64,000 nt of DNA from Lactobacillaceae bacterium (lineage in GTDB: Bacteria; Pseudomonadota; Alphaproteobacteria; RF32; CAG-239), in contig JAISVX010000001.1 of assembly GCA_031271345.1 (NCBI GenBank), positions 1 to 64,000 of the forward strand. Reading direction: 5' to 3'. Positions 1 through 64,000 of this stretch are shown piece after piece. Each line of letters begins with the position of its first letter. Position 1 is the stretch's first letter. Under the pieces are notes generated by a model, which saw only the letters and a list, made by a program, of their open reading frames with translations, made no database searches and was not told the DNA's origin. The translations under genes and the position numbers were made by a program.

Positions 1-59
1 CAAAAAAAATCCCAAGCTACCATAGTCGAAAATCTCTTCCAATCCGCTCGGTAAAATCG

Positions 60-88
60 CTTATATACAAATCAATTTACCATGTCAA
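60..88 (-). promoter_or_regulatory. Sigma70-like promoter reading off the left edge
   Basis: On the minus strand TTGACA (88-83) is followed after exactly 17 bases by TATAAG (65-60), a near-consensus housekeeping promoter. Transcription would start near position 53 and leave the window, so the gene it serves is not visible. The rest of 1-268 is AT-rich and holds no open frame that I can support. Confidence 0.5.
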
Positions 89-268
89 TAACTTTTTTAT
101 CTTTTTTTTATCCTTTTTAAAAGATAGAGGATAACGCTCTGATTCTTAGTAAAATTTAAATTAATATTTTTTTCAGTACACTTTTTGTGTTTGTTAATAT
201 AATATTTATTCTATAACAATATAGTTGATTGGTCATAATGTTTAGACAATATAATATAGAGAGACAAC

Positions 269-1111
269 ATGAAGTTTGACTTTTTTACTTTTGGCGGAAG
301 ATATTGCTGGGAAGACCTTTTTATATACCAGAACTGGAGAATCCAGAGGCACTATTTATATAAAGACTACCGCCTGCTTGACAGCTTTGATATAAGAAGA
401 GAATCTGGAACCTTTGAAAAATGTCATAAAACATTTTTAGAGTTCGTCAAGGCTTACGAGATGGAAAAACAAAAAGATCAGGTCGTAATTCTTCTGCACG
501 GGTTAAATGAAAGCAAGGATATATTTGACAGCTTAAAAAAGAAAATGGCAAAAGAAAACTATCTGCCAATGTCGGTTAATTACCCTTCAACCAAAAAAAA
601 TATCGACTCCAATGTCAGGCAGCTCAACGTTTTGATGAACAATCTTGCGGATGCGACCCAGGTTTCTTTTATCGCAAAAGGCATCGGCGGAATAATATTA
701 AGAAAACTCATCGCCTCTAATGAAGAATGGAAAAAAAGGATTAAGGTAAAAAGAGTTATACAGGTTTCGCCTCCGAATAAAGGCAGCAGGTTTTTAACAA
801 AGCTTTCGGAGTATGCCGCATTTAAATGGAAATTAGGTCCCGTTATTTCCGAGCTTTCTCCTAAAAAAATTGAAAAAATGCCTGTTTTCCCTAAAAATAT
901 TGATTTAGGCATAATCCATTGCGATTATCCGTTCAAAAAAGCGGCGGCTTATCTGCCAAAAAAGATTAGAGGATTTCTCCCTTCTCAAGTTGAAGGAGAT
1001 ATTGACTCACCGAACAAAAGCATCTATATAAGCAATACAAAACGCAATGTTATGGACAATGAAAAAATTGTCAATGCCTGCATAAGATTTTTAAAAGACG
1101 GACTATTTTAG
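269..1111 (+). CDS. Alpha/beta-hydrolase-fold protein lacking the nucleophile serine
   Basis: A 280-residue protein with the layout of a lipase/DUF676-like alpha/beta hydrolase. The oxyanion-type motif HGLN is at residues 77-80, and the strand after the elbow has SPPNKGS (about 167-173), which resembles the P-x-x-G-S found in lipases. The nucleophile elbow, normally G-x-S-x-G, reads A-K-G-I-G-G (136-141), so glycine 138 stands where the catalytic serine should be. There is no signal peptide, so it is probably cytoplasmic. It lies 10 bases before a small membrane-protein gene and the two probably share a transcript that ends at the hairpin at 1383-1400. The fold is inferred from motifs only; enzymatic activity is doubtful. 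Confidence 0.55.
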   Translation: MKFDFFTFGGRYCWEDLFIYQNWRIQRHYLYKDYRLLDSFDIRRESGTFEKCHKTFLEFVKAYEMEKQKDQVVILLHGLNESKDIFDSLKKKMAKENYLPMSVNYPSTKKNIDSNVRQLNVLMNNLADATQVSFIAKGIGGIILRKLIASNEEWKKRIKVKRVIQVSPPNKGSRFLTKLSEYAAFKWKLGPVISELSPKKIEKMPVFPKNIDLGIIHCDYPFKKAAAYLPKKIRGFLPSQVEGDIDSPNKSIYISNTKRNVMDNEKIVNACIRFLKDGLF

Positions 1112-1121
1112 AGAGGCAAAT

Positions 1122-1379
1122 ATGTTTAGATTGATTTTAGCAAATTTATTTATCGCGGCGGGTTTGGCTGTGTTGTATTATTTTGACATTTTTGCTCTTC
1201 TTGCGTCAAAATATATGTCTTGGTTTGCCATTTTGATGGTTATAAGCGTCTTTATAATAGGGATAAAAATGATTGGCTCGCCATTTAATGTGCAGGAAGA
1301 TGACGACGACAACGATGACGATCTGGAAGATGATGACAGCGAAGACGGCTTAAGACCGACAAGAAAGAAAAGTTTATAA
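1122..1379 (+). CDS. Small two-helix membrane protein with acidic tail
   Basis: An 85-residue protein of unknown function. Two hydrophobic helices (about residues 3-25 and 33-52) are followed by a cytoplasm-like tail with a dense run of Asp and Glu (about 59-75), ending in a basic RPTRKK segment. An AGAGG-type ribosome site precedes the ATG, and the gene follows the hydrolase-like gene by 10 bases. It is too short and simple in composition to assign to a family. Confidence 0.6.
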   Translation: MFRLILANLFIAAGLAVLYYFDIFALLASKYMSWFAILMVISVFIIGIKMIGSPFNVQEDDDDNDDDLEDDDSEDGLRPTRKKSL

Positions 1380-1382
1380 CTC

Positions 1383-1400
1383 CAAGCCCCTTGCGGGGCT
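1383..1400 (+). terminator. Rho-independent terminator
   Basis: AAGCCCC-TTGC-GGGGCTT forms a perfect 7-bp stem, followed by a short T-containing tract. It closes the two-gene unit 269-1379. Confidence 0.7.
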
Positions 1401-1603
1401 TAAGTTTTGCCTGATTTGTAAAAATAATCGGGATAATTTTCATAAATTCTATTGTTTTTAAATTACTAATTATTAATTATCTTGCTATAAATTATAAAAA
1501 AGTTCGTAAAAAAATAAAGAAACTGTAACAATGTTTTTTATTTTTATATGGTAGAATGAAAGAAAATATATATTTATACATTGTTTATGTATTGGGGGCC
1601 GCA

Positions 1604-3649
1604 ATGAAGTTATGCAAATATACGTTAATATTATGTTTATCGTTGGCAGTTTCATATATGCTGCTACCCGTAGATATGTCTTATGCCCAGGCTTCCGAGA
1701 CAACCACCGAAGGCGGCGGCGAAGGCGGTAAAACGAATCGTTTTACGGGAAGGCAGTTTACGCCCGAAGAAGCAGACGACACTCAAATTGAGCAAGCCAG
1801 AGCAGAAGCAGAAGCCAGATTGGCGACGGCAGATGCCGCGCAAGAAGCCGCATGGGACGCAGCCAGAGCTGCAGGCGTCAGCCGCGGCATATTAAAACAA
1901 GCAAGAAAAATGGCGCAGGGAAAAGAAAGCGACTTCTTTGAAGATGTAGAAGATGACGGGTTAAATGAAAATCAAGTAGCTCTAGCAAGAAGATACGGTG
2001 AACTTTACGCTGCGTACGAAGACGCTGAGAAAAGCGCGAAAATGATGAAAAAGGCCGACAAAGACGGCGATAAAATATATTTTATCACTACCGAGAGCGG
2101 CGAAGTTATTTATTTTAAGATGGACGAGAAAGGCAACTTCACGGCATTAGGCGGCGTTTCCGAAGGATGTACTCCGCTTCCGGCAGTGCTGGCTGAATCT
2201 TCTCAATGTATATACTGTCCTTTATTTACGGTTTTATTTAATGCCGCGAACAACATGTCGACAAAGTCTTTCTCGGGGCTGGCTGGACCAATAACCAGTG
2301 TTTTGATTATCGGCTTCGCAATTTTTGTAGCATTTAAAGTCATGTTTTTGGTCAGCGGCTTTACAAAGCAAGACGGTCCGAAATTTATTTCGGAGCTGTT
2401 GACTCAAACTCTTAAGGTTTTTGTCGCGATACTTCTGCTGGTTAACTCTGACCACGTATACGGATATATAATATCACCGCTGCTTGAAGCGGGGCTGGAG
2501 TTTGGCAGCGCGTTTTTATTTGAAACGGGTAAAGACGCGATGTTCGAATGCCAAGACGCATTTAAAGGAGCGACCAAAATAGGTGATTATGAAATTGCAA
2601 ACGGCGTTTTACCTCGTGCTTTATACTTAAAGCTTCACTGCTTTGTGTATTCTGTTCAACTAGAAATCGCACTGCCTCAGGCAATAGGCTCTGCGTTAAT
2701 GTGTATTTCAACGCACGCGGCGGCAGGCAACTTCATTGTTAAAAACATTATACCAGACTTCAGCATGCTGATTCAGGGCTTTATAATCTGGGGCTTCTCG
2801 CTGCTGGTCTCGCTGGCAATTGCTTTTTATATGATTGACGCAACTGTCAGGATTGGCATTGTCGGTGCATTAATGCCGTTTTTAATTGCCGTGTGGCCGT
2901 TTAAGATTACTTCAAAATATACGACCACGGGTTTAACAATGCTCATAAACTCGTTCTTTGCATATACATTCGTCGGTATCGTGGTCAGTGTAAATATTCA
3001 ATTAATGGGTAATGCGCTAGGCGGACCAGATGGTTTTAAAACTATTGAAAAACTCATAAACGGCAATAACGTTCAAGATTTGAAAAACCATTTGGAAATG
3101 GGATTCGGCGGCTTTTTAATTCTTATCGGCTGCTGTTTGTTTGGATTTAAGCTAACTGGTCAAGCTACTTCTCTGGCTGATAATATGGCTGGCGGCGGCG
3201 GCGGCGAAGGTATCGGCAACAAAATCGGAGGTCTTGCGGCAAGCGGTGCTAAAGGCGCGGCAACCGCCGGCGGAAAAGCGGCTGCCGGAGGCGCGAAAGC
3301 AGTTGGTAAAGCCACCGGAGCTACTGACGCAATAAAAGCGGCAGGAACAAAAGCCGGCGCTAAAGTCGGTAAAGCTGTTGGTCTCGGCAGATATGCCGGC
3401 GCGGCTGGCGGCAAAGGCGGCGGCGGTAAAGAAGGCGGCGGCGATGATAAGGGCGGAGATAAAGGCGGTGATAAAGGTGGAGATAAAGGCGGCGACAAGG
3501 GCGGCGGTGATAAAGGAGGAGAATCTGCAAAAACTGAACAAAGCGGCGGTGGCGGCGACAAGGGCGGCGGCGACAAAGGCGGCGGAAGTTCTAAACCAGA
3601 TGCTGCAAGCGCCGGAGGAGACAGAAACGGCGGAAATAACGGTAATTAA
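1604..3649 (+). CDS. virB6: VirB6-like T4SS membrane protein (paralogue a)
   Basis: A 681-residue VirB6/TrbL-family inner-membrane channel component. I chose the ATG at 1604 because a GGGGG site lies 5 bases upstream and a signal sequence follows directly (hydrophobic to about residue 24, likely cleavage after AQA at 28-30); an in-frame ATG at 1556 lacks both. An Ala/Glu-rich helical segment (55-150) precedes a periplasmic Cys pair C-I-Y-C (202-205), then five or more membrane helices between about 229 and 530. The tail from about 540 is Gly/Ala/Lys-rich and ends in tandem GGDK units. First of four tandem VirB6-like genes; 24 bases separate it from the next. VirB6 family membership rests on the helix layout and the neighbouring paralogues. 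Confidence 0.75.
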   Translation: MKLCKYTLILCLSLAVSYMLLPVDMSYAQASETTTEGGGEGGKTNRFTGRQFTPEEADDTQIEQARAEAEARLATADAAQEAAWDAARAAGVSRGILKQARKMAQGKESDFFEDVEDDGLNENQVALARRYGELYAAYEDAEKSAKMMKKADKDGDKIYFITTESGEVIYFKMDEKGNFTALGGVSEGCTPLPAVLAESSQCIYCPLFTVLFNAANNMSTKSFSGLAGPITSVLIIGFAIFVAFKVMFLVSGFTKQDGPKFISELLTQTLKVFVAILLLVNSDHVYGYIISPLLEAGLEFGSAFLFETGKDAMFECQDAFKGATKIGDYEIANGVLPRALYLKLHCFVYSVQLEIALPQAIGSALMCISTHAAAGNFIVKNIIPDFSMLIQGFIIWGFSLLVSLAIAFYMIDATVRIGIVGALMPFLIAVWPFKITSKYTTTGLTMLINSFFAYTFVGIVVSVNIQLMGNALGGPDGFKTIEKLINGNNVQDLKNHLEMGFGGFLILIGCCLFGFKLTGQATSLADNMAGGGGGEGIGNKIGGLAASGAKGAATAGGKAAAGGAKAVGKATGATDAIKAAGTKAGAKVGKAVGLGRYAGAAGGKGGGGKEGGGDDKGGDKGGDKGGDKGGDKGGGDKGGESAKTEQSGGGGDKGGGDKGGGSSKPDAASAGGDRNGGNNGN

Positions 3650-3673
3650 TTAACATTCTTTGGGAATATTTAG

Positions 3674-4939
3674 ATGGTTAAAATAATTGACATAGCAAAA
3701 ATATTAAAGATGTTGATGATTATCTTATCGGCTTTATTCTTGCTGACAGCCTGTTCTCCTAATGACGAGGAAGACGAAGGCGCGCCAGTTCCGAAAGACG
3801 GAGCCGAAGAAACCATTAAAGAGGCCGACCAGGAACACGCCAAGTGCTGGCAGGCGAGCATATTAAAAGTTTTATACGAAGCCATGGGCAAAGCCAGCAT
3901 GAATATGTATAAAAAGATTACAGACGGAGCAATGACTCTGATGATGATTGCTTTCGCAATTTGGTTTTCTCACAGGCTTATTTCACACGTCGGTTCCGTT
4001 ACCGAAGAGAACATAGGGGAGGTCTGGAAGGAAGTACTCACGAAATTTTTTATATGTTTTGTCTGCGGATATTTTGCGTCTTCCCCAAAGATGCTTCTGT
4101 TTGTGCTAAACACCTTAATTTTCCCGCTATATAATGCGTTCTTAGAGTTTGGAAGCGCCGTTCTTGCAACGTCAAACTATGAAAGCTCTGGAGGATACAG
4201 CGGTATTCTTGATACTGACATTGTATTCAAAGAAGACCTGATATGTAACCCGGTCGGAGCTACGAAAGCAAACCTTGAAGAAGGCTTCCCTTCCGCCCCT
4301 CAATCGATGATGAGCTGCATGGTCTGCTCCATAAGCGAAAGACTCGGCATCGGTCGAAAACTGGCATTTAAGGTTTTGGCGGGCGGAGACAGTAAATTCC
4401 TGGGCTGGATAGTTGGTATAGTCGTGTTCTTATGCTTTACTTTCGTAAAACTCGGTTTTGTATTCTATCTTGTCGACACAATCTTCAGAATGGCGGTTAT
4501 GACAATCATACTGCCGCTGCTGATTATGTCTTATGCTTTCCAAAAGACCAGGGAATGGACTAAAAAAGGCTTCTTTATCATACTTAACTCCGCAGCTTTC
4601 GCCGCATTTATTGCAATATTAATGACGACGGCGCTCTTAGCGATGGAAGAAGTTTTTGTGAAAAACTCGGAAATATTTGACGGAAGCAAAGATACTACGG
4701 CAGAGTTTAACCAGTTAAGCGTATCGTTTATATGTATTCTATTGATATGCTTCCTGCTTGTTTCAGGAGTTGGCGTTGCCGGCGAAATATCTACCAGTCT
4801 GGTAGGCGGCAAAGCTGATCCTAAGTTCCAAAAGAAATTAAAAGTTATTCTTGAGATGGCTGTAAGCTATCTTACAGGCGGATTGTCAAAAAGTATAAAA
4901 CGTGTAGCCGCGGCTAAAAAAGCGGCAAAGAAGAAGTAA
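3674..4939 (+). CDS. virB6: VirB6-like T4SS protein with lipoprotein signal (paralogue b)
   Basis: A 421-residue VirB6/TrbL-like protein, the shortest of the four. The N-terminus is a lipoprotein signal with lipobox L-T-A-C near residue 27, followed by an acidic linker (NDEEDEG). Membrane helices run from about residue 85 to 375 and include a pair around a C-M-V-C motif (about 215-218). It lacks the long C-terminal extension of its siblings and ends in a lysine-rich stretch. A lipid-anchored N-terminus on a polytopic inner-membrane protein is odd, though lipobox-bearing VirB6 paralogues fit the multi-VirB6 arrangement known from Rickettsiales. Confidence 0.72.
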   Translation: MVKIIDIAKILKMLMIILSALFLLTACSPNDEEDEGAPVPKDGAEETIKEADQEHAKCWQASILKVLYEAMGKASMNMYKKITDGAMTLMMIAFAIWFSHRLISHVGSVTEENIGEVWKEVLTKFFICFVCGYFASSPKMLLFVLNTLIFPLYNAFLEFGSAVLATSNYESSGGYSGILDTDIVFKEDLICNPVGATKANLEEGFPSAPQSMMSCMVCSISERLGIGRKLAFKVLAGGDSKFLGWIVGIVVFLCFTFVKLGFVFYLVDTIFRMAVMTIILPLLIMSYAFQKTREWTKKGFFIILNSAAFAAFIAILMTTALLAMEEVFVKNSEIFDGSKDTTAEFNQLSVSFICILLICFLLVSGVGVAGEISTSLVGGKADPKFQKKLKVILEMAVSYLTGGLSKSIKRVAAAKKAAKKK

Positions 4940-4951
4940 TGGATTAGTGCA

Positions 4952-7828
4952 ATGAAATATTTAGGTATAAATATATTAAATATAAAAAGAGCAATCTTAG
5001 TTACTCTTGCTTTTGCATGCTTATCCACCTTCTTTATAAAAGACGGGTTAGCTCAGGATATATCCAGCGCGGCAATGCCGAACAATGAAATCCGCACGAC
5101 AACGCGCTATTCAGAAAAAACGACCTTTGCTTTTGCTGCGGAGAAAATGAAAAACGAAGTCTGCGATGTACAGAATATGCGTAAAAGATATACCAGCAGC
5201 TGCTATTCCTGCCTTGTTGTAAAGACTCTTACCGAAACATTTATGAACGCATGCGCAAAAGTATATCCTCTTTCCAGAGAAGCTGGAAGCAAAATCCTGC
5301 TAATCGCTTCCGTTTTATGGCTGGTAATGTTCGCTCTCGGAAACGTATCGTCATTTACAAGCCTGGAGCCTGCCAACAATGTTCAGGACTTCTTTACATT
5401 CTTATTTAAAGTATTGGTTGCGGCAGTATTTATAAACGCCGGCGTGGGAATTCTTGTAAAATATATATTTGAGACAATTTTAATTGCGGGCGCAGATTAC
5501 GGGCTTGGCGTTATGACCAGTGTAACCGGTTTCAGTGACCCTACCCCGGAATATCAGTTTAAAGGAGCCGAAGTTATCTCGGCAAAAACCATCAATAAGC
5601 TGTTCGGCGTAAATATGGCTATTGATAAAACCGTTTCCGAGAATCTGGTAATCGGCAACGCTCTTATCTGTCACGCAAACAATGCCGGAGCATGGGTTGA
5701 CGTAAGCTTCTTATTCTTGTTTTCATTGAAAATTCCAAACTTCTGGCTGATGATTTGCGGCGCCGCAATATGGTTTGCAGGATTTATGTTAACTTTGAGT
5801 ATTTCATATTATCTGCTTGATATTTCGTTTAAGCTGGGATTTGCCATAATCGTCTTACCCATTGCCATCGCCTTGTGGCCCTTTGGGTTCACAAAGGATA
5901 AGCTGGCAAAAGTGTTCAGCATTGTTTTGAAATCTGGAGGCATATTTGCATTTTTGGCAATTACGACTTCCTATTCACTTGAGTTGATAAGCGCCGCCAT
6001 GGGCGGACTTGACGAGTTCTATGACAGAATAGCAAATGACGATGCGACCTGGATTGCCGCAAGATTTGAAATTACCGGACCATTCTTTATTATAATAATC
6101 TTCGCTTATTTATATTCTATCAAAATGATTGGCGGAACAATAAAGAACTACGTTGACAAATTCTTCAAAGATGCCGCTTTTGGAAGCGCGTCGCCAATAC
6201 ACAGCAAAGCGACACAGGCGACAGATATGGTTAAGCAAAAATCTGTGGCTTTGGGAAAAAGCGCGGCAAAAGCAGGTGGAAAAGCGGCTGTTCTTGGAGC
6301 AAAAGGACTTATAAGAGGCGCTAAAAACGGTGAAACCGGCGGAACCACTATAGCAGGAAACGCAATGAAAGCGGCTGGAAGATTTGTTCAGTTTGCAGGA
6401 CGTTCTACCGCCGCTGTCGGCAACCTCAACAAAAAACTGCAAAACAAATTGCAAAACTTTAGCGACAAGCAGATACAAAAAGGCATGGATAAGCCAAACG
6501 TACTCCGTCTTGCCGCCGGTTCTCTTGCCGGCAAAGCCGCAAAGGCAAAACTGCCGTTGACAAATTCGTCCGCTATGGCTGGAAACAAATTGCAGAGACT
6601 GGGACAAAAAGTTGAAAATGCAGGCTTAAAAACAAATCAACTATATAGAGATAAAGTTAGAAATCCTACAATCAATGCTGCCAAAGACGGGGCTAAATGG
6701 GTTGGAGATAAGGCGAAGCAAGGCGGACAAGCTGTTAAAGGCGCAGTAAAACAAGGCGCTCATTATGTCGGAGACAATGTTAAGGGCGCGGCAAAATATG
6801 TTGCGGATGAAGTTAAGAAGAGCGAAGGATACCAGATAATGGCGCAGGACGCTAAAGCAGTCGCCGACTTTACTAAAAAGACAGGAAGAAATCTTGTCGC
6901 AGGCTATGTCTCTGCAGCAGCCTCAGCAAAAGGCGCGGCTCTCGGCGTAGCGCATAAAACCGGGCAGGTCGCTCAGCAAGTTGGCAACGCCGCGGCGGAT
7001 TTAGGAAAAAGAACATGGGTCTATAAAGGCGGCAAGTTTGCAGGCGAAAAAGCTATTGAAGGCAGCAGATTTGTTGCGAAAAAGACAATAGAAGGCGGTC
7101 AGTTCGTAAAAGGCGCTACTCTCCAGGGCGTGCAAGTCGCAAAAGATTATGCCGTTAACTCAGCCGTATATAAAGCGGGTGAAGCGACTGTTGATTTTGC
7201 CAAGAGAACTGACAGAAGTATCAGAGACGGCGCTATCAGTATGAGAAGCGGCGTCGGCGAAACCGTCGGCAGGGTTAAAGATACTGTCAGAGAAAATGCC
7301 AATGCTCTTAAAGCCGGGGCTGTCGGACTTGCCAAAGGCGCCGATGAGTTAAGAAAAAGCGGCGGACGCGCTATTAACCAAGGCATTTACAATGTGGCGG
7401 GCGGAGAAGCCCTTGCCAAAAAGTATGAGGCTGATACCGATGCGCGTTTAGCTCGTATTGCGGCAGCCGATGAAGCAAAAGCCCAAAGAAAAGAAGAAAA
7501 AGCTGAGAGAAAAGAAGAAAGAAAGGCCGAAAGAGACTTTGATAAATCCGTGAGCCAAGGCAAGAAAACCGACAAGGATGCTCAGGAAAAAGATAAGAAT
7601 AAAGACGATAAGGGCAAAGATAAGAATAAAGACGGCGATAAATCTAATGACAGAACCGATCAAAAACTCAGCGATTCAGAAAGAAAACAAAAGTTTGATC
7701 AGGAATATAAAGAGTTGTTAAGAAGATATAACGTTACTGACGCAGATTCTGTTGACAGCTTATCTGGAGACAGAAGAGCGGCGTTAAAAGACGGTATCAA
7801 CAGGTTAAAAAGCAAATATAATGTGTAA
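4952..7828 (+). CDS. virB6: VirB6-like T4SS protein with long helical tail (paralogue c)
   Basis: A 958-residue VirB6/TrbL-like protein. A signal sequence (to about residue 35, A-Q-D junction) leads into a short periplasmic part with a C-Y-S-C pair (about 87-90), then polytopic membrane segments (about 110-400). The remaining 550 residues are hydrophilic and Ala/Gly/Lys-rich, with repeated amphipathic units of the KGA..VG type, and then a charged tail alternating KEER and DKNKD stretches. Such a tail is expected on the cytoplasmic or periplasmic face as an extended helical region. Spacing is 12 bases from the preceding gene and 25 to the next, consistent with one operon. Confidence 0.75.
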   Translation: MKYLGINILNIKRAILVTLAFACLSTFFIKDGLAQDISSAAMPNNEIRTTTRYSEKTTFAFAAEKMKNEVCDVQNMRKRYTSSCYSCLVVKTLTETFMNACAKVYPLSREAGSKILLIASVLWLVMFALGNVSSFTSLEPANNVQDFFTFLFKVLVAAVFINAGVGILVKYIFETILIAGADYGLGVMTSVTGFSDPTPEYQFKGAEVISAKTINKLFGVNMAIDKTVSENLVIGNALICHANNAGAWVDVSFLFLFSLKIPNFWLMICGAAIWFAGFMLTLSISYYLLDISFKLGFAIIVLPIAIALWPFGFTKDKLAKVFSIVLKSGGIFAFLAITTSYSLELISAAMGGLDEFYDRIANDDATWIAARFEITGPFFIIIIFAYLYSIKMIGGTIKNYVDKFFKDAAFGSASPIHSKATQATDMVKQKSVALGKSAAKAGGKAAVLGAKGLIRGAKNGETGGTTIAGNAMKAAGRFVQFAGRSTAAVGNLNKKLQNKLQNFSDKQIQKGMDKPNVLRLAAGSLAGKAAKAKLPLTNSSAMAGNKLQRLGQKVENAGLKTNQLYRDKVRNPTINAAKDGAKWVGDKAKQGGQAVKGAVKQGAHYVGDNVKGAAKYVADEVKKSEGYQIMAQDAKAVADFTKKTGRNLVAGYVSAAASAKGAALGVAHKTGQVAQQVGNAAADLGKRTWVYKGGKFAGEKAIEGSRFVAKKTIEGGQFVKGATLQGVQVAKDYAVNSAVYKAGEATVDFAKRTDRSIRDGAISMRSGVGETVGRVKDTVRENANALKAGAVGLAKGADELRKSGGRAINQGIYNVAGGEALAKKYEADTDARLARIAAADEAKAQRKEEKAERKEERKAERDFDKSVSQGKKTDKDAQEKDKNKDDKGKDKNKDGDKSNDRTDQKLSDSERKQKFDQEYKELLRRYNVTDADSVDSLSGDRRAALKDGINRLKSKYNV

Positions 7829-7853
7829 AGCTGAAAAGTATAAGAGGATTGGC

Positions 7854-10772
7854 ATGACTAGAATAATAAAACTAAAAAATATTTATAAGCTTCTCAGGCT
7901 GACAACATTAGCCCTGCTTATAACTGTCTTATATTCAGTAAATGTTCATGCTGATGTCCTTGAATGCTCTCCAGGAACAACTAATAAAGAGGTAGCGGGA
8001 AAAGGAACATATCCGGCCACTACTCCAGACTGTCCGAACGGAAAAACGAGTAGAAACGACATTAACGTCAACTGTATAGCTAATCAGGCGGCAAATAACT
8101 GTATCGATATTATGCCCGCTCAAAATAAAAATCAAGTTGCGCGTATTCCAGAGGACGTCTGCTTTAGAAATGAAGGCTGGTCAAACAAAAGAAACCACAA
8201 TGGTATGGACTATGCCTTACCGCAAGGCGCAGGTGTCATTGCCGCTGCGGATGGTATAGTCGAAACCGCAGGATCCAGATGCAGCACAGGAACCGGTGGT
8301 AATGGTATTCACGTTATTATAAGGCACGAAATGACCGCTCCGCAGTCAAGCGACGACGGGGCAATCGTCCCGAGCGGACATACTCAATGCTTCAGAACAT
8401 ATTATCTTCACTTAAGCAAACTGGCTGTATCCGCAGGTCAGAGAGTTACAAAAGGAACAAAAATCGGCGAGGTCGGAGGAACAGGCTGCCGCGGCGGAAG
8501 AATTGACGTTGTCTATCCCGTTCACTTACACTTTGAAATGAGAACCTGCGGCGGCGCCATAATTAATCCTATGTGTCCAGGTCTGGGAGATTTGTGTCCC
8601 GGAAATACGACAACAGATGAAAACGGAGAAACATCATCCGCCTTTGACCCAGACAAATGCAGAGACTGCGTAGCCAATGCCGCTCAATGCAATGCATCTT
8701 ATGTCGGAGGTGCCGGCGGAGATGCCGGGTCTGGAAGCATGTATCACGAGTTAGTCGCAAGCGGCAGAAAATGTTCTATATCAGATTATAAAAACAGCTT
8801 TACAACCTGCGTTTTCTGTAAGGTTTTCCGAATTCTTTTTGATACCGCGAGTATTGTTGCGGCAAAATCTTTCGCATCATTATCTCCCGCCGTATCGGCA
8901 GTAGTGATAATTCTTACCGCAATATGGCTGTCTTTCACAATATTAAAATATATCGGCTCTTTTGAGGTTAAAGAACCAAGAACAATGATTAAGGAGATAC
9001 TCAATAAAATTATTATCGTCCTGTTTGTTCTTGCCATCCTTGCGGTGGGACCAGCCACATTCTTCCACTTTACGATAGAACCGATATTCAACACGGGAAT
9101 GCGGCTTGCAATTTTAACATCTTCAAACTCTGACATGGTAAACTGCGATGACTTTGAAGTCTTGACAATGGAAAAAGGCGGCGGACTGCCAGAATCTATG
9201 GGCAAAAACATTCTATGCGTTATCAAGACAATTCAAGACTCATTCCTTGACATATTGGCTCTAGGTTCAACAGCTATATGTATCGCTTTATTTGAGCAGT
9301 CTTTCTGGCATATACCTATTTTCCCTCACTTCGGATACCTGCTTACCGGTTTGGCTTTATGGATTTCCGCAATGCTGGTCTTGATTATATATCCTTGGCT
9401 GCTTGTTGACGCCGTGCTTAAACTGAGCGTTGCGGTTTCATTATTACCGGCGGCTATCGGCGCGTTCGCGTTCGAAAACCTGAAAAAATATACCGCAAAA
9501 GTTTGGGAAACATTCATGAACTCGATGTTTAACTTCGTGTTCTTATCAATCATCCTATTCGTGTTGATTTCAATGATTGACGATACCATTGACAAAGCGG
9601 ACGTCCGAGACTTGATGACCGATGACCTCAACCCTGAGAGCCTGCTTAGTAAAATCGGCTGGTGGACAACAACGTTCCTGCAAATTTGTTTTGCTATCAT
9701 TCTTGGATGGGCAGTATTAGGAGAAGGAAGCGACTTTGCCAACGACTTTGCCGGCGGAGGATTGGGCTTTAGTCAAAACATTGGTTCACGCGTCGGCGCA
9801 ACTGCCATGAGCGGAGCTAAAGGCGTCGCCCTTCCGGCAGCCAAAGCCGCGGGAAAAGCGGGAAAACAGCTCGGAAAAGCCGTGGGAGAAACCGTAAAAG
9901 AAAAAGCAAATGCCGCAAAAATTAACAGGCAGGCTAAGAGCATTATGAACAGCAAGCATTCTGTAAAAGATGCCAATGGCAACATGACTCAAAGCTATAC
10001 TACCTGGTCGGGCAAAAAGGTTACAAGAACCTTAAACGTTGACGCCAACGGCAATAAGAGCATTACGAAATCTTCTACTGATAAAAAAGGAAACGAAACG
10101 ACTACTACTTCCGATAAATTTATGTCTGTTTCATCAACAAAAGATAAAAATGGAAATGTTGTTAAAGAAGACTTCCAAATGAAAGCGGCTGGCGCAAAAC
10201 ACTTAATAAATAAAGATGGAACAGTCAATCAGGTCGCTGTAAACGCAATGACTCAAAACTCTTTACACGGAGCGGAAACAGTTCAAAAAGCGATTGCCGT
10301 TCAAATGATAAAAGAACGATTTGGCGAGGAGCAAGGACTTAGCAAGAACTTCGATTCAAGAAATGTAACTATCGGCAAAGATGAAAACGGCAATTCCGTT
10401 GTTCAGATAGAACAAAAAAACAAGAGCGGCGTTACGCAGAAAGCGACTATGACCCTGGGCGGCAAGAGAGCGATGATTGAGATTGAGACCATTTCTAAAG
10501 ACGGCAGAAGATCAAGCAAAATCGCATCTGACGGCGTGTTCAAGAAAACTGAAGAAGCATTGTATGACAAAGAAGGCAACATGATTAAAGGCGATATGAA
10601 GATGGATATTGTCGACGAATATAAACAAGGCAAACCTATCGACGCCCTTGGAACTTTCTCGAAGAAGATACAAGAATCAGGAACGCTGTTCAGCCAAAAT
10701 GACCTTAACCATATACGTGATTACCACAAAAAGTATGGTTACGTAAACAAGGTTGACGGCGTCAAAAGATAG
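7854..10772 (+). CDS. virB6: VirB6-like T4SS protein fused to an M23 peptidase domain (paralogue d)
   Basis: A 972-residue protein. ATG 7854 is preferred over 7821 because AGAGGA lies 5 bases upstream and the signal peptide (ending V-H-A) then sits at the very N-terminus. Residues about 95-240 form a LytM/M23 metallopeptidase with its zinc motifs intact: H-N-G-M-D (H115, D119), a conserved H186, and H-L-H (224-226). This family cuts peptidoglycan cross-bridges. A C-V-F-C pair (320-323) introduces the VirB6-like membrane region (about 340-660). The C-terminal 300 residues carry D-x-N-G-N units like YD repeats. The fusion could supply the wall-opening role of VirB1, which I did not find in the window. 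Confidence 0.8.
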   Translation: MTRIIKLKNIYKLLRLTTLALLITVLYSVNVHADVLECSPGTTNKEVAGKGTYPATTPDCPNGKTSRNDINVNCIANQAANNCIDIMPAQNKNQVARIPEDVCFRNEGWSNKRNHNGMDYALPQGAGVIAAADGIVETAGSRCSTGTGGNGIHVIIRHEMTAPQSSDDGAIVPSGHTQCFRTYYLHLSKLAVSAGQRVTKGTKIGEVGGTGCRGGRIDVVYPVHLHFEMRTCGGAIINPMCPGLGDLCPGNTTTDENGETSSAFDPDKCRDCVANAAQCNASYVGGAGGDAGSGSMYHELVASGRKCSISDYKNSFTTCVFCKVFRILFDTASIVAAKSFASLSPAVSAVVIILTAIWLSFTILKYIGSFEVKEPRTMIKEILNKIIIVLFVLAILAVGPATFFHFTIEPIFNTGMRLAILTSSNSDMVNCDDFEVLTMEKGGGLPESMGKNILCVIKTIQDSFLDILALGSTAICIALFEQSFWHIPIFPHFGYLLTGLALWISAMLVLIIYPWLLVDAVLKLSVAVSLLPAAIGAFAFENLKKYTAKVWETFMNSMFNFVFLSIILFVLISMIDDTIDKADVRDLMTDDLNPESLLSKIGWWTTTFLQICFAIILGWAVLGEGSDFANDFAGGGLGFSQNIGSRVGATAMSGAKGVALPAAKAAGKAGKQLGKAVGETVKEKANAAKINRQAKSIMNSKHSVKDANGNMTQSYTTWSGKKVTRTLNVDANGNKSITKSSTDKKGNETTTTSDKFMSVSSTKDKNGNVVKEDFQMKAAGAKHLINKDGTVNQVAVNAMTQNSLHGAETVQKAIAVQMIKERFGEEQGLSKNFDSRNVTIGKDENGNSVVQIEQKNKSGVTQKATMTLGGKRAMIEIETISKDGRRSSKIASDGVFKKTEEALYDKEGNMIKGDMKMDIVDEYKQGKPIDALGTFSKKIQESGTLFSQNDLNHIRDYHKKYGYVNKVDGVKR

Positions 10773-10793
10773 CGGAAATTTTGGAAATTTTCA

Positions 10794-10823
10794 GTAGCTG
10801 GCTGACCGCCAGCTACTTTTTTT
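10794..10823 (+). terminator. Rho-independent terminator after the virB6 genes
   Basis: GTAGCTGGC pairs with GCCAGCTAC across a 5-base loop and is followed by seven or more T residues. It ends the four-gene virB6 unit. Confidence 0.85.
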
Positions 10824-10843
10824 ACACAATTCTCACTATTTTC

Positions 10844-10871
10844 TTGATTAATATTAAACATCCATTATGAT
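10844..10871 (+). promoter_or_regulatory. Predicted promoter of the HTH regulator
   Basis: TTGATT (10844-10849) and TATGAT (10866-10871) are 16 bases apart, ahead of an AAGAGG site and the ATG at 10914. Confidence 0.4.
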
Positions 10872-10913
10872 ATTAGACAAAAGGTTCATTAATAAAAAAG
10901 AGGTTATTTTACT

Positions 10914-11879
10914 ATGGAAGAAATTATTTTTCCCAACCAGATTAGAATGTATAGAAGACTTCGCGGTTGTTCTATGCAAGAGTTGGCCGATCATTTAGCT
11001 GTTAGTCTTTCCGCTATTTCAAAAATAGAAAAAGGTTATAGAAGAGTTGACCAAGAACAATTAGTGAGAATTGCCGAATTTCTAGATTGTCCTTTGCAGG
11101 ACTTGTTCGTTAATGAACAAAATTCTCAGCCTGAAGTTATTCAGTCTTGGCGCAGAGAGCAAGAGAGAAGAAACAAAATTAATGAAAAGAGCGGGCTTAA
11201 AACTCTGGGCGCCGGATTGAGACAGATTAGAAATGATAAAAACCTTACCCTTATTGAAGTTGCCGAAAGCTCTGACATGACCTTGTCTGTTTATCACAGA
11301 ATTGAAATGGGACAAAGAGAAGTTTCCGACAAAGAATTTAAAAACGTTGCGAAAGCTCTTTCAATGCAGCCCGACGCTCTTAAAGACGCAATTAATAATT
11401 TGGAACAAAAAGGCGCTCTTGAAGAGATTATCCAAAGAAACGATGCAAAATATAAGCTGCTTTCTTCCAAGTCTTCCGTTTCATCATTTAATAACGGCTC
11501 GCAAGACATTAAAATTCCTGTGTTCGGAGTTGCCGGAAAAGACGGCGACATAATTATCGATCTGGAGAATGAAACCAAAAAAGTTGTCGCGCCATATCCT
11601 TTGCAAAACAAAAAAGATGCTTACGCTATAAACCTTTGCACCAGGAGACTGGGAACATTGCTTCCTTCAAGGTCCGTGCTTTTTGTAAACCCTCAGGAAG
11701 CCGTCAGCGTCGGAGATATTGCAGTATATTATAAAGACGAAGAGGTTGCCAGCATACTAAGCATTCGCGAGAATGAAAAAGGTCAGATTTATGGTCTAAG
11801 ATGGAATCCTGACGAAAAGGTTGAAATTGATAATAATAACTTAAACAACCTGCATAAAGTCGTCGCTATTTATCTATAA
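10914..11879 (+). CDS. Transcriptional regulator with two XRE-type HTH domains and a LexA/S24-like C-terminus
   Basis: A 321-residue DNA-binding protein. The first helix-turn-helix (about residues 8-65) has the L-A-V-S...S-K-I-E-K-G pattern of the Cro/C1 family. A second (about 95-155) repeats it with Y-H-R-I-E-M-G. The C-terminal part (about 200-321) resembles the S24/LexA beta-fold (Y-A-I-N-L..., G-D-I-A-V-Y-Y), but the segment that should hold the catalytic Ser (G-D-S-M-E-P in the family) reads C-T-R-R-L-G, so autocleavage is unlikely. It stands alone between two terminators, between the virB6 block and the acidic-protein block, and is the only recognised regulator in the secretion locus. 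Confidence 0.75.
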   Translation: MEEIIFPNQIRMYRRLRGCSMQELADHLAVSLSAISKIEKGYRRVDQEQLVRIAEFLDCPLQDLFVNEQNSQPEVIQSWRREQERRNKINEKSGLKTLGAGLRQIRNDKNLTLIEVAESSDMTLSVYHRIEMGQREVSDKEFKNVAKALSMQPDALKDAINNLEQKGALEEIIQRNDAKYKLLSSKSSVSSFNNGSQDIKIPVFGVAGKDGDIIIDLENETKKVVAPYPLQNKKDAYAINLCTRRLGTLLPSRSVLFVNPQEAVSVGDIAVYYKDEEVASILSIRENEKGQIYGLRWNPDEKVEIDNNNLNNLHKVVAIYL

Positions 11880-11894
11880 AGCAATAATTTTCCT

Positions 11895-11930
11895 AAAAGC
11901 TCCGAAATCTACAGATTTTGGAGCTTTTTT
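11895..11930 (+). terminator. Rho-independent terminator after the regulator
   Basis: AAAAGCTCC and GGAGCTTTTTT flank an inner GAAATC/GATTTT stem, with a T-run at the end. Confidence 0.85.
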
Positions 11931-11952
11931 TAGATAATCCATATAACTTTTC

Positions 11953-11980
11953 TTGAATAAAAAAATATTTTCGTTATATT
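11953..11980 (+). promoter_or_regulatory. Predicted promoter of the acidic-protein operon
   Basis: TTGAAT (11953-11958) and TATATT (11975-11980) are separated by 16 bases. The leader to the TTG start at 12070 would be about 80 bases long. Confidence 0.35.
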
Positions 11981-12069
11981 GATTTCAAAGGACTTTTTAA
12001 ACTAGTATTTTGTGCTATTAAGAAGTAAAATAGTTTAGATTATAATTGCCTTTGCTCGGGGACAGAGAT

Positions 12070-14553
12070 TTGGTTGAAAATACCCAAAATGGGAAAAACA
12101 GCGCAGCTTCAAAAGACGATACGGAAGATTTTTCTGTCGTTGCGCAGCGTTTTTTAAATATTTTCCGACAACTGCACATTTTTACCCCTGAACGCAAACA
12201 GGCTTTTGACGACGCGATTATCGCCCTTCCCCCAGAGGTCAGAGGCAACTTTGGCAAGCTCCTTGGCGGAAATCTATTACAAGAATATGTGGATGAACTT
12301 GAAAGAAAAACAGGAAATGTAAGCGTCAGAGACGGCATTTCATATTCTTATAACACGCCTCAGCCTGTTGAACAGAAACCAGCTCCCCAAGCGCCAAACC
12401 CTGTTCCAATGGCTGTCGGAACCGCTCCAATAATAAATGTAGTAAACGACGGCAAAACAGAGCAAATGCTTGCAATGGTTCTTGAAAGCACACAGAAAAA
12501 CGCCAGAGAAGCCAATCAGGCGCAAATGCAATTTCAGGCGCAGCTGCTTGAGGCTATAAAAAGCATGCCGACAACAGTTACCGCAACTGCCGCACCAACA
12601 TCTTCGGCTGCCACATCCGCTAATCTGGATATAGACAGCGCAAAACTCGAAGCGGCATTACGCAAAATAGTTGAATCTCAGGCTGAGATAATCGCCGACG
12701 CCACAGAAAACCAAACAAAGCAGTTAACGCAGATTATAGCATCCAGCCTCAAAGAAAGCTATAATTACTCAACTCAGTCAATTATTGAGACATTAAAGCT
12801 GATGAACAGAGATTCATTAGAAACCCTAAAAGAAAGTTTTAGGCTGTATGCCGCGCATACTCCACCGATAATGGTCAGCAATTATAATGTCGCAGGCGCA
12901 CCTGGCGTTATGCAGCAACAGCCCCAATATATAAACCCTCAGCCTGCTGGAGAAATAGTATATGACAGAGCGCCAGCTCCACCGCAGAACTACTATTATG
13001 AAAACCAAACGCCTCCAAAAGCCGCGCAAAGTCATCCTTCAAACCAAGATGAAGATGATGACGACGATGATGAAGATGTTTCTATAAAAAAAGATAAGAA
13101 AAAAAAGAAAAAGAAGAATAAAAACAAAGACAAAGACAGAAATAATGAGGCAGAAGTTCAAATTGAGCAGGTTCCCGCAGCTATTAATGTCCCGGATAAT
13201 AATGATGAAGATGACGACGACCTGATTGACTTTTCATCTTCTGATGATTTTTCTTTTGATAATATTGAAGATGAGGAAACAGAGACGTCTTTTGACGATG
13301 AAGCTGACAGCGAAGAAGAGTGGGAGTATGTTGAAGAAAATCCCGCTGTAGAAGAAGCTGATGATGAGTGGGAATATGTCGAAGAAGAAACCCCTGCCGA
13401 AGTTGAAACGGCGGAAGACGAATGGGAATATATTGAAGAACCTTCAGAGGAAAAAACTGCTGAAGAAGAATGGGAATATGTTGAGGTTAACGAAGCTGAT
13501 AATAATGAACCTTCAGAGGAGCAAACTCTTGCCGAGGATCCCGTCTCAGAGGATGAATGGGAATATATCGAAGAAGAAAATCTCGATGAAAATATTGAAA
13601 ATGATTTAATCCCCGCTGATTCAGAAAGCTTTGAACAAACTCCGACAGCCTCCTTAGAAGCTGCAGAAGAAGCTGACGAAAATGATGAAGAAGAGTGGGA
13701 ATATATTGAGGAGCCTTCAGAAGAAGAAAGCTCTGAAGATGAATGGGAGTGGGTTGAGGAAGAGAATATTGAAGAAAACCTTGAAAACAGCCTAACAATA
13801 GAAAATATTGAGCCTCTCACCGATGATATAGATGAAGCAATAAGCGCCGAAGAAACCCTTGGAGAAGAAGAGTGGGAATGGGTCGAAGAAGAAACCGCTG
13901 AAAGCGAATTAGCCAGCGAAGCCGATGTTCCTGACGAAAAACCTTTCGAAGAACTCTTTCTTGCCGAAAACGCTGAGCCAGAAGAAGAACAGGAAGATGT
14001 CGAAGAAGGTTCGGAAGAGCTTTCAGATGACGAAGAATACGAGTGGGAGTATGTTGAGGAATCTTCGGAAGAAGGCGATGAAGAAGAATGGGAATGGGTT
14101 GAAGAAGAGGCTTCCGACGAAGCTGCTACAGATGCAGACGGCGAATGGGAGTGGGAATACGAAGAAGTTCCAGAAGACGAACAAACTATTGTTGACAAAG
14201 AGCCTATAACTTTTGAAGAAGAATATCTTGAGCCGGAAGGCGAAGACGATAAAAAGCCGGCGCCGATTTCATCCGACGGCGTGCTTAACAGAGAGAGCAT
14301 GTTCAAATTTGACGAATACCTTAACCCTACCGCCGAGAACAAGGAAGCTCCAAAAGAAAATGCTTTTGAAATCAACGATACCGAAGATATAAACCTGGAA
14401 GATTTTCTTGACTTAGAAACTCTTGATGACGACAACCTCCTTCTTATTGATGAAACCTTTAGTCTGGACGGCGATAATACCGATATTATTGAAGATTTGG
14501 AAGCAATTGATACAAACGAAAACAGCCAAGAGAACGCAAATGTCACTGAGTAA
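12070..14553 (+). CDS. Giant acidic protein with eleven E-W-E-Y/W-type repeats
   Basis: About 827 residues, function unknown. The frame has no early ATG; TTG 12070 follows GGGGAC by a suitable distance, and TTG 12046 is an alternative. The N-terminal ~75 residues look like a folded helical domain (F-L-N-I-F-R-Q-L, L-P-P-E-V-R-G-N-F). A Pro/Gln-rich and helical middle follows, then a DDDDDDED/KKKKKK switch (about 340-365). Residues about 420-710 contain eleven copies of an E-E-W-E-Y-V-E-E motif, with W-E-W-V variants, in highly acidic spacers. There is no signal peptide or membrane helix, so it is probably cytoplasmic. The strongly biased composition and the repeats suggest a scaffold or multivalent binding protein; this is inference from composition only. 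Confidence 0.65.
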   Translation: MVENTQNGKNSAASKDDTEDFSVVAQRFLNIFRQLHIFTPERKQAFDDAIIALPPEVRGNFGKLLGGNLLQEYVDELERKTGNVSVRDGISYSYNTPQPVEQKPAPQAPNPVPMAVGTAPIINVVNDGKTEQMLAMVLESTQKNAREANQAQMQFQAQLLEAIKSMPTTVTATAAPTSSAATSANLDIDSAKLEAALRKIVESQAEIIADATENQTKQLTQIIASSLKESYNYSTQSIIETLKLMNRDSLETLKESFRLYAAHTPPIMVSNYNVAGAPGVMQQQPQYINPQPAGEIVYDRAPAPPQNYYYENQTPPKAAQSHPSNQDEDDDDDDEDVSIKKDKKKKKKKNKNKDKDRNNEAEVQIEQVPAAINVPDNNDEDDDDLIDFSSSDDFSFDNIEDEETETSFDDEADSEEEWEYVEENPAVEEADDEWEYVEEETPAEVETAEDEWEYIEEPSEEKTAEEEWEYVEVNEADNNEPSEEQTLAEDPVSEDEWEYIEEENLDENIENDLIPADSESFEQTPTASLEAAEEADENDEEEWEYIEEPSEEESSEDEWEWVEEENIEENLENSLTIENIEPLTDDIDEAISAEETLGEEEWEWVEEETAESELASEADVPDEKPFEELFLAENAEPEEEQEDVEEGSEELSDDEEYEWEYVEESSEEGDEEEWEWVEEEASDEAATDADGEWEWEYEEVPEDEQTIVDKEPITFEEEYLEPEGEDDKKPAPISSDGVLNRESMFKFDEYLNPTAENKEAPKENAFEINDTEDINLEDFLDLETLDDDNLLLIDETFSLDGDNTDIIEDLEAIDTNENSQENANVTE

Positions 14554-14592
14554 TTTAAAATGTATATTATTGGGTAAATGGAAAGAAAGTAA

Positions 14593-14621
14593 TTTACAAA
14601 ATAGTATAGCTAAACTACACT
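14593..14621 (+). promoter_or_regulatory. Possible internal promoter
   Basis: TTTACA (14593-14598) and TACACT (14616-14621) have 17-base spacing in the 89-base gap before the next gene. It would give a very short leader to ATG 14643. Confidence 0.3.
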
Positions 14622-14642
14622 AATGCTTTGAGGAGTTTAGTC

Positions 14643-15212
14643 ATGGCGAACGAAAATATAACTGAAAAAAAATCTAGTATTGAAGAAGAACTTTGGTATT
14701 TAAACAACTATGTTCTGCTTCGCGACTATTATGACAGAACCGTATCAAGAATTGCGGCGCGCTGTATCCGCAAAGGCAATATCGCGATTGAAGACTATCC
14801 TTTTTACGGATATATACTGGATGTTTTAGAAGAAATATCAGAAGTCGGAGATTATTTGCTGGCTCATAAAGAGCTTTATCCATATATAGAAAAGAAAATC
14901 GCCGGAGGCATTGACGCCTTTAAGAAAAACCTAAAAGAATATAAAGACGAATTATTCAAAAACTCATCTCCTGATATGATAAAAGACGACACCAACAAAG
15001 AAATCGATAAAATGAGAAAAGCTCTGGGAGAAATACAAGACAAGCCGTCCTTTGACCCTACGGCAGGAGCCGGAATGGGCATGGATGAGCTTATGAACAA
15101 ACTCCTTGCTAAAGAAAATGAAGCCGCTAAAGGCGAGACAAGAAAAGTTATGAAAGTAAAAAAAGCAGCAGCTAATCAGGCTGTTCCAAGTAAAAACGAG
15201 ACAGAGGAATAA
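14643..15212 (+). CDS. Conserved-looking soluble protein of unknown function
   Basis: A 189-residue protein that I do not recognise. ATG 14643 is chosen because AGGAG lies 7 bases upstream; the earlier in-frame start at 14628 overlaps that site. The first ~110 residues are rich in aromatic and charged residues and probably helical (E-L-W-Y-L-N-N-Y; D-Y-P-F-Y-G-Y-I-L-D-V-L-E-E-I). A linker and a Gly/Met-rich segment (G-M-G-M-D-E-L-M-N-K-L) precede a lysine-rich tail. No signal peptide or membrane helix is visible. It is 2 bases upstream of the secretin-like lipoprotein gene, so the two are almost certainly co-translated. Confidence 0.6.
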   Translation: MANENITEKKSSIEEELWYLNNYVLLRDYYDRTVSRIAARCIRKGNIAIEDYPFYGYILDVLEEISEVGDYLLAHKELYPYIEKKIAGGIDAFKKNLKEYKDELFKNSSPDMIKDDTNKEIDKMRKALGEIQDKPSFDPTAGAGMGMDELMNKLLAKENEAAKGETRKVMKVKKAAANQAVPSKNETEE

Positions 15213-15214
15213 AT

Positions 15215-16474
15215 ATGAAAAAAACTATATTTACTAAATTTATACCGCTTATCCTTTTAATCACTTTAACTTTGGGATGCAGTAACTCTAATGAGGCTCC
15301 GATTGTTAATAATAGGGATATGATTTCCGCTGATATTATTCCGCCTCAAGACCCGTTAGCGGTACGCACATCAAAAGGCGCCAGCTCTCTTGACTTGGAA
15401 ACTCCTTTACGCTGCTCGGTTAACTGGAAAACCCAGGAGATGATTTCCGCTCTTCCTTTTAACATCACGGCTTTCAACCTTGTAAAAAATGGTCACAACG
15501 ACATTCTTCCCCGTTTTGAAGTCACAGGATTTTCTTTTGAAACAATGTCGGCAGAAAAAGCTTTGTTAAAGCTTACTAAAGAAGCCGGCATAAAGCTTGT
15601 CGCAAAAGATGGTCCTTATGCAAAAATCGCCGCGGAAAACTTAAGAGGCGAGTTTACGGAAGTTGTTAATATGATCACCGAGGCTGCGGATATATACTAT
15701 TCTTATGATGAAAGCAAAAAGACAATCACTATCAGCCACAAGGCAAGCTTTAGTTTATTCACCCCTCAATCGCGTCCTATTATGCTTGGTCTTTTAGACG
15801 TTTTAAGAGGCGCTGGAATTACAGATGCGACTACCGACTGGGCAGATTACTCAATTACTTTTGACGCTGATTACGAGATAAAAAACAAGATTATGGGCTT
15901 GATTAAATCTTTTGAAGACAACCCAACTCTTATAGTGTATGACATAAGCGTTTTCAGACTTTATCCTTACGACCAGCAAGAAGAAGTAAACTGGCAGGAA
16001 TTAATGAAAGCTTTTGACTTTGGCACAATAAAAACAGCTAAAGCCGGAGTTATCGGCAGAGTTCTTACAACATCAAACGAGCTAAACATTAATACCTTGA
16101 GAGAGTTCCTTGGCACGCAGGCAATGATTATGCCTGTGAGCGAAGGAAAATTTGTTGTGCCTAACAAATGGTTTGCCAGATTTGATATTGGCAAATGCGG
16201 AAGCAGAACTTCTCTTGAGCAGGATTTATCTATTTTATCTCAATCTTCTTTGGAACAAAAGAATAGAATTTTCTCAAATATTACTCTTGAAGCTACAGGC
16301 GGACAAATTACACAATTCAATGTAAGAAGCCGTTTAGGAGAAAACTTCTTAATTATCGGTATTCCAAATGGTATCTTTGGAGTTGATAAACCTAAATCTG
16401 AAACTGTCGTATTTATTGTTCCAAGAATAATCAGAACCATAAAAACAACAAGCAAGATAAAAAATAATCTGTAA
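15215..16474 (+). CDS. Secretin-like outer-membrane lipoprotein
   Basis: A 419-residue lipoprotein: signal with lipobox T-L-G-C (Cys near residue 22). Residues about 108-170 match the secretin N0/STN pattern (F-S-F-E-T-M-S-A-E-K-A-L...K-T-I-T-I-S). A second alpha/beta domain and a C-terminal beta-rich part follow, ending in V-V-F-I-V-P-R-I-I-R, which parallels the I-I-L-T-P-V-I-L end of the PilN secretin encoded at 46025-47665. Overall domain order therefore looks like a short secretin relative. It could make a second outer-membrane ring or a lipoprotein partner of the T4SS core. Secretin membership is inferred from motif order; a profile search would settle it. Confidence 0.5.
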   Translation: MKKTIFTKFIPLILLITLTLGCSNSNEAPIVNNRDMISADIIPPQDPLAVRTSKGASSLDLETPLRCSVNWKTQEMISALPFNITAFNLVKNGHNDILPRFEVTGFSFETMSAEKALLKLTKEAGIKLVAKDGPYAKIAAENLRGEFTEVVNMITEAADIYYSYDESKKTITISHKASFSLFTPQSRPIMLGLLDVLRGAGITDATTDWADYSITFDADYEIKNKIMGLIKSFEDNPTLIVYDISVFRLYPYDQQEEVNWQELMKAFDFGTIKTAKAGVIGRVLTTSNELNINTLREFLGTQAMIMPVSEGKFVVPNKWFARFDIGKCGSRTSLEQDLSILSQSSLEQKNRIFSNITLEATGGQITQFNVRSRLGENFLIIGIPNGIFGVDKPKSETVVFIVPRIIRTIKTTSKIKNNL

Positions 16475-16485
16475 AGGATATAAAA

Positions 16486-17148
16486 ATGGCAGATGAAGCT
16501 AATTTCAATACTAATAACGATGAAAATCGTCCTAAATTAAAAAAGGTAAAGCGCCCCGTTAAAAAGTTTATCGGCGGCGGACAAGGAGCTATACCTCCAA
16601 AATCCGATTTCGGAGGCGACAGACCTGTTCAGAGCTTTAATGCTCCGATTAAATCAAATGACCTTGACGCTTTTAATTTAGATTCATATCTTGACAGTGA
16701 TGAAAACGCGTCAGTGGGAGGAAACCAGTTTGTTACCGATGAGGATGTAACCGCAAAAAAATCATCAAAACTGATGGTTGGAAACTTGTTTACTCTAAAC
16801 TTTGTTATCCTGGTTTCGGTTTGCGCATTTATTCTTGGAATTGGTTTAACAAAACTGTTTTCATCCGGCGAAAGAGTTGTTCAAGACGGCTTGCAAGGGG
16901 TTGTTATCAATCCTGAGGTTCCAAGAGGAAGAGCCAGATGCGGTGTTGCGGAAAGAACTCAAGGCTGCGTTCTTTACGTTATGAACCCTCAGAGACAAGA
17001 GCTAAACGCCAGAGATTTTTATGATTTGGCGGCAACATTGACCGGAAGACAGAAATTTGTTATCGAGACAGGAAACATCAGGTATTCCAACGTAAAAATT
17101 AAACCCGGAGCTATCGCTCAGTTTAATATACCGCCATTGATAAACTAA
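16486..17148 (+). CDS. Single-pass membrane protein of unknown function
   Basis: A 220-residue protein with a long basic and then Gly/Asp-rich cytoplasmic part (1-100), one membrane helix (about 105-125, F-V-I-L-V-S-V-C-A-F-I-L-G) and a ~90-residue periplasmic domain with a C-G-V-A-E-R-T-Q-G-C pair. Type II bitopic topology resembles that of VirB8/DotF-like T4SS parts, but no family is recognised. AAGGA precedes the ATG and the gene lies 11 bases behind the secretin-like lipoprotein. It is the last gene of this unit, before a bidirectional terminator. Confidence 0.6.
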   Translation: MADEANFNTNNDENRPKLKKVKRPVKKFIGGGQGAIPPKSDFGGDRPVQSFNAPIKSNDLDAFNLDSYLDSDENASVGGNQFVTDEDVTAKKSSKLMVGNLFTLNFVILVSVCAFILGIGLTKLFSSGERVVQDGLQGVVINPEVPRGRARCGVAERTQGCVLYVMNPQRQELNARDFYDLAATLTGRQKFVIETGNIRYSNVKIKPGAIAQFNIPPLIN

Positions 17149-17150
17149 AT

Positions 17151-17180
17151 AAAAAAGAGGACATAATGTCCTCTTTTTTT
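17151..17180. terminator. Bidirectional terminator between convergent operons
   Basis: AAAAAAGAGGACAT and ATGTCCTCTTTTTT form a long stem with A and T runs on either side, placed exactly between the plus-strand unit ending at 17148 and virB11 on the minus strand. Confidence 0.9.
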
Positions 17181-18147
17181 ATGTTACTTCTGTAACAGCG
17201 CGCAGGTTGCCGTCACGATTTATCTGAACAACTCTGAGTTTCTGCCTCATCTCCTCCATTGTTTTTGCTCTGTCAATAGTCGGATAGCTGTGCAGAATAC
17301 GGTCTGTAAAGGCTTTATAAGCAGCTTCGGAACTTTCGGCGTGGATGGTTGCCAAACAGTTATCGTGACCAGACCCCATAAGCTCCCAAAGAGCGCCGGC
17401 ATTACTTGTCGAAATCTCGCCCCCGATAATTGCATCTGGTGTAAAACGCACGACCAAGTCGATAATCTTCGAATAGTTCAACTGGTTAGTCTGCTCTGTA
17501 CGCGATAGCACCAAGTGTACTCTGTTTTTATGAGGAACTATCAACTCTCTGGTATCCTCAATGGTTATAATTCTTTTATTTATATCAAGAATTTTTAATA
17601 AGTTATTCAAAAATGTTGTTTTACCTGTAGATGTCGCGCCGGAAACCAGTATATGGTCGCCCCTTTTAATGCTCAAAAGCAATCTTTCGTACGGATCTTC
17701 AGGCTCTTTAATATCTTTCAGCGGATTAATCTTATGCAGTTGCTTGCCCTGCTCTAATTTATAAGCGTCAAAACCAAAAGCGACATCATCGCTATGAATA
17801 CGAATCGTTAAAGCAACGCCGCCGGTCAAGTCTTCTTCATCATACATAACGTTCTTGCCAGCAATGCCGGAAAAACGATGCTCTCCAGGTATTGCGGCAT
17901 AAACTACCGGCGTTCCGCTGACAGGGTCGAATGGAAGCTCATACGTATTGGCAATAATATAAAGCAAATCCGTAAGATATTCTTTTGTCAGTTTTTCATC
18001 TCTGTACATTACCCACGGATATGCTCTTTTGCCTCTAAGTCTAAGCCAAATCTGTTTTGAACGGTCAATCGCAACCTCTTCTATATTCTCCTGGTTATAC
18101 CAGTAAGATAGAGGGCGTAAAACTGATTCTAAAACTTTAAAACTCAT
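17179..18147 (-). CDS. virB11: VirB11-type secretion ATPase
   Basis: A 322-residue hexameric traffic ATPase. Walker A G-A-T-S-T-G-K-T-T is at residues 170-178, the Asp box T-I-E-D-T-R-E-L follows, then P-D-A-I-I-G-G-E-I (Walker B region) and the His box G-H-D-N-C-L-A-T-I-H-A. Length, motif spacing and the TIEDT motif are those of VirB11 rather than the PilT-like DotB/TraJ of type IVB systems. In T4SSs VirB11 works with VirB4 at the inner membrane to switch between pilus assembly and transport. It is the last gene of the virB operon, as in the classical order, 13 bases behind virB10C; its stop codon overlaps the terminator. Confidence 0.9.
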   Translation of the reverse strand: MSFKVLESVLRPLSYWYNQENIEEVAIDRSKQIWLRLRGKRAYPWVMYRDEKLTKEYLTDLLYIIANTYELPFDPVSGTPVVYAAIPGEHRFSGIAGKNVMYDEEDLTGGVALTIRIHSDDVAFGFDAYKLEQGKQLHKINPLKDIKEPEDPYERLLLSIKRGDHILVSGATSTGKTTFLNNLLKILDINKRIITIEDTRELIVPHKNRVHLVLSRTEQTNQLNYSKIIDLVVRFTPDAIIGGEISTSNAGALWELMGSGHDNCLATIHAESSEAAYKAFTDRILHSYPTIDRAKTMEEMRQKLRVVQINRDGNLRAVTEVT

Positions 18148-18160
18148 TTCTATTTATCCC

Positions 18161-21100
18161 TTAGAATAATTGAGGAACACTTCCGCCAGAAGAAGACGAT
18201 GAAGAACTGCCGCTTGACGCCCCTGGTCTTTGCGTCGAGCTTGCGCCGCCAAATGAAGACGGTGGAGGCGGAGGTGGAGTGCTTCCTGCCGCAGGTTGTT
18301 TTCCAGCCGGCGCCGGGGCTGGGTCTAATAATGATGGACCCTGAGCTTGAACATCTGCGCTATCCGGCTCATAGACAACCGCACCGCTTGTGCCGCCGAC
18401 TGAGTTTCCGCTTACTTTCTTCCTAATCTCAACAGCCTGCTGATCTGCAACTGTTTCTTTATCATCAATGAATATATCTTTTTTGCTCATATTCGCAGCG
18501 CCTTCCAACTCATCTCTCTCAGCTGTTCTCAACCACAAATCCACATTTGGATAAATGATGATTCTGGTACCGGCTGGAACATAAGTCAGAGGTTTAATAT
18601 CCATTTTATCAGCCAAAACCTGATTGAATATCTCGGTCATTTTATCCAGGAAGTTTTGTCTTGCGTCGTTTGCCGCCTGCTGTTTTGGCGTCTCAGTCTC
18701 GCCGCTTGCATTGGAGTTTGGAGCCATGAGATATGCCGCCGCGCTTGTAAGCATTGTTGTAACAACAGGAAAAGTATATTTTTTAATCAACTGTTGGTCT
18801 AAGTATCCTAAAGCACCGCCGCGTCCTTGCGCGTCTCCGGTAATACCCTGGAATACGAAGATAGAGCCATCAGGTCTTATCAGCCTTTCCCAGTTAATCT
18901 GAACCTTAGCAGACGAAGTTGTCGCCTCGCCAGTTCCCGTTAAAGAACCAAGCACGCCGATAACACGGCTGCCTGCAGGGATAATGATATTGCGACCTTC
19001 TTCGGCATAAACGTTTCTCTCGACAATCGCCGTAACAGGAGTAGGGTTGCTGCTGTCAATAGATCTGGCAATAACCGCAGGAATTGGCTTATCAGCTAAT
19101 ATCATCTCGCTTAAATCAACACGCCATGAAGACAATGTTTTGCCAACGCCTTGCTCATCCCAGTTTGGCTGCGTACCTGTAAAGCTTGATATTTTAACAT
19201 TAGTGCTTATTTTGCCGACATTGATATTTTTTCTTCTTTCTTCCTGCGCCGCCGCTAATGCTGCCGCTCTTTGAGGATCATATCTTTCTCCAGGACCATA
19301 ACCGCCGCCAGGACCCAAGTTGCCGCCGGCTCCAGCGCCGATACCATAAGCCGCTCCCGGACCAAATGTGCCTGACGGAACAAAAATGTTGCCGCCAAAA
19401 TCAGCCTGAACAGATTCTTCAATACCGATTAGCCCGCCCTGATCGTCAATAATTAAGCCATCGCCCAGCCTAACGCCTAGAACATTACCCGCATCATCAA
19501 CCACCCTGCCGTCGTCAAGAATTCGACCTAAGTACTCTCCATCTGGAGTTAACGCAACCGCAAAAGATCTTTTTGCTCTTTCCTGAACATTTGGGTCAAT
19601 TATGCCGATTTCTATATCTCTGTCATTTCTTTTGGTTACTTTTGGCGCTCTTTCGTACCAGTCTGTTCCTATTCCGCCGATAATGTCGCCATTAGCGGAA
19701 ACAGCTAAACCGTTTTCGTTTAATAAGGCTATAATTTTGCCGTCTTCATTAACAACGCTGCCATCATCGCCGGCATAACCGATTACGCGGCCACCTTCGT
19801 CATATACAGGCTTAACCCCTATTGCTTTGCCATAGTACTGCAATGCGTTGGCGCGTCCGACTGTTTCGCCGTTTGCATCAGAAATTATACCATTGTCAGG
19901 ATTAATTTTGCCAATGGTCTTGCCGTTTGCATCCACTAAATCGCCAACCAGCGTCAATTCGCCGATTACGCTGTTTGTTTCGTTCCTTATATAAAAATCT
20001 CTATTGCCGCGAGATGAAACCTTGCCTGTTCTATCTATTACAAAACCTCTATCTATCTTACCAATGTTTTGACCGGATAATGAAAGCACGTTGCCGTCTC
20101 TTGCAATATATCCAACAACTATTCCCGCGTTGTCATATACATACAAATCATAAAGGGCATATCCGGATCTTTCTCCCTGAGAATTTACATAGCCATAAAA
20201 GTCTACTGTTCCCAAGTTTTTGCCACCAGAACCAAGAACGCTTCCATCTTCCAAGATAACGCCGATAAATTTGTTGCCGTTGTCAAATGCAAACTTGTAC
20301 TTAAATACGTTTCCAAGAGGAACTCCGCTTCCTGTATTGGCATTATCATTGCTTTGAACGTAGCCTGTGGAATTTCCATCATTGTTTATCAGCGAGCCGG
20401 TCAGACTGCTACGTCCGACAATGCTGCCGTTAAAATTGATTACCGGGTTGTTTGTTGCCTGATACGCTATAGTAACGCCGTCTGAATTTTTTAATATTCC
20501 CTTGTTGCTTACACAGCCTAAATTTTCTCCGCTATAATTTAAAACTTTGCCATCTGGAGATGTTATACCGAAGAAATTGCCGCTATTGTCGACAACAACG
20601 CTTCTTTTTACATAATGCCCTACATTTGAACCGCTGTCAGAAATTATCTGACCATTAAGCAGTGTTCTGCCGACGAAAATATCTTTTGCATTTCTAACGT
20701 CGCCTCTTGGTGTTATAACTCCCAAAAACTCGCAATCACTGCTTACGGCAACGCTATATGGAACAATCTCTCCCAAATAAGATCCATTATTATCAAGAAC
20801 AAGACCTCTTCCGATAACTTGTCCGACAATAGAGTTTGCGCTGTCTCTAACAATTCCGTTTATGCCTGCGTATCCTATGAAATTGCCGTTTGTTCCTAAA
20901 ACAATGTTTCCTTCATAAGACTGACCAATCTTCGGCATAAGATTCTTCGTATCTTCTTTTGATGTGCTTACAATTGTTCCATCGCTCAAAGCTTTACCTA
21001 TAATATCTTTCGAGCCGGTGAAAACAACGTTTGTATTTGATAAGTAAGCCGTGTCTTTGCTATTGTTTAGGGTTATAAAGTCAGACTGCAGCGTTTGACC

Positions 21101-22561
21101 TAAAACTCTGTTCTCATCATTGATATGAACGCCCACAGAAGTGATTTTTCCATTAAGCACGCTTCCTTTATTTACAATTTCCCCATTAGGAGACACTTCG
21201 GCAATGCCGACGCCGTCTAAATAAAGAGTTCCTGTATCAATGCTGTATCCCGAGATTTTTCCTTCCGGCGAAAAGATATAACCGAAAGGCGAAACTTTCG
21301 CTTTATCTTCGCCGCTACCGATAGACGCACTGGTATCAACAATTCCCAAAACATTATTGTTTAAATCGAGAGCAAGTCTGCCTTGCTCAACGCTGCCGAT
21401 TATTGCGCCTGATTTATTATAGGCATATTTGCCTTTCATGCCGCCAATTGTGGTGCCTTCAAACAGAACCACAGAGCCGTTTCTTTGAGCATGCGCAGTC
21501 AATATGCCTCGATAGTCAAAAATCGGACCGGCTTCGGAGCTTAAACCAATGACATTTCCACCCTTTACAACCAGACCTCTTGGCGCGGCAACTCCGATTT
21601 CTTCTTTTGCCTTTACAACTTTTCCTTCTGGAATTAAGCGACCGAGATATTTTCCGCTTAAATCCGTATATGTTGTAGCGAAATCAACCGAATATCCGAT
21701 AACCTTACCAGATAAATCAATAACATCGCCTGTGCTGTTTATGCGACCGATGAGCTGTTCTCTATGAACGACTTCGCCGTTGTAGTTTACGAAACCAAGA
21801 TATTTGCCATAATTATCAAAAGCATATCCTGCTGATACAATATGACCAATAACTTTTCCTTCCTGGTCATAAGCAAAACCATTTGCTTTTATCTTACCAA
21901 TTGCTTTTGCGTCAAAATCTGTTACATCGCCGCCTGGAGAAACGCTTCCGATAAATTCTCCGTTATTTGAAATAACCATTTTAGATGAAATCAGCCTTCC
22001 ATCCAAAACGTCATCGTTTCCAACTTTTCTATACGCGTAACCATCCGTTGAAATAAAACCAATTTTTTGACCTTGAAGGTTTGTATAGCTGCCGTCTCCC
22101 GTTAAGCGCCCAACTGTTTTTCCATCGTCGGAATAAATAAGACCAGGGAACAAAACAAAACCGATAACCTCGTAAAATTCGTCAACCACAAGACCGTTCG
22201 GAAGAGTTTTACCAATTATCTTGCCAGATGGAACGCGAACGGAACCGTCGTTATTTACCTTGCCAAGCGGCTTATTATCGTTGCCAATCGCAATACCTTG
22301 AGGAACTATACCGCCGATTAAATCTCCGTCAAAGTTGACGATTAAGCTGTCTGCGTTAATATTGCCGATTAGCTGGTTATCAAAGCTTACAACTTTACCA
22401 TCAGGAATTACTTTACCAATTAAATCGCCATTAAAGTCTATGGCGGTAATTTCCTGTGAAAAGGCTGGTTTGAAAGAGAGCAGTATGCAAACAGCCGCCA
22501 AAGATAAAACCTTTGATAGCTTATTGCATACCATATTATTTTTATTAAAATCTATTCTCAC
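18161..22561 (-). CDS. virB10: VirB10/TrbI C-terminal domain protein with giant repeat array (VirB10C)
   Basis: A 1466-residue exported protein. A signal peptide (ending F-S-Q, about residue 36) is followed by roughly sixty degenerate 17-residue units of the type I-G-x-V-x-x-D-G-x-V-V-D-x-x-G-N, up to about residue 1090. The C-terminal ~300 residues are the VirB10/TrbI beta-barrel domain (S-S-W-R-V-D; A-V-I-E-R-N-V-like region; I-I-P-A-G-S-R-V-I-G; I-I-Y-P-N-V-D-L-W-L), which lines the outer-membrane channel. A Pro/Ser/Gly-rich tail ends it. GTG 22561 follows the upstream stop directly with GGAGG in front. Normal VirB10 has an inner-membrane helix; here that lies in the preceding gene. Confidence 0.85.
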   Translation of the reverse strand: MRIDFNKNNMVCNKLSKVLSLAAVCILLSFKPAFSQEITAIDFNGDLIGKVIPDGKVVSFDNQLIGNINADSLIVNFDGDLIGGIVPQGIAIGNDNKPLGKVNNDGSVRVPSGKIIGKTLPNGLVVDEFYEVIGFVLFPGLIYSDDGKTVGRLTGDGSYTNLQGQKIGFISTDGYAYRKVGNDDVLDGRLISSKMVISNNGEFIGSVSPGGDVTDFDAKAIGKIKANGFAYDQEGKVIGHIVSAGYAFDNYGKYLGFVNYNGEVVHREQLIGRINSTGDVIDLSGKVIGYSVDFATTYTDLSGKYLGRLIPEGKVVKAKEEIGVAAPRGLVVKGGNVIGLSSEAGPIFDYRGILTAHAQRNGSVVLFEGTTIGGMKGKYAYNKSGAIIGSVEQGRLALDLNNNVLGIVDTSASIGSGEDKAKVSPFGYIFSPEGKISGYSIDTGTLYLDGVGIAEVSPNGEIVNKGSVLNGKITSVGVHINDENRVLGQTLQSDFITLNNSKDTAYLSNTNVVFTGSKDIIGKALSDGTIVSTSKEDTKNLMPKIGQSYEGNIVLGTNGNFIGYAGINGIVRDSANSIVGQVIGRGLVLDNNGSYLGEIVPYSVAVSSDCEFLGVITPRGDVRNAKDIFVGRTLLNGQIISDSGSNVGHYVKRSVVVDNSGNFFGITSPDGKVLNYSGENLGCVSNKGILKNSDGVTIAYQATNNPVINFNGSIVGRSSLTGSLINNDGNSTGYVQSNDNANTGSGVPLGNVFKYKFAFDNGNKFIGVILEDGSVLGSGGKNLGTVDFYGYVNSQGERSGYALYDLYVYDNAGIVVGYIARDGNVLSLSGQNIGKIDRGFVIDRTGKVSSRGNRDFYIRNETNSVIGELTLVGDLVDANGKTIGKINPDNGIISDANGETVGRANALQYYGKAIGVKPVYDEGGRVIGYAGDDGSVVNEDGKIIALLNENGLAVSANGDIIGGIGTDWYERAPKVTKRNDRDIEIGIIDPNVQERAKRSFAVALTPDGEYLGRILDDGRVVDDAGNVLGVRLGDGLIIDDQGGLIGIEESVQADFGGNIFVPSGTFGPGAAYGIGAGAGGNLGPGGGYGPGERYDPQRAAALAAAQEERRKNINVGKISTNVKISSFTGTQPNWDEQGVGKTLSSWRVDLSEMILADKPIPAVIARSIDSSNPTPVTAIVERNVYAEEGRNIIIPAGSRVIGVLGSLTGTGEATTSSAKVQINWERLIRPDGSIFVFQGITGDAQGRGGALGYLDQQLIKKYTFPVVTTMLTSAAAYLMAPNSNASGETETPKQQAANDARQNFLDKMTEIFNQVLADKMDIKPLTYVPAGTRIIIYPNVDLWLRTAERDELEGAANMSKKDIFIDDKETVADQQAVEIRKKVSGNSVGGTSGAVVYEPDSADVQAQGPSLLDPAPAPAGKQPAAGSTPPPPPPSSFGGASSTQRPGASSGSSSSSSSGGSVPQLF

Positions 22562-25500
22562 CTAGTTCCTCCGGTTTTTTGCTACTTCTTGTAATGCATA
22601 TCCTGATATTTTTTTATCTAAATCTACAAATGAACCATTGTTTTTAAGATACCCTATATTTCTTCCCTGCATATCGACAACCGTCCCATTTGGCGCTAAG
22701 CGTCCGATATATTTGCCGTCATTTCCAAGTATGGTAGCGCCGATTTTATATATTCTTCCTAAAATAGATTCATTGTTATCAATTGCCAATCCGCCAGAAA
22801 TATATCGACCAATCACGCTGCCGTCATCAGATATTATTCTGCCGTCAAAGCTCACATATCCCGCGAACTTATCGGCATTATCTATTACAATATCGCCGTC
22901 AATCAGTTCGCCGATAAGACGCCCGGAGTTGCTGATAACATTTCCGTCTGGAAGCATACGTCCAATCTCGACATTTGACGTATCTATAACTTTGCCGTCT
23001 GGAGCAACAGAACCGACAACATTTCCGCCAAAATCGCTTATTATGCCCCTTCGAAGAATGCTCATTCCTTTATCAGTCGAACCGCCAGGTAAAACAGCTG
23101 TGACAATGTCATTTTTCAAATCAATAACATCTCCCAATGAGTTCATGCGGCCTTTATAATTGCCCCAAATATCGGTAAGAATATTTTCAGAAATCACTTC
23201 TCCGATAATCGCATTGCCTGTATCAAGGATTTTACCGTCCGCAGTAACTACTCCCTGCTTTTTGCCTTCCAAATCGATTACCGAACCATCAGAAACCACA
23301 TACCCTATATATGAGCCGTCATAACCTATGGCAACGCCTCTGCGAACTACTGCGCCTCTGTATTCCCCCTTGGAAGAAAAGTGTTTGCCTTTGGCATCAA
23401 CCGTGCCTAAATTTTCGCCAAATTTGCTTATAACCGAACCATCATACGCTACCAAGCCAAGAGTTTTGCCGCTAAAGTCGACGACCTGTCCTTTTCGCAA
23501 TGGAGCGCCAGGCTGCCTGTTATAAAAGCTTAAACCGTCTCCGTGAATTTTTCCGATGGAAACCCCCTTATTATTATACGCGTTTCCGTCAGGGAAAATA
23601 TAACCTTGAATTTTTCCGCCAGCGTTTACGATAGGCGCCACTTCTTCTTCGGTAAAACCGATTATCTCGTTTTCACTATTTGCGACTATGCCGTTTATAA
23701 GAACTTTCGCATCTGGCTGACCCAAAGCAGGAACTTTTCCATTTTCTCCAACCATATTAATAAAGTTTCCATCCAAATCGTACGCATATTTATTTTCCGC
23801 AACTCTGCCGATATAACTTCCTGCTCTGTCAAAGACCTCTCCATATATGCCGACACATCCGATTGGAAGCATTGCTCCAGACATAATTAAATTATCCGAA
23901 GAGACCCTTCCCAAATAGTCTCCGTCATAAGACACCGCTATGCCTTCTTTCGCAACGGCTCCAACAATGTCGCCCCTTTCGTTCAACACTGTTCCGTCGG
24001 GGTTCAGACAGCCGACATAAGCGCCAGCCGCATTCTTTACAATGCCGTCAGTGCCTACTTCTCCAAGCAAAGTGCATGTATTGTCATACACTTTTCCAAT
24101 CTTTGCTATTCCGCCCGCATATCTTCCCGCATTGTCGTTAACAATACCATTAAACATAACTTTTAGACTTGTATCTTTGTTGCCTTTAACAATTTTTCCG
24201 TCTTTTTCTAAATATCCAAGATTTTTACAGCCATATCCGATAACCAGACCGCCTCTTATCAATTTGCCTATTACTTTAGCGCCGGAAGTATCTCTAATCA
24301 AACCGTTGGATAAAATTTTTCCTATAGTCTGTTTATCCGCGTTTTCAACAAAACCATTATTCAGCACTGTTCCAAGGATTTCGCCTTTTGGATTGATTGG
24401 AATTAATGACGTATCGACCAAAGAGCCTATTTTTCTGCGAACAGTGCTTATTATGTTGCCGTCCGCGTCTACAATACCGATAACGTTGCCGTTAAGATCA
24501 TAAACATTTCCGTCCTGACCGATAAAACCGATAATATTTCCATCAGCATCCAGTGCGAGAGAGACCAAATCTCCGGCCTTGCCTATTACATTGCCATTCG
24601 CGTCTACAAGCGTGCCGTCCTCAAGCATTTTCCCTATGATATTGCCGTTAAAGTCCACAACATTGCCGTTCTCATCAATATAACCTATAACATTGCCATT
24701 AGCGTCCAGCGCCAGTCTTCTTTGCATGCCCGCCGCACCTATTGTCTCGTCGACAACGACATCGCCGTTTTCATTTAAGTAACCGACAACATCGCCGTTA
24801 GTATCTACAACCGCGCCGTTAGGCATGACGACGCCCAACATGTTGCCGTTTTCATCTATGGCAACTCTGCCAGGCTTGGTTACGTGACCTATAACATTGC
24901 CAAACTCGTCAACAACTTCGCCATTGGCATTTACACGACCGATAATGTTGCCATCCAAGTCAACAACCGTTCCGTCAGGCATAACCCTGCCGATAATATT
25001 GCCGTCAGCGTCATATACATATCCCGCTTCTATCGCCCTGCCGATAACATTTCCCGCAAGGTCAACAACCGTTCCGTCCGGCAGTACTCTGCCGATGATA
25101 TTGCCATCCGCGTCAACAACCGTTCCGTCAGCGTTTACATAACCGATAACGTTGCCAAATTCATCAAGAACCAAGCGGCGGTTTTCGGCAACGCCGATAA
25201 TATTTCCGTCATTGTCAACTATAAGACCAGAGTTATTGACTCTGCCGATAATGTTGCCGTTAGCGTCTCGAACATAGCCATCGGCATCAATACTGCCCAG
25301 AAGTTCCCCATTTGGAGAAATGGCTCTTCTTTCGCTTGAAGTTGTCGCTGTTGCCGCGCCTGGAAGCGGCTCGCAGAAATTACAGTCTTCTCTTTTAACC
25401 GCGCTCCCGTCTACAGTTATCTTTTCTGATTTTGCATTACTTGCCGACAGATTTGTTTCATGCCATGTAATGATAAAATTATTTTGAACATTAATTGCGA

Positions 25501-25975
25501 CAATCGGCATCCATTCCATAGAAATATCGCAGGTTTCTTCGCCGCGCAAAGTTCTGTTGGTACAGCCGTCTTTGTATTCAAACCCGTCAAAAGGAGGTTC
25601 CGCAAGCCTAACGGATATAATTTTAATCGTCGCTTTTCCGTTTGTGCCTAATGTCAGAACATTTTTGGCATTTGTACCCAAAACAACCTGACCCATAACA
25701 ATAGGGTTGGGCGTTGCGGTAAGAGGGCTTTCTCTTTCGACTAAGTCGCCAAATTCAATTGTTGTATCTAAAGCATTGCCGGTATCCGTAAGAGACAGAG
25801 CATCATCATTTTCGGTAAACATCGGGTCTTCATATTCGTCCCCAACATCACCGCTGCTCAGCAACAGCAATACGCCTAATAAAAATAACATAAAAGAAAC
25901 TATACCAACCGCAAGAATTATGCGGTTGGTTTTTTTTACATAGTTCTCAGAATGTGTTAAAACTTCTTTACTCAT
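22562..25975 (-). CDS. VirB10-like N-terminal half: membrane anchor, Ig-like domain and repeat array (VirB10N)
   Basis: A 1137-residue protein encoded between virB9 and the VirB10 C-terminal gene. A short cytoplasmic segment and one membrane helix (about 17-41) give the VirB10 N-terminal topology. A periplasmic domain (about 70-190) resembles Ig-like choice-of-anchor/ASH domains (L-T-L-G-T-N-G-K-A; C-T-N-R-T-L-R-G-E-E-T-C). From about 215 to the end run some fifty 17-residue units such as N-V-I-G-Y-V-N-A-D-G-T-V-V-D. No VirB10 barrel is present. ATG overlaps the virB9 stop by 4 bases. It looks like the inner-membrane half of a divided VirB10; long repeats in VirB10 homologues are known from DotG and CagY. 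Confidence 0.65.
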   Translation of the reverse strand: MSKEVLTHSENYVKKTNRIILAVGIVSFMLFLLGVLLLLSSGDVGDEYEDPMFTENDDALSLTDTGNALDTTIEFGDLVERESPLTATPNPIVMGQVVLGTNAKNVLTLGTNGKATIKIISVRLAEPPFDGFEYKDGCTNRTLRGEETCDISMEWMPIVAINVQNNFIITWHETNLSASNAKSEKITVDGSAVKREDCNFCEPLPGAATATTSSERRAISPNGELLGSIDADGYVRDANGNIIGRVNNSGLIVDNDGNIIGVAENRRLVLDEFGNVIGYVNADGTVVDADGNIIGRVLPDGTVVDLAGNVIGRAIEAGYVYDADGNIIGRVMPDGTVVDLDGNIIGRVNANGEVVDEFGNVIGHVTKPGRVAIDENGNMLGVVMPNGAVVDTNGDVVGYLNENGDVVVDETIGAAGMQRRLALDANGNVIGYIDENGNVVDFNGNIIGKMLEDGTLVDANGNVIGKAGDLVSLALDADGNIIGFIGQDGNVYDLNGNVIGIVDADGNIISTVRRKIGSLVDTSLIPINPKGEILGTVLNNGFVENADKQTIGKILSNGLIRDTSGAKVIGKLIRGGLVIGYGCKNLGYLEKDGKIVKGNKDTSLKVMFNGIVNDNAGRYAGGIAKIGKVYDNTCTLLGEVGTDGIVKNAAGAYVGCLNPDGTVLNERGDIVGAVAKEGIAVSYDGDYLGRVSSDNLIMSGAMLPIGCVGIYGEVFDRAGSYIGRVAENKYAYDLDGNFINMVGENGKVPALGQPDAKVLINGIVANSENEIIGFTEEEVAPIVNAGGKIQGYIFPDGNAYNNKGVSIGKIHGDGLSFYNRQPGAPLRKGQVVDFSGKTLGLVAYDGSVISKFGENLGTVDAKGKHFSSKGEYRGAVVRRGVAIGYDGSYIGYVVSDGSVIDLEGKKQGVVTADGKILDTGNAIIGEVISENILTDIWGNYKGRMNSLGDVIDLKNDIVTAVLPGGSTDKGMSILRRGIISDFGGNVVGSVAPDGKVIDTSNVEIGRMLPDGNVISNSGRLIGELIDGDIVIDNADKFAGYVSFDGRIISDDGSVIGRYISGGLAIDNNESILGRIYKIGATILGNDGKYIGRLAPNGTVVDMQGRNIGYLKNNGSFVDLDKKISGYALQEVAKNRRN
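24355..25333 (-). repeat. Block of highly regular 51-bp coding repeats
   Basis: The first ~19 units of the VirB10N array are much more alike than the rest, at both protein level (G-N-I-I-G-R-V-x-P-D-G-T-V-V-D) and DNA level (recurring TTGCC.TC.GCGTC patterns at ~51-bp spacing). Units further along, and nearly all in VirB10C, are diverged. Confidence 0.75.
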
Positions 25976-27567
25976 TGGGTCCTAACTACACTACAAAATA
26001 CACCGTTTCTTCCAAGTCTGCTGCACACTCCGTCGCCTTCGTCAAGGGTTTTAACTGGTCCAATTCTTAAATGGAACAATTCTTTTCCTTGACCATCGGC
26101 TGGCGTATCAACAGAATAGAAGGGCTCATATAACGACAATATGTCCGAGTATCTATTTGATAAATCGTTCCATAATGTCTCTAAATTGTTAACATTGGCA
26201 TCTGTTCCAAGCTCGATGGATATGTTAGAGCCGGAATCTGCAAAACCCGCTCCATATCCGTATCTGCCGTCTAGTCCAGCTCCCGAACCAGCTCCTTGCG
26301 AACCTTGCGAACTTCCGCTAATTCTTTGCATTCTTGAATAATCCACACCATCAAACGCTCCGGCATTAGAAATATTGCCATAATCGGCTCCTATGCCGCC
26401 TCCGCCGCTGAATGAACCGTCAAATCCGCTGCCTGCGCCACCAGCGCCGCCGCTTCCCTGACCGCCAAATCTTCCGCCAGCGGCTCCGCCTGAACCGCCG
26501 TTAGCTCCGCCAGGAAGAGGAGGAGGAACGTCCCATGTCGCGTCTTCAAAATCTGTGGCATAAGTTTGCAGCTCCAGACCTTCCGCATCCGAACGACGCA
26601 TTTTCAAGCATATAATTCTTTTGCCGCTGCGAAGAACCATATCTCCAACGGCTTCAACGATTATAAGTCTGTTATTTGGACCAGTCGTTCTAAATCCGAC
26701 CGGAACTTCTATTCTTTCAACAATCAAAGTTACAATAGGTCTTTGAGTCATATTTAATGCTTTTTCACCCAAATCAATATAAGTGAAAATATCGTCTCTC
26801 CATACTCTTTCAGGAGCCATAACCACATCATCAGGGTTTGGAACATAAATCTCAATGTCAAATCTCATTTTTGAAGGATCTAAAGGAATATTTTTTATCC
26901 AGTCTGCTTTTTGAAATCTTTTTGTATATGTAGAATCTGCCGAGTGAGAAGACGAATTTTTAGTAAAATTTCCGCCGCCAGTCGAGCCACCTCCTCTGCC
27001 TGCGCCGCCGCTGCCGTTTGGAGCGTCAATAACATCAATATCGATGATTGAGTTTGTTAATCTTTCAGAGTTAACGCCTTCGCTTCTAACGTAAAACACA
27101 TAACGATTTCCCGAGCGTCCAAATATAATTATGTTGGTATCGACACCAACGTTTGAACCTCTTCTTGGATACAATAAAATTGTGTTCGGACCTGAAATTT
27201 GTCCGTCAAATGTAGCATTATCACCTATATAGATGTCTTCAACAAGTTCCCACTCCGGGAAGTTAACCAATGTGAGCATACCTTCGCGAAGACGAATTGG
27301 AAGCACCAAATCCTGGGACCAATAATATTTAGAATACGCCGGTTTTGATTGTCCTTCACCCAAATTCTGCAAAGGGTCAAGCCAAGCGCTCTGCGTCATA
27401 CCCAAAGAGTTAAAACCCGCATAACCCATATTCATCGGCATATAGTTACCCTGACTTTGATCTGCATTTTGGTCCAGATTGTCCATGCCTACTTGTGCAA
27501 AAGCAACATTTGAAACCGTCAGTACAAATGAAATGCACATTATTCTATTTATTATTTTTAAAACCAT
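25972..27567 (-). CDS. virB9: VirB9/TrbG-type core protein with C-terminal SPOR-like domain
   Basis: A 531-residue exported protein. ATG 27567 is preferred to GTG 27579, which sits on top of the AAGG site. Signal peptide to about residue 24 (A-F-A-Q). The N-terminal VirB9 domain has N-T-I-L-L-Y-P-R-R and N-R-Y-V-F-Y-V-R (about 130-170); the C-terminal VirB9 domain has P-E-R-V-W-R-D-D-I-F-T-Y-I-D (about 250) and N-R-L-I-I-V-E-A-V. A Gly-rich linker follows, and the final ~50 residues (F-H-L-R-I-G-P-V-K-T-L-D...L-G-R-N-G-V-F-C-S-V-V) match the SPOR peptidoglycan-binding pattern. VirB9 builds the outer-membrane ring with VirB7 and VirB10. The SPOR fusion is not part of the usual family. Confidence 0.82.
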   Translation of the reverse strand: MVLKIINRIMCISFVLTVSNVAFAQVGMDNLDQNADQSQGNYMPMNMGYAGFNSLGMTQSAWLDPLQNLGEGQSKPAYSKYYWSQDLVLPIRLREGMLTLVNFPEWELVEDIYIGDNATFDGQISGPNTILLYPRRGSNVGVDTNIIIFGRSGNRYVFYVRSEGVNSERLTNSIIDIDVIDAPNGSGGAGRGGGSTGGGNFTKNSSSHSADSTYTKRFQKADWIKNIPLDPSKMRFDIEIYVPNPDDVVMAPERVWRDDIFTYIDLGEKALNMTQRPIVTLIVERIEVPVGFRTTGPNNRLIIVEAVGDMVLRSGKRIICLKMRRSDAEGLELQTYATDFEDATWDVPPPLPGGANGGSGGAAGGRFGGQGSGGAGGAGSGFDGSFSGGGGIGADYGNISNAGAFDGVDYSRMQRISGSSQGSQGAGSGAGLDGRYGYGAGFADSGSNISIELGTDANVNNLETLWNDLSNRYSDILSLYEPFYSVDTPADGQGKELFHLRIGPVKTLDEGDGVCSRLGRNGVFCSVVRTQ

Positions 27568-27580
27568 TACTCTATACACC

Positions 27581-27697
27581 TTAATTAAGTTCTTTGCGCG
27601 CTAATGAATACTTAATAACCTTAAACCCCGAGAAGCTTTTTGGTTTTCCTTTATTAACCTTTACACCATCTGTGTAAATAATTTGTAAAGATACCGT
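27581..27697 (-). pseudogene. Remnant of a third virB8 (3' end only)
   Basis: The gap between virB8b and virB9 contains 38 codons and a stop that read S-L-Q-I-I-Y...G-F-K-V-I-K-Y-S-L-A-R-K-E-L-N-stop. This matches the end of VirB8b, S-L-Q-V-T-Y...G-F-T-V-A-K-Y-S-L-A-R-Q-N-L-N-stop, residue for residue without gaps at the terminus. A TAA lies just upstream in frame and there is no start, so it is not expressed as a protein by itself. It is best explained as a decayed tandem virB8 duplicate. Confidence 0.75.
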
Positions 27698-27727
27698 TTA
27701 ATAATTATCTCTCTGCCGCCAAACCTT

Positions 27728-28456
27728 TTAATTGAGGTTTTGACGAGCTAACGAGTATTTAGCAACTGTAAAACCAACCGGGTTTTTCAATCTTTCAGTA
27801 TATTTTACCGTCTTGCGGCGGTAAGTAACCTGAAGAGATGCAGCCCAATAGTTTAGCTCTGGAGCCGTTGATGTCGGATACATATCCTGAGTTTCATACT
27901 CAACCTGCCATAAACCTCTGCTCAGCTCATTGACAGTGATAATCCTTATATCCCTTTTCAAGCTCCTTGTTCTAATAATATCTATTGCTCTTTTTGCCGT
28001 ATTATCTAAAAAGTCCGAATAAACGGTGGCGGATGACATTTCTTGTATTGGTCCTCCGGGAAGCCATCTGGCTTCCATTTCAGGAATGTCTGTGTCAAAA
28101 GTGCTGCGAAGAAGCACATATTGCCTGACAAAAACTTCCGTAATAGCTCTTTCATCTTCCAAAGAAGTATTTACAGGTACGATGTTGTATACCTGCTCCT
28201 GCTTATTTTTGAATGTTAATAAGAAAGGCTCTACTCTGAACAGAGGAACAATTTGACCGATAGCCAACAATAAAACTATATTACAGCACAAACTCAAAGC
28301 CGTAATAATTGCAAAAGCCCTTGCTGTCCATAAATATCTTTTTTCAGCAACGTTTTCTACAATGGTATCTTGATTTGACGTAGAAGGTTTAGGCTGCTTA
28401 GAGGCACCTCCAATAAGCTTTTGCTCCACGTTTGCTTTGTTTAATTGTTCTACCAT
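27728..28456 (-). CDS. virB8: VirB8-type assembly factor (paralogue b)
   Basis: A 242-residue bitopic inner-membrane protein. A cytoplasmic N-terminus (1-50) is followed by one membrane helix (about 52-74) and a periplasmic NTF2-like domain (to the end). VirB8 hallmarks: V-E-P-F-L-L after the helix, F-V-R-Q-Y-V-L-L-R (matching Y-V-x-x-R-E), and the terminal N-P-V-G-F-T-V-A-K-Y. VirB8 nucleates assembly of the core and channel. An AAGG site precedes the ATG. A second VirB8 is encoded upstream and a remnant of a third downstream. Confidence 0.87.
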   Translation of the reverse strand: MVEQLNKANVEQKLIGGASKQPKPSTSNQDTIVENVAEKRYLWTARAFAIITALSLCCNIVLLLAIGQIVPLFRVEPFLLTFKNKQEQVYNIVPVNTSLEDERAITEVFVRQYVLLRSTFDTDIPEMEARWLPGGPIQEMSSATVYSDFLDNTAKRAIDIIRTRSLKRDIRIITVNELSRGLWQVEYETQDMYPTSTAPELNYWAASLQVTYRRKTVKYTERLKNPVGFTVAKYSLARQNLN

Positions 28457-28470
28457 TAATATTTACCTTA

Positions 28471-28653
28471 TTAAATAGTTTCGACAAACCAATCAGGTAA
28501 ATCCTTTGGCAAATCTAACTGCATACATGCGCAAGGCGATAATTTTAATTCGTCGATACCTTTACCGATACCGATTGGTTCCGCCTCATAATAAGAACCA
28601 AAAAGACCGCAAGCCGAAAGCAGTAGAACAACTGCAACTATTATATATCTCAT
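28471..28653 (-). CDS. Small lipoprotein in the VirB7 position
   Basis: A 60-residue lipoprotein; ATG 28653 lies 8 bases from GGAG, while earlier in-frame starts at 28662 and 28659 sit against it. The signal ends in lipobox L-S-A-C (Cys about 15). The mature part has L-S-P-C-A-C-M-Q-L-D-L-P. Size, lipobox and placement between virB8 genes fit VirB7, which anchors VirB9 at the outer membrane, but small lipoproteins cannot be assigned by sequence alone. Confidence 0.6.
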   Translation of the reverse strand: MRYIIVAVVLLLSACGLFGSYYEAEPIGIGKGIDELKLSPCACMQLDLPKDLPDWFVETI

Positions 28654-28662
28654 AATCATCAC

Positions 28663-28863
28663 TCCATAGATGAGTAAACTATTATAGTGTTATATTACGT
28701 TATACCTTTTCCTACACTTTTACAAGAAAAAGTCTCATTTAAGGCTTACTTTTTCTAAATTAGCAGAAATTGGCAGTATAAATAATTACACCACTCCTGA
28801 TGTATTATAAAATATAAAAAATTAAATAAAAGTAAAGCACAAAAAAGAGAATCGAAAATATTT
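28663..28863 (-). other. Non-coding gap inside the virB operon
   Basis: A 201-base AT-rich stretch with no coding remnant that I can find. On the minus strand GAAAAAGT and ACTTTTTC can pair across a 14-base loop, a weak terminator or pause site, and TATAAC/TATAAT boxes further on could belong to a secondary promoter for virB7-virB11. Neither is convincing. Confidence 0.3.
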
Positions 28864-29625
28864 CTATACTTCGACCTCGGTCTGAGAATATCTTGTAACT
28901 GTAAAACCAAGAGGATTAAGCAGGCGCAGACCCAGAAAGCTTCGCTCTGGGATGAAATATGCCGTAACAGACGAGGTCCAATATCTGGTGTTTAAGATTA
29001 TGGCCCTGGTCTGAAGATCTCTTTGACCCTCCGAGATGTCGTAAGTCTTAAAGTCAATCTTCCAAACCGCGCTTTTCTCTCCACCGACTTTATTTATCGA
29101 AATAATCTCTACTTCCCGCGAAAGCTTGGCTTCAAAAATAAGATGCCAGACCTTCTCCCTGTATTGGTCGAAGCTTCCAAAAATTTCCGGCGACGAAAGA
29201 AAGTCGACCATGCCGCCGGGATACCATCTTGTCTGCATTTCTTTTTCATCGTCTATAATGGTGTTTCGCAATATTATGTACTGCTTTACAAATGTTTCCA
29301 TCAACATCTGTTTAGACGCCATGTCATAGCTTATAGGCTCGTTACGCACGATGCCCGCCGAGTTGTCCTGCCTGATGATTAGAAAAGGTTCAACGCTCAC
29401 CTGAGGAGCCAATTTAAATATGACCAGAGAAGCGCTGATAAAAAAGAGCAAAGATATAGCTGCCAGGAGTATAAAGAATCTCGACAGCCAAATATAGTAT
29501 ATAAGTTTTGACGACGTTACTTTCTTATAATCGCTAAGAAAGAACTTGCTCATATCTATATCGCTACCTATTCCCGGTAAGGATAGAATCTTTGTTCCTA
29601 ACAGCTTTTTATCTTGCTCTGCCAT
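28864..29625 (-). CDS. virB8: VirB8-type assembly factor (paralogue a)
   Basis: A 253-residue bitopic inner-membrane protein. ATG 29625 is chosen because AGAGGG lies 5 bases upstream; the longer frame overlaps the preceding gene. The membrane helix (about 45-68) follows a cytoplasmic segment. The periplasmic part has V-E-P-F-L-I, F-V-K-Q-Y-I-I-L-R and the terminal N-P-L-G-F-T-V-T-R-Y, the VirB8 signature. It differs enough from VirB8b to suggest an old duplication, so the two could occupy different positions in the machine. Confidence 0.86.
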   Translation of the reverse strand: MAEQDKKLLGTKILSLPGIGSDIDMSKFFLSDYKKVTSSKLIYYIWLSRFFILLAAISLLFFISASLVIFKLAPQVSVEPFLIIRQDNSAGIVRNEPISYDMASKQMLMETFVKQYIILRNTIIDDEKEMQTRWYPGGMVDFLSSPEIFGSFDQYREKVWHLIFEAKLSREVEIISINKVGGEKSAVWKIDFKTYDISEGQRDLQTRAIILNTRYWTSSVTAYFIPERSFLGLRLLNPLGFTVTRYSQTEVEV

Positions 29626-29636
29626 AAAAACCCTCT

Positions 29637-32600
29637 TTAATATGAAGCACAATAAGGAGCGCTTATTTTCTTCATTTCGTCTTCAAAAGCTTTCTCGGCT
29701 TCTTTATCATACGCTTCCTTAGCTTTTAAGTTTGCTTTTTCTGTCTTTATAGATTCACTTACATCACTAAGGTTAACATTTGATGAAGGAAGAGCGATAA
29801 GCACATCTGAATCCATCTCCAAAGCTTTATGCACCAGTTCAAAATTCTCGAGCCTTTCCTTGACAATAGGAGTGTTGTTTCTCTTAAGCGCCTGAAGCTT
29901 TGGAGCAACTTCGCTCATAACTCTTGCCTTTCTGTTCTTCAAAGAATTTTTCACCGTATTATAATCCTCTTCTTTTGCAAGATTCAAGTCTGGCGATGGT
30001 TCATAGCCAGCTTTGCGAAGCTCTTCGAACAACAGTTCTTTAACTTCATCAACGCTGATTTTTACCTTCTCCATTGCCTGACGATATGTTCTTTCCAGCT
30101 CGACATAATCTAAGAAATCGCCAAACTGGTTTTTCTTTAACGCCGCGTTGTCATAAATATCATCTTTAATGCTAGAATTATACTTCTTGTCTTCTTCCTG
30201 ATATTTTCTTATCTCAATCAAGCGGTCGAAAGTCTTTTTAACATCGTCTCTAAACACGACAAAGTCGTTGCCTAAAGTAAACAACTGACCAAGCTCGCTT
30301 ACAGAGCTTGTACCAGCAGATACTCCGGCTCCCGCATTCGCAGTTTCGTCAGAACCCTTGCTCTTAATTCTATAATAACCAACGCCGTTTGTTACTTCTA
30401 TTTCCTGACAAGAAGGAAGAGCATTATTACTAGAAGCTTTAACTATAAAGTTGGCATTCTTATCAATGTCTATTCCAAGGTTGTTGATATTACATGGATA
30501 ACGACCGCCCCTATAGAAGTTTGCGATATTATCCCCGTTTTCGTCCTCTCCAAAGAACTTCTTAAGATCAATGTCTCTTTCAACAAACGCTTTGCCGCTC
30601 AACGCGCGCTGCCACACCTCTGGAAGCTGTCCGCCATAATCGAGAAGACCTGACTTTGACACATAGTACATTGTTAAATATACTGGGACATTGATTGGAA
30701 GATTGCCAACCCCGATTTCTGTCTTTGTTCCAACTTGGATTTTGGTATTTTTATCTTTGCTGTAAACGCCTTCGTAGTCAACTTCATCAAAGAAGAACAC
30801 TTCTCTGACAGGAGGCAGATATTCGTTGATTGGTCCTTTCGGAGCCTGGAAATCTCTATCCTTAGCTGACAATGCGACATAGTATTCTTCATCCGCCGCA
30901 TAACAAGCGTCTTCAGGACATATTTGACTAATCATATATTTATTATACAAGTTCTTAATAGCCTCCATCAACGCTAAAGGAGAACCATAAGTGTTCTTCA
31001 AAACGCTGGAGAATGATAAAACATCTTCAAGGTCGATATTTTTCAAATTCTCAATAAGCGCAACGTGTTTTGAGTTAACATTTGCATTGCTTGTCTGATA
31101 ATATAATGAATCTCCAATATTTAAGATGTCTGCTTTTGTTTTTTCCGCAAGTTCGACAGTATATGGTCTAAACTCTGTAGAAATAGCAGCCGCGACATTT
31201 AGATAACCGCCTAAAGCCGGAGTATATGCTTTGGTTGCATCGCTGACCTTCTTAGCCACTTTATTATCATATAAGTAAGCAAGAGGCGCCATATCATCAT
31301 AACCCGGCTCCTTCTCCATTATTTCTTTAGCTTTTAAAGCATGCTCTCTTTCTGCTTCCGCAAGTTTGCCATCGTAATATTTGCTTCTTTCATCAAGTTT
31401 GGCAATAATTTTTTTCGCCTCTTTGCCCAAAGAAACAGCGATAGCTTTCTGAGCTTTTGCTTTTTTCTCCATATCCGCCTTATTTACAGTCGTGCTAAGA
31501 GTGTTTGTCATTTTCTCCTTTACTTCTATCTTTGCTTCTTCAGCCTTATTGATATTTTTATTATAAAGGTTTACCTTCTCCTGAGCCGCATCTATTTTAT
31601 CAGATAAGTCGTTTAACTGATTTTCATATCCTCTAAACTCCGCGGATCTTTGTTCATAGATAGCCGCGATTTTATCGCCATACGCATTAACCGCGTCAGA
31701 ATATTCTTTTCTAACTTTCTGAACTTCTTCAGCCTCGGTGTTTTGAGCGCTTAACAGTTCATTCTTGGTTTCGACAGTCCAAGCTTCCGTATACAGAACA
31801 CCTGTTAAGTCATAAGCATATCCGTTCAGCCATAATCTGTTTTCCGCTATATCCTTAATCTCATCGTCAACTTTCTTTATCTCAGCTTCAACTTCCATAA
31901 TCTGTTTTATAACGTTCGGTAATTGAGCTTGCTTAAGCAAATCAGTCATTTTCTTTACAAGCGCTTCTCTTTGCTTCTTTAATTTAACTTCGCGCGCATC
32001 TAACTCTTTATAGTTAGGCTGCATAGCAGATACTTTTTGCTGAACAGACTCAATCCACTTGCTTTCTTCAAGCGCAACCTCAGTAACTGGAGTTTGCTCC
32101 TGGAATCTTGCCAAATCCGAATTCCAATCCGTAAAGACCGATTTTGCGGAACCCTCAAAGTTTGCGACTATCTTGTCTTTATTATCTTTATTAAGCTGGC
32201 GGGCAATATCAAGTTCGCCGGGACGCAAATCAATCTGTTCCAAATATTTAATTATGTTGTCATATTTAGCATTGACATACTGGTCATAAAAGTTTTTCTG
32301 GTCGTTCCACATCTTAAACGGCTTATCAATACTGCCCCAGTTATTAATGCCCTGCTGGTCGTCTCCCAAGCTTCTTGACCCAGTCGCGCCAATATTCCAG
32401 GCAAGCTGATAGTTGTCTCTTCCAATCTGCTCGCTTTTTCTTTCTTTTACAGGGTTCATAATTTCTTCATCAGCAGGTTTTTTACCGTTCTTCATTGTTG
32501 AAGCGCTCATGGTGTTTTTATTATCAACGCTTGAATCTACAACAGGAGTTTGCAGTTCTTCAGGCTCCATTGGAGTAACCATCACCGCCTTCGCGACATC

Positions 32601-33878
32601 GAACTTGTCAATCAGCCATTTTGACACGCCTGTTCTCAACTCATGCTGATTTGCCAGAGTACCCAAATGTCCGCCTGACCATACTTTTTCAGGGTTGTTA
32701 TAATAGCTGCCCAAATATCCTATCGCGCATTGATCAGAAATCCTCAGCATATTAAGGACATGCTCGTGCATCCTTTTAAATCTCTCATACGTTACAAAAG
32801 TCTCTCTATATGATGGTAAGTCAGAAATAAGGCTGTGAATGCCGTGCGCATCATATACTTCTCTTCCTAACTCCGTAACTTCTCCCAAGGCTTTCAGGCT
32901 TTCTTCCTGTCCGGCGAAAGGATTTTCAACCAATGGCTTAGGAGCGTCTTTATAACCTAAGAAATTATAATCTTCATTATCGTCAAGGACTGTTTCATTT
33001 CCCGCAATCTGCGCAAATGCCAGTTCAGATTTTGAAGCATAAGTCTTTCCTTTATTAAATATAAAAGATGTCTTGTCTTCATTGCCTTGAGACTTGAGCA
33101 TTTCAATCTCTTTCTTTCTAATAGGAGGAACTTTGCTTTGAATAGCCAACGCGGCTTCATACTGCATTCTCATAGCTTTTAGCTCTTGAGTCATGCGAAG
33201 CAGCTGGTCTAAAATATCATAAGTCTGATACGCGTTTTCCCATGCGGTATTTGTATTGTCCACCTCGTCTAAATTTTCGCCTTCATCGCCGCCGCCATCG
33301 TTCAAAGCTTCTTCCAAGTCGTCAATTCTTTTTTCAAGAACCTCTATATTCGCGCTTAATACTTTTGCCGTTGAATATATTTCCAAAGACGTATCGGTAA
33401 AAAACTTTCTCGCAAGTTCTCTATAGCAATGCTCGTCATTTAAGCCGTCTGTTGGAAGAACAAAGAACATTTTATATGTCGCGTTTCTAACAGAATCAAA
33501 ATCATAAATATCCGCAACGCTCGCTTCCTGAATGTCTTTGGTTGCTTCTACAGTTTTTTTGCTGTCATTGCCTCCTCCGCTGCCACCTCCTGCGAAAGGA
33601 CCAGTAGACTTAAACAAATCCAGATTATCGTTATATGTCAGACCCAAACCTTTAACATCAAGTACGCCGGTAAGGGTATTGCTGATGTTTTTAACATTGG
33701 TTACCACCCCCTTGGCTTCGTTAAGCTGCAAAAAGTGTATTGCGTCGTTTCCCGGGTCAAGCGTCGGCATTACCGGTATCATCGGAAGAGGAATGATAAA
33801 TGCTCCCGCGTTTGAGGCAAATAAGCTACAAACCGCGCCTAGCGCCATATATATGGACAATTTAATTTTCTTTATCAT
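29637..33878 (-). CDS. Giant exported coiled-coil protein in the virB5/virB6 slot
   Basis: A 1413-residue protein of unknown function with a signal peptide (A-G-A near residue 26). The N-terminus, P-T-L-D-P-G-N-D-A-I-H-F-L-Q, recalls the D-P-x-N start of VirB5/TrbJ proteins. Long charged helical regions, likely coiled coils, cover about 150-260, 580-690 and 700-860; a more globular Cys-containing region lies near 1000-1150 (Q-I-C-P-E-D-A-C-Y-A). ATGA overlap with the preceding gene and AGGAGG in front show tight coupling. In canonical operons virB5 and virB6 sit between virB4 and virB8, so this and the three preceding genes probably encode periplasmic or pilus-associated parts. Confidence 0.6.
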   Translation of the reverse strand: MIKKIKLSIYMALGAVCSLFASNAGAFIIPLPMIPVMPTLDPGNDAIHFLQLNEAKGVVTNVKNISNTLTGVLDVKGLGLTYNDNLDLFKSTGPFAGGGSGGGNDSKKTVEATKDIQEASVADIYDFDSVRNATYKMFFVLPTDGLNDEHCYRELARKFFTDTSLEIYSTAKVLSANIEVLEKRIDDLEEALNDGGGDEGENLDEVDNTNTAWENAYQTYDILDQLLRMTQELKAMRMQYEAALAIQSKVPPIRKKEIEMLKSQGNEDKTSFIFNKGKTYASKSELAFAQIAGNETVLDDNEDYNFLGYKDAPKPLVENPFAGQEESLKALGEVTELGREVYDAHGIHSLISDLPSYRETFVTYERFKRMHEHVLNMLRISDQCAIGYLGSYYNNPEKVWSGGHLGTLANQHELRTGVSKWLIDKFDVAKAVMVTPMEPEELQTPVVDSSVDNKNTMSASTMKNGKKPADEEIMNPVKERKSEQIGRDNYQLAWNIGATGSRSLGDDQQGINNWGSIDKPFKMWNDQKNFYDQYVNAKYDNIIKYLEQIDLRPGELDIARQLNKDNKDKIVANFEGSAKSVFTDWNSDLARFQEQTPVTEVALEESKWIESVQQKVSAMQPNYKELDAREVKLKKQREALVKKMTDLLKQAQLPNVIKQIMEVEAEIKKVDDEIKDIAENRLWLNGYAYDLTGVLYTEAWTVETKNELLSAQNTEAEEVQKVRKEYSDAVNAYGDKIAAIYEQRSAEFRGYENQLNDLSDKIDAAQEKVNLYNKNINKAEEAKIEVKEKMTNTLSTTVNKADMEKKAKAQKAIAVSLGKEAKKIIAKLDERSKYYDGKLAEAEREHALKAKEIMEKEPGYDDMAPLAYLYDNKVAKKVSDATKAYTPALGGYLNVAAAISTEFRPYTVELAEKTKADILNIGDSLYYQTSNANVNSKHVALIENLKNIDLEDVLSFSSVLKNTYGSPLALMEAIKNLYNKYMISQICPEDACYAADEEYYVALSAKDRDFQAPKGPINEYLPPVREVFFFDEVDYEGVYSKDKNTKIQVGTKTEIGVGNLPINVPVYLTMYYVSKSGLLDYGGQLPEVWQRALSGKAFVERDIDLKKFFGEDENGDNIANFYRGGRYPCNINNLGIDIDKNANFIVKASSNNALPSCQEIEVTNGVGYYRIKSKGSDETANAGAGVSAGTSSVSELGQLFTLGNDFVVFRDDVKKTFDRLIEIRKYQEEDKKYNSSIKDDIYDNAALKKNQFGDFLDYVELERTYRQAMEKVKISVDEVKELLFEELRKAGYEPSPDLNLAKEEDYNTVKNSLKNRKARVMSEVAPKLQALKRNNTPIVKERLENFELVHKALEMDSDVLIALPSSNVNLSDVSESIKTEKANLKAKEAYDKEAEKAFEDEMKKISAPYCASY

Positions 33879-35143
33879 TTGCTGCCTCCTGTTTTTCTAC
33901 AATACTTATCAAAACTATAATCATCAAAATTAAATTTTGTTATGTCCCTGCCTTCATCGCGAACCGTGTAATCGTTTACTCTCGCTCTGCTGCTCGCAGA
34001 CTTAAACCTCATCTCGGCAAGCAGCACTTTGTTATATTCGAGCAACGCTCTCAGCTCTTCAACCTTTACGTTCATATCCAACGATATTGAAGCGTTTTGA
34101 GATTCTAAAACCGTGCTGTAATCCGACATATCTTTTACTTCTTTGTCACGGGCTTCAACGGTTATTCTAGAACTCATGCTGACGTAAGTAGCATTTATTG
34201 CTTCGGCAAGAGCATCCGCCCTTCTAACAGCCATCATTCTTCTTACGTTATCAGATGTTTCCGGGTCGCCTTCTTTTAGGAACAATGCGTTTCTGTCATT
34301 TTCCATAGCAGACTGCGTATCCCTTGCTCCCCAATATTTATCGCTTTTGTTTTTAACGGTTGACAGGAAGCCGCTTTCCATAGATTTCCTTATTTCGGCA
34401 ATACGGCTGTCCAAATCTTTCACAGCCAGTTTTTTCTGGTCGTTAAGCTGGCTTTCTTCAAGCTTGCCGCTAGCCGCAATATCTTCCCTTTGGGTGTTAA
34501 GATTGTCCAGCTGGCTTTGATATTGCAGTTTTTGATCTTCATTAACGCCTTCTTTGTTCATTTCAGCGGTTATTGTTGCAATATTCTCGTCTATTGCCGC
34601 CAAACTGCCACTGCTGACATCGCGTTTTGCAGATATTTGAGTATCATACTCCGAAGCTATTTCACTGCGTTTATACTCTAACGAAGCCAATTCTTTCGCC
34701 TGCTTAGAATTAGCTCCGGTGGCATCTTCCGCAGTGTCTATGGCGCCGTCAACCTTATCTTTTCCAGATTCAATTTTATCTTTAAGTCCGCCGGTCTTAT
34801 CGTCAACTTTATCCTTAACAACGTCAACCTTGTCTCCAACCTTATCTTTAACGCCATCAACTTTATCTTCAACTTTATCAGTAATGCCGTCTACTTTATC
34901 TTTTCCTTTTTTATAAAGAGATTTAGCTTCCTTAATACCCTTACCGATAAAGCTCTCATTAATTTTTCTCTCGATATTCTTAAATTTCTCGCTTACTTTG
35001 TCAGTAATTCTTGAAACACCCTCGGTAAATTTACCCGTAAGACCAGGTATATCAACTTTTGGCACACCTGCTGAAGCGTTCTCAATCCCAAAGACAAAGA
35101 AAGAGCAGAGTACTAAAATACAGATTATTCTCACCTTTCTCAT
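33875..35143 (-). CDS. Exported helical protein with K-D-K-V repeats
   Basis: A 422-residue protein: signal peptide ending A-S-A (about residue 25), then a repeated D-K-V-D-G-V-K-D-K-V segment (about 75-135) of amphipathic 11-residue-like helices, then a predicted coiled coil (about 150-255) and a helical C-terminal domain (M-M-A-V-R-R-A-D-A-L-A-E-A; L-R-A-L-L-E-Y-N-K-V-L-L-A-E-M). The C-terminal helices resemble those of VirB5/TrbJ-type proteins. ATGA overlaps connect it to the genes on both sides. Function not established. Confidence 0.6.
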   Translation of the reverse strand: MRKVRIICILVLCSFFVFGIENASAGVPKVDIPGLTGKFTEGVSRITDKVSEKFKNIERKINESFIGKGIKEAKSLYKKGKDKVDGITDKVEDKVDGVKDKVGDKVDVVKDKVDDKTGGLKDKIESGKDKVDGAIDTAEDATGANSKQAKELASLEYKRSEIASEYDTQISAKRDVSSGSLAAIDENIATITAEMNKEGVNEDQKLQYQSQLDNLNTQREDIAASGKLEESQLNDQKKLAVKDLDSRIAEIRKSMESGFLSTVKNKSDKYWGARDTQSAMENDRNALFLKEGDPETSDNVRRMMAVRRADALAEAINATYVSMSSRITVEARDKEVKDMSDYSTVLESQNASISLDMNVKVEELRALLEYNKVLLAEMRFKSASSRARVNDYTVRDEGRDITKFNFDDYSFDKYCRKTGGSK

Positions 35144-35808
35144 TTGCTTTCTCCTTGCTTGGTTTCCGTAACATTATCTTCGCCGCCGGAGTATTCTTTT
35201 GATATGTCGATAATGAAGTATTCAATATACGAGTTTTCTAAATCCCATATACTTATATATCTTCTCGTAATCGAGTCCGCTCTGGCAGTGGTCGCCTCAA
35301 TTATCTGCTGAGTATTTTCTCTTTCGCTTTCATCTTCGATTTCCTGCGTCAGCAAAGTTCTGGTTGTCAGAGCTTTTGCATACAATTGAGCGACGCTTTC
35401 AGCCAAAACCACCTTCATTTTTAATTCGTGTTCTTGGTTTTTGGCAGTTTCATCGCCCTCGCCGACGCGGGCTATTAAATTCTGATCAATATCTTCCTGA
35501 GTTTTTTCAAGATTATTAACATTCGCAATATCGCTGTTAACTTTTTTCTTATTTTGCTTTTTGTTTTTATTGCCCATAAAAGGTTTAAGGAATTTATCCT
35601 TAAAACCGGCCCTATCCTCAGATAAGCCTTCATAAGTATTTATCAATTTATCTTTAGCGGCATTAAACTTTTGCATCACAACGCTGCTCTCATCCTGTAT
35701 CCTCTCAAGAACGGTAACAGTTTTCTGAATGAACTCAATATCCGCTTTCGCAGCATTAGAGAAAAACAGAAAACCGAACGCAGCTAATATATATATATGT
35801 TTCTTCAT
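35140..35808 (-). CDS. Exported helical protein, VirB5-like
   Basis: A 222-residue protein with a signal peptide (A-A-K-A near residue 22) and an almost wholly helical mature chain. The size, exported state and Y-A-K-A-L-T-T-R-T-L-L helix make it the best VirB5 candidate by length among the four proteins in this slot. VirB5 is a minor pilus-tip component. The assignment rests on position and architecture, not on a clear motif. Confidence 0.5.
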   Translation of the reverse strand: MKKHIYILAAFGFLFFSNAAKADIEFIQKTVTVLERIQDESSVVMQKFNAAKDKLINTYEGLSEDRAGFKDKFLKPFMGNKNKKQNKKKVNSDIANVNNLEKTQEDIDQNLIARVGEGDETAKNQEHELKMKVVLAESVAQLYAKALTTRTLLTQEIEDESERENTQQIIEATTARADSITRRYISIWDLENSYIEYFIIDISKEYSGGEDNVTETKQGESK

Positions 35809-35819
35809 GGCGCAAACTC

Positions 35820-37334
35820 CTATTCCTGGGCTTGAGCTTCAGCAGCTTTTTTATTCTCATAATCTTCCAGATTAAAATAACCCAATTGTCTTAAAGCATC
35901 CAAAGAAAGCTGAAGAGAAGACGAAAACACCAATCTATTAATAACATAAACTGTCTGCTTATTTGTCATTGTTAAAGATGTAATATCATCTCTTGTATTT
36001 TCAGTGTTAAGAAGAGACTCCTGCATAGGTTTGACAACCTCTTCTTCATATTGAGCGGACTCAACGCCCAATCTCATTATCTCCGCCAAAGTGCCGACTG
36101 TCTGCTCCCTGACAATCACGCTATAAACCTTTTGACCCTCAGCCGCAGCCGAAGCATTGTCGCTTGACATTTCGGCAAGGCGCTCACCTAAACACTCGTC
36201 AACCAACTCGTAGTTGGCAAAGTCTTTGCCTTCCATACCGCATTGCACGGCAAGCTCATGCGAAGCGATGAACCTTCCGTCCACCATGCCGTCAAAAGTT
36301 TTGCCTGACGGAACTAAATCAGCCAAAGCCATGACTTCCGAATTTTTATAAAAAGATGTTTTCTTAAAAGGCTGTCTTCTGGTAGGAGCCTCAGAGCCTT
36401 TAAACAGTTTCTTTGCCCTGTCCAAAAAGCCTTCTGACTTTTCGCTTGCCTCTGCGGCAGCGTCAGCCGCCCTGCTTGTCTCGCTTGTTTCAGATGCCGC
36501 ACTGCCCGCAGCTGCCGGAGCCGCGGCTTGAGGTGTGGTTGCAGTTATTGTTTTAGCTGTAGCGGCTGCGACCGCATTTCCTTCTTCAGAAACAGCAAGA
36601 ACTTCTTCCTCAACGGCATCTATTTCTTTAACTTCACCATCAACGCTTACAACCGCCTTATCTTCAACCTTAAACTCTCTGCGAAAGTTAGGTCTTTGCT
36701 TAGCTATTACCGTATCATTAGCATTGCCGGAAACAGTAGAACCTGATAACGGACCCTTGGCAGGCTCGTCAACAGTTTTAGAAACCGGCTCATTTTGATT
36801 AGAAACGGAAGAACCTGTTGTTTCAGGCGTATCAGAGTAATCATACTCTCCATACTCAAACTCTTCTTCGTAATAGTCTAAATCATATTCGTTGCCGCCG
36901 CTGTTGCTGCCGAGCGATGGAATTTTGCTCTTATAAGAACCCATCGCTTCTTCGTATTCTTTTTTCTTAGCAACTGCGTCGTCATAAAGCTGTTTCTTTG
37001 CCTCAACGTCTTTCAGGCGTTTTTCATATTCGCCTTTAACTCCCTTGAGACGATCAGCTTCTTTCTGGGCTTTTTCATAAGCTTCCTTAGCTTCTTTTGC
37101 CTTATCGACGCCAAGCTCTGAAATGGTCTTCTTTGCGCTTCCAATTGTATTGCTGATGTCAGACGCGGTTTTAGTCGCATCTTTAATGCTTTTATATTGT
37201 TTTACAAGATTGACATTTGAAGAAACCGACTCTGAAATAGCTGTAAAGTCAAATGTCGGGAATAAAGCATTGGCTTTGCTTGGCATAATAACAGCCGCAA
37301 CCGCCAATATAGAAAAATATATATATTTTTTCAT
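35820..37334 (-). CDS. Exported coiled-coil protein with low-complexity middle
   Basis: A 504-residue protein: signal peptide (A-N-A near residue 23), F-P-T-F-D-F-T-A-I start, a coiled coil (about 55-145), an acidic Tyr/Glu-rich stretch (E-E-E-F-E-Y-G-E-Y-D-Y), Ala/Thr-rich low complexity (about 230-310), and a C-terminal helical domain with several Cys. GGAGG precedes the ATG. It is the first of the four exported proteins after virB4. The C-terminal helices look like VirB5/TrbJ in arrangement; function is unproven. Confidence 0.55.
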   Translation of the reverse strand: MKKYIYFSILAVAAVIMPSKANALFPTFDFTAISESVSSNVNLVKQYKSIKDATKTASDISNTIGSAKKTISELGVDKAKEAKEAYEKAQKEADRLKGVKGEYEKRLKDVEAKKQLYDDAVAKKKEYEEAMGSYKSKIPSLGSNSGGNEYDLDYYEEEFEYGEYDYSDTPETTGSSVSNQNEPVSKTVDEPAKGPLSGSTVSGNANDTVIAKQRPNFRREFKVEDKAVVSVDGEVKEIDAVEEEVLAVSEEGNAVAAATAKTITATTPQAAAPAAAGSAASETSETSRAADAAAEASEKSEGFLDRAKKLFKGSEAPTRRQPFKKTSFYKNSEVMALADLVPSGKTFDGMVDGRFIASHELAVQCGMEGKDFANYELVDECLGERLAEMSSDNASAAAEGQKVYSVIVREQTVGTLAEIMRLGVESAQYEEEVVKPMQESLLNTENTRDDITSLTMTNKQTVYVINRLVFSSSLQLSLDALRQLGYFNLEDYENKKAAEAQAQE

Positions 37335-37410
37335 AATAACCTCCGAGGATACTGGTACCTATAATAATGATACCAGATATTTAAATTTTAATAAATGATT
37401 ATTATGCTGA

Positions 37411-39843
37411 TTACGCAATATTTAAATATTTTGTAACAAAGTTGTCTTCGCCATATTCTCTAATCAATTCTTCAACCAAAAGAACGTTTTTACGACCCGA
37501 GTTATAAATCTTCAAATATGGTCCCAAACCGCCTAAATTGACGTCAATAATCACTGATTCGCCGGTTGCCGGTCTGGACAACAATATTGCATAAGGAAAC
37601 TCTCGGTAAGAACGACCATAAATAAAGTCTAACTCTCTGTCGGTTAAGTTCCAGTTTGAATAATCCTCTGGGGTTGCCTGCGGATTTCTAAAGAAAATTA
37701 CGGTTTGGCACTGACCGCGGATAACCTCGCCGACGCCAAGCTTGTCGATAATATTAGGCTGCTGGAAGGCGCACAGATATGCCTGACGTTTTTTACGACC
37801 CTCCTGAAGACCAATGATGAAATAGTCTCTAAACATCGGGTGCTTTAACATAGGAGCGGTCTCGTCAATCATAATAAGAGACGGAACGCCCGTTTCTCCC
37901 GTTTCAGACTGAATACGGTGCATGATATAGCTGATAACCGCCGGAGCCAATGTCTCGTCTTCAAAAATATGCGTAAAATCAAAAGCCATAAATCTCTTCA
38001 CGCTCAAATCCAGGCTGTCATTTTCAGAGTTAAAAATGTTGCCGTACTGATCCGGGTTAACCCATCTGTAAAGCTCGCGGCGCATGTTTCCCGTTGGAGA
38101 GAAACAGCTTTTATAAAGATTTTTCATAATTCTTTCTTCAGTGCGGAGATAGTCGAAAGCCGTTGTAACCGAACGACCGATTTCTTTTTCCGACTGAGCG
38201 TCATCCACCAGCGTAATCGCTTTTAGCCAGCGGCGTAAAAACGCGCGGTTATTCGGCGTATCTTTTGTATCAAACGGATTTAACGAAACGTTCTTTTCAT
38301 CGCCGTCAAAGCCCACATAAGCGCCCTGAACTGCGCGCGTAAAAATCTCGGCACCCCGGTGTCTGTCAAAGAAGAACACTTTCAAATCGCCGTGCCTCAT
38401 GGCCTGACCAGCCAAGAAAGTAAGCAAAGTTGTTTTACCCTGTCCGGTAGGTCCTATAATACAGCAGTGAGCAACCGCTGATTCTTCTGACGATACGTGG
38501 AATTGGAAATTATACGGAGAACCGGACGTTGTCCTAAACACTGAAATTGCCCCCGGACCCCAGTCGCTTTTTGTAAACCCTTCCGACGGTTTGTCAAAAG
38601 AAACCGCGGAAGCGACCACTCTTGATAAATATCTGTATGTGCGCGGATACGCCTCATAAGTTGGAAACTGATTAAAGAACGTAGCCTGAGCCACCCAGCC
38701 TTCTCTAACCGGCGTAACGCTGAACAAGCGGCAGATTCTCTGAACTTCGCTCTCCGCGAACTCTATTTCCTCATCGCTGTCGCCCTTCATAATCATCGTC
38801 ATGGCGTATTCTGTCAGAGACTGGTAATCCGCATCACTGTCTTCAATAGAGGACAATGCTATTCCATATTGCTCAACCACATCCGGAGAGAAACTTGTCA
38901 CCGCCGCCATTCTTTGCTGCTGCATTAATAAAGCTCTTGCTTTTGGCTTAAATATCGGACGCACGTTGTGCAGCAAAACCATCTCGCAGTCAATCGACAG
39001 GAGAGATACTATCATGTTTTCATCCATGTAGTCGCCGGAGCTTCTAATACCCATGGTAATGGCATATTTTTCCTGCTCTCCAGAGAAAAATGTAATAACG
39101 CCTTTTTCTCCCGTAAAATGGATATGATCAGACGTTAAAAGCTCGTTTAGCCTTGATCCTTCCGAGTTTCTGGCTTTTGGTTTTGGGTGCGAAATCGGAC
39201 TGCATAATTTAGAAAAAACAAAAATCGGACTGTCTTCCGCAGGGCTGTCCTCTGTTTCGTACATGGTTTTTACGCCATAGTCGTTTAGTGTTGCAAGAAG
39301 AGTCTGCGACGCATAGTTTAAATCTTTTAATGCGTCTGTACGGTCGGGAACAGATAAAACAACATAGTGTTTGTTCGAATATATTCTATCCAGGTTATAA
39401 CGCCAGGTCATAGAAATTTGCTCAAGCAGCGGATTGTTGAAGTTGTCTTCAACTTCTTCCATTTGAATCCTGTCTCTTGTCGTAATAACGCGGCAGACAA
39501 CCTGAAGGTCTGACATGCTGTCAATCCATGATTTTCTCGCTTCGCCCATGGACGCCGCTTTTTCGCCGGTGGCAAAAGACAAATCCATGCCTTCCACTTT
39601 AAACACTCTGACAAAAGAGCCGTCATGACAGCGGATTGTCATGCCGTCGGACATCAATTTACTAAAAGGCAAAAAGTCAGCCACTCGAGATTCCTGGGGC
39701 TGAGGCAATAATATACGGCCAAGTTTTGTTGCCCAAACACCCGCAAAAGCCGCTGCCGAAATAAAACCAATCAAAGCAACTAAAACTTCTACACTGGATA
39801 ACCCTTGTACAAATATATTAAAAAATTCAAAATCAGGGCGCAA
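37411..39843 (-). CDS. virB4: VirB4-type secretion ATPase
   Basis: An 810-residue ATPase, the usual VirB4 length. A membrane helix (about 18-37) precedes the CagE/TrbE N-terminal domain. Walker A G-P-T-G-Q-G-K-T-T is at 464-472, followed by the VirB4-specific F-F-F-D-R-H-R-G-A-E, and Walker B L-I-M-I-D-E-T-A-P. Later C-terminal motifs include A-F-Q-Q-P and R-G-Q-C-Q-T-V-I-F-F-R-N-P. VirB4 powers pilus assembly and transport. Its start overlaps virB3 by 11 bases. Length and motifs favour VirB4 over the longer DotO/IcmB of type IVB systems. Confidence 0.92.
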   Translation of the reverse strand: MRPDFEFFNIFVQGLSSVEVLVALIGFISAAAFAGVWATKLGRILLPQPQESRVADFLPFSKLMSDGMTIRCHDGSFVRVFKVEGMDLSFATGEKAASMGEARKSWIDSMSDLQVVCRVITTRDRIQMEEVEDNFNNPLLEQISMTWRYNLDRIYSNKHYVVLSVPDRTDALKDLNYASQTLLATLNDYGVKTMYETEDSPAEDSPIFVFSKLCSPISHPKPKARNSEGSRLNELLTSDHIHFTGEKGVITFFSGEQEKYAITMGIRSSGDYMDENMIVSLLSIDCEMVLLHNVRPIFKPKARALLMQQQRMAAVTSFSPDVVEQYGIALSSIEDSDADYQSLTEYAMTMIMKGDSDEEIEFAESEVQRICRLFSVTPVREGWVAQATFFNQFPTYEAYPRTYRYLSRVVASAVSFDKPSEGFTKSDWGPGAISVFRTTSGSPYNFQFHVSSEESAVAHCCIIGPTGQGKTTLLTFLAGQAMRHGDLKVFFFDRHRGAEIFTRAVQGAYVGFDGDEKNVSLNPFDTKDTPNNRAFLRRWLKAITLVDDAQSEKEIGRSVTTAFDYLRTEERIMKNLYKSCFSPTGNMRRELYRWVNPDQYGNIFNSENDSLDLSVKRFMAFDFTHIFEDETLAPAVISYIMHRIQSETGETGVPSLIMIDETAPMLKHPMFRDYFIIGLQEGRKKRQAYLCAFQQPNIIDKLGVGEVIRGQCQTVIFFRNPQATPEDYSNWNLTDRELDFIYGRSYREFPYAILLSRPATGESVIIDVNLGGLGPYLKIYNSGRKNVLLVEELIREYGEDNFVTKYLNIA

Positions 39844-40123
39844 ATTTATTCCCCTTTTCTTTATATAAATTGGTTGTTACGCGATATGTCTGTCCGAAAG
39901 ATTGTATCATTGTAGAGATGTGCGGTTCCTTAACGCCCATGAGAACGACCACGGCGTGCATGCCAACAATACTGGCTACAAAGAGAAGCGGGTTAAAGTC
40001 AAAGACACCAATGCAGATAAACATCATTGGAAACTGAATTCCAAGATTTAATAATGTCGGCAAAAAAGGACCCCAAAGTATTTTTGGAGGATTTGCCACT
40101 GCTTTTAATATTGGTTCTCTCAT
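39833..40123 (-). CDS. virB3: VirB3-type inner-membrane protein
   Basis: A 96-residue protein with two membrane helices (about 20-38 and 43-62) after an N-terminal P-I-L-K-A-V-A-N-P-P segment, and a basic C-terminus. Size, topology, GGGG ribosome site and an 11-base overlap with virB4 are characteristic of VirB3, which associates with VirB4. Confidence 0.82.
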   Translation of the reverse strand: MREPILKAVANPPKILWGPFLPTLLNLGIQFPMMFICIGVFDFNPLLFVASIVGMHAVVVLMGVKEPHISTMIQSFGQTYRVTTNLYKEKGNKFAP

Positions 40124-40241
40124 AATTGACCCCTTTTAAAAGCTGATTCTAACGCAAAGATTTTTTTATGCAACAAAAAAGCTATTGTTTATAGTTAATA
40201 AAACATTTTTATGAAAATTAAGTTAAGGAATTTAAAAAAGG

Positions 40242-40275
40242 AAACAGCTACCCACCATAAAGGGGATAGCTGTTT
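40242..40275 (-). terminator. Terminator of the inserted gene
   Basis: AAACAGCTA and TAGCTGTTT pair with an inner CCC/GGG stem; on the minus strand CCTTTTTT follows. It lies 20 bases past the gene ending at 40296. Confidence 0.8.
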
Positions 40276-40295
40276 CACAAACGAGTATGAAAAGG

Positions 40296-41150
40296 TTACT
40301 TCTTAGGTACATCATTGACCCAAGTTCTTAGGCTTTCGACCCCTGACTTACTACACATAAGCCACAAACCATCCCTTTTTTCTATGTAGGAATATTCGTA
40401 AGGTACAAACTGCTGGTGTTCCACATATTTCTTGCCATCTTTCATCCAGATTGCAAGTCCATAAGTGCCATACCTTTTGTATCCATCCACTTCATCCATA
40501 ACAATAAAAAACCAGGCTCCTTGCCTATTAAAGTCTTCTACTGTTGAAAGATTTTCGAAAGTCTTCGCTGTAAATAACACTTTTCCATCGACGATCAAAT
40601 CCTGTTTACCTCTCTCGTTGGTCCGAATTTCGAACTTTGCATGAGACGGAGCCAAAGAGCTAAGCTCTGCAGCTTTTGCGGTTGCTCTCCTTTGCTTGTT
40701 AAGCGTAGGGTTAAAAGCACCGTTTTTCTCTGCCTGCTCCATAAAGAAGTTGGCGTTAACGCCTTCCACCTCTTTTTCGATCAGAGTTTCCGCATCGTAG
40801 AATTTAGGCTCAGCACCTGCTTTTTCCACCACACGGATAACATCGCCGACCACCGAAGCTTCAGCGAATTCTTGCTTGAAAAGGAAGCTGCCGGTTTCAT
40901 CGCAAAGCTTGAAAGTACCGTTCTTCGTTTCCAGCACGAACGTTTCGCCGTCCGCAGTAGAGATGTGAACATAGACCTTTTCCTGAACAAGCTTACCGCC
41001 GACCTCGAGTCCGTAATAGTTACCAGAGTTGTCCGATACCATATAGGCCGAACCTTTGAGAGCCACGCGGGTTTGTCCGAACAGTGAATTAGCCGAGAAC
41101 ATCGTAACGACCATGATCACCAAAACCGAAATGAAATTTTTCGTCTTCAT
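40296..41150 (-). CDS. Exported protein of Bacteroidota-like character, inserted in the virB operon
   Basis: A 284-residue secreted protein of unknown function. ATG 41150 is chosen because a clean signal peptide starts there (M-K-T-K-N-F-I...L-F-G-Q, cleavage about residue 26); the longer frame is implausible. The mature part is beta-rich (D-G-E-T-F-V-L-E-T-K-N-G-T-F-K-L; K-R-D-G-L-W-L-M-C). The start is preceded by AAACAAATAATT with no Shine-Dalgarno site, unlike all neighbours, and codons are visibly more GC-rich. The M-K-T-K-N-F / F-G-Q signal style is common in Bacteroidota. It has its own promoter and terminator. Transfer is inferred; WG-repeat-like proteins are an alternative family. 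Confidence 0.6.
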   Translation of the reverse strand: MKTKNFISVLVIMVVTMFSANSLFGQTRVALKGSAYMVSDNSGNYYGLEVGGKLVQEKVYVHISTADGETFVLETKNGTFKLCDETGSFLFKQEFAEASVVGDVIRVVEKAGAEPKFYDAETLIEKEVEGVNANFFMEQAEKNGAFNPTLNKQRRATAKAAELSSLAPSHAKFEIRTNERGKQDLIVDGKVLFTAKTFENLSTVEDFNRQGAWFFIVMDEVDGYKRYGTYGLAIWMKDGKKYVEHQQFVPYEYSYIEKRDGLWLMCSKSGVESLRTWVNDVPKK

Positions 41151-41211
41151 AATTATTTGTTTTTTAGATTGTTTGCTTGTAAAACGGAATAAATAATAAA
41201 ATGTACTTTTA

Positions 41212-41239
41212 AGTATATTATAAAAAAAAATTTTGTCAA
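41212..41239 (-). promoter_or_regulatory. Promoter of the inserted gene
   Basis: On the minus strand TTGACA (41239-41234) and TATACT (41217-41212) are 16 bases apart, about 62 bases before the ATG at 41150. Confidence 0.5.
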
Positions 41240-41273
41240 AACTTTTTGATAAAAATCTTACAAATAATATTTT

Positions 41274-41304
41274 AAGGGGCAAAACCATCAAAGTTTTGCC
41301 CCTT
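41274..41304 (-). terminator. Hairpin after virB2c
   Basis: AAGGGGCAAAAC and GTTTTGCCCCTT form a perfect 12-bp stem with a 7-base loop, followed on the minus strand by an AT-rich tract without a clean T-run. It separates the pilin genes from the inserted gene and may give differential expression of pilins over the rest of the operon. Confidence 0.7.
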
Positions 41305-41330
41305 AGATATGTACTTTAACCTATTAAAAC

Positions 41331-42533
41331 TTATTGACCATTCCTTAGTCTTGCGTTCATATCTTCTTCCATTCTTTGACGCATAGCATCCTGAGCCGCC
41401 TGCTGGGCTGCCTGGCGCTGAGCTTCCTCGGCCGCCCTCTGAGCCGCCGCCGCCTCTCTGTTGCTCACTCTGTTGCCGCCGCCAGTCTGAACGCCCTCGA
41501 CACCCTGACCGATAGCATTTGTATTTCTTTCAATATTTTTATCAATTCTATACGCCGTATCCGCCATGTTATTGCCCGCGTCAATGATTGTGCCGCCAGC
41601 CCTGATTAACCCCTTAAGGCTTCCATCGCTGCTTTTAATCGCATTTTTAATTCGGTCTTTTTGGGCGCCAAGATTCTGAAGCGCATATTTTCCGCTTTGA
41701 AGAATGTCATTGCCTGCCCTAACCGCCGCTATCGCCGCTTTTGCCGAACCCTTAACATCGCTCCAGCTCCATTTTTCATCGGCTCCTTTGCGACCATCGC
41801 CAGTTGTGTTGCCAGCGCCAGAACCATTATTACCCGAACCGCCGCCCGCATTATTGCTGCCCGTACCGTTAGCATTATCTCCAGAACCGTCTCCGCCGCC
41901 GTTGCCGCCGTTTACTTCCTCATTTATACCTTCTTTAAGCTTATCGGAAGCCAACGGGTCATTATCCAGCCCTTCTTGAATTGTTTCTTCCAAACAGTTG
42001 TCGCCGCAGTCTTCTTTATTCAGGCTGTTGGAAGACCCCTCGGACAATATGTACGTACTGGGCAGAAAATTGCCAAACTTTAAGCTGTACGTGCTTTTAC
42101 TGCCCGTAAAATATTCGATAAACGGCGCCATCATCGACACAAGGAACAGGGCAAATCCCAACTGAGCCAAGTGCTTAAAGCTTATTTTTCCAAAAATCGC
42201 GGTGAATGTAAAAGCAATCAAACCAAAACCGGCGATTATATAAACCAACACGCGCAAATCCGCCAATGTAGTCGTTGCTTTACATGCTATCAATAAGAAA
42301 GGATTGCCTTTATAGCTGCCGCACGCATTGCCGCCGATGTTGAGACCCGATCCGACTGAAGTCGTTGCGCCACCTGTTTCATTTGAGGTTTGCGTAGACT
42401 CATTTTTTGTTGCGCTAAAACCACCTTCTGTCTCCGCTACCGCGTCACTAATAAAAACATCCATGCTCATAAAAGCAGAGCAAAAGACTACGAGGAGTCC
42501 CAAAACCAAAAATTTTTTACTTACTACTTTCAT
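41331..42533 (-). CDS. virB2: VirB2-like protein with long C-terminal extension (paralogue c)
   Basis: A 400-residue protein. ATG 42533 has AAGGAG 8 bases upstream and opens a signal peptide (A-V-A-E, about residue 33). The VirB2/TrbC-like core (about 70-150) has two hydrophobic helices with G-F-G-L-I-A-F-T-F-T-A-I-F-G-K between them, as in the two shorter pilins. A Gly/Asn/Asp-rich linker (about 190-260) and an Ala/Gln/Arg-rich helical tail follow. Ordinary VirB2 is ~120 residues, so this is probably not a simple pilin; a cap, base or anchoring subunit is possible. Confidence 0.72.
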   Translation of the reverse strand: MKVVSKKFLVLGLLVVFCSAFMSMDVFISDAVAETEGGFSATKNESTQTSNETGGATTSVGSGLNIGGNACGSYKGNPFLLIACKATTTLADLRVLVYIIAGFGLIAFTFTAIFGKISFKHLAQLGFALFLVSMMAPFIEYFTGSKSTYSLKFGNFLPSTYILSEGSSNSLNKEDCGDNCLEETIQEGLDNDPLASDKLKEGINEEVNGGNGGGDGSGDNANGTGSNNAGGGSGNNGSGAGNTTGDGRKGADEKWSWSDVKGSAKAAIAAVRAGNDILQSGKYALQNLGAQKDRIKNAIKSSDGSLKGLIRAGGTIIDAGNNMADTAYRIDKNIERNTNAIGQGVEGVQTGGGNRVSNREAAAAQRAAEEAQRQAAQQAAQDAMRQRMEEDMNARLRNGQ

Positions 42534-42564
42534 GACATTACTCCTTAAAAAAACATTACCCGCC

Positions 42565-42939
42565 CTATTTTCTGCCCGAATCATTACCGCTGGTCAGCGT
42601 GTCATGAATGTTGGCTAAAGTAGGTCCGCTTGAATCATCCGTCATATAATTTATTATGCCGGCCGTAAGCGCAATAATTACCAAACCTATGATAATCGCG
42701 CTCAACCATTTCCAGTTTAAGTTTCCGAAAAAGCCGCCGACCGCAACCGCAACGATACCAAAACCAGCGACGGCATAAACAATCTCCCTCATGCCGATAA
42801 AGATTTCCGAACCCGTAGCGGTCAAGTCGCTGAACAAACTTTTGTCAGCCGCAAAAGAATCCGTTGCAAATAAAATTAAAGAAACCACAAAGCAAAGGAT
42901 TGTTAAGCTAATAACTTTCTTCATTTTTATATACAACAT
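42565..42939 (-). CDS. virB2: VirB2-like pilin (paralogue b)
   Basis: A 124-residue pilin-like protein. ATG 42939 with AGGA 7 bases upstream is preferred; ATG 42924 is possible. After the signal peptide (S-F-A-A) are the two hydrophobic VirB2 helices joined by G-F-G-I-V-A-V-A-V-G-G-F-F-G-N-L-N-W, and a polar tail. VirB2 subunits polymerise to form the T4SS pilus. It sits between the other two virB2-like genes. Confidence 0.78.
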   Translation of the reverse strand: MLYIKMKKVISLTILCFVVSLILFATDSFAADKSLFSDLTATGSEIFIGMREIVYAVAGFGIVAVAVGGFFGNLNWKWLSAIIIGLVIIALTAGIINYMTDDSSGPTLANIHDTLTSGNDSGRK

Positions 42940-43048
42940 CTTCCCGTCCTTTTCTTCTTTTTTTGCGCAAAAGGGAGGCGTGTTGAATATATGTCGTAAA
43001 ACTTCAAACATAACACCCTCCCTTTGTACAAATTATACTATTAAGTGA

Positions 43049-43396
43049 TTAAATATCACCAAATGTGCTACCCAATTGGCTTTGTGTATCGCCAGTAGCA
43101 TACTCAACAATCGCACCAGCAGCCGCTAATACCGCAAGACCGACAGCCAGAGATGCGAACCATGTCCATTTCATTTTGCCAAAAATAGCTGAGAACGCCA
43201 AACCGACTAAACCAAAACCGCCGACGATGAAGATTATTGTTTTAACGTTTGAAAACACGTTTCTAGCTTTTGTTTGAGCAACACCCATTAATGAACCGCC
43301 TGTAACACCTGCCGCAAGAGCATCGCTGGACATAGCGATAACCGCAAACAGAACCATACAGCTCAGGGTCCAAATATTTTTCTTTAGAAATTGCAT
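43049..43396 (-). CDS. virB2: VirB2-like pilin (paralogue a)
   Basis: A 115-residue VirB2/TrbC pilin, the most typical of the three. Signal peptide ending A-L-A (about residue 28), first helix G-G-F-G-L-V-G-L-A-F-S-A-I-F-G-K, basic loop K-M-K-W-T-W, and a second Ala-rich helix. TTAAGGAG lies 7 bases before the ATG. First gene of the long minus-strand virB operon, consistent with high pilin expression. Confidence 0.85.
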   Translation of the reverse strand: MQFLKKNIWTLSCMVLFAVIAMSSDALAAGVTGGSLMGVAQTKARNVFSNVKTIIFIVGGFGLVGLAFSAIFGKMKWTWFASLAVGLAVLAAAGAIVEYATGDTQSQLGSTFGDI

Positions 43397-43760
43397 TGTA
43401 CTTCTCCTTAATATTTATAAAAACTTCCTATACACTTATAGAATAGCTAATTTTTGTCGTTTTGGCTAGCTAATTCCTCAGCCCCAAAAAAGAGACAACC
43501 CATTGTTTTACAATAATTTTTTTTCCTGTAACAAAAAATTCATAGTTAAACCCGATGAATCTTAAGCATATTAATATCTTACGAATGGTAAATTTTTTCA
43601 TAATATATCAGTTATTTTTTTAAAATACATTAAAAACATAGGATTCACGATTAACTTTCGGCTTTTTTAGAGAAAATGCAAAAAATAGTATATTCCAGCT
43701 TAAGAAAACTCTTGCAAATAACAGCTTTTTGCTTTATTTAAGACCTAAGAGGGAATATGT
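43397..43760. other. Divergent intergenic region between the virB and pil operons
   Basis: 364 bases of AT-rich DNA between the first virB gene (minus) and the first pilus-cluster gene (plus); both operons must start here. No open frame is supported. On the plus strand TTGCAA (43712-43717) is followed by TTTATT-like boxes, and on the minus strand TATTCT/CTATAA boxes lie near 43430-43450, but spacing is poor and I cannot fix either promoter. Space is enough for regulator sites. Confidence 0.5.
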
Positions 43761-45314
43761 ATGAAAAAAAATGTTATCAGAACTTTTGTTTACAGCTTTG
43801 CAATCTCAACACTTGTTATATTTTCAATAAACAAGCTGCAAGCCTATTTCCCTCATAAAAAGCCTCAAACATCGGAGGTAAAAGTCAGCAATAAAAACAT
43901 TACTTCTTTTTTAAAAGCAGGACTAGAAAAAGAATCTGAGAATCTAGAAAACGACATTCCCTCAATCAATGAAGAATCTATATCATACTCTTATAATACT
44001 GCTGCGGAAGAAGAAGTTTCCGATAATTTCCAGACCGGGGATACTTCGGAATTTGAGCTGACATATATAGAAGAAGAAACAACAGATACCGCAAATGCCG
44101 ACGAAAACATTATAGACGCTTTTGCTTCTGAAAACATCGCTCAAATTGTTGAAGAGCCTCAGCCCTCAAGCAGCTCTTGGGTCATATCCGGGATTGAGCA
44201 GGACAATATTGAAAGCGAAGAAGAAATTGCTTCCAACCTTAGCGGCGGCGAACAGGCTAAAAAAACGCTAATCCCGATACAAAAAAGCAATGCCCCCGTT
44301 ACAAATGAAAAAGTCATCATAACAAACAATGCCGACGCAAATGAAGTCGCAATGTTTGACAACGCCTCCATAAGAGGAATGATAACAGAAAACGAATCTA
44401 CCGGCGAAGACAGCGGCAGCGCCGAAGACAGCCCTTGGGTTGTTGCAAAAGCAAAAATTTCTAAAAATAAATTAGTGCTTGAAGAGCCTTACGCAAAAGA
44501 AAGCTCAACCGTGGAAGCCGCTTTGGATGTAACGCCAAAATCTTCCGGCGGAGAAGTAAAAGTGGCGGAAATGGTTAGAAATATACTTATTCCTATCCCC
44601 GAAGACATTTTAAAAGAAGAAAATCTTACTCCTCAGCTAATATCGTCAAAAAGAAATAAAGAGCTGCAAGACAAAATAGAGCAGAACATCAGGATGAAAA
44701 GAGCGGAGGAAGAAGCTGCCCGCATAAAAGAAAAAAGCATCGCCGAAGAAGAAAATAAAAACGCTGATGACGACGATGATAAAAACGAAGAAAAGAAATC
44801 CAGAAAAACAATTTTTGACAGCATAAGCTCTATCTTCTCAGGAGGCAAAACACCTGAAGTTGGAGTATCCAAAGGTGGGGAAGCTAACAAATTCAACACC
44901 GCAAGCACTGTCTATACGGTAAAAAAAGACAGTAAAAATAAAAAAGAAAATAAAGTAACTAAAATTTTACCAACGGAGATTAAACTATCTTTTCAACCTA
45001 ATAGGGCGGAGATTTCCGGTCAAACTCTAAAATGGATTGAGGCGTTTGCCAACAAGACCAACGAAGACGAGACAGTGGCTCTTGAGATTAGGATTGATGG
45101 AACAAGTTCGTTTGAGCTTCAACAAAAAAGGTTAACTTTATTACATAATATTTTAACTAATAAGGGTGTAAGGTATAACAAAATTAATACAGTTTTTACT
45201 ACAAGAGAACCTAATTCTTTTATAATAAGGACTGTTAGAATAAGTGATAAATCAGTTGCTATGGATAGTAACCCAAAGATTGACGAAAACTCTAAATACT
45301 TCAAAAACTGGTAA
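43761..45314 (+). CDS. Membrane-anchored protein with C-terminal OmpA-like domain
   Basis: A 517-residue protein. An N-terminal signal or anchor helix (about 8-27) is followed by ~370 residues of acidic, probably disordered chain with charged helical parts (E-E-E-A-A-R-I-K-E-K; D-D-D-D-D-K-N-E-E-K-K). Residues about 405-500 fit the OmpA-family peptidoglycan-binding fold: I-K-L-S-F-Q-P-N-R-A-E-I-S, L-E-I-R-I-D-G, and Q-Q-K-R-L-T-L-L-H-N-I-L. OmpA domains bind diaminopimelate in the wall, so it could tether the pilus apparatus. GAGGG precedes the ATG. First gene of the pilus cluster; a long disordered spacer would let it span the periplasm. Confidence 0.65.
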   Translation: MKKNVIRTFVYSFAISTLVIFSINKLQAYFPHKKPQTSEVKVSNKNITSFLKAGLEKESENLENDIPSINEESISYSYNTAAEEEVSDNFQTGDTSEFELTYIEEETTDTANADENIIDAFASENIAQIVEEPQPSSSSWVISGIEQDNIESEEEIASNLSGGEQAKKTLIPIQKSNAPVTNEKVIITNNADANEVAMFDNASIRGMITENESTGEDSGSAEDSPWVVAKAKISKNKLVLEEPYAKESSTVEAALDVTPKSSGGEVKVAEMVRNILIPIPEDILKEENLTPQLISSKRNKELQDKIEQNIRMKRAEEEAARIKEKSIAEEENKNADDDDDKNEEKKSRKTIFDSISSIFSGGKTPEVGVSKGGEANKFNTASTVYTVKKDSKNKKENKVTKILPTEIKLSFQPNRAEISGQTLKWIEAFANKTNEDETVALEIRIDGTSSFELQQKRLTLLHNILTNKGVRYNKINTVFTTREPNSFIIRTVRISDKSVAMDSNPKIDENSKYFKNW

Positions 45315-45354
45315 TTTAAGAGCTTAGTTAATCTCCAGATGAATAGGTAAAAAA

Positions 45355-46038
45355 ATGATGAAAGAATGCTTTGAAAAAATAAAAACAAACAAAAAGATAC
45401 TGATTGTAGCTTGTTTCGCTTGTTTATTTATGATAGCAGGTTGCGCCGGTTCAATTATGCAGCCGGCATATAGTGTTCCTGAGGACAGCGCTTGCGACGA
45501 TTTTGGCGCCCCTAGAAACGCCAATGGAGAATGTGTGGATAACGGCGAGTTCGTAAGTTATACTCAAACATCCGCTCAATACAGAGAATATGGCGAAAGA
45601 ACACCCAGAGATCAATATGTAACTCAAGCTGGCGCCGGAAATAATATTTCAGCAGCTATCCCTCCTAGCATTGAAGAAGAAGTTATGGATTATGAGGATC
45701 AAATCAGCATGACCGACAGTTCTAAAGACGGAATGGATAACGATTACGACAGCGGAACAGCTGATGATCCAGTTGAAGACTGGTTGGCGGAAGAAGGTCA
45801 AACTTTAAGAAACGTTCTAACTGAGTGGAGCGAAAAAGCGGGATGGCGCTTAGTTTGGAATACCAACCGTAACTACAATATTACTGCGGGCGCAATGTTT
45901 AGAGGTCGCTTTGCAGATGTAAGCTCTGCTCTTATCAGGGCTTTTGCTAGAGCAAGACCTGCTCCTATAGCAACTTTTTATAAAGGTAACCGCGTCTTAG
46001 TTGTTGAGACTATGGAGGATGAAAATGCGTATAACTAA
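45355..46038 (+). CDS. TcpQ/PilL-like pilus lipoprotein
   Basis: A 227-residue lipoprotein: signal with lipobox I-A-G-C (about residue 25), a variable Tyr/Asp-rich linker, and a C-terminal TcpQ domain (about 140-222) with L-R-N-V-L-T-E-W-S-E-K-A-G-W-R-L-V-W and G-R-F-A-D-V-S-S-A-L. In type IVb pili, TcpQ or the TcpQ domain of PilL helps place the secretin. The secretin gene starts inside its last codons (14-base overlap), which supports the role. Confidence 0.78.
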   Translation: MMKECFEKIKTNKKILIVACFACLFMIAGCAGSIMQPAYSVPEDSACDDFGAPRNANGECVDNGEFVSYTQTSAQYREYGERTPRDQYVTQAGAGNNISAAIPPSIEEEVMDYEDQISMTDSSKDGMDNDYDSGTADDPVEDWLAEEGQTLRNVLTEWSEKAGWRLVWNTNRNYNITAGAMFRGRFADVSSALIRAFARARPAPIATFYKGNRVLVVETMEDENAYN

Positions 46039-47665
46039 TTTATTTAAATTCAGCTTAGGAATAATAGCTATAGCTATAATTATTTCCTGCTCTCTGTCAA
46101 CCAAGATGGAAGCTACGGTTGAACGTGATGTAGAGGCGACTTCCGCTTTAAAAGAAAAAGCTAAGGTACCGGCTAAAAAAGCCGTTGACGATGTTGTAAG
46201 AGTTAAAGACGATATCTGGCTTGGCGACAAAAGCGTTGTGGAGTTTGAAGGCGAGCCTTTGCCTAATTATCTAGAAACTAAAGATGGTGTTACTCTTGTC
46301 AGCAACAGACCAATTTCTCTATATGAAATTGGCGACATGATAAATAAAGTTACTTCACTTAAAGTTAGATATGCTTCCAAGCTGGAGCAAGACGCTTTCG
46401 CTGCGGCGGCTGACAATGCTCCTACTATGGAAAACATGAATGCCGGATGGGCAGAGCCAAGCAAAATGCTGGTTTCATACAAAGGTCCTCTAAGCGGTCT
46501 TTTAGATGAAATTTCATCTCGTTTCGGAATTTGGTGGAAATACGAAAACAGAGAAATATATTTCTACAAGTATATTACTAAAACTTTCGTTTTATACAGC
46601 CTTCCAACAAAACAATCTGTAAATACGCAAATCGGCGGTCAGTCAACAGGTTCCGGCGGCGGCGGTTCGTCATCAGTATCTTTGACAACTACTGCGGATT
46701 TAGAGTTTTGGCAATCAGTTGATACGGCTATCAGCTCTATGGTTGACGCCGACGCTAAATTCAGCATTGACAGCGCAAGCGGTGTCGTTTCATTAACCGC
46801 AACTCCCAGCGATATTAAAAAGGTTGCGCAGTATATTAACGAGCAAAACATGAGATTAGCCCGTCAAGTGGCGGTAAGCGTAAAGGTTTTCCAGGTAACT
46901 ATTTCAGACTCTGATAAATATGGATTAGACCTTAGCGCTGCGTTCAATGACGGAACTGCGGTAGAAACCGAGAACGGCTTAGTTAAAACCGGCGGCTCTT
47001 TGCTTGGAATGGCAAGCCCTAGAGGAGCTTTAGGCGATGACATTGCAAACAACTTAACAATGTCACTCCTACCTGGAAACTGGGACATTACAGCTTCTAT
47101 TAAAGCTTTGTCACAACAGGGAACCACAAGCCTAGTAACAAGCGGTACTGTAACTACTTTAAATAATAAACCGGCGCCTATTCAGGTTGTACGTAAACAA
47201 AACTACATCTCTGAAATTACTAAAACAAACAGCGGCGGCGATGCTAACTACTATGACTTGTCTGTAGAAACCAAAGAAGTTGAAGTTGGTTTCACATTAG
47301 ACGTATTACCCCGCGTTCTTGAACATGGAAGAGTTATGTTAATGTTCAACCTAACATTATCCGACTTGTTAGACTTGGAGAAAGTTATTATCGGTAATGA
47401 GGATGACGGTCAATACATTCAAAACCCAATTATTGAATCTCGCGGTTTCTCACAAGAAGTCGCTATGAAATCTGGAGAGTCTTTGGTTCTTACAGGTTAT
47501 GAGAAAACTAATAACCAAGTCAATAAAACCGGCGTCGGTTCGGCGGACAATCCTTGGCTGGGCGGCTCTGTCGTGGCTAGCAAAGACAGAAACGTATTGG
47601 TTATCATTTTAACTCCTGTAATCCTAAATACTCCATTAACTCCAGAATCTAGAATGGATATGTAG
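46025..47665 (+). CDS. pilN: Type IVb pilus secretin lipoprotein, PilN family
   Basis: A 546-residue outer-membrane secretin. ATG 46025 is 6 bases behind GGAGG; ATG 46019 touches it. Lipobox I-I-S-C lies near residue 19. N0/N1-like domains (about 70-190) are followed by a Gly/Ser-rich insert (G-G-G-G-S-S), an N-domain with A-V-S-V-K-V-F-Q-V, and the secretin core ending L-V-I-I-L-T-P-V-I-L. This order matches PilN of the R64 thin pilus. Outer-membrane pore for the pilus. Confidence 0.88.
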   Translation: MRITNLFKFSLGIIAIAIIISCSLSTKMEATVERDVEATSALKEKAKVPAKKAVDDVVRVKDDIWLGDKSVVEFEGEPLPNYLETKDGVTLVSNRPISLYEIGDMINKVTSLKVRYASKLEQDAFAAAADNAPTMENMNAGWAEPSKMLVSYKGPLSGLLDEISSRFGIWWKYENREIYFYKYITKTFVLYSLPTKQSVNTQIGGQSTGSGGGGSSSVSLTTTADLEFWQSVDTAISSMVDADAKFSIDSASGVVSLTATPSDIKKVAQYINEQNMRLARQVAVSVKVFQVTISDSDKYGLDLSAAFNDGTAVETENGLVKTGGSLLGMASPRGALGDDIANNLTMSLLPGNWDITASIKALSQQGTTSLVTSGTVTTLNNKPAPIQVVRKQNYISEITKTNSGGDANYYDLSVETKEVEVGFTLDVLPRVLEHGRVMLMFNLTLSDLLDLEKVIIGNEDDGQYIQNPIIESRGFSQEVAMKSGESLVLTGYEKTNNQVNKTGVGSADNPWLGGSVVASKDRNVLVIILTPVILNTPLTPESRMDM

Positions 47666-47690
47666 GAAAAAGACTACTAAAGGAAAAAGA

Positions 47691-49010
47691 ATGCAAGACG
47701 ATCCAAACATAAATGACGACTACGCGGAACAAGGCTATCTTGAGGATAGCCCGGTTCCCAATATGTCGCAAGAAGATCAAGGCGAAAGAGCTTGGGGAAC
47801 CAAAATTATTGTGGACGGCAATACTTACGCAACAAGCTTGTTCTGGCAGCCGCTGCAAAACGCCGAGGATCCATTCACAGAAGTTGAAGAAGCTTCAGAA
47901 GGCATTTTAGAAGGCGCGGACTTATTTTGTATTAAACAAGGCAAAGCGCCGCAATTTGGTATTTGTGTTTCTCATGAGGGATATAAGAGCGGCGAACAAG
48001 TTGCTGCCATATCTTTATCTTCGGCACTATCAGATGTTTCTTCTTTTGTTGCTGTATTTAAGGTTAACAATGGGTGGTGGTATACCTGCGTCAGAAACGA
48101 TATTATATTATCCGACGGCGATATGCTTTTTCTTAATGAAGAAGAAGCAAAAGAACAGTTTATGTCTATGCTTGCCGTACCTGACTGGGGACATAAAATT
48201 GCTCCGGAGGAATGGGGAATTGCCGATACTGAGTACCCCAGCCTAGAAGAATTATTCCAAAAAGGTTTAACCGCAAAGCTTCAAAAAATTAAAGCTTTAA
48301 GAGGCACAAAGCTTCTTATGGTTATCGGCGTTTCCGTTGTCGTGGGTTTATGGCTGTTATCAAGCATTATTGACGCCATTTTCCTTACTCCTCCCAAGAG
48401 ACCTATTATCGCGCCTGTAGCACCTAAAGTTATTGAAGAGGTGGAGATACCGCCGGAAGTTAAGCCTTGGGAAAAAATCCAAGACCCTGGCGAAATAATG
48501 GAACAATGCCTGAAAAATACTTTGGCTTTGGTTAGAATTATGCCTCCAGGATGGTATATCGGCGATGTTAACTGCCTAAGTTCAGGCATTTCGACAACAT
48601 GGTCCAGAGAGATTGGAAGAATATCTTGGATAGATAAGGCGTTAAGCAAGTCTGGACTTAACTTTGGAAGCAAAGGTATAACAGATGACGGCAATAATTT
48701 AATTGCATCTTTACCTTTTGAAAACATAAAAGAGATTACTTCTCCTCCTACTAGAAGTGATATTGACTTAAAAAATACTTTAAATAATATGTTCCAATCT
48801 ATCGGACAAGATGTGAACTTAGCCAGCTTTTCATTTACATCTCCTCAGGGAAATGTGTACAGATCTGTTAAGTTTAGGTTTACATCAGGAAATAATCCCG
48901 CGGTCTGGAGCAGTTTGTTAACAAAATTTTCAGGACTTGAAATTACTATGATAAAATACAGCACCGTTAGTGAAACGTGGGAATATGAAGGAGCAATCTA
49001 TGTTTTATAA
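47691..49010 (+). CDS. pilO: Pilus accessory protein, PilO family
   Basis: A 439-residue bitopic protein: cytoplasmic N-domain (1-200), one membrane helix (about 206-228, L-M-V-I-G-V-S-V-V-V-G-L-W-L-L) and a periplasmic C-domain (M-P-P-G-W-Y-I-G-D-V-N-C). Length, topology and place between pilN and pilP match type IVb PilO. An AAAGGA site precedes ATG. Its 3' end overlaps pilP by 11 bases. Confidence 0.78.
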   Translation: MQDDPNINDDYAEQGYLEDSPVPNMSQEDQGERAWGTKIIVDGNTYATSLFWQPLQNAEDPFTEVEEASEGILEGADLFCIKQGKAPQFGICVSHEGYKSGEQVAAISLSSALSDVSSFVAVFKVNNGWWYTCVRNDIILSDGDMLFLNEEEAKEQFMSMLAVPDWGHKIAPEEWGIADTEYPSLEELFQKGLTAKLQKIKALRGTKLLMVIGVSVVVGLWLLSSIIDAIFLTPPKRPIIAPVAPKVIEEVEIPPEVKPWEKIQDPGEIMEQCLKNTLALVRIMPPGWYIGDVNCLSSGISTTWSREIGRISWIDKALSKSGLNFGSKGITDDGNNLIASLPFENIKEITSPPTRSDIDLKNTLNNMFQSIGQDVNLASFSFTSPQGNVYRSVKFRFTSGNNPAVWSSLLTKFSGLEITMIKYSTVSETWEYEGAIYVL

Positions 49011-50436
49011 TGTTTTAAAAAATTTAAGCAAAGTTACTTTGGCATTAACTCTGGTACTTTTTGGAGTTAACTCAAGCTTTGCTCAAGGAACAGTATCTCT
49101 TGCAGACGATATTGAAGATGAACTTGGAATAGATAGCAATGTTCCTGACGAAATCTCTTTGTTTGACCAGGAGGACTTGGAAGATTTAGATAGTGGATTA
49201 ATTCAACCAGTATCAAGAAGAGTTGAGACAGTAACAACGACAACAACCGTTACTGAAAATGTCAACGACGTTACTGAAAATGTCAACGACAACGCTCCAG
49301 AAAGCACAATTTCTCTTTCTGACGAGGGTCTTGACTTAATCGAAAACTATAACAATTCAAATCCATTTCCAACTTCAAAAGCTCCAGTCGTGATTGATGA
49401 TAATTTTGGCGAAGATTTACTAACTCAAATCGATGATAAATTATTCTCGCAAATGTCTGACATTGAAAAGCAAACAGCTTTGCTTACTTTGGAATTAAGA
49501 CGCGAAAGAATTAAAACTGAAATCGACGCTGTCCGCCTGCAAAGACAAAAAGCAATTGAGCTTGAAGAAGAAGCAAAAGAACTGAAAGCTCGCGAAAGAG
49601 CGGAATGGGAAACCGAACAGCAAAGAAAACTAATTGAAGAGCAGGTTAAACTTCAAGAAGAGAATGTTAGGCTGGAAAAGTTAAGACAAGAGAAAGTTCT
49701 CAACGCATATAAAAATGAAATGCTTAAAACAAATCAAAAATGGGTTGACGCTCTTAACGGCGCATACAATGAAGCCCGCGCAGTTGAAGCAGAAAGAGCC
49801 GAGCATCTTGAAGAATTTAAAACTAAACTAACCAGCTTGGCAAGTTTAGCGCAGACTTTAGGAAATGATGCGATTACGGCAAAAGAAAACTATGATAGAG
49901 AGATACAAAACCTGCAAACTCAAATCTCTATTTTATCTTCCAGAGTTGAAACTTTAAGCAAAGAAAAAGCAGAAGGCTATGCTGCCCAAGGCGGTGTGCT
50001 TGATGTTGACAATCCTTTCGCAAACCCTGCTTTTGGAACGAATTCTGATCCGGAAATGAAGTTGGGCGACGAGTACTTGGTTTTAGAAATTAGAGGAAAA
50101 GGCGAAGATATGACCGCAAAACTCTCTAATAAAACCGGCTCGGAAGCTTTCTTTGTAAGAAAAGGCACTAAGTTGAAAAGCGGTCATATAATTGAAGAAA
50201 TTACGCCAACTTTCATTCGCGCAGATAAAAAAGGTGAAAAAGACTTTATTTATTTCTCTGCCGGCGGCGTTCTTGATACAGAGCCAGACGCTGATGTAAA
50301 AATCAAAAACGTGCCTATGGGTAGAAATGACGGCGACGCAGCTTCTTCTGCAACACGCGGAACAGGCTATGCCGGCAGCGAAGCTCCAAAGGCTTATGTA
50401 AGCGACAGCTTTATTGAACAAATGTTTGCAGAATAA
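49000..50436 (+). CDS. pilP: Pilus accessory protein, PilP-like
   Basis: A 478-residue exported protein. ATG 49000 has AAGGAG 6 bases upstream. Signal peptide ending S-F-A-Q (about 30), an acidic segment with T-E-N-V-N-D duplicated, a long coiled coil (about 150-310), and a C-terminal beta domain (about 350-430; L-V-L-E-I-R-G-K-G; V-R-K-G-T-K-L-K-S-G-H) of the GspC/PilP type, which contacts the secretin. Longer than usual for PilP because of the coiled coil. Confidence 0.68.
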   Translation: MFYNVLKNLSKVTLALTLVLFGVNSSFAQGTVSLADDIEDELGIDSNVPDEISLFDQEDLEDLDSGLIQPVSRRVETVTTTTTVTENVNDVTENVNDNAPESTISLSDEGLDLIENYNNSNPFPTSKAPVVIDDNFGEDLLTQIDDKLFSQMSDIEKQTALLTLELRRERIKTEIDAVRLQRQKAIELEEEAKELKARERAEWETEQQRKLIEEQVKLQEENVRLEKLRQEKVLNAYKNEMLKTNQKWVDALNGAYNEARAVEAERAEHLEEFKTKLTSLASLAQTLGNDAITAKENYDREIQNLQTQISILSSRVETLSKEKAEGYAAQGGVLDVDNPFANPAFGTNSDPEMKLGDEYLVLEIRGKGEDMTAKLSNKTGSEAFFVRKGTKLKSGHIIEEITPTFIRADKKGEKDFIYFSAGGVLDTEPDADVKIKNVPMGRNDGDAASSATRGTGYAGSEAPKAYVSDSFIEQMFAE

Positions 50437-50445
50437 TAAAAGCTT

Positions 50446-50473
50446 TTCCAGGGCGGCAAAAGCTGCCCTGGAA
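50446..50473 (+). other. Strong hairpin between pilP and pilQ
   Basis: TTCCAGGGCGGC pairs with GCTGCCCTGGAA across an AAAA loop (one G-T pair). No clear T-run follows, so it is more likely a processing, stability or attenuating structure than a full terminator. Confidence 0.6.
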
Positions 50474-50502
50474 GAAATTTATTAATTTTATGGTGCGTTA
50501 TT

Positions 50503-52143
50503 ATGGCTGAGACAGGAACTACTTCTGAACAACAAAAAACTCCTCAAACTCCTGTAGAGAAACCAAAAGAAACAGCTGCGGGACGTATTGATCAATATTT
50601 TGCAAACGGAAATAATCTAATTACATTACAAGGATCTTCTCTGGTCATTGACGATGACACGAGAAGATTGCTTGCATTATTTGAAGACGGTCAGTTTCTT
50701 GTCTCGGAAAACCATAAATTTGACGGTCGTGTTCTAAGCTTTGAGGTTCTGGCAAGAAAAAGAAAACTGCCGATTAACAAACCCAAATATATTTCAATCA
50801 ACGAATTAAACACTGTTTATGCGATTGCGGAAAGAAGAGCCGCAAACTTGGATATGGGCAATGACAACCTTGAAAATATCCAAATGCAGAAAGACTTTGT
50901 AAACGTTGTCGCAAGAGCGGCGCAGCAAAAAGTTTCCGACGTTCACATTGTTGTCGCCAACAGCACGCAAATTTTCTTCAGAGCCAACGGTACTATGGTT
51001 CTGGAAATGGAATACAACAAAGACTGGGGCGAAGCATTTGTCCGCGCGGCATTTGCGTCTGCGGATATTTCTGACTCCAACTATGCTCAAAACGAGTTTC
51101 AGGCTGCGCAAAAGCTTGGTTCGACCCCGCTTCGCGGTTCTAAAGGCAAACTGATGCTGCCGCACAATGTTTTGGCGATACGTTTACAGTTTAATCCTAT
51201 CGCGTTCGGCTCGCAATATCTGGTTATGCGTCTTTTGTATGCCGATGACAACCCGGACGGCAGCGGCGACTTAGAATCTCTAGGTTTTGGACAATATGAA
51301 CTTGATCTGTTTTATCGTTTGAGAGCTATTCCTATCGGACTTAATATTATTGCCGGTCCTACAGGTTCGGGAAAAAGTACGACATTGCAAAGAAACATGA
51401 TTAGGCTTCTTCAAGATAAAAAATATGAATGTAACTTGATTACGGTGGAAGACCCGCCCGAGTACCCAATTCCCGGCGCAAGGCAAATGCCGGTGACTAA
51501 CGCAAATAATGAAGAAGAAAAAGACGAGCAGTTTAATAAAGCGTTGTCCGCTGCGTTGCGTTCCGACCCGGATATTATGATGGTTGGCGAGATTCGTTCC
51601 CTCGCCGCCGCAGAGTTGACATTTAAGGGCGCGCTTTCCGGACACAGCATGTGGTCGACACTGCACGCGAACAGCGCTCCTGCGATTATTACCCGCCTTA
51701 GGGATATGGGGGTTAAACCTTATGTGCTTAACGACCCTGAAATTATCAAAGGACTGATTTCACAGCGTTTGTTCAGAACACTATGTCCTCACTGCAGAAT
51801 TCCCGTTAAAGAAAGAATGGAAGAGCTTAGCGTTAAAAGACTTAAGAAATCATTGGGAGACTTTGGTATAGAAAATACATACGTAAAAGGTCCCGGATGC
51901 AAGTTCTGCGGCGGAAAAGGCGTTAAAGGCAGAACCTGCGTCCCGGAAATAATTATGCCGGATTCAACTTTTCTTGAGCTTTTAATAAGCGGTGAAACAA
52001 GAAAAGCTATAGAATACTGGACAAACGATTTAAATGGACGCACATTAAAAGAAGCGGCTATTGAAAGAATGTTAAAAGGTCTTATCGATTTAGATGAAAT
52101 TGAACGCTGGTGCGGTCTGTTAGACCAGCGTCCAATATATTAG
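50503..52143 (+). CDS. pilQ: Type IVb pilus assembly ATPase, PilQ/GspE family
   Basis: A 546-residue ATPase. S-D-V-H-I (145-149) and Walker A G-P-T-G-S-G-K-S (285-292) are followed by T-V-E-D-P, the Walker B region I-M-M-V-G-E-I-R and the His box S-T-L-H-A. Two Cys pairs, C-P-H-C and C-K-F-C, form the zinc element of extension ATPases. It drives pilus polymerisation together with PilR. Confidence 0.9.
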   Translation: MAETGTTSEQQKTPQTPVEKPKETAAGRIDQYFANGNNLITLQGSSLVIDDDTRRLLALFEDGQFLVSENHKFDGRVLSFEVLARKRKLPINKPKYISINELNTVYAIAERRAANLDMGNDNLENIQMQKDFVNVVARAAQQKVSDVHIVVANSTQIFFRANGTMVLEMEYNKDWGEAFVRAAFASADISDSNYAQNEFQAAQKLGSTPLRGSKGKLMLPHNVLAIRLQFNPIAFGSQYLVMRLLYADDNPDGSGDLESLGFGQYELDLFYRLRAIPIGLNIIAGPTGSGKSTTLQRNMIRLLQDKKYECNLITVEDPPEYPIPGARQMPVTNANNEEEKDEQFNKALSAALRSDPDIMMVGEIRSLAAAELTFKGALSGHSMWSTLHANSAPAIITRLRDMGVKPYVLNDPEIIKGLISQRLFRTLCPHCRIPVKERMEELSVKRLKKSLGDFGIENTYVKGPGCKFCGGKGVKGRTCVPEIIMPDSTFLELLISGETRKAIEYWTNDLNGRTLKEAAIERMLKGLIDLDEIERWCGLLDQRPIY

Positions 52144-52155
52144 GGAGAAATACAG

Positions 52156-53280
52156 ATGGCAAAAGATCAAAAACGCAGGTCGGCATCATTAAACAAAGCA
52201 ATGAAAAGCCTTAATACCGTTGAGGTTTATTATGCAAAATTGATATGCAATTTTTCAAGCAGCGCCAGACTAAAAGTTTTTAAGAAAATCGCCGCATTAA
52301 TGAAGAACAGATTTTCTCTCATGAATGCTCTGGACATGATTTATGACGGTTTTTCCAACGGCGGTAAAAACGCTGGCGAGCCTATGGCGATTGCAATTGC
52401 CGCATGGGCTAAAGCCCTGCAAAACGGTTTGCCTTTTTCCGAAGCCTTAAAAGGATGGGCGCCCGACCGCGAAAGACTGATGTTGTCCGTGGGCGACGTT
52501 TCAGACCTTGAAAACGCTATTCTTAACCTGATTAAAGTTACGGAAGGCTCAACAAAAATGATTAGACCGATTGTCGGTGCGATAACTTATCCAGGCTTCC
52601 TGGCAATGGTTTCGGTTTTGATTATTTACGGTATCGGCGTATACATGGTGCCTCCAATGGTTGAGGCCGCTCCGGGCGTCAGGTGGAGAGGAACGGCAAA
52701 AAGCCTTTATGATGTGTCTGTGTGGATTGAAAACAACTGGATAATCGCGTTCTCTATCCTGCCAGCTCTATTTGTAACTATATATGCTACAATTGGTATA
52801 TGGACAGGAAGAATTCGCGCGGCTTTTGACGGTCTCCCTCCATGGTCTTTATACAAGGTGTTTGTCGGTATCAGCTGGCTCTTGGCTTTATCTGCCTTAA
52901 TTAAGGGCGGTACGCCTGTATCAATTGCCTTGAGATCTTTACGCAAAGACTCAACAAGATACCTTAAAGAAAGAATTGATAAAACTTTAGTATTTGTAAA
53001 CAATGGTGACAATTTAGGTCAGGCATTGATGAAAACTGGGCTTAACTTCCCTGATAAAGAAGTGGTTGCGGACCTTAAGATTTATTCAGAGTTAGACAAC
53101 TTCGAAGAAGCATTAGACAACTTAGCCAATTCATGGCTTGATGAATCTGTTTACTTAATTGAACAAAAAGCGTCTATTTTGAACATGGTCGCGCTGCTTT
53201 CCGTGGGCGGAGTTATCGCTTGGGCGGTGTTGGGCGTGTTCGCGATGCAAGACCAAATTACCGGTTCTATGGGAATGTAA
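52156..53280 (+). CDS. pilR: Type IVb pilus inner-membrane platform, PilR/GspF family
   Basis: A 374-residue GspF-like protein with the duplicated cytoplasmic helical domain (F-K-K-I-A-A-L-M-K-N-R-F-S-L and W-L-L-A-L-S-A-L-I-K-G-G) and three membrane helices (about 143-165, 195-215, 345-365). It transmits ATPase movement to the pilin. 12 bases follow pilQ; 1 base separates it from the next gene. Confidence 0.88.
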   Translation: MAKDQKRRSASLNKAMKSLNTVEVYYAKLICNFSSSARLKVFKKIAALMKNRFSLMNALDMIYDGFSNGGKNAGEPMAIAIAAWAKALQNGLPFSEALKGWAPDRERLMLSVGDVSDLENAILNLIKVTEGSTKMIRPIVGAITYPGFLAMVSVLIIYGIGVYMVPPMVEAAPGVRWRGTAKSLYDVSVWIENNWIIAFSILPALFVTIYATIGIWTGRIRAAFDGLPPWSLYKVFVGISWLLALSALIKGGTPVSIALRSLRKDSTRYLKERIDKTLVFVNNGDNLGQALMKTGLNFPDKEVVADLKIYSELDNFEEALDNLANSWLDESVYLIEQKASILNMVALLSVGGVIAWAVLGVFAMQDQITGSMGM

Positions 53281-53281
53281 G

Positions 53282-53812
53282 ATGACTAAAAATAAGAAAA
53301 TTATAGCTGCCGCCGTATCTGTTTTTATAATAGCTATTGTTATTCTGGGCATTTTCTTAATGAAACCAAATAAATCTTCTCTTGCTAAACTTGAGCTTGA
53401 AAATTTGGTAAGCTCAATCAGAAACAGCTATAAAAACAGCCCCGGATACTGGGGACTGGATACAAAATACGTTATTAACAACGGGCTTGCAAGAGATGCG
53501 GCCGACGGGAAAATCGTCAATATCTACGGAAAAACCACTTTGGCAGGATATGATTTTGCCGCGACAACCCTTATGCCCGGAAGCAAAACATTTGATATAA
53601 TTTATGAAGGCTTAACTAAGGAAGAATGCATTTCTTTATCGAGCATAGAGCTTTCCGACGAGCAGAAATTATCGTTAATCTCCGTTTTTATAAAATCTGG
53701 AGACATCGTAAGCGAGTTTGGCTGGGGAGAAGAGAACAAGCTTCCAATCTCGGTTAATATTGCAAAAAGATTTTGCAAAAACAACAATGATATTTTATGG
53801 CGTTTTGAATAG
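53282..53812 (+). CDS. Pilin-like protein without a prepilin leader
   Basis: A 176-residue protein: one N-terminal membrane helix (about 7-25) and a globular part whose order of motifs follows that of the major pilin in the next gene (S-I-R-N-S-Y...G-L-D-T-K here, N-I-R-T-I-Y...G-L-D-T-K there; then Y-E-G-L-T-K-E-E-C versus Y-K-G-L-S-Q-D-A-C). It lacks the G-x-x-x-x-E processing site, so it would stay in the membrane or be cut differently. Possible minor pilin, pilin chaperone or assembly adaptor. Confidence 0.6.
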   Translation: MTKNKKIIAAAVSVFIIAIVILGIFLMKPNKSSLAKLELENLVSSIRNSYKNSPGYWGLDTKYVINNGLARDAADGKIVNIYGKTTLAGYDFAATTLMPGSKTFDIIYEGLTKEECISLSSIELSDEQKLSLISVFIKSGDIVSEFGWGEENKLPISVNIAKRFCKNNNDILWRFE

Positions 53813-53822
53813 TTTTTTTACA

Positions 53823-53871
53823 AATACTGACTAAAGTTAGTATTGTTCGAAGAATTATAAAGTACTAATAT
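53823..53871 (+). promoter_or_regulatory. Promoter of the major pilin gene with overlapping palindrome
   Basis: TTGTTC (53843-53848) and TAATAT (53866-53871) have 17-base spacing. An inverted repeat AATACT...AGTATT (53823-53844) with inner ACT/AGT symmetry abuts and slightly overlaps the -35 box, the position of an operator or activator site. Confidence 0.45.
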
Positions 53872-53914
53872 AAATATTGTATAGTTTAGTTTAATTTATA
53901 AAAGGATAAACAAA

Positions 53915-54502
53915 ATGAGAAAGTTATTTAAAAGCGAGCAATCTGGACGTTCGATGGTGGAAATGCTTGGCGTGTTAGCGATTATCGGCGTGTTGTCAGT
54001 TGCAGGTATCTCTGGATATTCAAAAGCAATGGCAAAATTTAAAGTTACAAAAACAATTGACCAAGTTTCTATGATTGTTGCAAACATTAGAACAATCTAT
54101 GCTGGTCAAAGAAACTACAAAGGTTTGGATACTAAAACATCTATCGGTATCGGCGCTATCCCTAGCGAAATGTTGGGCGGTGCTGCTGATACAATTACCA
54201 ACGCATTTAACGGCTTGGTAGATATTAAAGCAGTTTCTTCTGGCGGCGTTGCTGACTTAGCTTTCTATGTTAACTACAAAGGTTTGAGCCAAGATGCATG
54301 CGCTACTCTTGCTACTTCTGACTGGGGTTCTGGTTCTCAGTCTGGTCTTTTAGCAATGGCTATTGCAGACGCTGCTGCTGCTGTTCCAACAGCTACTAAC
54401 GAAAACAGCGGTGTGTTTATTTACTCTGCACTGCCAATTACTCCGGTGCAAGCAGCTACAAAATGCGCTAACGGTTCATCTCTTACTTGGTACTACTTCT
54501 AA
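53915..54502 (+). CDS. pilS: Type IVb major prepilin
   Basis: A 195-residue prepilin. The short leader ends at Q-S-G, and the mature protein begins R-S-M-V-E with Glu at +5, then the hydrophobic helix M-L-G-V-L-A-I-I-G-V-L-S-V-A-G. The Ala/Gly/Thr-rich globular domain has two Cys (D-A-C-A-T and T-K-C-A-N) that can form the C-terminal disulfide loop. AAGGA lies 8 bases before ATG, and the gene has its own promoter and terminator, as expected for an abundant subunit. No prepilin peptidase gene is in the window. Confidence 0.88.
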   Translation: MRKLFKSEQSGRSMVEMLGVLAIIGVLSVAGISGYSKAMAKFKVTKTIDQVSMIVANIRTIYAGQRNYKGLDTKTSIGIGAIPSEMLGGAADTITNAFNGLVDIKAVSSGGVADLAFYVNYKGLSQDACATLATSDWGSGSQSGLLAMAIADAAAAVPTATNENSGVFIYSALPITPVQAATKCANGSSLTWYYF

Positions 54503-54520
54503 TCCAAGCTGGAACTTAAT

Positions 54521-54553
54521 AAAAAGAACCTCTATTTTAGAGGTTCTTTTTTT
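54521..54553 (+). terminator. Terminator after the major pilin
   Basis: AAGAACCTCTA and TAGAGGTTCTT form a long stem followed by a run of T. Confidence 0.9.
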
Positions 54554-54639
54554 GTTAAAATATAATATATTTTTAACACAAATGTTTTTTAATATGCCTA
54601 TAATGACTGTTAAGAACTTACGCATAAGGAGTAAATTAA

Positions 54640-55605
54640 ATGGTAAAAATATGTGAGACCAAATTTTCAGATATTTATGTAACGCCAGAAAAAGAAGTGT
54701 TTATCCCAGACCCATATACTGAAGACAGCTTAATGTTTTTTGAGCCGGAAGATTTTGACGCGTTCTTTGCGCTGCTTGAAAAAGGCTGGGACGGAAAAAA
54801 CAGCAGCTATTCTATCATATATGAGAAATCCATATATCGTGTTGAGCGTACGGAAGCCATTTATGGAATACAATACTGCGCAAGAAAAATGCCGGAAAAG
54901 ACCCCATTCTTTGCAAGTTTAGGCTTTAAGCCCGAGCTGGTCAGACACCTGCTTTCTTTAAGCAGCGCTTCCGGGCTTATTCTATGTTCCGGACCAACAG
55001 GCTCTGGTAAAACGACAACTGTATCAAGCCTGTTAAAAGAATATTTAGACGAAGAGGGCGGCTTTGCTTATACGATTGAAGACCCGACAGAGATGCCTCT
55101 GGACGGCGTTTATAAAGCCAGAAACGGCGGCATAGGGCTATGTAAGCAGACTCAGCCTCCTCACGGCGACTGGGGCGAAGGACTTAAGTCCGCATTAAGA
55201 ACAAAACCTCGTTTTATTCTTGTGGGCGAGATTAGAACTCCCGAAACAGCCAGCGAAGTTCTACGTGCCGCAACATCCGGCCACCTGGTTTTATCGACAA
55301 TCCACGGAAACAACGTAAGCGATGCCATAAGCTCGGTGATAAAATATGCTTCCGCGACATCAATGAGCGAGGAGCTGGCTTTTGATTTGTTCTCCCGCGG
55401 CATGCTAGGCGTTCTGCATCAGCACTTATACGGCGTCGGCATTAAAATTCCGATTATTACACATTTGTTTGCAAACCCTGATACAACCAGAGGCGACCAA
55501 GTCAGAGGCATTATAAAATCGGGCAAGCTTAACCTGGCGACAGCTATAGAAACACAGATGACAAGGCTATCAAGAGGAATGAATATCTTTCCAGAGCTTG
55601 GTTAA
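54640..55605 (+). CDS. PilT/DotB-like ATPase
   Basis: A 321-residue ATPase without the Cys pairs of extension motors. Walker A G-P-T-G-S-G-K-T-T is at 118-126, then Y-T-I-E-D-P-T-E, F-I-L-V-G-E-I-R and G-H-L-V-L-S-T-I-H-G. Length and motifs place it near PilT retraction motors and the related TraJ/DotB ATPases. Its place directly after the major pilin suggests pilus retraction, but a T4SS role cannot be excluded. AAGGAG lies 8 bases upstream. Confidence 0.8.
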   Translation: MVKICETKFSDIYVTPEKEVFIPDPYTEDSLMFFEPEDFDAFFALLEKGWDGKNSSYSIIYEKSIYRVERTEAIYGIQYCARKMPEKTPFFASLGFKPELVRHLLSLSSASGLILCSGPTGSGKTTTVSSLLKEYLDEEGGFAYTIEDPTEMPLDGVYKARNGGIGLCKQTQPPHGDWGEGLKSALRTKPRFILVGEIRTPETASEVLRAATSGHLVLSTIHGNNVSDAISSVIKYASATSMSEELAFDLFSRGMLGVLHQHLYGVGIKIPIITHLFANPDTTRGDQVRGIIKSGKLNLATAIETQMTRLSRGMNIFPELG

Positions 55606-55612
55606 ATATAAT

Positions 55613-55640
55613 AAAAAACCCCATATTTCCGGGGTTTTTT
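55613..55640. terminator. Bidirectional terminator
   Basis: AAAAAACCCC and GGGGTTTTTT pair between the convergent pilus cluster and the xanthine phosphoribosyltransferase gene. Confidence 0.85.
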
Positions 55641-55690
55641 ATTGGGTCTTGAAAGCAACCGCACAATTGAACTAAAAAAAACAGTTTATG

Positions 55691-56116
55691 TTAATCCCAC
55701 GGAAAAACAATCCATTTATCAGGCAATTTCTTTTCAAAGATGTCTGGCTCGCTTACCCCTTCAGGTTTTGCGTAAACGGTAATAAACTTTGCCTGCGGAA
55801 ACAAACCTTTTAGCAGTCTAAAAGTGTTTCCCGTATCCGACAAGTCATCAATGACCAGCGTTTTTTCATTAACTTCTCCGACATTAGAGGTATATATAAC
55901 CTCATCATTTCTGCCTTCTTTGCCATCATCGTAGCTGCGAACATTGACTGTTTCAACATTCCTAAGCCCAAGCTCATAAGAAACTATACCCGCAGGAACA
56001 AGCCCGCCCCTGCTCACGGCAATAATCTTATCATAACTTCCAGACGCTTTAATTTTTTCACAAAGACTTTTTGTATCTTTATGGAACTCTTCCCAACTAA
56101 TATAAATTTTATCCAT
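55691..56116 (-). CDS. gpt: Xanthine/guanine phosphoribosyltransferase
   Basis: A 141-residue purine-salvage enzyme that converts xanthine or guanine and PRPP to XMP or GMP. I-I-A-V-S-R-G-G-L-V-P-A (about 31-42) and the PRPP loop V-I-D-D-L-S-D-T-G-N-T are present, with the terminal W-I-V-F-P-W-D typical of the Gpt type. ATG 56116 overlaps the upstream stop by 8 bases and gives the family length; the longer frame adds a non-homologous leader. Confidence 0.88.
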   Translation of the reverse strand: MDKIYISWEEFHKDTKSLCEKIKASGSYDKIIAVSRGGLVPAGIVSYELGLRNVETVNVRSYDDGKEGRNDEVIYTSNVGEVNEKTLVIDDLSDTGNTFRLLKGLFPQAKFITVYAKPEGVSEPDIFEKKLPDKWIVFPWD

Positions 56117-56642
56117 GTTTTGCCTTAATCCTATAAATATATTCAATTATCTCCGGGTCATCCCAATCCGCGCCGCCTCTGATTCTGCCGATTTCTTCTC
56201 CTTTTTTATTTATCAGCACATTATGAGGAGTTGAATGCACGCCAAAATCGGCGGCAAGACCGCCTCCTTCGTCTAAATATACCTCTAAATCAGGAGCTTT
56301 CCACCTGCGGAGAAAAGCTTTGGTTTGTAAAAAATCTGTCCATTCCGAGGCGGGTGATATTGCGATAACTCTTATGCCGCTGTCTTTTACAATATTGCTG
56401 AAATTATTTAAGTCATCCAGCTCTCTTATGCAGACCGCGCATTTTTTTGACCAGAACACAACTATCAAAAATTCGCCCTTATAATCTGATAGAAAAACCT
56501 TTTTTCCACCCTCATAATATATTGTTCTAACAGGTAACTTTCTTGGCGCTTCATATATATTTACGGCATCTTGTTTAGCTAAGATACCGCTCGTATAAAA
56601 GACTATAAAAAAACCTATCAATAAAAGCCTTCTTATCATCAA
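56109..56642 (-). CDS. Exported TlpA-like thioredoxin-fold protein
   Basis: A 177-residue redoxin: signal peptide (to about residue 22), then the TlpA/ResA fold with L-I-V-V-F-W-S-K-K-C-A-V-C (C-x-x-C near 75-78) and the cis-Pro region S-T-P-H-N-V-L-I-N-K-K-G. It would reduce periplasmic disulfides, perhaps in cytochrome maturation or in Cys-rich envelope proteins. Its last codons overlap gpt by 8 bases, an unrelated function. Confidence 0.82.
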   Translation of the reverse strand: MMIRRLLLIGFFIVFYTSGILAKQDAVNIYEAPRKLPVRTIYYEGGKKVFLSDYKGEFLIVVFWSKKCAVCIRELDDLNNFSNIVKDSGIRVIAISPASEWTDFLQTKAFLRRWKAPDLEVYLDEGGGLAADFGVHSTPHNVLINKKGEEIGRIRGGADWDDPEIIEYIYRIKAKHG

Positions 56643-56741
56643 AACCCCATATAGTAACTTTGTTTATGGTTGTTTAATAAATCTATGTTAAGTATTATTA
56701 TAATTACTCAAATATATTTGTACAAGTATAAGGTATAATAA

Positions 56742-56867
56742 ATGAAGAAGCTTATAAAACTATTAATGATTTTTGCATTTGCCATAACTGTCTGCTCATG
56801 CGGCAAAATGGCAAGTCCAGTTCCTATAGAGGGAAGCGGATACCCTCACAAATATCCAAAATCTTAA
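56742..56867 (+). CDS. Very small lipoprotein, LptM-like
   Basis: A 41-residue lipoprotein with a lysine-rich start, a hydrophobic helix and a C-S-C-G-K lipobox region (Cys 20). The mature chain, P-V-P-I-E-G-S-G-Y-P-H-K-Y-P-K, has the Y-P-x-x-Y-P style of the short LptM-like lipoproteins that follow the secretory lipobox in proteobacteria. AAGG lies about 9 bases upstream. Assignment is tentative because of the length. Confidence 0.55.
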   Translation: MKKLIKLLMIFAFAITVCSCGKMASPVPIEGSGYPHKYPKS

Positions 56868-56890
56868 AGTTTTTAAATTAGGAAATAGCA

Positions 56891-57574
56891 ATGGTTAATA
56901 ATGATTTTTCTGACGGCATGATTCCTTATGTTGAATTTGCGGACAATGCGAACGAGAGAACCCCATGCGTGCTGGTTCTGGACTGTTCCGGCTCGATGAG
57001 AGACGAGCCGATAAAGCAGCTCAACATCGGGCTTAAAGCTCTTGAAAAAGAACTGAAAGACGACATTGACGCAAGCTCAAGAGTTCAGCTTTTAATTATA
57101 AAAGCCTATGGCAAAGACGAAGTCGTCGTCGCTTCCGACTGGATTGACGCAATGAACTTTGAAGCGCCTATTATGGAAGCAAGCGGGCTTACTCCTATCG
57201 GCAAAGCTATGGAACTGGCGCTGCAAAAAATCGAAGAACAAAAATGTATTTATGACAGCTGCGGCATTACATCTAAAAGACCTTGGATATTTTTAATCAG
57301 CGACGGCGAACCAACCGATTATGACTGGGAGCAAATCGCTGAAAAATGCCGTTATGCGCAGCAAAACAAAAAAGTCGTCGTTCATGCCGTCGGCACACAA
57401 GGAGCAAATTTAGATAAACTTGCCAGGTTTTCCATTATGCCTCCAAAAAGGCTGACCGGCTTAAAATTTACAGAATTTTTCTTATGGTTAAGCAGAAGCG
57501 TTTCCTGTATTTCTCGGGCGGCGCCGAATGCGAAGGATTTATTACAGGACACGGGCGATTGGGATGAGGAATAG
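56891..57574 (+). CDS. vWA-domain protein, TerY-like
   Basis: A 227-residue von Willebrand A domain. The metal site is intact: D-C-S-G-S (31-35), T-P-I-G (about 97) and S-D-G-E-P-T-D (about 138). TerY-like vWA proteins act as adaptors in Ter-associated signalling together with a PP2C phosphatase and a kinase, both encoded next. The 3' end overlaps the phosphatase gene by 11 bases. Confidence 0.8.
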   Translation: MVNNDFSDGMIPYVEFADNANERTPCVLVLDCSGSMRDEPIKQLNIGLKALEKELKDDIDASSRVQLLIIKAYGKDEVVVASDWIDAMNFEAPIMEASGLTPIGKAMELALQKIEEQKCIYDSCGITSKRPWIFLISDGEPTDYDWEQIAEKCRYAQQNKKVVVHAVGTQGANLDKLARFSIMPPKRLTGLKFTEFFLWLSRSVSCISRAAPNAKDLLQDTGDWDEE

Positions 57575-58310
57575 CGAGATAAAAGTATTATCAACCACTA
57601 TTCAGGGTCTGCGCAACAGCAGCCGTAATATGCCATGCCAGGACTATTGCAAACATTCGACCAAAGGAAAAAACTTTGTAGCCATAATTTCCGATGGAGC
57701 AGGTTCCGCAAAACACAGTAAAATCGGCGCGAGAGTAATCTGCGAAACGCTGACAGACCTTTTGGCAAACGCTCACGAGCATAATATAAAAAAATCCGTT
57801 GCCTTTGCCATCGAAGTCGCAAGAGATAAATTAAGACGCCACAGGCTCAATAAAACAAAAGACGAGGAAGGAATAAATGACTTTGCCGCAACAATCGTCG
57901 GAATGATATATTGCAGGGGCAAAGGGCTGTTTTTCCATATCGGCGACGGAGCTGCCATCGCGTTCAACAACAATAATTTTGATAAATATACTATATCAAA
58001 ACCCGAAAACGGGTTTTTCAGCTGCGAGACATATTTTTATACTATGAACGATTGGAAAGAAAATTTGCGTTTTACCGAGTTTAAAAACTTTAACACTTTT
58101 ATTCTCATGACCGACGGGCTGACAAACTTTTCTTTCTCCAAAGATTTTAACACCATACAAGCGGGATTTTTATCTCCGATAAATGATTTTCTGCTTAATG
58201 AGCCGGTAAAAGCCAAAGCGCTGAAAGCTTTAAAGAAAACTTTGGGAAACCCCAAGGCGGAAAAAATAAATCCCGACGACAAAACTATCCTCTGGGCAAA
58301 GGTTTTATAG
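57564..58310 (+). CDS. PP2C-type protein phosphatase
   Basis: A 248-residue Ser/Thr phosphatase. ATG 57564 is chosen for its overlap with the vWA gene and for the family's start. Metal motifs: I-S-D-G-A-G-S-A, I-G-D-G-A-A, M-T-D-G-L and the terminal D-D-K-T-I. It probably reverses the action of the kinase encoded 7 bases downstream. Confidence 0.84.
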   Translation: MRNSEIKVLSTTIQGLRNSSRNMPCQDYCKHSTKGKNFVAIISDGAGSAKHSKIGARVICETLTDLLANAHEHNIKKSVAFAIEVARDKLRRHRLNKTKDEEGINDFAATIVGMIYCRGKGLFFHIGDGAAIAFNNNNFDKYTISKPENGFFSCETYFYTMNDWKENLRFTEFKNFNTFILMTDGLTNFSFSKDFNTIQAGFLSPINDFLLNEPVKAKALKALKKTLGNPKAEKINPDDKTILWAKVL

Positions 58311-58317
58311 GTGGAAG

Positions 58318-59778
58318 ATGGAAGAGGACTCTATAAAAAAATATAACGCCATATACGCCAACGGCCACTTCGAACAAATCGAGCTTGAAGGATTGATTAA
58401 TAAAGGCGGAGCCGAGGGCAAAATATATAAAGTCGCGGGCAAACCAAATTATGTCGCAAAAATTTTCCATTCAAAACAAAAAAGCAGTTCAAACCGCAAA
58501 AAGCTGGAAGCAATGCTTCATAACCCGCCTATTTTTCCGCCAAATATTAAAGATGGCGAAGAATATGTCCAAATCGCATGGCCGGAAGCGATTTTGGAAG
58601 ACGAAAAAAGTTTCTGCGTCGGCTATCTTATGCCGTTAATCAATATGGAGAAAGCTGTTTCGCTGGATCATCTTATGCAAAAAGCAATACGCAAAAAGCT
58701 TAATCTTTCGGAAAAATATGCTTATAGGATTTTTGCCGCTTATAATCTTGCGTCAATGGTAACCGCAATGCATAAGTCCGAGCATTATATTGTGGATTTA
58801 AAGCCTTCAAACGTTTTTGTATATAAAGAAAATATGATGGTCGCGATGCTTGACTGCGACGGCTTCTCAATCAAAGGAGAATATGACAACCGCTTTCCGG
58901 CAGAATTTGTGAGCGAAGAATATATATACCCCGAGGGAATGGACCTTGGCTGTGATGAAATGGGCGAAGAACAGGATAAATTCGCCCTTGCGGTGATAAT
59001 ATTTAAACTTCTTAACAACGGCATTCATCCTTTTTCAGGCATTCCAAGAAAAAATGACGCCGTAATGCTGACAATTCAGGAAAGAATTGAGCAAAACAAA
59101 TATGCCTACGGCTTATGGCCAGACTCTTATCAAGCTCCTCACCCATACAGCATACATGAATATTTTGATAAAAAAACCCTCGCGCTGTTTGAAAGAGCGT
59201 TTGTAAAGGGGCAGAAAAGACCGACGGCAAAAGAATGGAAAGATCATATATGGTCGCTGCTGCACAGCTTAAAAAAATGTAAAAAAGATCATAACCACGC
59301 TTTCTTCACCTCAAAAGGCTGCGGCTTATGCGTCGCCGAAGAAAAGTTCAAAGGAAACATTTCGTCCATCCAAAAACAAATGGATGCTCCACAGACTTTA
59401 AGGGGAGTCGAGGTTAAAGAGTTATCAACAGAGTTTATAAAAAAAACCAAAAAAGAAAAAATTGCCCAAGACAACAAGATATTTGCCTTCTCCGTGCTGG
59501 GAATTACGGCATATATGCTGTTTTTCACATTTTTGCACAAAATGCTTACTTATGTTAAAGGCAGCGTAAATATTCTCGGCATAAGCGCTCAGGCGATAGC
59601 CGCCTCTTTTATCATGATTGCGGTATATAAGTGTTTAAAAATTTTGGAAGACAAAATCGAGTTGTTTCAAAACAGGGCGCTAAGCTATATGCTTCTTGCG
59701 TACGCTTTGATATGTATGATAATAACGATAATCTTCATAAACGGCGTTTATCTCGATATTTTTTCATTATCGATGTAG
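58318..59778 (+). CDS. Membrane-anchored Ser/Thr kinase-like protein
   Basis: A 486-residue protein. The kinase domain (about 20-310) has a glycine-rich N-K-G-G-A-E-G-K, the Lys of V-A-K-I-F (K48), the catalytic loop V-D-L-K-P-S-N (D160, N165; the usual HRD is I-V-D), and D-C-D-G-F in place of DFG. A Cys/His cluster (C-K-K-D-H-N-H...C-G-L-C, about 320-343) may bind zinc, and three C-terminal helices (about 388-410, 425-448, 458-482) anchor it. Third member of the vWA-PP2C-kinase triad. Confidence 0.8.
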   Translation: MEEDSIKKYNAIYANGHFEQIELEGLINKGGAEGKIYKVAGKPNYVAKIFHSKQKSSSNRKKLEAMLHNPPIFPPNIKDGEEYVQIAWPEAILEDEKSFCVGYLMPLINMEKAVSLDHLMQKAIRKKLNLSEKYAYRIFAAYNLASMVTAMHKSEHYIVDLKPSNVFVYKENMMVAMLDCDGFSIKGEYDNRFPAEFVSEEYIYPEGMDLGCDEMGEEQDKFALAVIIFKLLNNGIHPFSGIPRKNDAVMLTIQERIEQNKYAYGLWPDSYQAPHPYSIHEYFDKKTLALFERAFVKGQKRPTAKEWKDHIWSLLHSLKKCKKDHNHAFFTSKGCGLCVAEEKFKGNISSIQKQMDAPQTLRGVEVKELSTEFIKKTKKEKIAQDNKIFAFSVLGITAYMLFFTFLHKMLTYVKGSVNILGISAQAIAASFIMIAVYKCLKILEDKIELFQNRALSYMLLAYALICMIITIIFINGVYLDIFSLSM

Positions 59779-59865
59779 CCTTTAAATTTATACTATAAAT
59801 ATTTTTCATTTTATGATATATTGTTGTCGTTGATTTTTAAAAATAACATTTTAAGGAATAAAAAA

Positions 59866-61254
59866 TTGAAAAACTTAAAACCAGTTATCATTTCTGGAAA
59901 AGAGGTCCTTCCTCTCGTAGAAGGCGGCAAAGGCATTAATGCCACCGACGGATACTGCAGCGGAATATGGGCAAGAGAAAACTGCGTCGGTACTTTTTCC
60001 GGAGTTTGCCCCGACCAATATGACAATAATAAAAACATTATATTTGAGAAATTTTTTAAGAAGAATCGCGCGGAGCGCCAAGAGGAATTGGTTGAGCAAT
60101 GTATTCAAGGATGTGTTGATCAAGCTAAAGTTGCTCATGAAGTATCGAACGGCAAAGGTTGTATCCATATGAACATGCTTTGGGAAGCAGGTGGTACAGA
60201 AAAAATCCTTCAAGAGGTTTTGTCAAGAGCAAAAGGGTTGATTAACGGTGTTACTTGCGGTGCAGGACTCCCTTACAAACTAGGCGAGATGGCTTCTAAG
60301 TTTGAAACTTATTACTATCCGATTATTTCATCTGCAAGAGCTTTCCAAATTTTGTGGAAACGTTCTTTTTCAAACTTCAAAGACTTCCTTGGCGGAGTTG
60401 TTTACGAAGACCCATGGCTTGCGGGCGGACACAATGGTCTTAGCAACGCGGAAGACCCCAATAAGCCGGAAACTCCATACAGCAGGCTGGTTGAGCTTCG
60501 CGCCCGTATGAATGAAATGGGCTTGCACAACATCCCGATTATCCTTGCAGGCGGTATATGGAACTTAAGCGAATGGGAAGATTATATTGATAACCCTGAC
60601 ATTGGTCAGATAGCTTTCCAATTCGGCACAAGACCAATGCTGACAAAAGAAAGCCCGATAAGCGACGCTTGGAAAAACATGCTGCTTAACCTTAAGAAAG
60701 GCGACGTTATTCGTCAGCACTTTAGTCCTACAGGGTTTATTTCTTCAGCAATCAAAAACACTTTCTTAGAAAAGCTTTTGAACAGAAAAGACGGCGAAGT
60801 GGCGTTTTCTGATGAACAAAGCACCGAATTTTCTCATCCGCTTACATTCAAAAACAAAACACTATATATAAAACCGCAGGATGCTGAAAAAGCTCAGCGC
60901 CAAATTGACGCGGGTTTAACCGAAGTTAGAGCAACTCCTGATAATACTATCGTATTTATGACGCATGAAGACTGGGCAGAACAGCAGAAAGACCGCGCCG
61001 AATGCGTCGGCTGCTTGTCGCAATGCCAATTTTCTTCATGGTCTCAGGCAAAAGGAACTTCCGGCAAGTCCCCTGACCCTCGTTCATACTGTATTCATAA
61101 AACTTTATATAAGGTCGGACACGGCGGAGATGTCAACAACAATCTGGTATTTGCCGGCGAACAGGTTTATAGATTTGCTCAGGACCCTTTATATAAAAAT
61201 GGCAACATTCCTTCCGTCAAGGAACTAATCCAAAACATATTACAAGGAAAATAA
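59866..61254 (+). CDS. Nitronate-monooxygenase-like flavoprotein with Cys cluster
   Basis: A 462-residue TIM-barrel protein of the nitronate monooxygenase / 2-nitropropane dioxygenase group. TTG 59866 lies 8 bases behind AAGGA; the frame opens at another TTG without such a site. Barrel motifs: G-V-T-C-G-A-G-L-P, P-I-I-L-A-G-G-I-W and I-A-F-Q-F-G-T-R-P (FMN phosphate region). The C-terminal C-V-G-C-L-S-Q-C is not usual for simple NMOs and could hold a metal cluster. Substrate unknown. Confidence 0.72.
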   Translation: MKNLKPVIISGKEVLPLVEGGKGINATDGYCSGIWARENCVGTFSGVCPDQYDNNKNIIFEKFFKKNRAERQEELVEQCIQGCVDQAKVAHEVSNGKGCIHMNMLWEAGGTEKILQEVLSRAKGLINGVTCGAGLPYKLGEMASKFETYYYPIISSARAFQILWKRSFSNFKDFLGGVVYEDPWLAGGHNGLSNAEDPNKPETPYSRLVELRARMNEMGLHNIPIILAGGIWNLSEWEDYIDNPDIGQIAFQFGTRPMLTKESPISDAWKNMLLNLKKGDVIRQHFSPTGFISSAIKNTFLEKLLNRKDGEVAFSDEQSTEFSHPLTFKNKTLYIKPQDAEKAQRQIDAGLTEVRATPDNTIVFMTHEDWAEQQKDRAECVGCLSQCQFSSWSQAKGTSGKSPDPRSYCIHKTLYKVGHGGDVNNNLVFAGEQVYRFAQDPLYKNGNIPSVKELIQNILQGK

Positions 61255-61256
61255 AT

Positions 61257-61286
61257 AAAAGGCTCTTAGTTTAAGAGCCTTTTTTA
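61257..61286 (+). terminator. Rho-independent terminator
   Basis: AAAAGGCTCTTA and TAAGAGCCTTTTTT pair across a 3-base loop, ending the flavoprotein gene. Confidence 0.88.
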
Positions 61287-61350
61287 CGTTTGATATAATC
61301 AAATTTATATGCTATCTATTTATAATCAAATTCAATATGGGGCTACTTAA

Positions 61351-61980
61351 GTGATACGCATAATTTTTCTTGGTATAGCAATACTGTTAATAATATGGAA
61401 ACTGCATAGAATTAATAAAAAAGTTCTGTGCGCGAAATCTTATATTTTCATCAAAGAGACAAAAAATAAAGTTCCTCTGGACGAAGCAAATTATAAAGCA
61501 AACCTGTTTGATTTCTTTAAACATAAAGAAGCAAAAGCCGTCTTTGCCCAGATGAAAAACGCGCTGGAAAAAGATTATAGCAGAAACATGAATAAAATGA
61601 TTTTCAGAGCGGAAACGTGGGGATTTGTTGATACTCATACAAGAGACTTATTCAAAAAAAGAAAAAAGGTTATGCTCCTTATTGAAGAATGTCTCTTGAC
61701 CTTAAATCCGGCATCTTTTTCCGGCAACGCAACGGAAATGAGCAAAAATCTTACACTGAAGCACTGGGACACAAATGCCCTCCTAATGAAAAGGCTGGAT
61801 AAAAGAGTCTGCGCATTAAAAATTCTTTTAGACGAATATAAAGAAACTAAAGGCAGTTTATATCCTTCTATTGCGGTTGAAATAGCAACAGATATTCAAA
61901 ATGACGCTAAACATTTAGATAAGGAAGATATTAATATTGTTTCCGAATGGAAAGATATTATAAGAAAAAATAAAAAATGA
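61351..61980 (+). CDS. Membrane-anchored protein of unknown function upstream of hydG
   Basis: A 209-residue protein starting with GTG behind a GGGG site. One N-terminal membrane helix (about 3-20) is followed by a soluble, mainly helical and basic domain. Nothing in it is recognised. It overlaps hydG by 4 bases (ATGA), so it is probably co-expressed with hydrogenase maturation genes; a functional link is only suggested by that. Confidence 0.6.
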   Translation: MIRIIFLGIAILLIIWKLHRINKKVLCAKSYIFIKETKNKVPLDEANYKANLFDFFKHKEAKAVFAQMKNALEKDYSRNMNKMIFRAETWGFVDTHTRDLFKKRKKVMLLIEECLLTLNPASFSGNATEMSKNLTLKHWDTNALLMKRLDKRVCALKILLDEYKETKGSLYPSIAVEIATDIQNDAKHLDKEDINIVSEWKDIIRKNKK

Positions 61981-63368
61981 GCATGCAAAATTTTATAGAT
62001 GAAGAAAAAATCATAAATCTTCTGGAAAAACACAAAACATCCGATAAAAAATTTATAACCGACATACTTGCAAAGTGTCAGGATATAAATCATCAGGGCT
62101 TAAGCCTTGAAGAAACCGCGGCTCTTTTACAAAATACCGACCCTGAAACGGAACAACGGATTTTTAAGACCGCCAAAGAAATAAAAAAAAGAATCTACGG
62201 AAACAGGATAGTTCTTTTCGCGCCTTTATACGTGTCAAACGCATGCGTAAACAACTGCACGTACTGCGGGTTTAGAATTGATAATAAAAAGCTCGTCCGC
62301 AAAACCTTAAACAAAGAAGAAATAAATAAAGAAACAAAAACACTTACCGAAATGGGGCATAAACGCCTATTGATGGTTTATGGAGAGTTCGACTACGATA
62401 TGGGCTGGGTTGCCGATACTATTCAAGAAGCTTACGGCGTTAAATCGGAGCCGAGCGGAGAAATAAGAAGAATAAACGTAAACATGGCCCCTCTTTCAAT
62501 GGAAAATTTCAAAGCTATAAAAACCGCAAATATTGGAACATATCAATGTTTTCAGGAAACCTATAGTACAAAAACATATAAAGAAGTTCATCCAAGCGGA
62601 CCAAAAGCCGATTTTTCCTGGCGTTTATACGCAATGCACAGAGCTATGGAAGCTGGCATTGATGACGTCGGCATGGGCGTTTTATACGGCTTGTCAAATT
62701 ATAAGTTTGACACCTTAGGTCTTTTAATGCACTGCCAGCAGTTAGAAAAAGATATGGGCGTCGGTCCTCACACAATTTCTTTTCCAAGAATCGAAGAAGC
62801 TATGGGGTCGGAAATGTCTTATAACCCGCCGCATAAAATTAGCGATAACGAGCTGAGAAGAATAATCGCCATAAGCAGGCTTGCCGTTCCATATACGGGG
62901 ATGATTTTGTCAACGCGCGAAAGCGCGGAGCTTCGCAAGGAGCTTTTAGAATACGGAATCTCACAAATCTCGGCGGCATCAAGAGTTTATCCCGGGTCTT
63001 ATAACGCCGCGAAAGTTAATCAGAATGACACGCAGCAGTTTACCGTTCACGATCCACGCTCATTAGACGATGTTATTTATGATATGGTCACCACCCTTAA
63101 TTACATACCTTCTTTCTGCACAGGATGCTACCGCAAGGGCAGAACCGGCGACCATTTTATGGGCTTGGCAAAAACTAACTTTATGAGCAGCTTCTGCACT
63201 CCAAACGGCATACTGACCTTTGCCGAATATTTAAGAGATTATGCTTCGCCTAAAACTAAAGAGGCAGGCAAAAAGCTTATCGACAAGCTCATGAAAGACG
63301 GCAGAAACAAACTATTTGAAGACAGCTTATGCAAAGTTCAAACAGGGGAAAGCGATGTTTACTTATAA
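61977..63368 (+). CDS. hydG: [FeFe]-hydrogenase maturase HydG
   Basis: A 463-residue radical-SAM tyrosine lyase that makes CO and cyanide for the hydrogenase H-cluster. The SAM cluster motif C-V-N-N-C-T-Y-C (C90, C94, C97; CX3CX2C) is present. The C-terminal C-T-G-C followed by Cys after 22 residues (CX2CX22C, about 381-407) binds the second cluster and separates HydG from ThiH. It overlaps hydE by 14 bases. Confidence 0.95.
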   Translation: MSMQNFIDEEKIINLLEKHKTSDKKFITDILAKCQDINHQGLSLEETAALLQNTDPETEQRIFKTAKEIKKRIYGNRIVLFAPLYVSNACVNNCTYCGFRIDNKKLVRKTLNKEEINKETKTLTEMGHKRLLMVYGEFDYDMGWVADTIQEAYGVKSEPSGEIRRINVNMAPLSMENFKAIKTANIGTYQCFQETYSTKTYKEVHPSGPKADFSWRLYAMHRAMEAGIDDVGMGVLYGLSNYKFDTLGLLMHCQQLEKDMGVGPHTISFPRIEEAMGSEMSYNPPHKISDNELRRIIAISRLAVPYTGMILSTRESAELRKELLEYGISQISAASRVYPGSYNAAKVNQNDTQQFTVHDPRSLDDVIYDMVTTLNYIPSFCTGCYRKGRTGDHFMGLAKTNFMSSFCTPNGILTFAEYLRDYASPKTKEAGKKLIDKLMKDGRNKLFEDSLCKVQTGESDVYL

Positions 63369-64000
63369 AGAAACCGTCGATTTGCTAAACGGCGCCGACG
63401 ATGTCTGGCTTTACCAGACCGCCAACCAGAAAAAAGAAGAGGCGTATGGGAAAGAAGTATATCTGCGAGCTATCATTGAGCCATGGAATTTATGCAAAAA
63501 CAGCTGCCTTTACTGCGGACTGAGAAGAGAAAACACATCACTGACAAGATTTGCGCTTGATTTTGACGATATATATCAGGCCGGTCTCGGCATTGTCGAA
63601 CATGGAATCACCAGCTTGGTCCTGCAGGCGGGAGAGATTATAGACAACGACAAAGTAAAACTCGTCACGCGTTTAATTAAAGAACTAAAAAAAGCGACGC
63701 ATGCCGATATAACTTTGTCTTTCGGCGAACATCCAGATTATGTTTACGAAGAGTGGAAAGATGCCGGCGCTGACAGGTATCTGTTAAAAATTGAAACTCT
63801 TAACGAAACGGTTTTCAAAAATGCCAGACCAGGAAGTTCAATGCCGCGTAGAATTGACAGAATAAAAAAACTTATCGAGCTTGGTTATCAGGCAGGTTCC
63901 GGATTTATTGCGGGAATGCCCGGCTATACGAATGAAATGCTGGCACAGGACATCTTAAAACTAAAAGATATGGGCATACACATGTTTTCGCTGTCGCCTT
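63355..64000 (+). CDS. hydE: [FeFe]-hydrogenase maturase HydE (partial, cut by window end)
   Basis: The first 215 codons of a radical-SAM protein. C-K-N-S-C-L-Y-C-G-L-R (CX3CX2C then GLR) is followed by G-I-T-S-L-V-L-Q-A-G-E and L-K-I-E-T-L-N, the HydE pattern. Start ATG 63355 lies inside hydG with AGGGG ahead. HydE makes the dithiolate-bridge precursor of the H-cluster. The frame is open to the last base. Confidence 0.92.
   Translation, partial: MFTYKETVDLLNGADDVWLYQTANQKKEEAYGKEVYLRAIIEPWNLCKNSCLYCGLRRENTSLTRFALDFDDIYQAGLGIVEHGITSLVLQAGEIIDNDKVKLVTRLIKELKKATHADITLSFGEHPDYVYEEWKDAGADRYLLKIETLNETVFKNARPGSSMPRRIDRIKKLIELGYQAGSGFIAGMPGYTNEMLAQDILKLKDMGIHMFSLSP

Follow-up and report, generated by a model that had tools for sequence, protein, structure and literature searches.

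Between the virB2c and virB3 genes of the window (the whole stretch of 64,000 nucleotides that was analysed) lies a gene of foreign codon use, flanked by hairpins and followed by a conserved virB3 leader, whose relatives are found in Bacteroidales and which is absent from related genomes. It is likely that this is a single Bacteroidales-like gene, acquired horizontally and encoding a Sec-exported cargo protein, which was inserted at a tolerant boundary between transcription units. According to this model, a gene of Bacteroidota (Bacteroidales-like) would have been acquired by an alphaproteobacterium with a small genome and a chromosomal VirB-type secretion locus, and would have landed between virB2c and virB3. 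The gene would be expressed from the promoter-like site at 41239-41212, and its product would be exported by the Sec pathway, with signal peptidase I cleaving it ahead of Gln26. Once mature, the protein (about 259 residues) would be beta-rich and soluble and would reside in the periplasm or on the surface, as cargo and not as a part of the secretion system. The coordinates of the features are collected in Table 1.

Table 1. Features of the inserted gene, its surroundings in the window and its relatives.
Feature	Position	Strand	Basis
Inserted gene, 284-aa exported protein of Bacteroidota type	40296..41150	-	ORF; two Bacteroidales relatives; atypical codons
Signal peptide, residues 1-25, predicted cleavage before Gln26	41076..41150	-	sequence; Gln26 invariant in three-sequence alignment; cleavage inferred
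Residues 32-98, WG-repeat-like beta segment (possible, weak)	40857..41057	-	profile search; hhalign 14%
Promoter-like site TTGACA-16-TATACT, 11/12 positions	41212..41239	-	62-89 bases before start
Hairpin, 14 pairs, between virB2c and inserted gene	41273..41305	.	z -3.83, 2/200 shuffles as good
Hairpin then T run, terminator of inserted gene	40241..40276	-	-23.6 kcal/mol, z -6.45, 0/200 shuffles as good
virB3-side edge of insertion, TTAACTTAATTTTCATAAAAA	40206..40226	-	identical base for base in same-genus genome
virB3 leader, conserved promoter-like (TTGCAT ... TAGAAT)	40143..40182	-	conserved across genera
virB3-like gene, 96 aa	39833..40123	-	
virB2c, VirB2-like with long C-terminal extension	41331..42533	-	
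Bacteroidales relatives	G105:C61:38906-39673; G535:C35:128427-129194		full-length similarity

The cassette delimited by the initial annotation (40242-41304) does run from hairpin to hairpin and encloses one reading frame of 284 codons on the minus strand, located between virB2c and the virB3-like gene, with virB4 following virB3. The encoded protein starts MKTKNFISVLVIMVVTMFSANSLFG|QTRVALKG. Its Bacteroidota-like origin, proposed at the outset, is supported, as no convincing relatives other than two Bacteroidales proteins were found. Among 393 genomes from the order of a Bacteroidales MAG, a sole convincing match was obtained, in genome G105 (E 3.5e-36), and a search within 101 genomes of the family of G105 returned G105 itself and G535 (E 1.3e-27). 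The BLASTP comparison recommended for the 284-residue protein thus finds its matches in Bacteroidales, with 36% identity over 244 residues (E 1e-40) and 29% over 276 residues (E 3e-31). Four other matches at E <=0.01 among the 393 genomes are all weak; two of them (L164/L169 and L165/L170, Bacteroidales, E 1.6e-4 and 0.004) were rejected as relatives, since by eye they sit in FeoB-like ORFs, and the remaining two, also from Bacteroidales, have E values of 0.005 and 0.009. Ribosomal RNA was located in one of the four genomes examined for it; the 16S of G105 is at most 87.0% identical to 26 near-full-length Bacteroides/Prevotella-type matches, which fits a member of Bacteroidales outside the Bacteroides/Prevotella-type family. 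When a profile built from the three sequences was run against the class to which G105 belongs (395 genomes) and against the Bacteroides family (399 genomes), no additional true member came to light. As just two carriers emerged from five Bacteroidota searches (32, 393, 101, 395 and 399 genomes, in overlapping sets), the protein family is rare in Bacteroidota too.

On the host side, the same profile found no relative in 151 other genomes of the own family, apart from five weak matches, all within one genus; both of the two that were read are TldE/PmbA-type peptidases, one of them confirmed by Pfam, and were discarded. In 190 genomes of the class the window gene stands alone, with no member in the 189 other sampled Alphaproteobacteria, a set that overlaps with the 151. 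The proposed comparison with related genomes shows the gene to be absent from the same-genus genome G001 and, those weak matches aside, from the other genomes of the family. A foreign origin was to be refuted if the best matches were confined to Alphaproteobacteria and shared this synteny, and that outcome did not arise. Sequence searches of Pfam, NCBIfam, PHROGs and PDB gave nothing above chance for the inserted protein, the phage, plasmid (tblastn) and viral collections contained no relative, and neither did a peptide-pattern scan of 84,980 species genomes, which detects close relatives only.

The inserted protein and those of G105 and G535 are alike in full-length similarity, in a signal peptide followed by Q-x-RVALKG and in the order of segments, with Q26 and R28-G33 invariant in the three-sequence alignment. 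They differ in small internal indels and in about 45 C-terminal residues, carried by both relatives and missing from the inserted protein, among which is the segment ...KWV.NKS...WTLQKQEEK. Unlike the inserted gene, the genes of G105 and G535 lie outside virB loci: the ORFs listed in both neighbourhoods include no virB genes, and the two genes stand beside what we take to be mfd or a ThiF-like gene and close to further genes for secreted proteins. Since the only relatives found are in Bacteroidales, Bacteroidota is the most likely source of the gene, and since they are distant, the actual donor is not among the sequences found. The direction of transfer is deduced from the absence on the host side, the codon use and the start context rather than from a tree, the alignment comprising three sequences.

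The codon usage was compared with a background of 22 stretches of the own genome (484 kb including the window, 414 ORFs) and with a Bacteroidales background of 119 loci around 16S genes, in which three loci titled as other phyla (L106, L129, L135) were kept; the ORF sets used for codon and signal-peptide statistics follow a simple longest-ORF rule and not gene calling. The GC-richer and atypical codon choice ascribed to the inserted gene was borne out: it is the second most atypical of the 414 ORFs by synonymous-codon z (-5.8), ranks third by Bacteroidales-versus-own codon likelihood and ninth by GC3 (0.493), and is placed only 23rd by the plain mean log-probability. It is not, as had been claimed, unlike every neighbour in GC3, the values of virB2c (0.478) and virB2b (0.483) being close to its own.

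The absence of a Shine-Dalgarno site was also verified, the upstream bases being CAAACAATCTAAAAAACAAATAATT. A Shine-Dalgarno-like string precedes 225 of 357 own ORFs, as against 56 of 377 in the Bacteroidales set; the start context of the inserted gene thereby fits Bacteroidales, most of whose ORFs lack such a string. The signal peptide was described as of Bacteroidota style, and this holds in so far as the predicted cleavage site exposing Gln26 is kept in both relatives; the glutamine trait occurs, however, in native genes as well. Two more genes of the window (25972-27579 and 48970-50436) have a predicted Ala|Gln cleavage, and several neighbours are likewise without a recognisable Shine-Dalgarno site at the start assigned to them, so that the gene does not stand apart from all its neighbours in these features either. 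A crude predictor, whose list misses the inserted gene itself, places glutamine after the cleavage site in 8 of the 56 signal-peptide-like ORFs of the own genome, including two in the window, and in 25 of the 75 from the Bacteroidales set. The published Q-value in Bacteroidetes averages 71% (PMC5837995), which indicates that the predictor undercounts this trait. The Q-rule substrates of signal peptidase I in Bacteroidetes (PMC5837995) resemble the inserted protein in a predicted cleavage exposing an N-terminal glutamine, and differ from it in that its host is not a member of Bacteroidota and the native genes of this host show the trait at a lower rate. The glutamine signature alone was rejected as proof of a Bacteroidota origin, because native genes of the genome carry it.

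Of the 33 genomes in which virB3 was sought, 21 gave a match, counting the own genome, and 19 virB3 loci besides the window were read: 16 from the same family, one from the same order and two from the same class. Fifteen of the 16 family loci could be assessed, G010 being left out because it stops at a contig edge. A virB2-type gene directly precedes virB3 in 11 of these 15 genomes, among them G001, in which virB2c and virB3 are separated by a gene-free gap of 141 bp. In the other four the junction differs: a small secreted-type gene stands before virB3 in G007 (L029, 158 aa), G003 (L035) and G017 (L033) (about 150 aa each), and unrelated genes precede it in G005 (L032), presumably SecA-like, PpiC-like and a third. 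According to the three-sequence profile, none of these junction genes is the gene of the window. This hints that the virB2-virB3 junction is a variable place in the family. In the last virB2-like gene of this locus, the length of the C-terminal extension varies widely (L024, L026, L027, L028, L041 and window 41331-42533), with totals of 367 to 1073 aa in the family, unusual for a pilin-type protein.

In the virB3 leader, the window and G001 have TTAACTTAATTTTCATAAAAA and GCTTTTTTGTTGCAT..AAAAATCTTTG.GTTAGAATCAG in common, and its TTGCA...TAGAAT part was found again in other genera. Scored on its own, the leader sequence is no better a promoter than shuffled versions of it (163/200), and the case for a promoter consequently rests on conservation. 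In several relatives a hairpin with a T run can be seen by eye just ahead of the leader block. The virB2 genes and those from virB3 onward are probably two separate transcription units, and because virB3 keeps its conserved promoter-like leader, the inserted gene lies at a probable unit boundary and the operon is not broken, which would explain why the insertion was tolerated. The claim that the gene splits the canonical order consequently stands for the gene order and fails for the operon, the site resembling a transcription-unit boundary.

The promoter and terminator attributed to the gene itself are represented by the site at 41239-41212 and the hairpin at 40241-40276. The former is of the ordinary sigma-70 type. 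No other site within 8.5 kb agrees in 11/12 positions, 40 shuffles contain 0.075 such sites on average, and when the 180-bp leader alone is shuffled 500 times, a match as good turns up in seven cases. The promoter consensus of Bacteroidota is TTTG/TAnnTTTG, and no such element was found upstream of the inserted gene. The hairpin at 41273-41305 is a probable terminator, terminator-like on both strands; it could be of host or of insert origin, and ending the virB2 unit is an equally good role for it. No integrase, transposase or terminal repeats were found at the edges of the insert, where there are only hairpins with virB genes as neighbours, and no clear target-site duplication was seen by eye.

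Other histories of the gene were weighed against acquisition from Bacteroidota. Given the low identity to the Bacteroidales relatives (29-36%), the donor may have been some other phylum outside the sample, a phage or a plasmid, with Bacteroidales as one more recipient; the rarity of the family in Bacteroidales (two of 101 genomes in the carrier family, none of 399 in another family) points the same way. This scenario is nevertheless unlikely, because the phage, plasmid and viral collections and, for close relatives, the scan of species genomes gave no match, and the signal peptide, start context and codon use all suit Bacteroidales. G007, G003 and G017 also have genes for small secreted proteins in or close to the junction, which would suit a native origin, the gene being an accessory part of the virB locus that evolves fast, was formerly common throughout the family and has disappeared from most of its members. 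These genes are, however, unmatched by the profile, relatives outside the own genome occur only in Bacteroidales, and the codon use is the second most atypical of the genome sample, all of which makes a native gene most improbable.

That a Bacteroidota read was joined to the contig during assembly or binning is hardly credible. A stretch of about 1 kb does look foreign and the contig is known from the assembly alone; yet both flanks are the expected neighbours, the virB3-side edge is identical base for base to the same-genus genome, and a chimera would have to re-enter at the same 141-bp gap. Moreover, the contig comprises 391,563 bases, and the genome, in five contigs, is 99.77% complete with 0.37% contamination. 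It was also considered that the virB2-virB3 junction is a recurrent landing place recruiting foreign exported proteins, and that the Bacteroidota protein now serves VirB in the periplasm or at the surface, as a partner or as a substrate; this is very unlikely. Horizontal acquisition of a Bacteroidales-like gene is the most likely history, a clear but unremarkable instance of something that is well known to happen.

Judged by its sequence, the inserted protein is probably Sec-exported and periplasmic. In the VirB/T4SS locus of this bacterial family the flanking virB2-like, virB3-like and virB4 genes are conserved, also in the window, whereas none of the T4SS families, the VirB/Trb/Tra models among them, gave a match to the inserted protein; it is probably not a type IV secretion component. 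The location of the related genes in both carriers, near secreted-protein genes and with no virB among the listed ORFs, argues against a secretion-system role as well. The N-terminal third aligns weakly with WG-repeat proteins (PF14903, WG_beta_rep): hhalign gave a probability of 14% (E 0.002, a weak match), and three of the four weak non-family matches of the profile in the 395 genomes of the class of G105 are WG-repeat proteins, the fourth containing stop codons. PF14903 itself matched none of the three family members at E up to 1, and the N-terminal half is perhaps WG-repeat-like. The single-sequence AlphaFold model is poor (mean pLDDT 46.2, pTM 0.30). In the literature search, none of the matches listed carried the WG-repeat term, and no paper joining gut Alphaproteobacteria or RF32 with type IV secretion was found.

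The general importance of the finding is modest. It documents how the gene for an exported protein has probably passed between Bacteroidota and an alphaproteobacterial lineage whose habitat appears to be of the gut type, with the insertion landing where the locus of a secretion machine tolerates it. It further suggests that the virB cluster of the host family comprises two transcription units, and brings to light an uncharacterised Bacteroidales protein family reachable only via whole-genome search.

Elsewhere in the own genome, the most atypical of the 414 ORFs by codon z encodes a NUDIX-domain protein (L196:3041-3745), and codon-atypical ORFs were also noted at L195:4946-5398 and L189:10157-10615. 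The codon-atypical cluster at L185:975-7152, with a resolvase-like and an integrase-like ORF recognised by eye, is likely a mobile island. A lipoprotein-like ORF (L184:15577-16041) has foreign codon usage and no relative among 178 Bacteroidales genomes; a general influx of Bacteroidota genes is not supported, given that this second codon-atypical gene is without Bacteroidales relatives. Adjoining the virB locus, the plus-strand region 45355-53280 of the window, with matches to TcpQ, secretin, PilO, T2SSE and T2SSF, is a type IV pilus or type II-like system.
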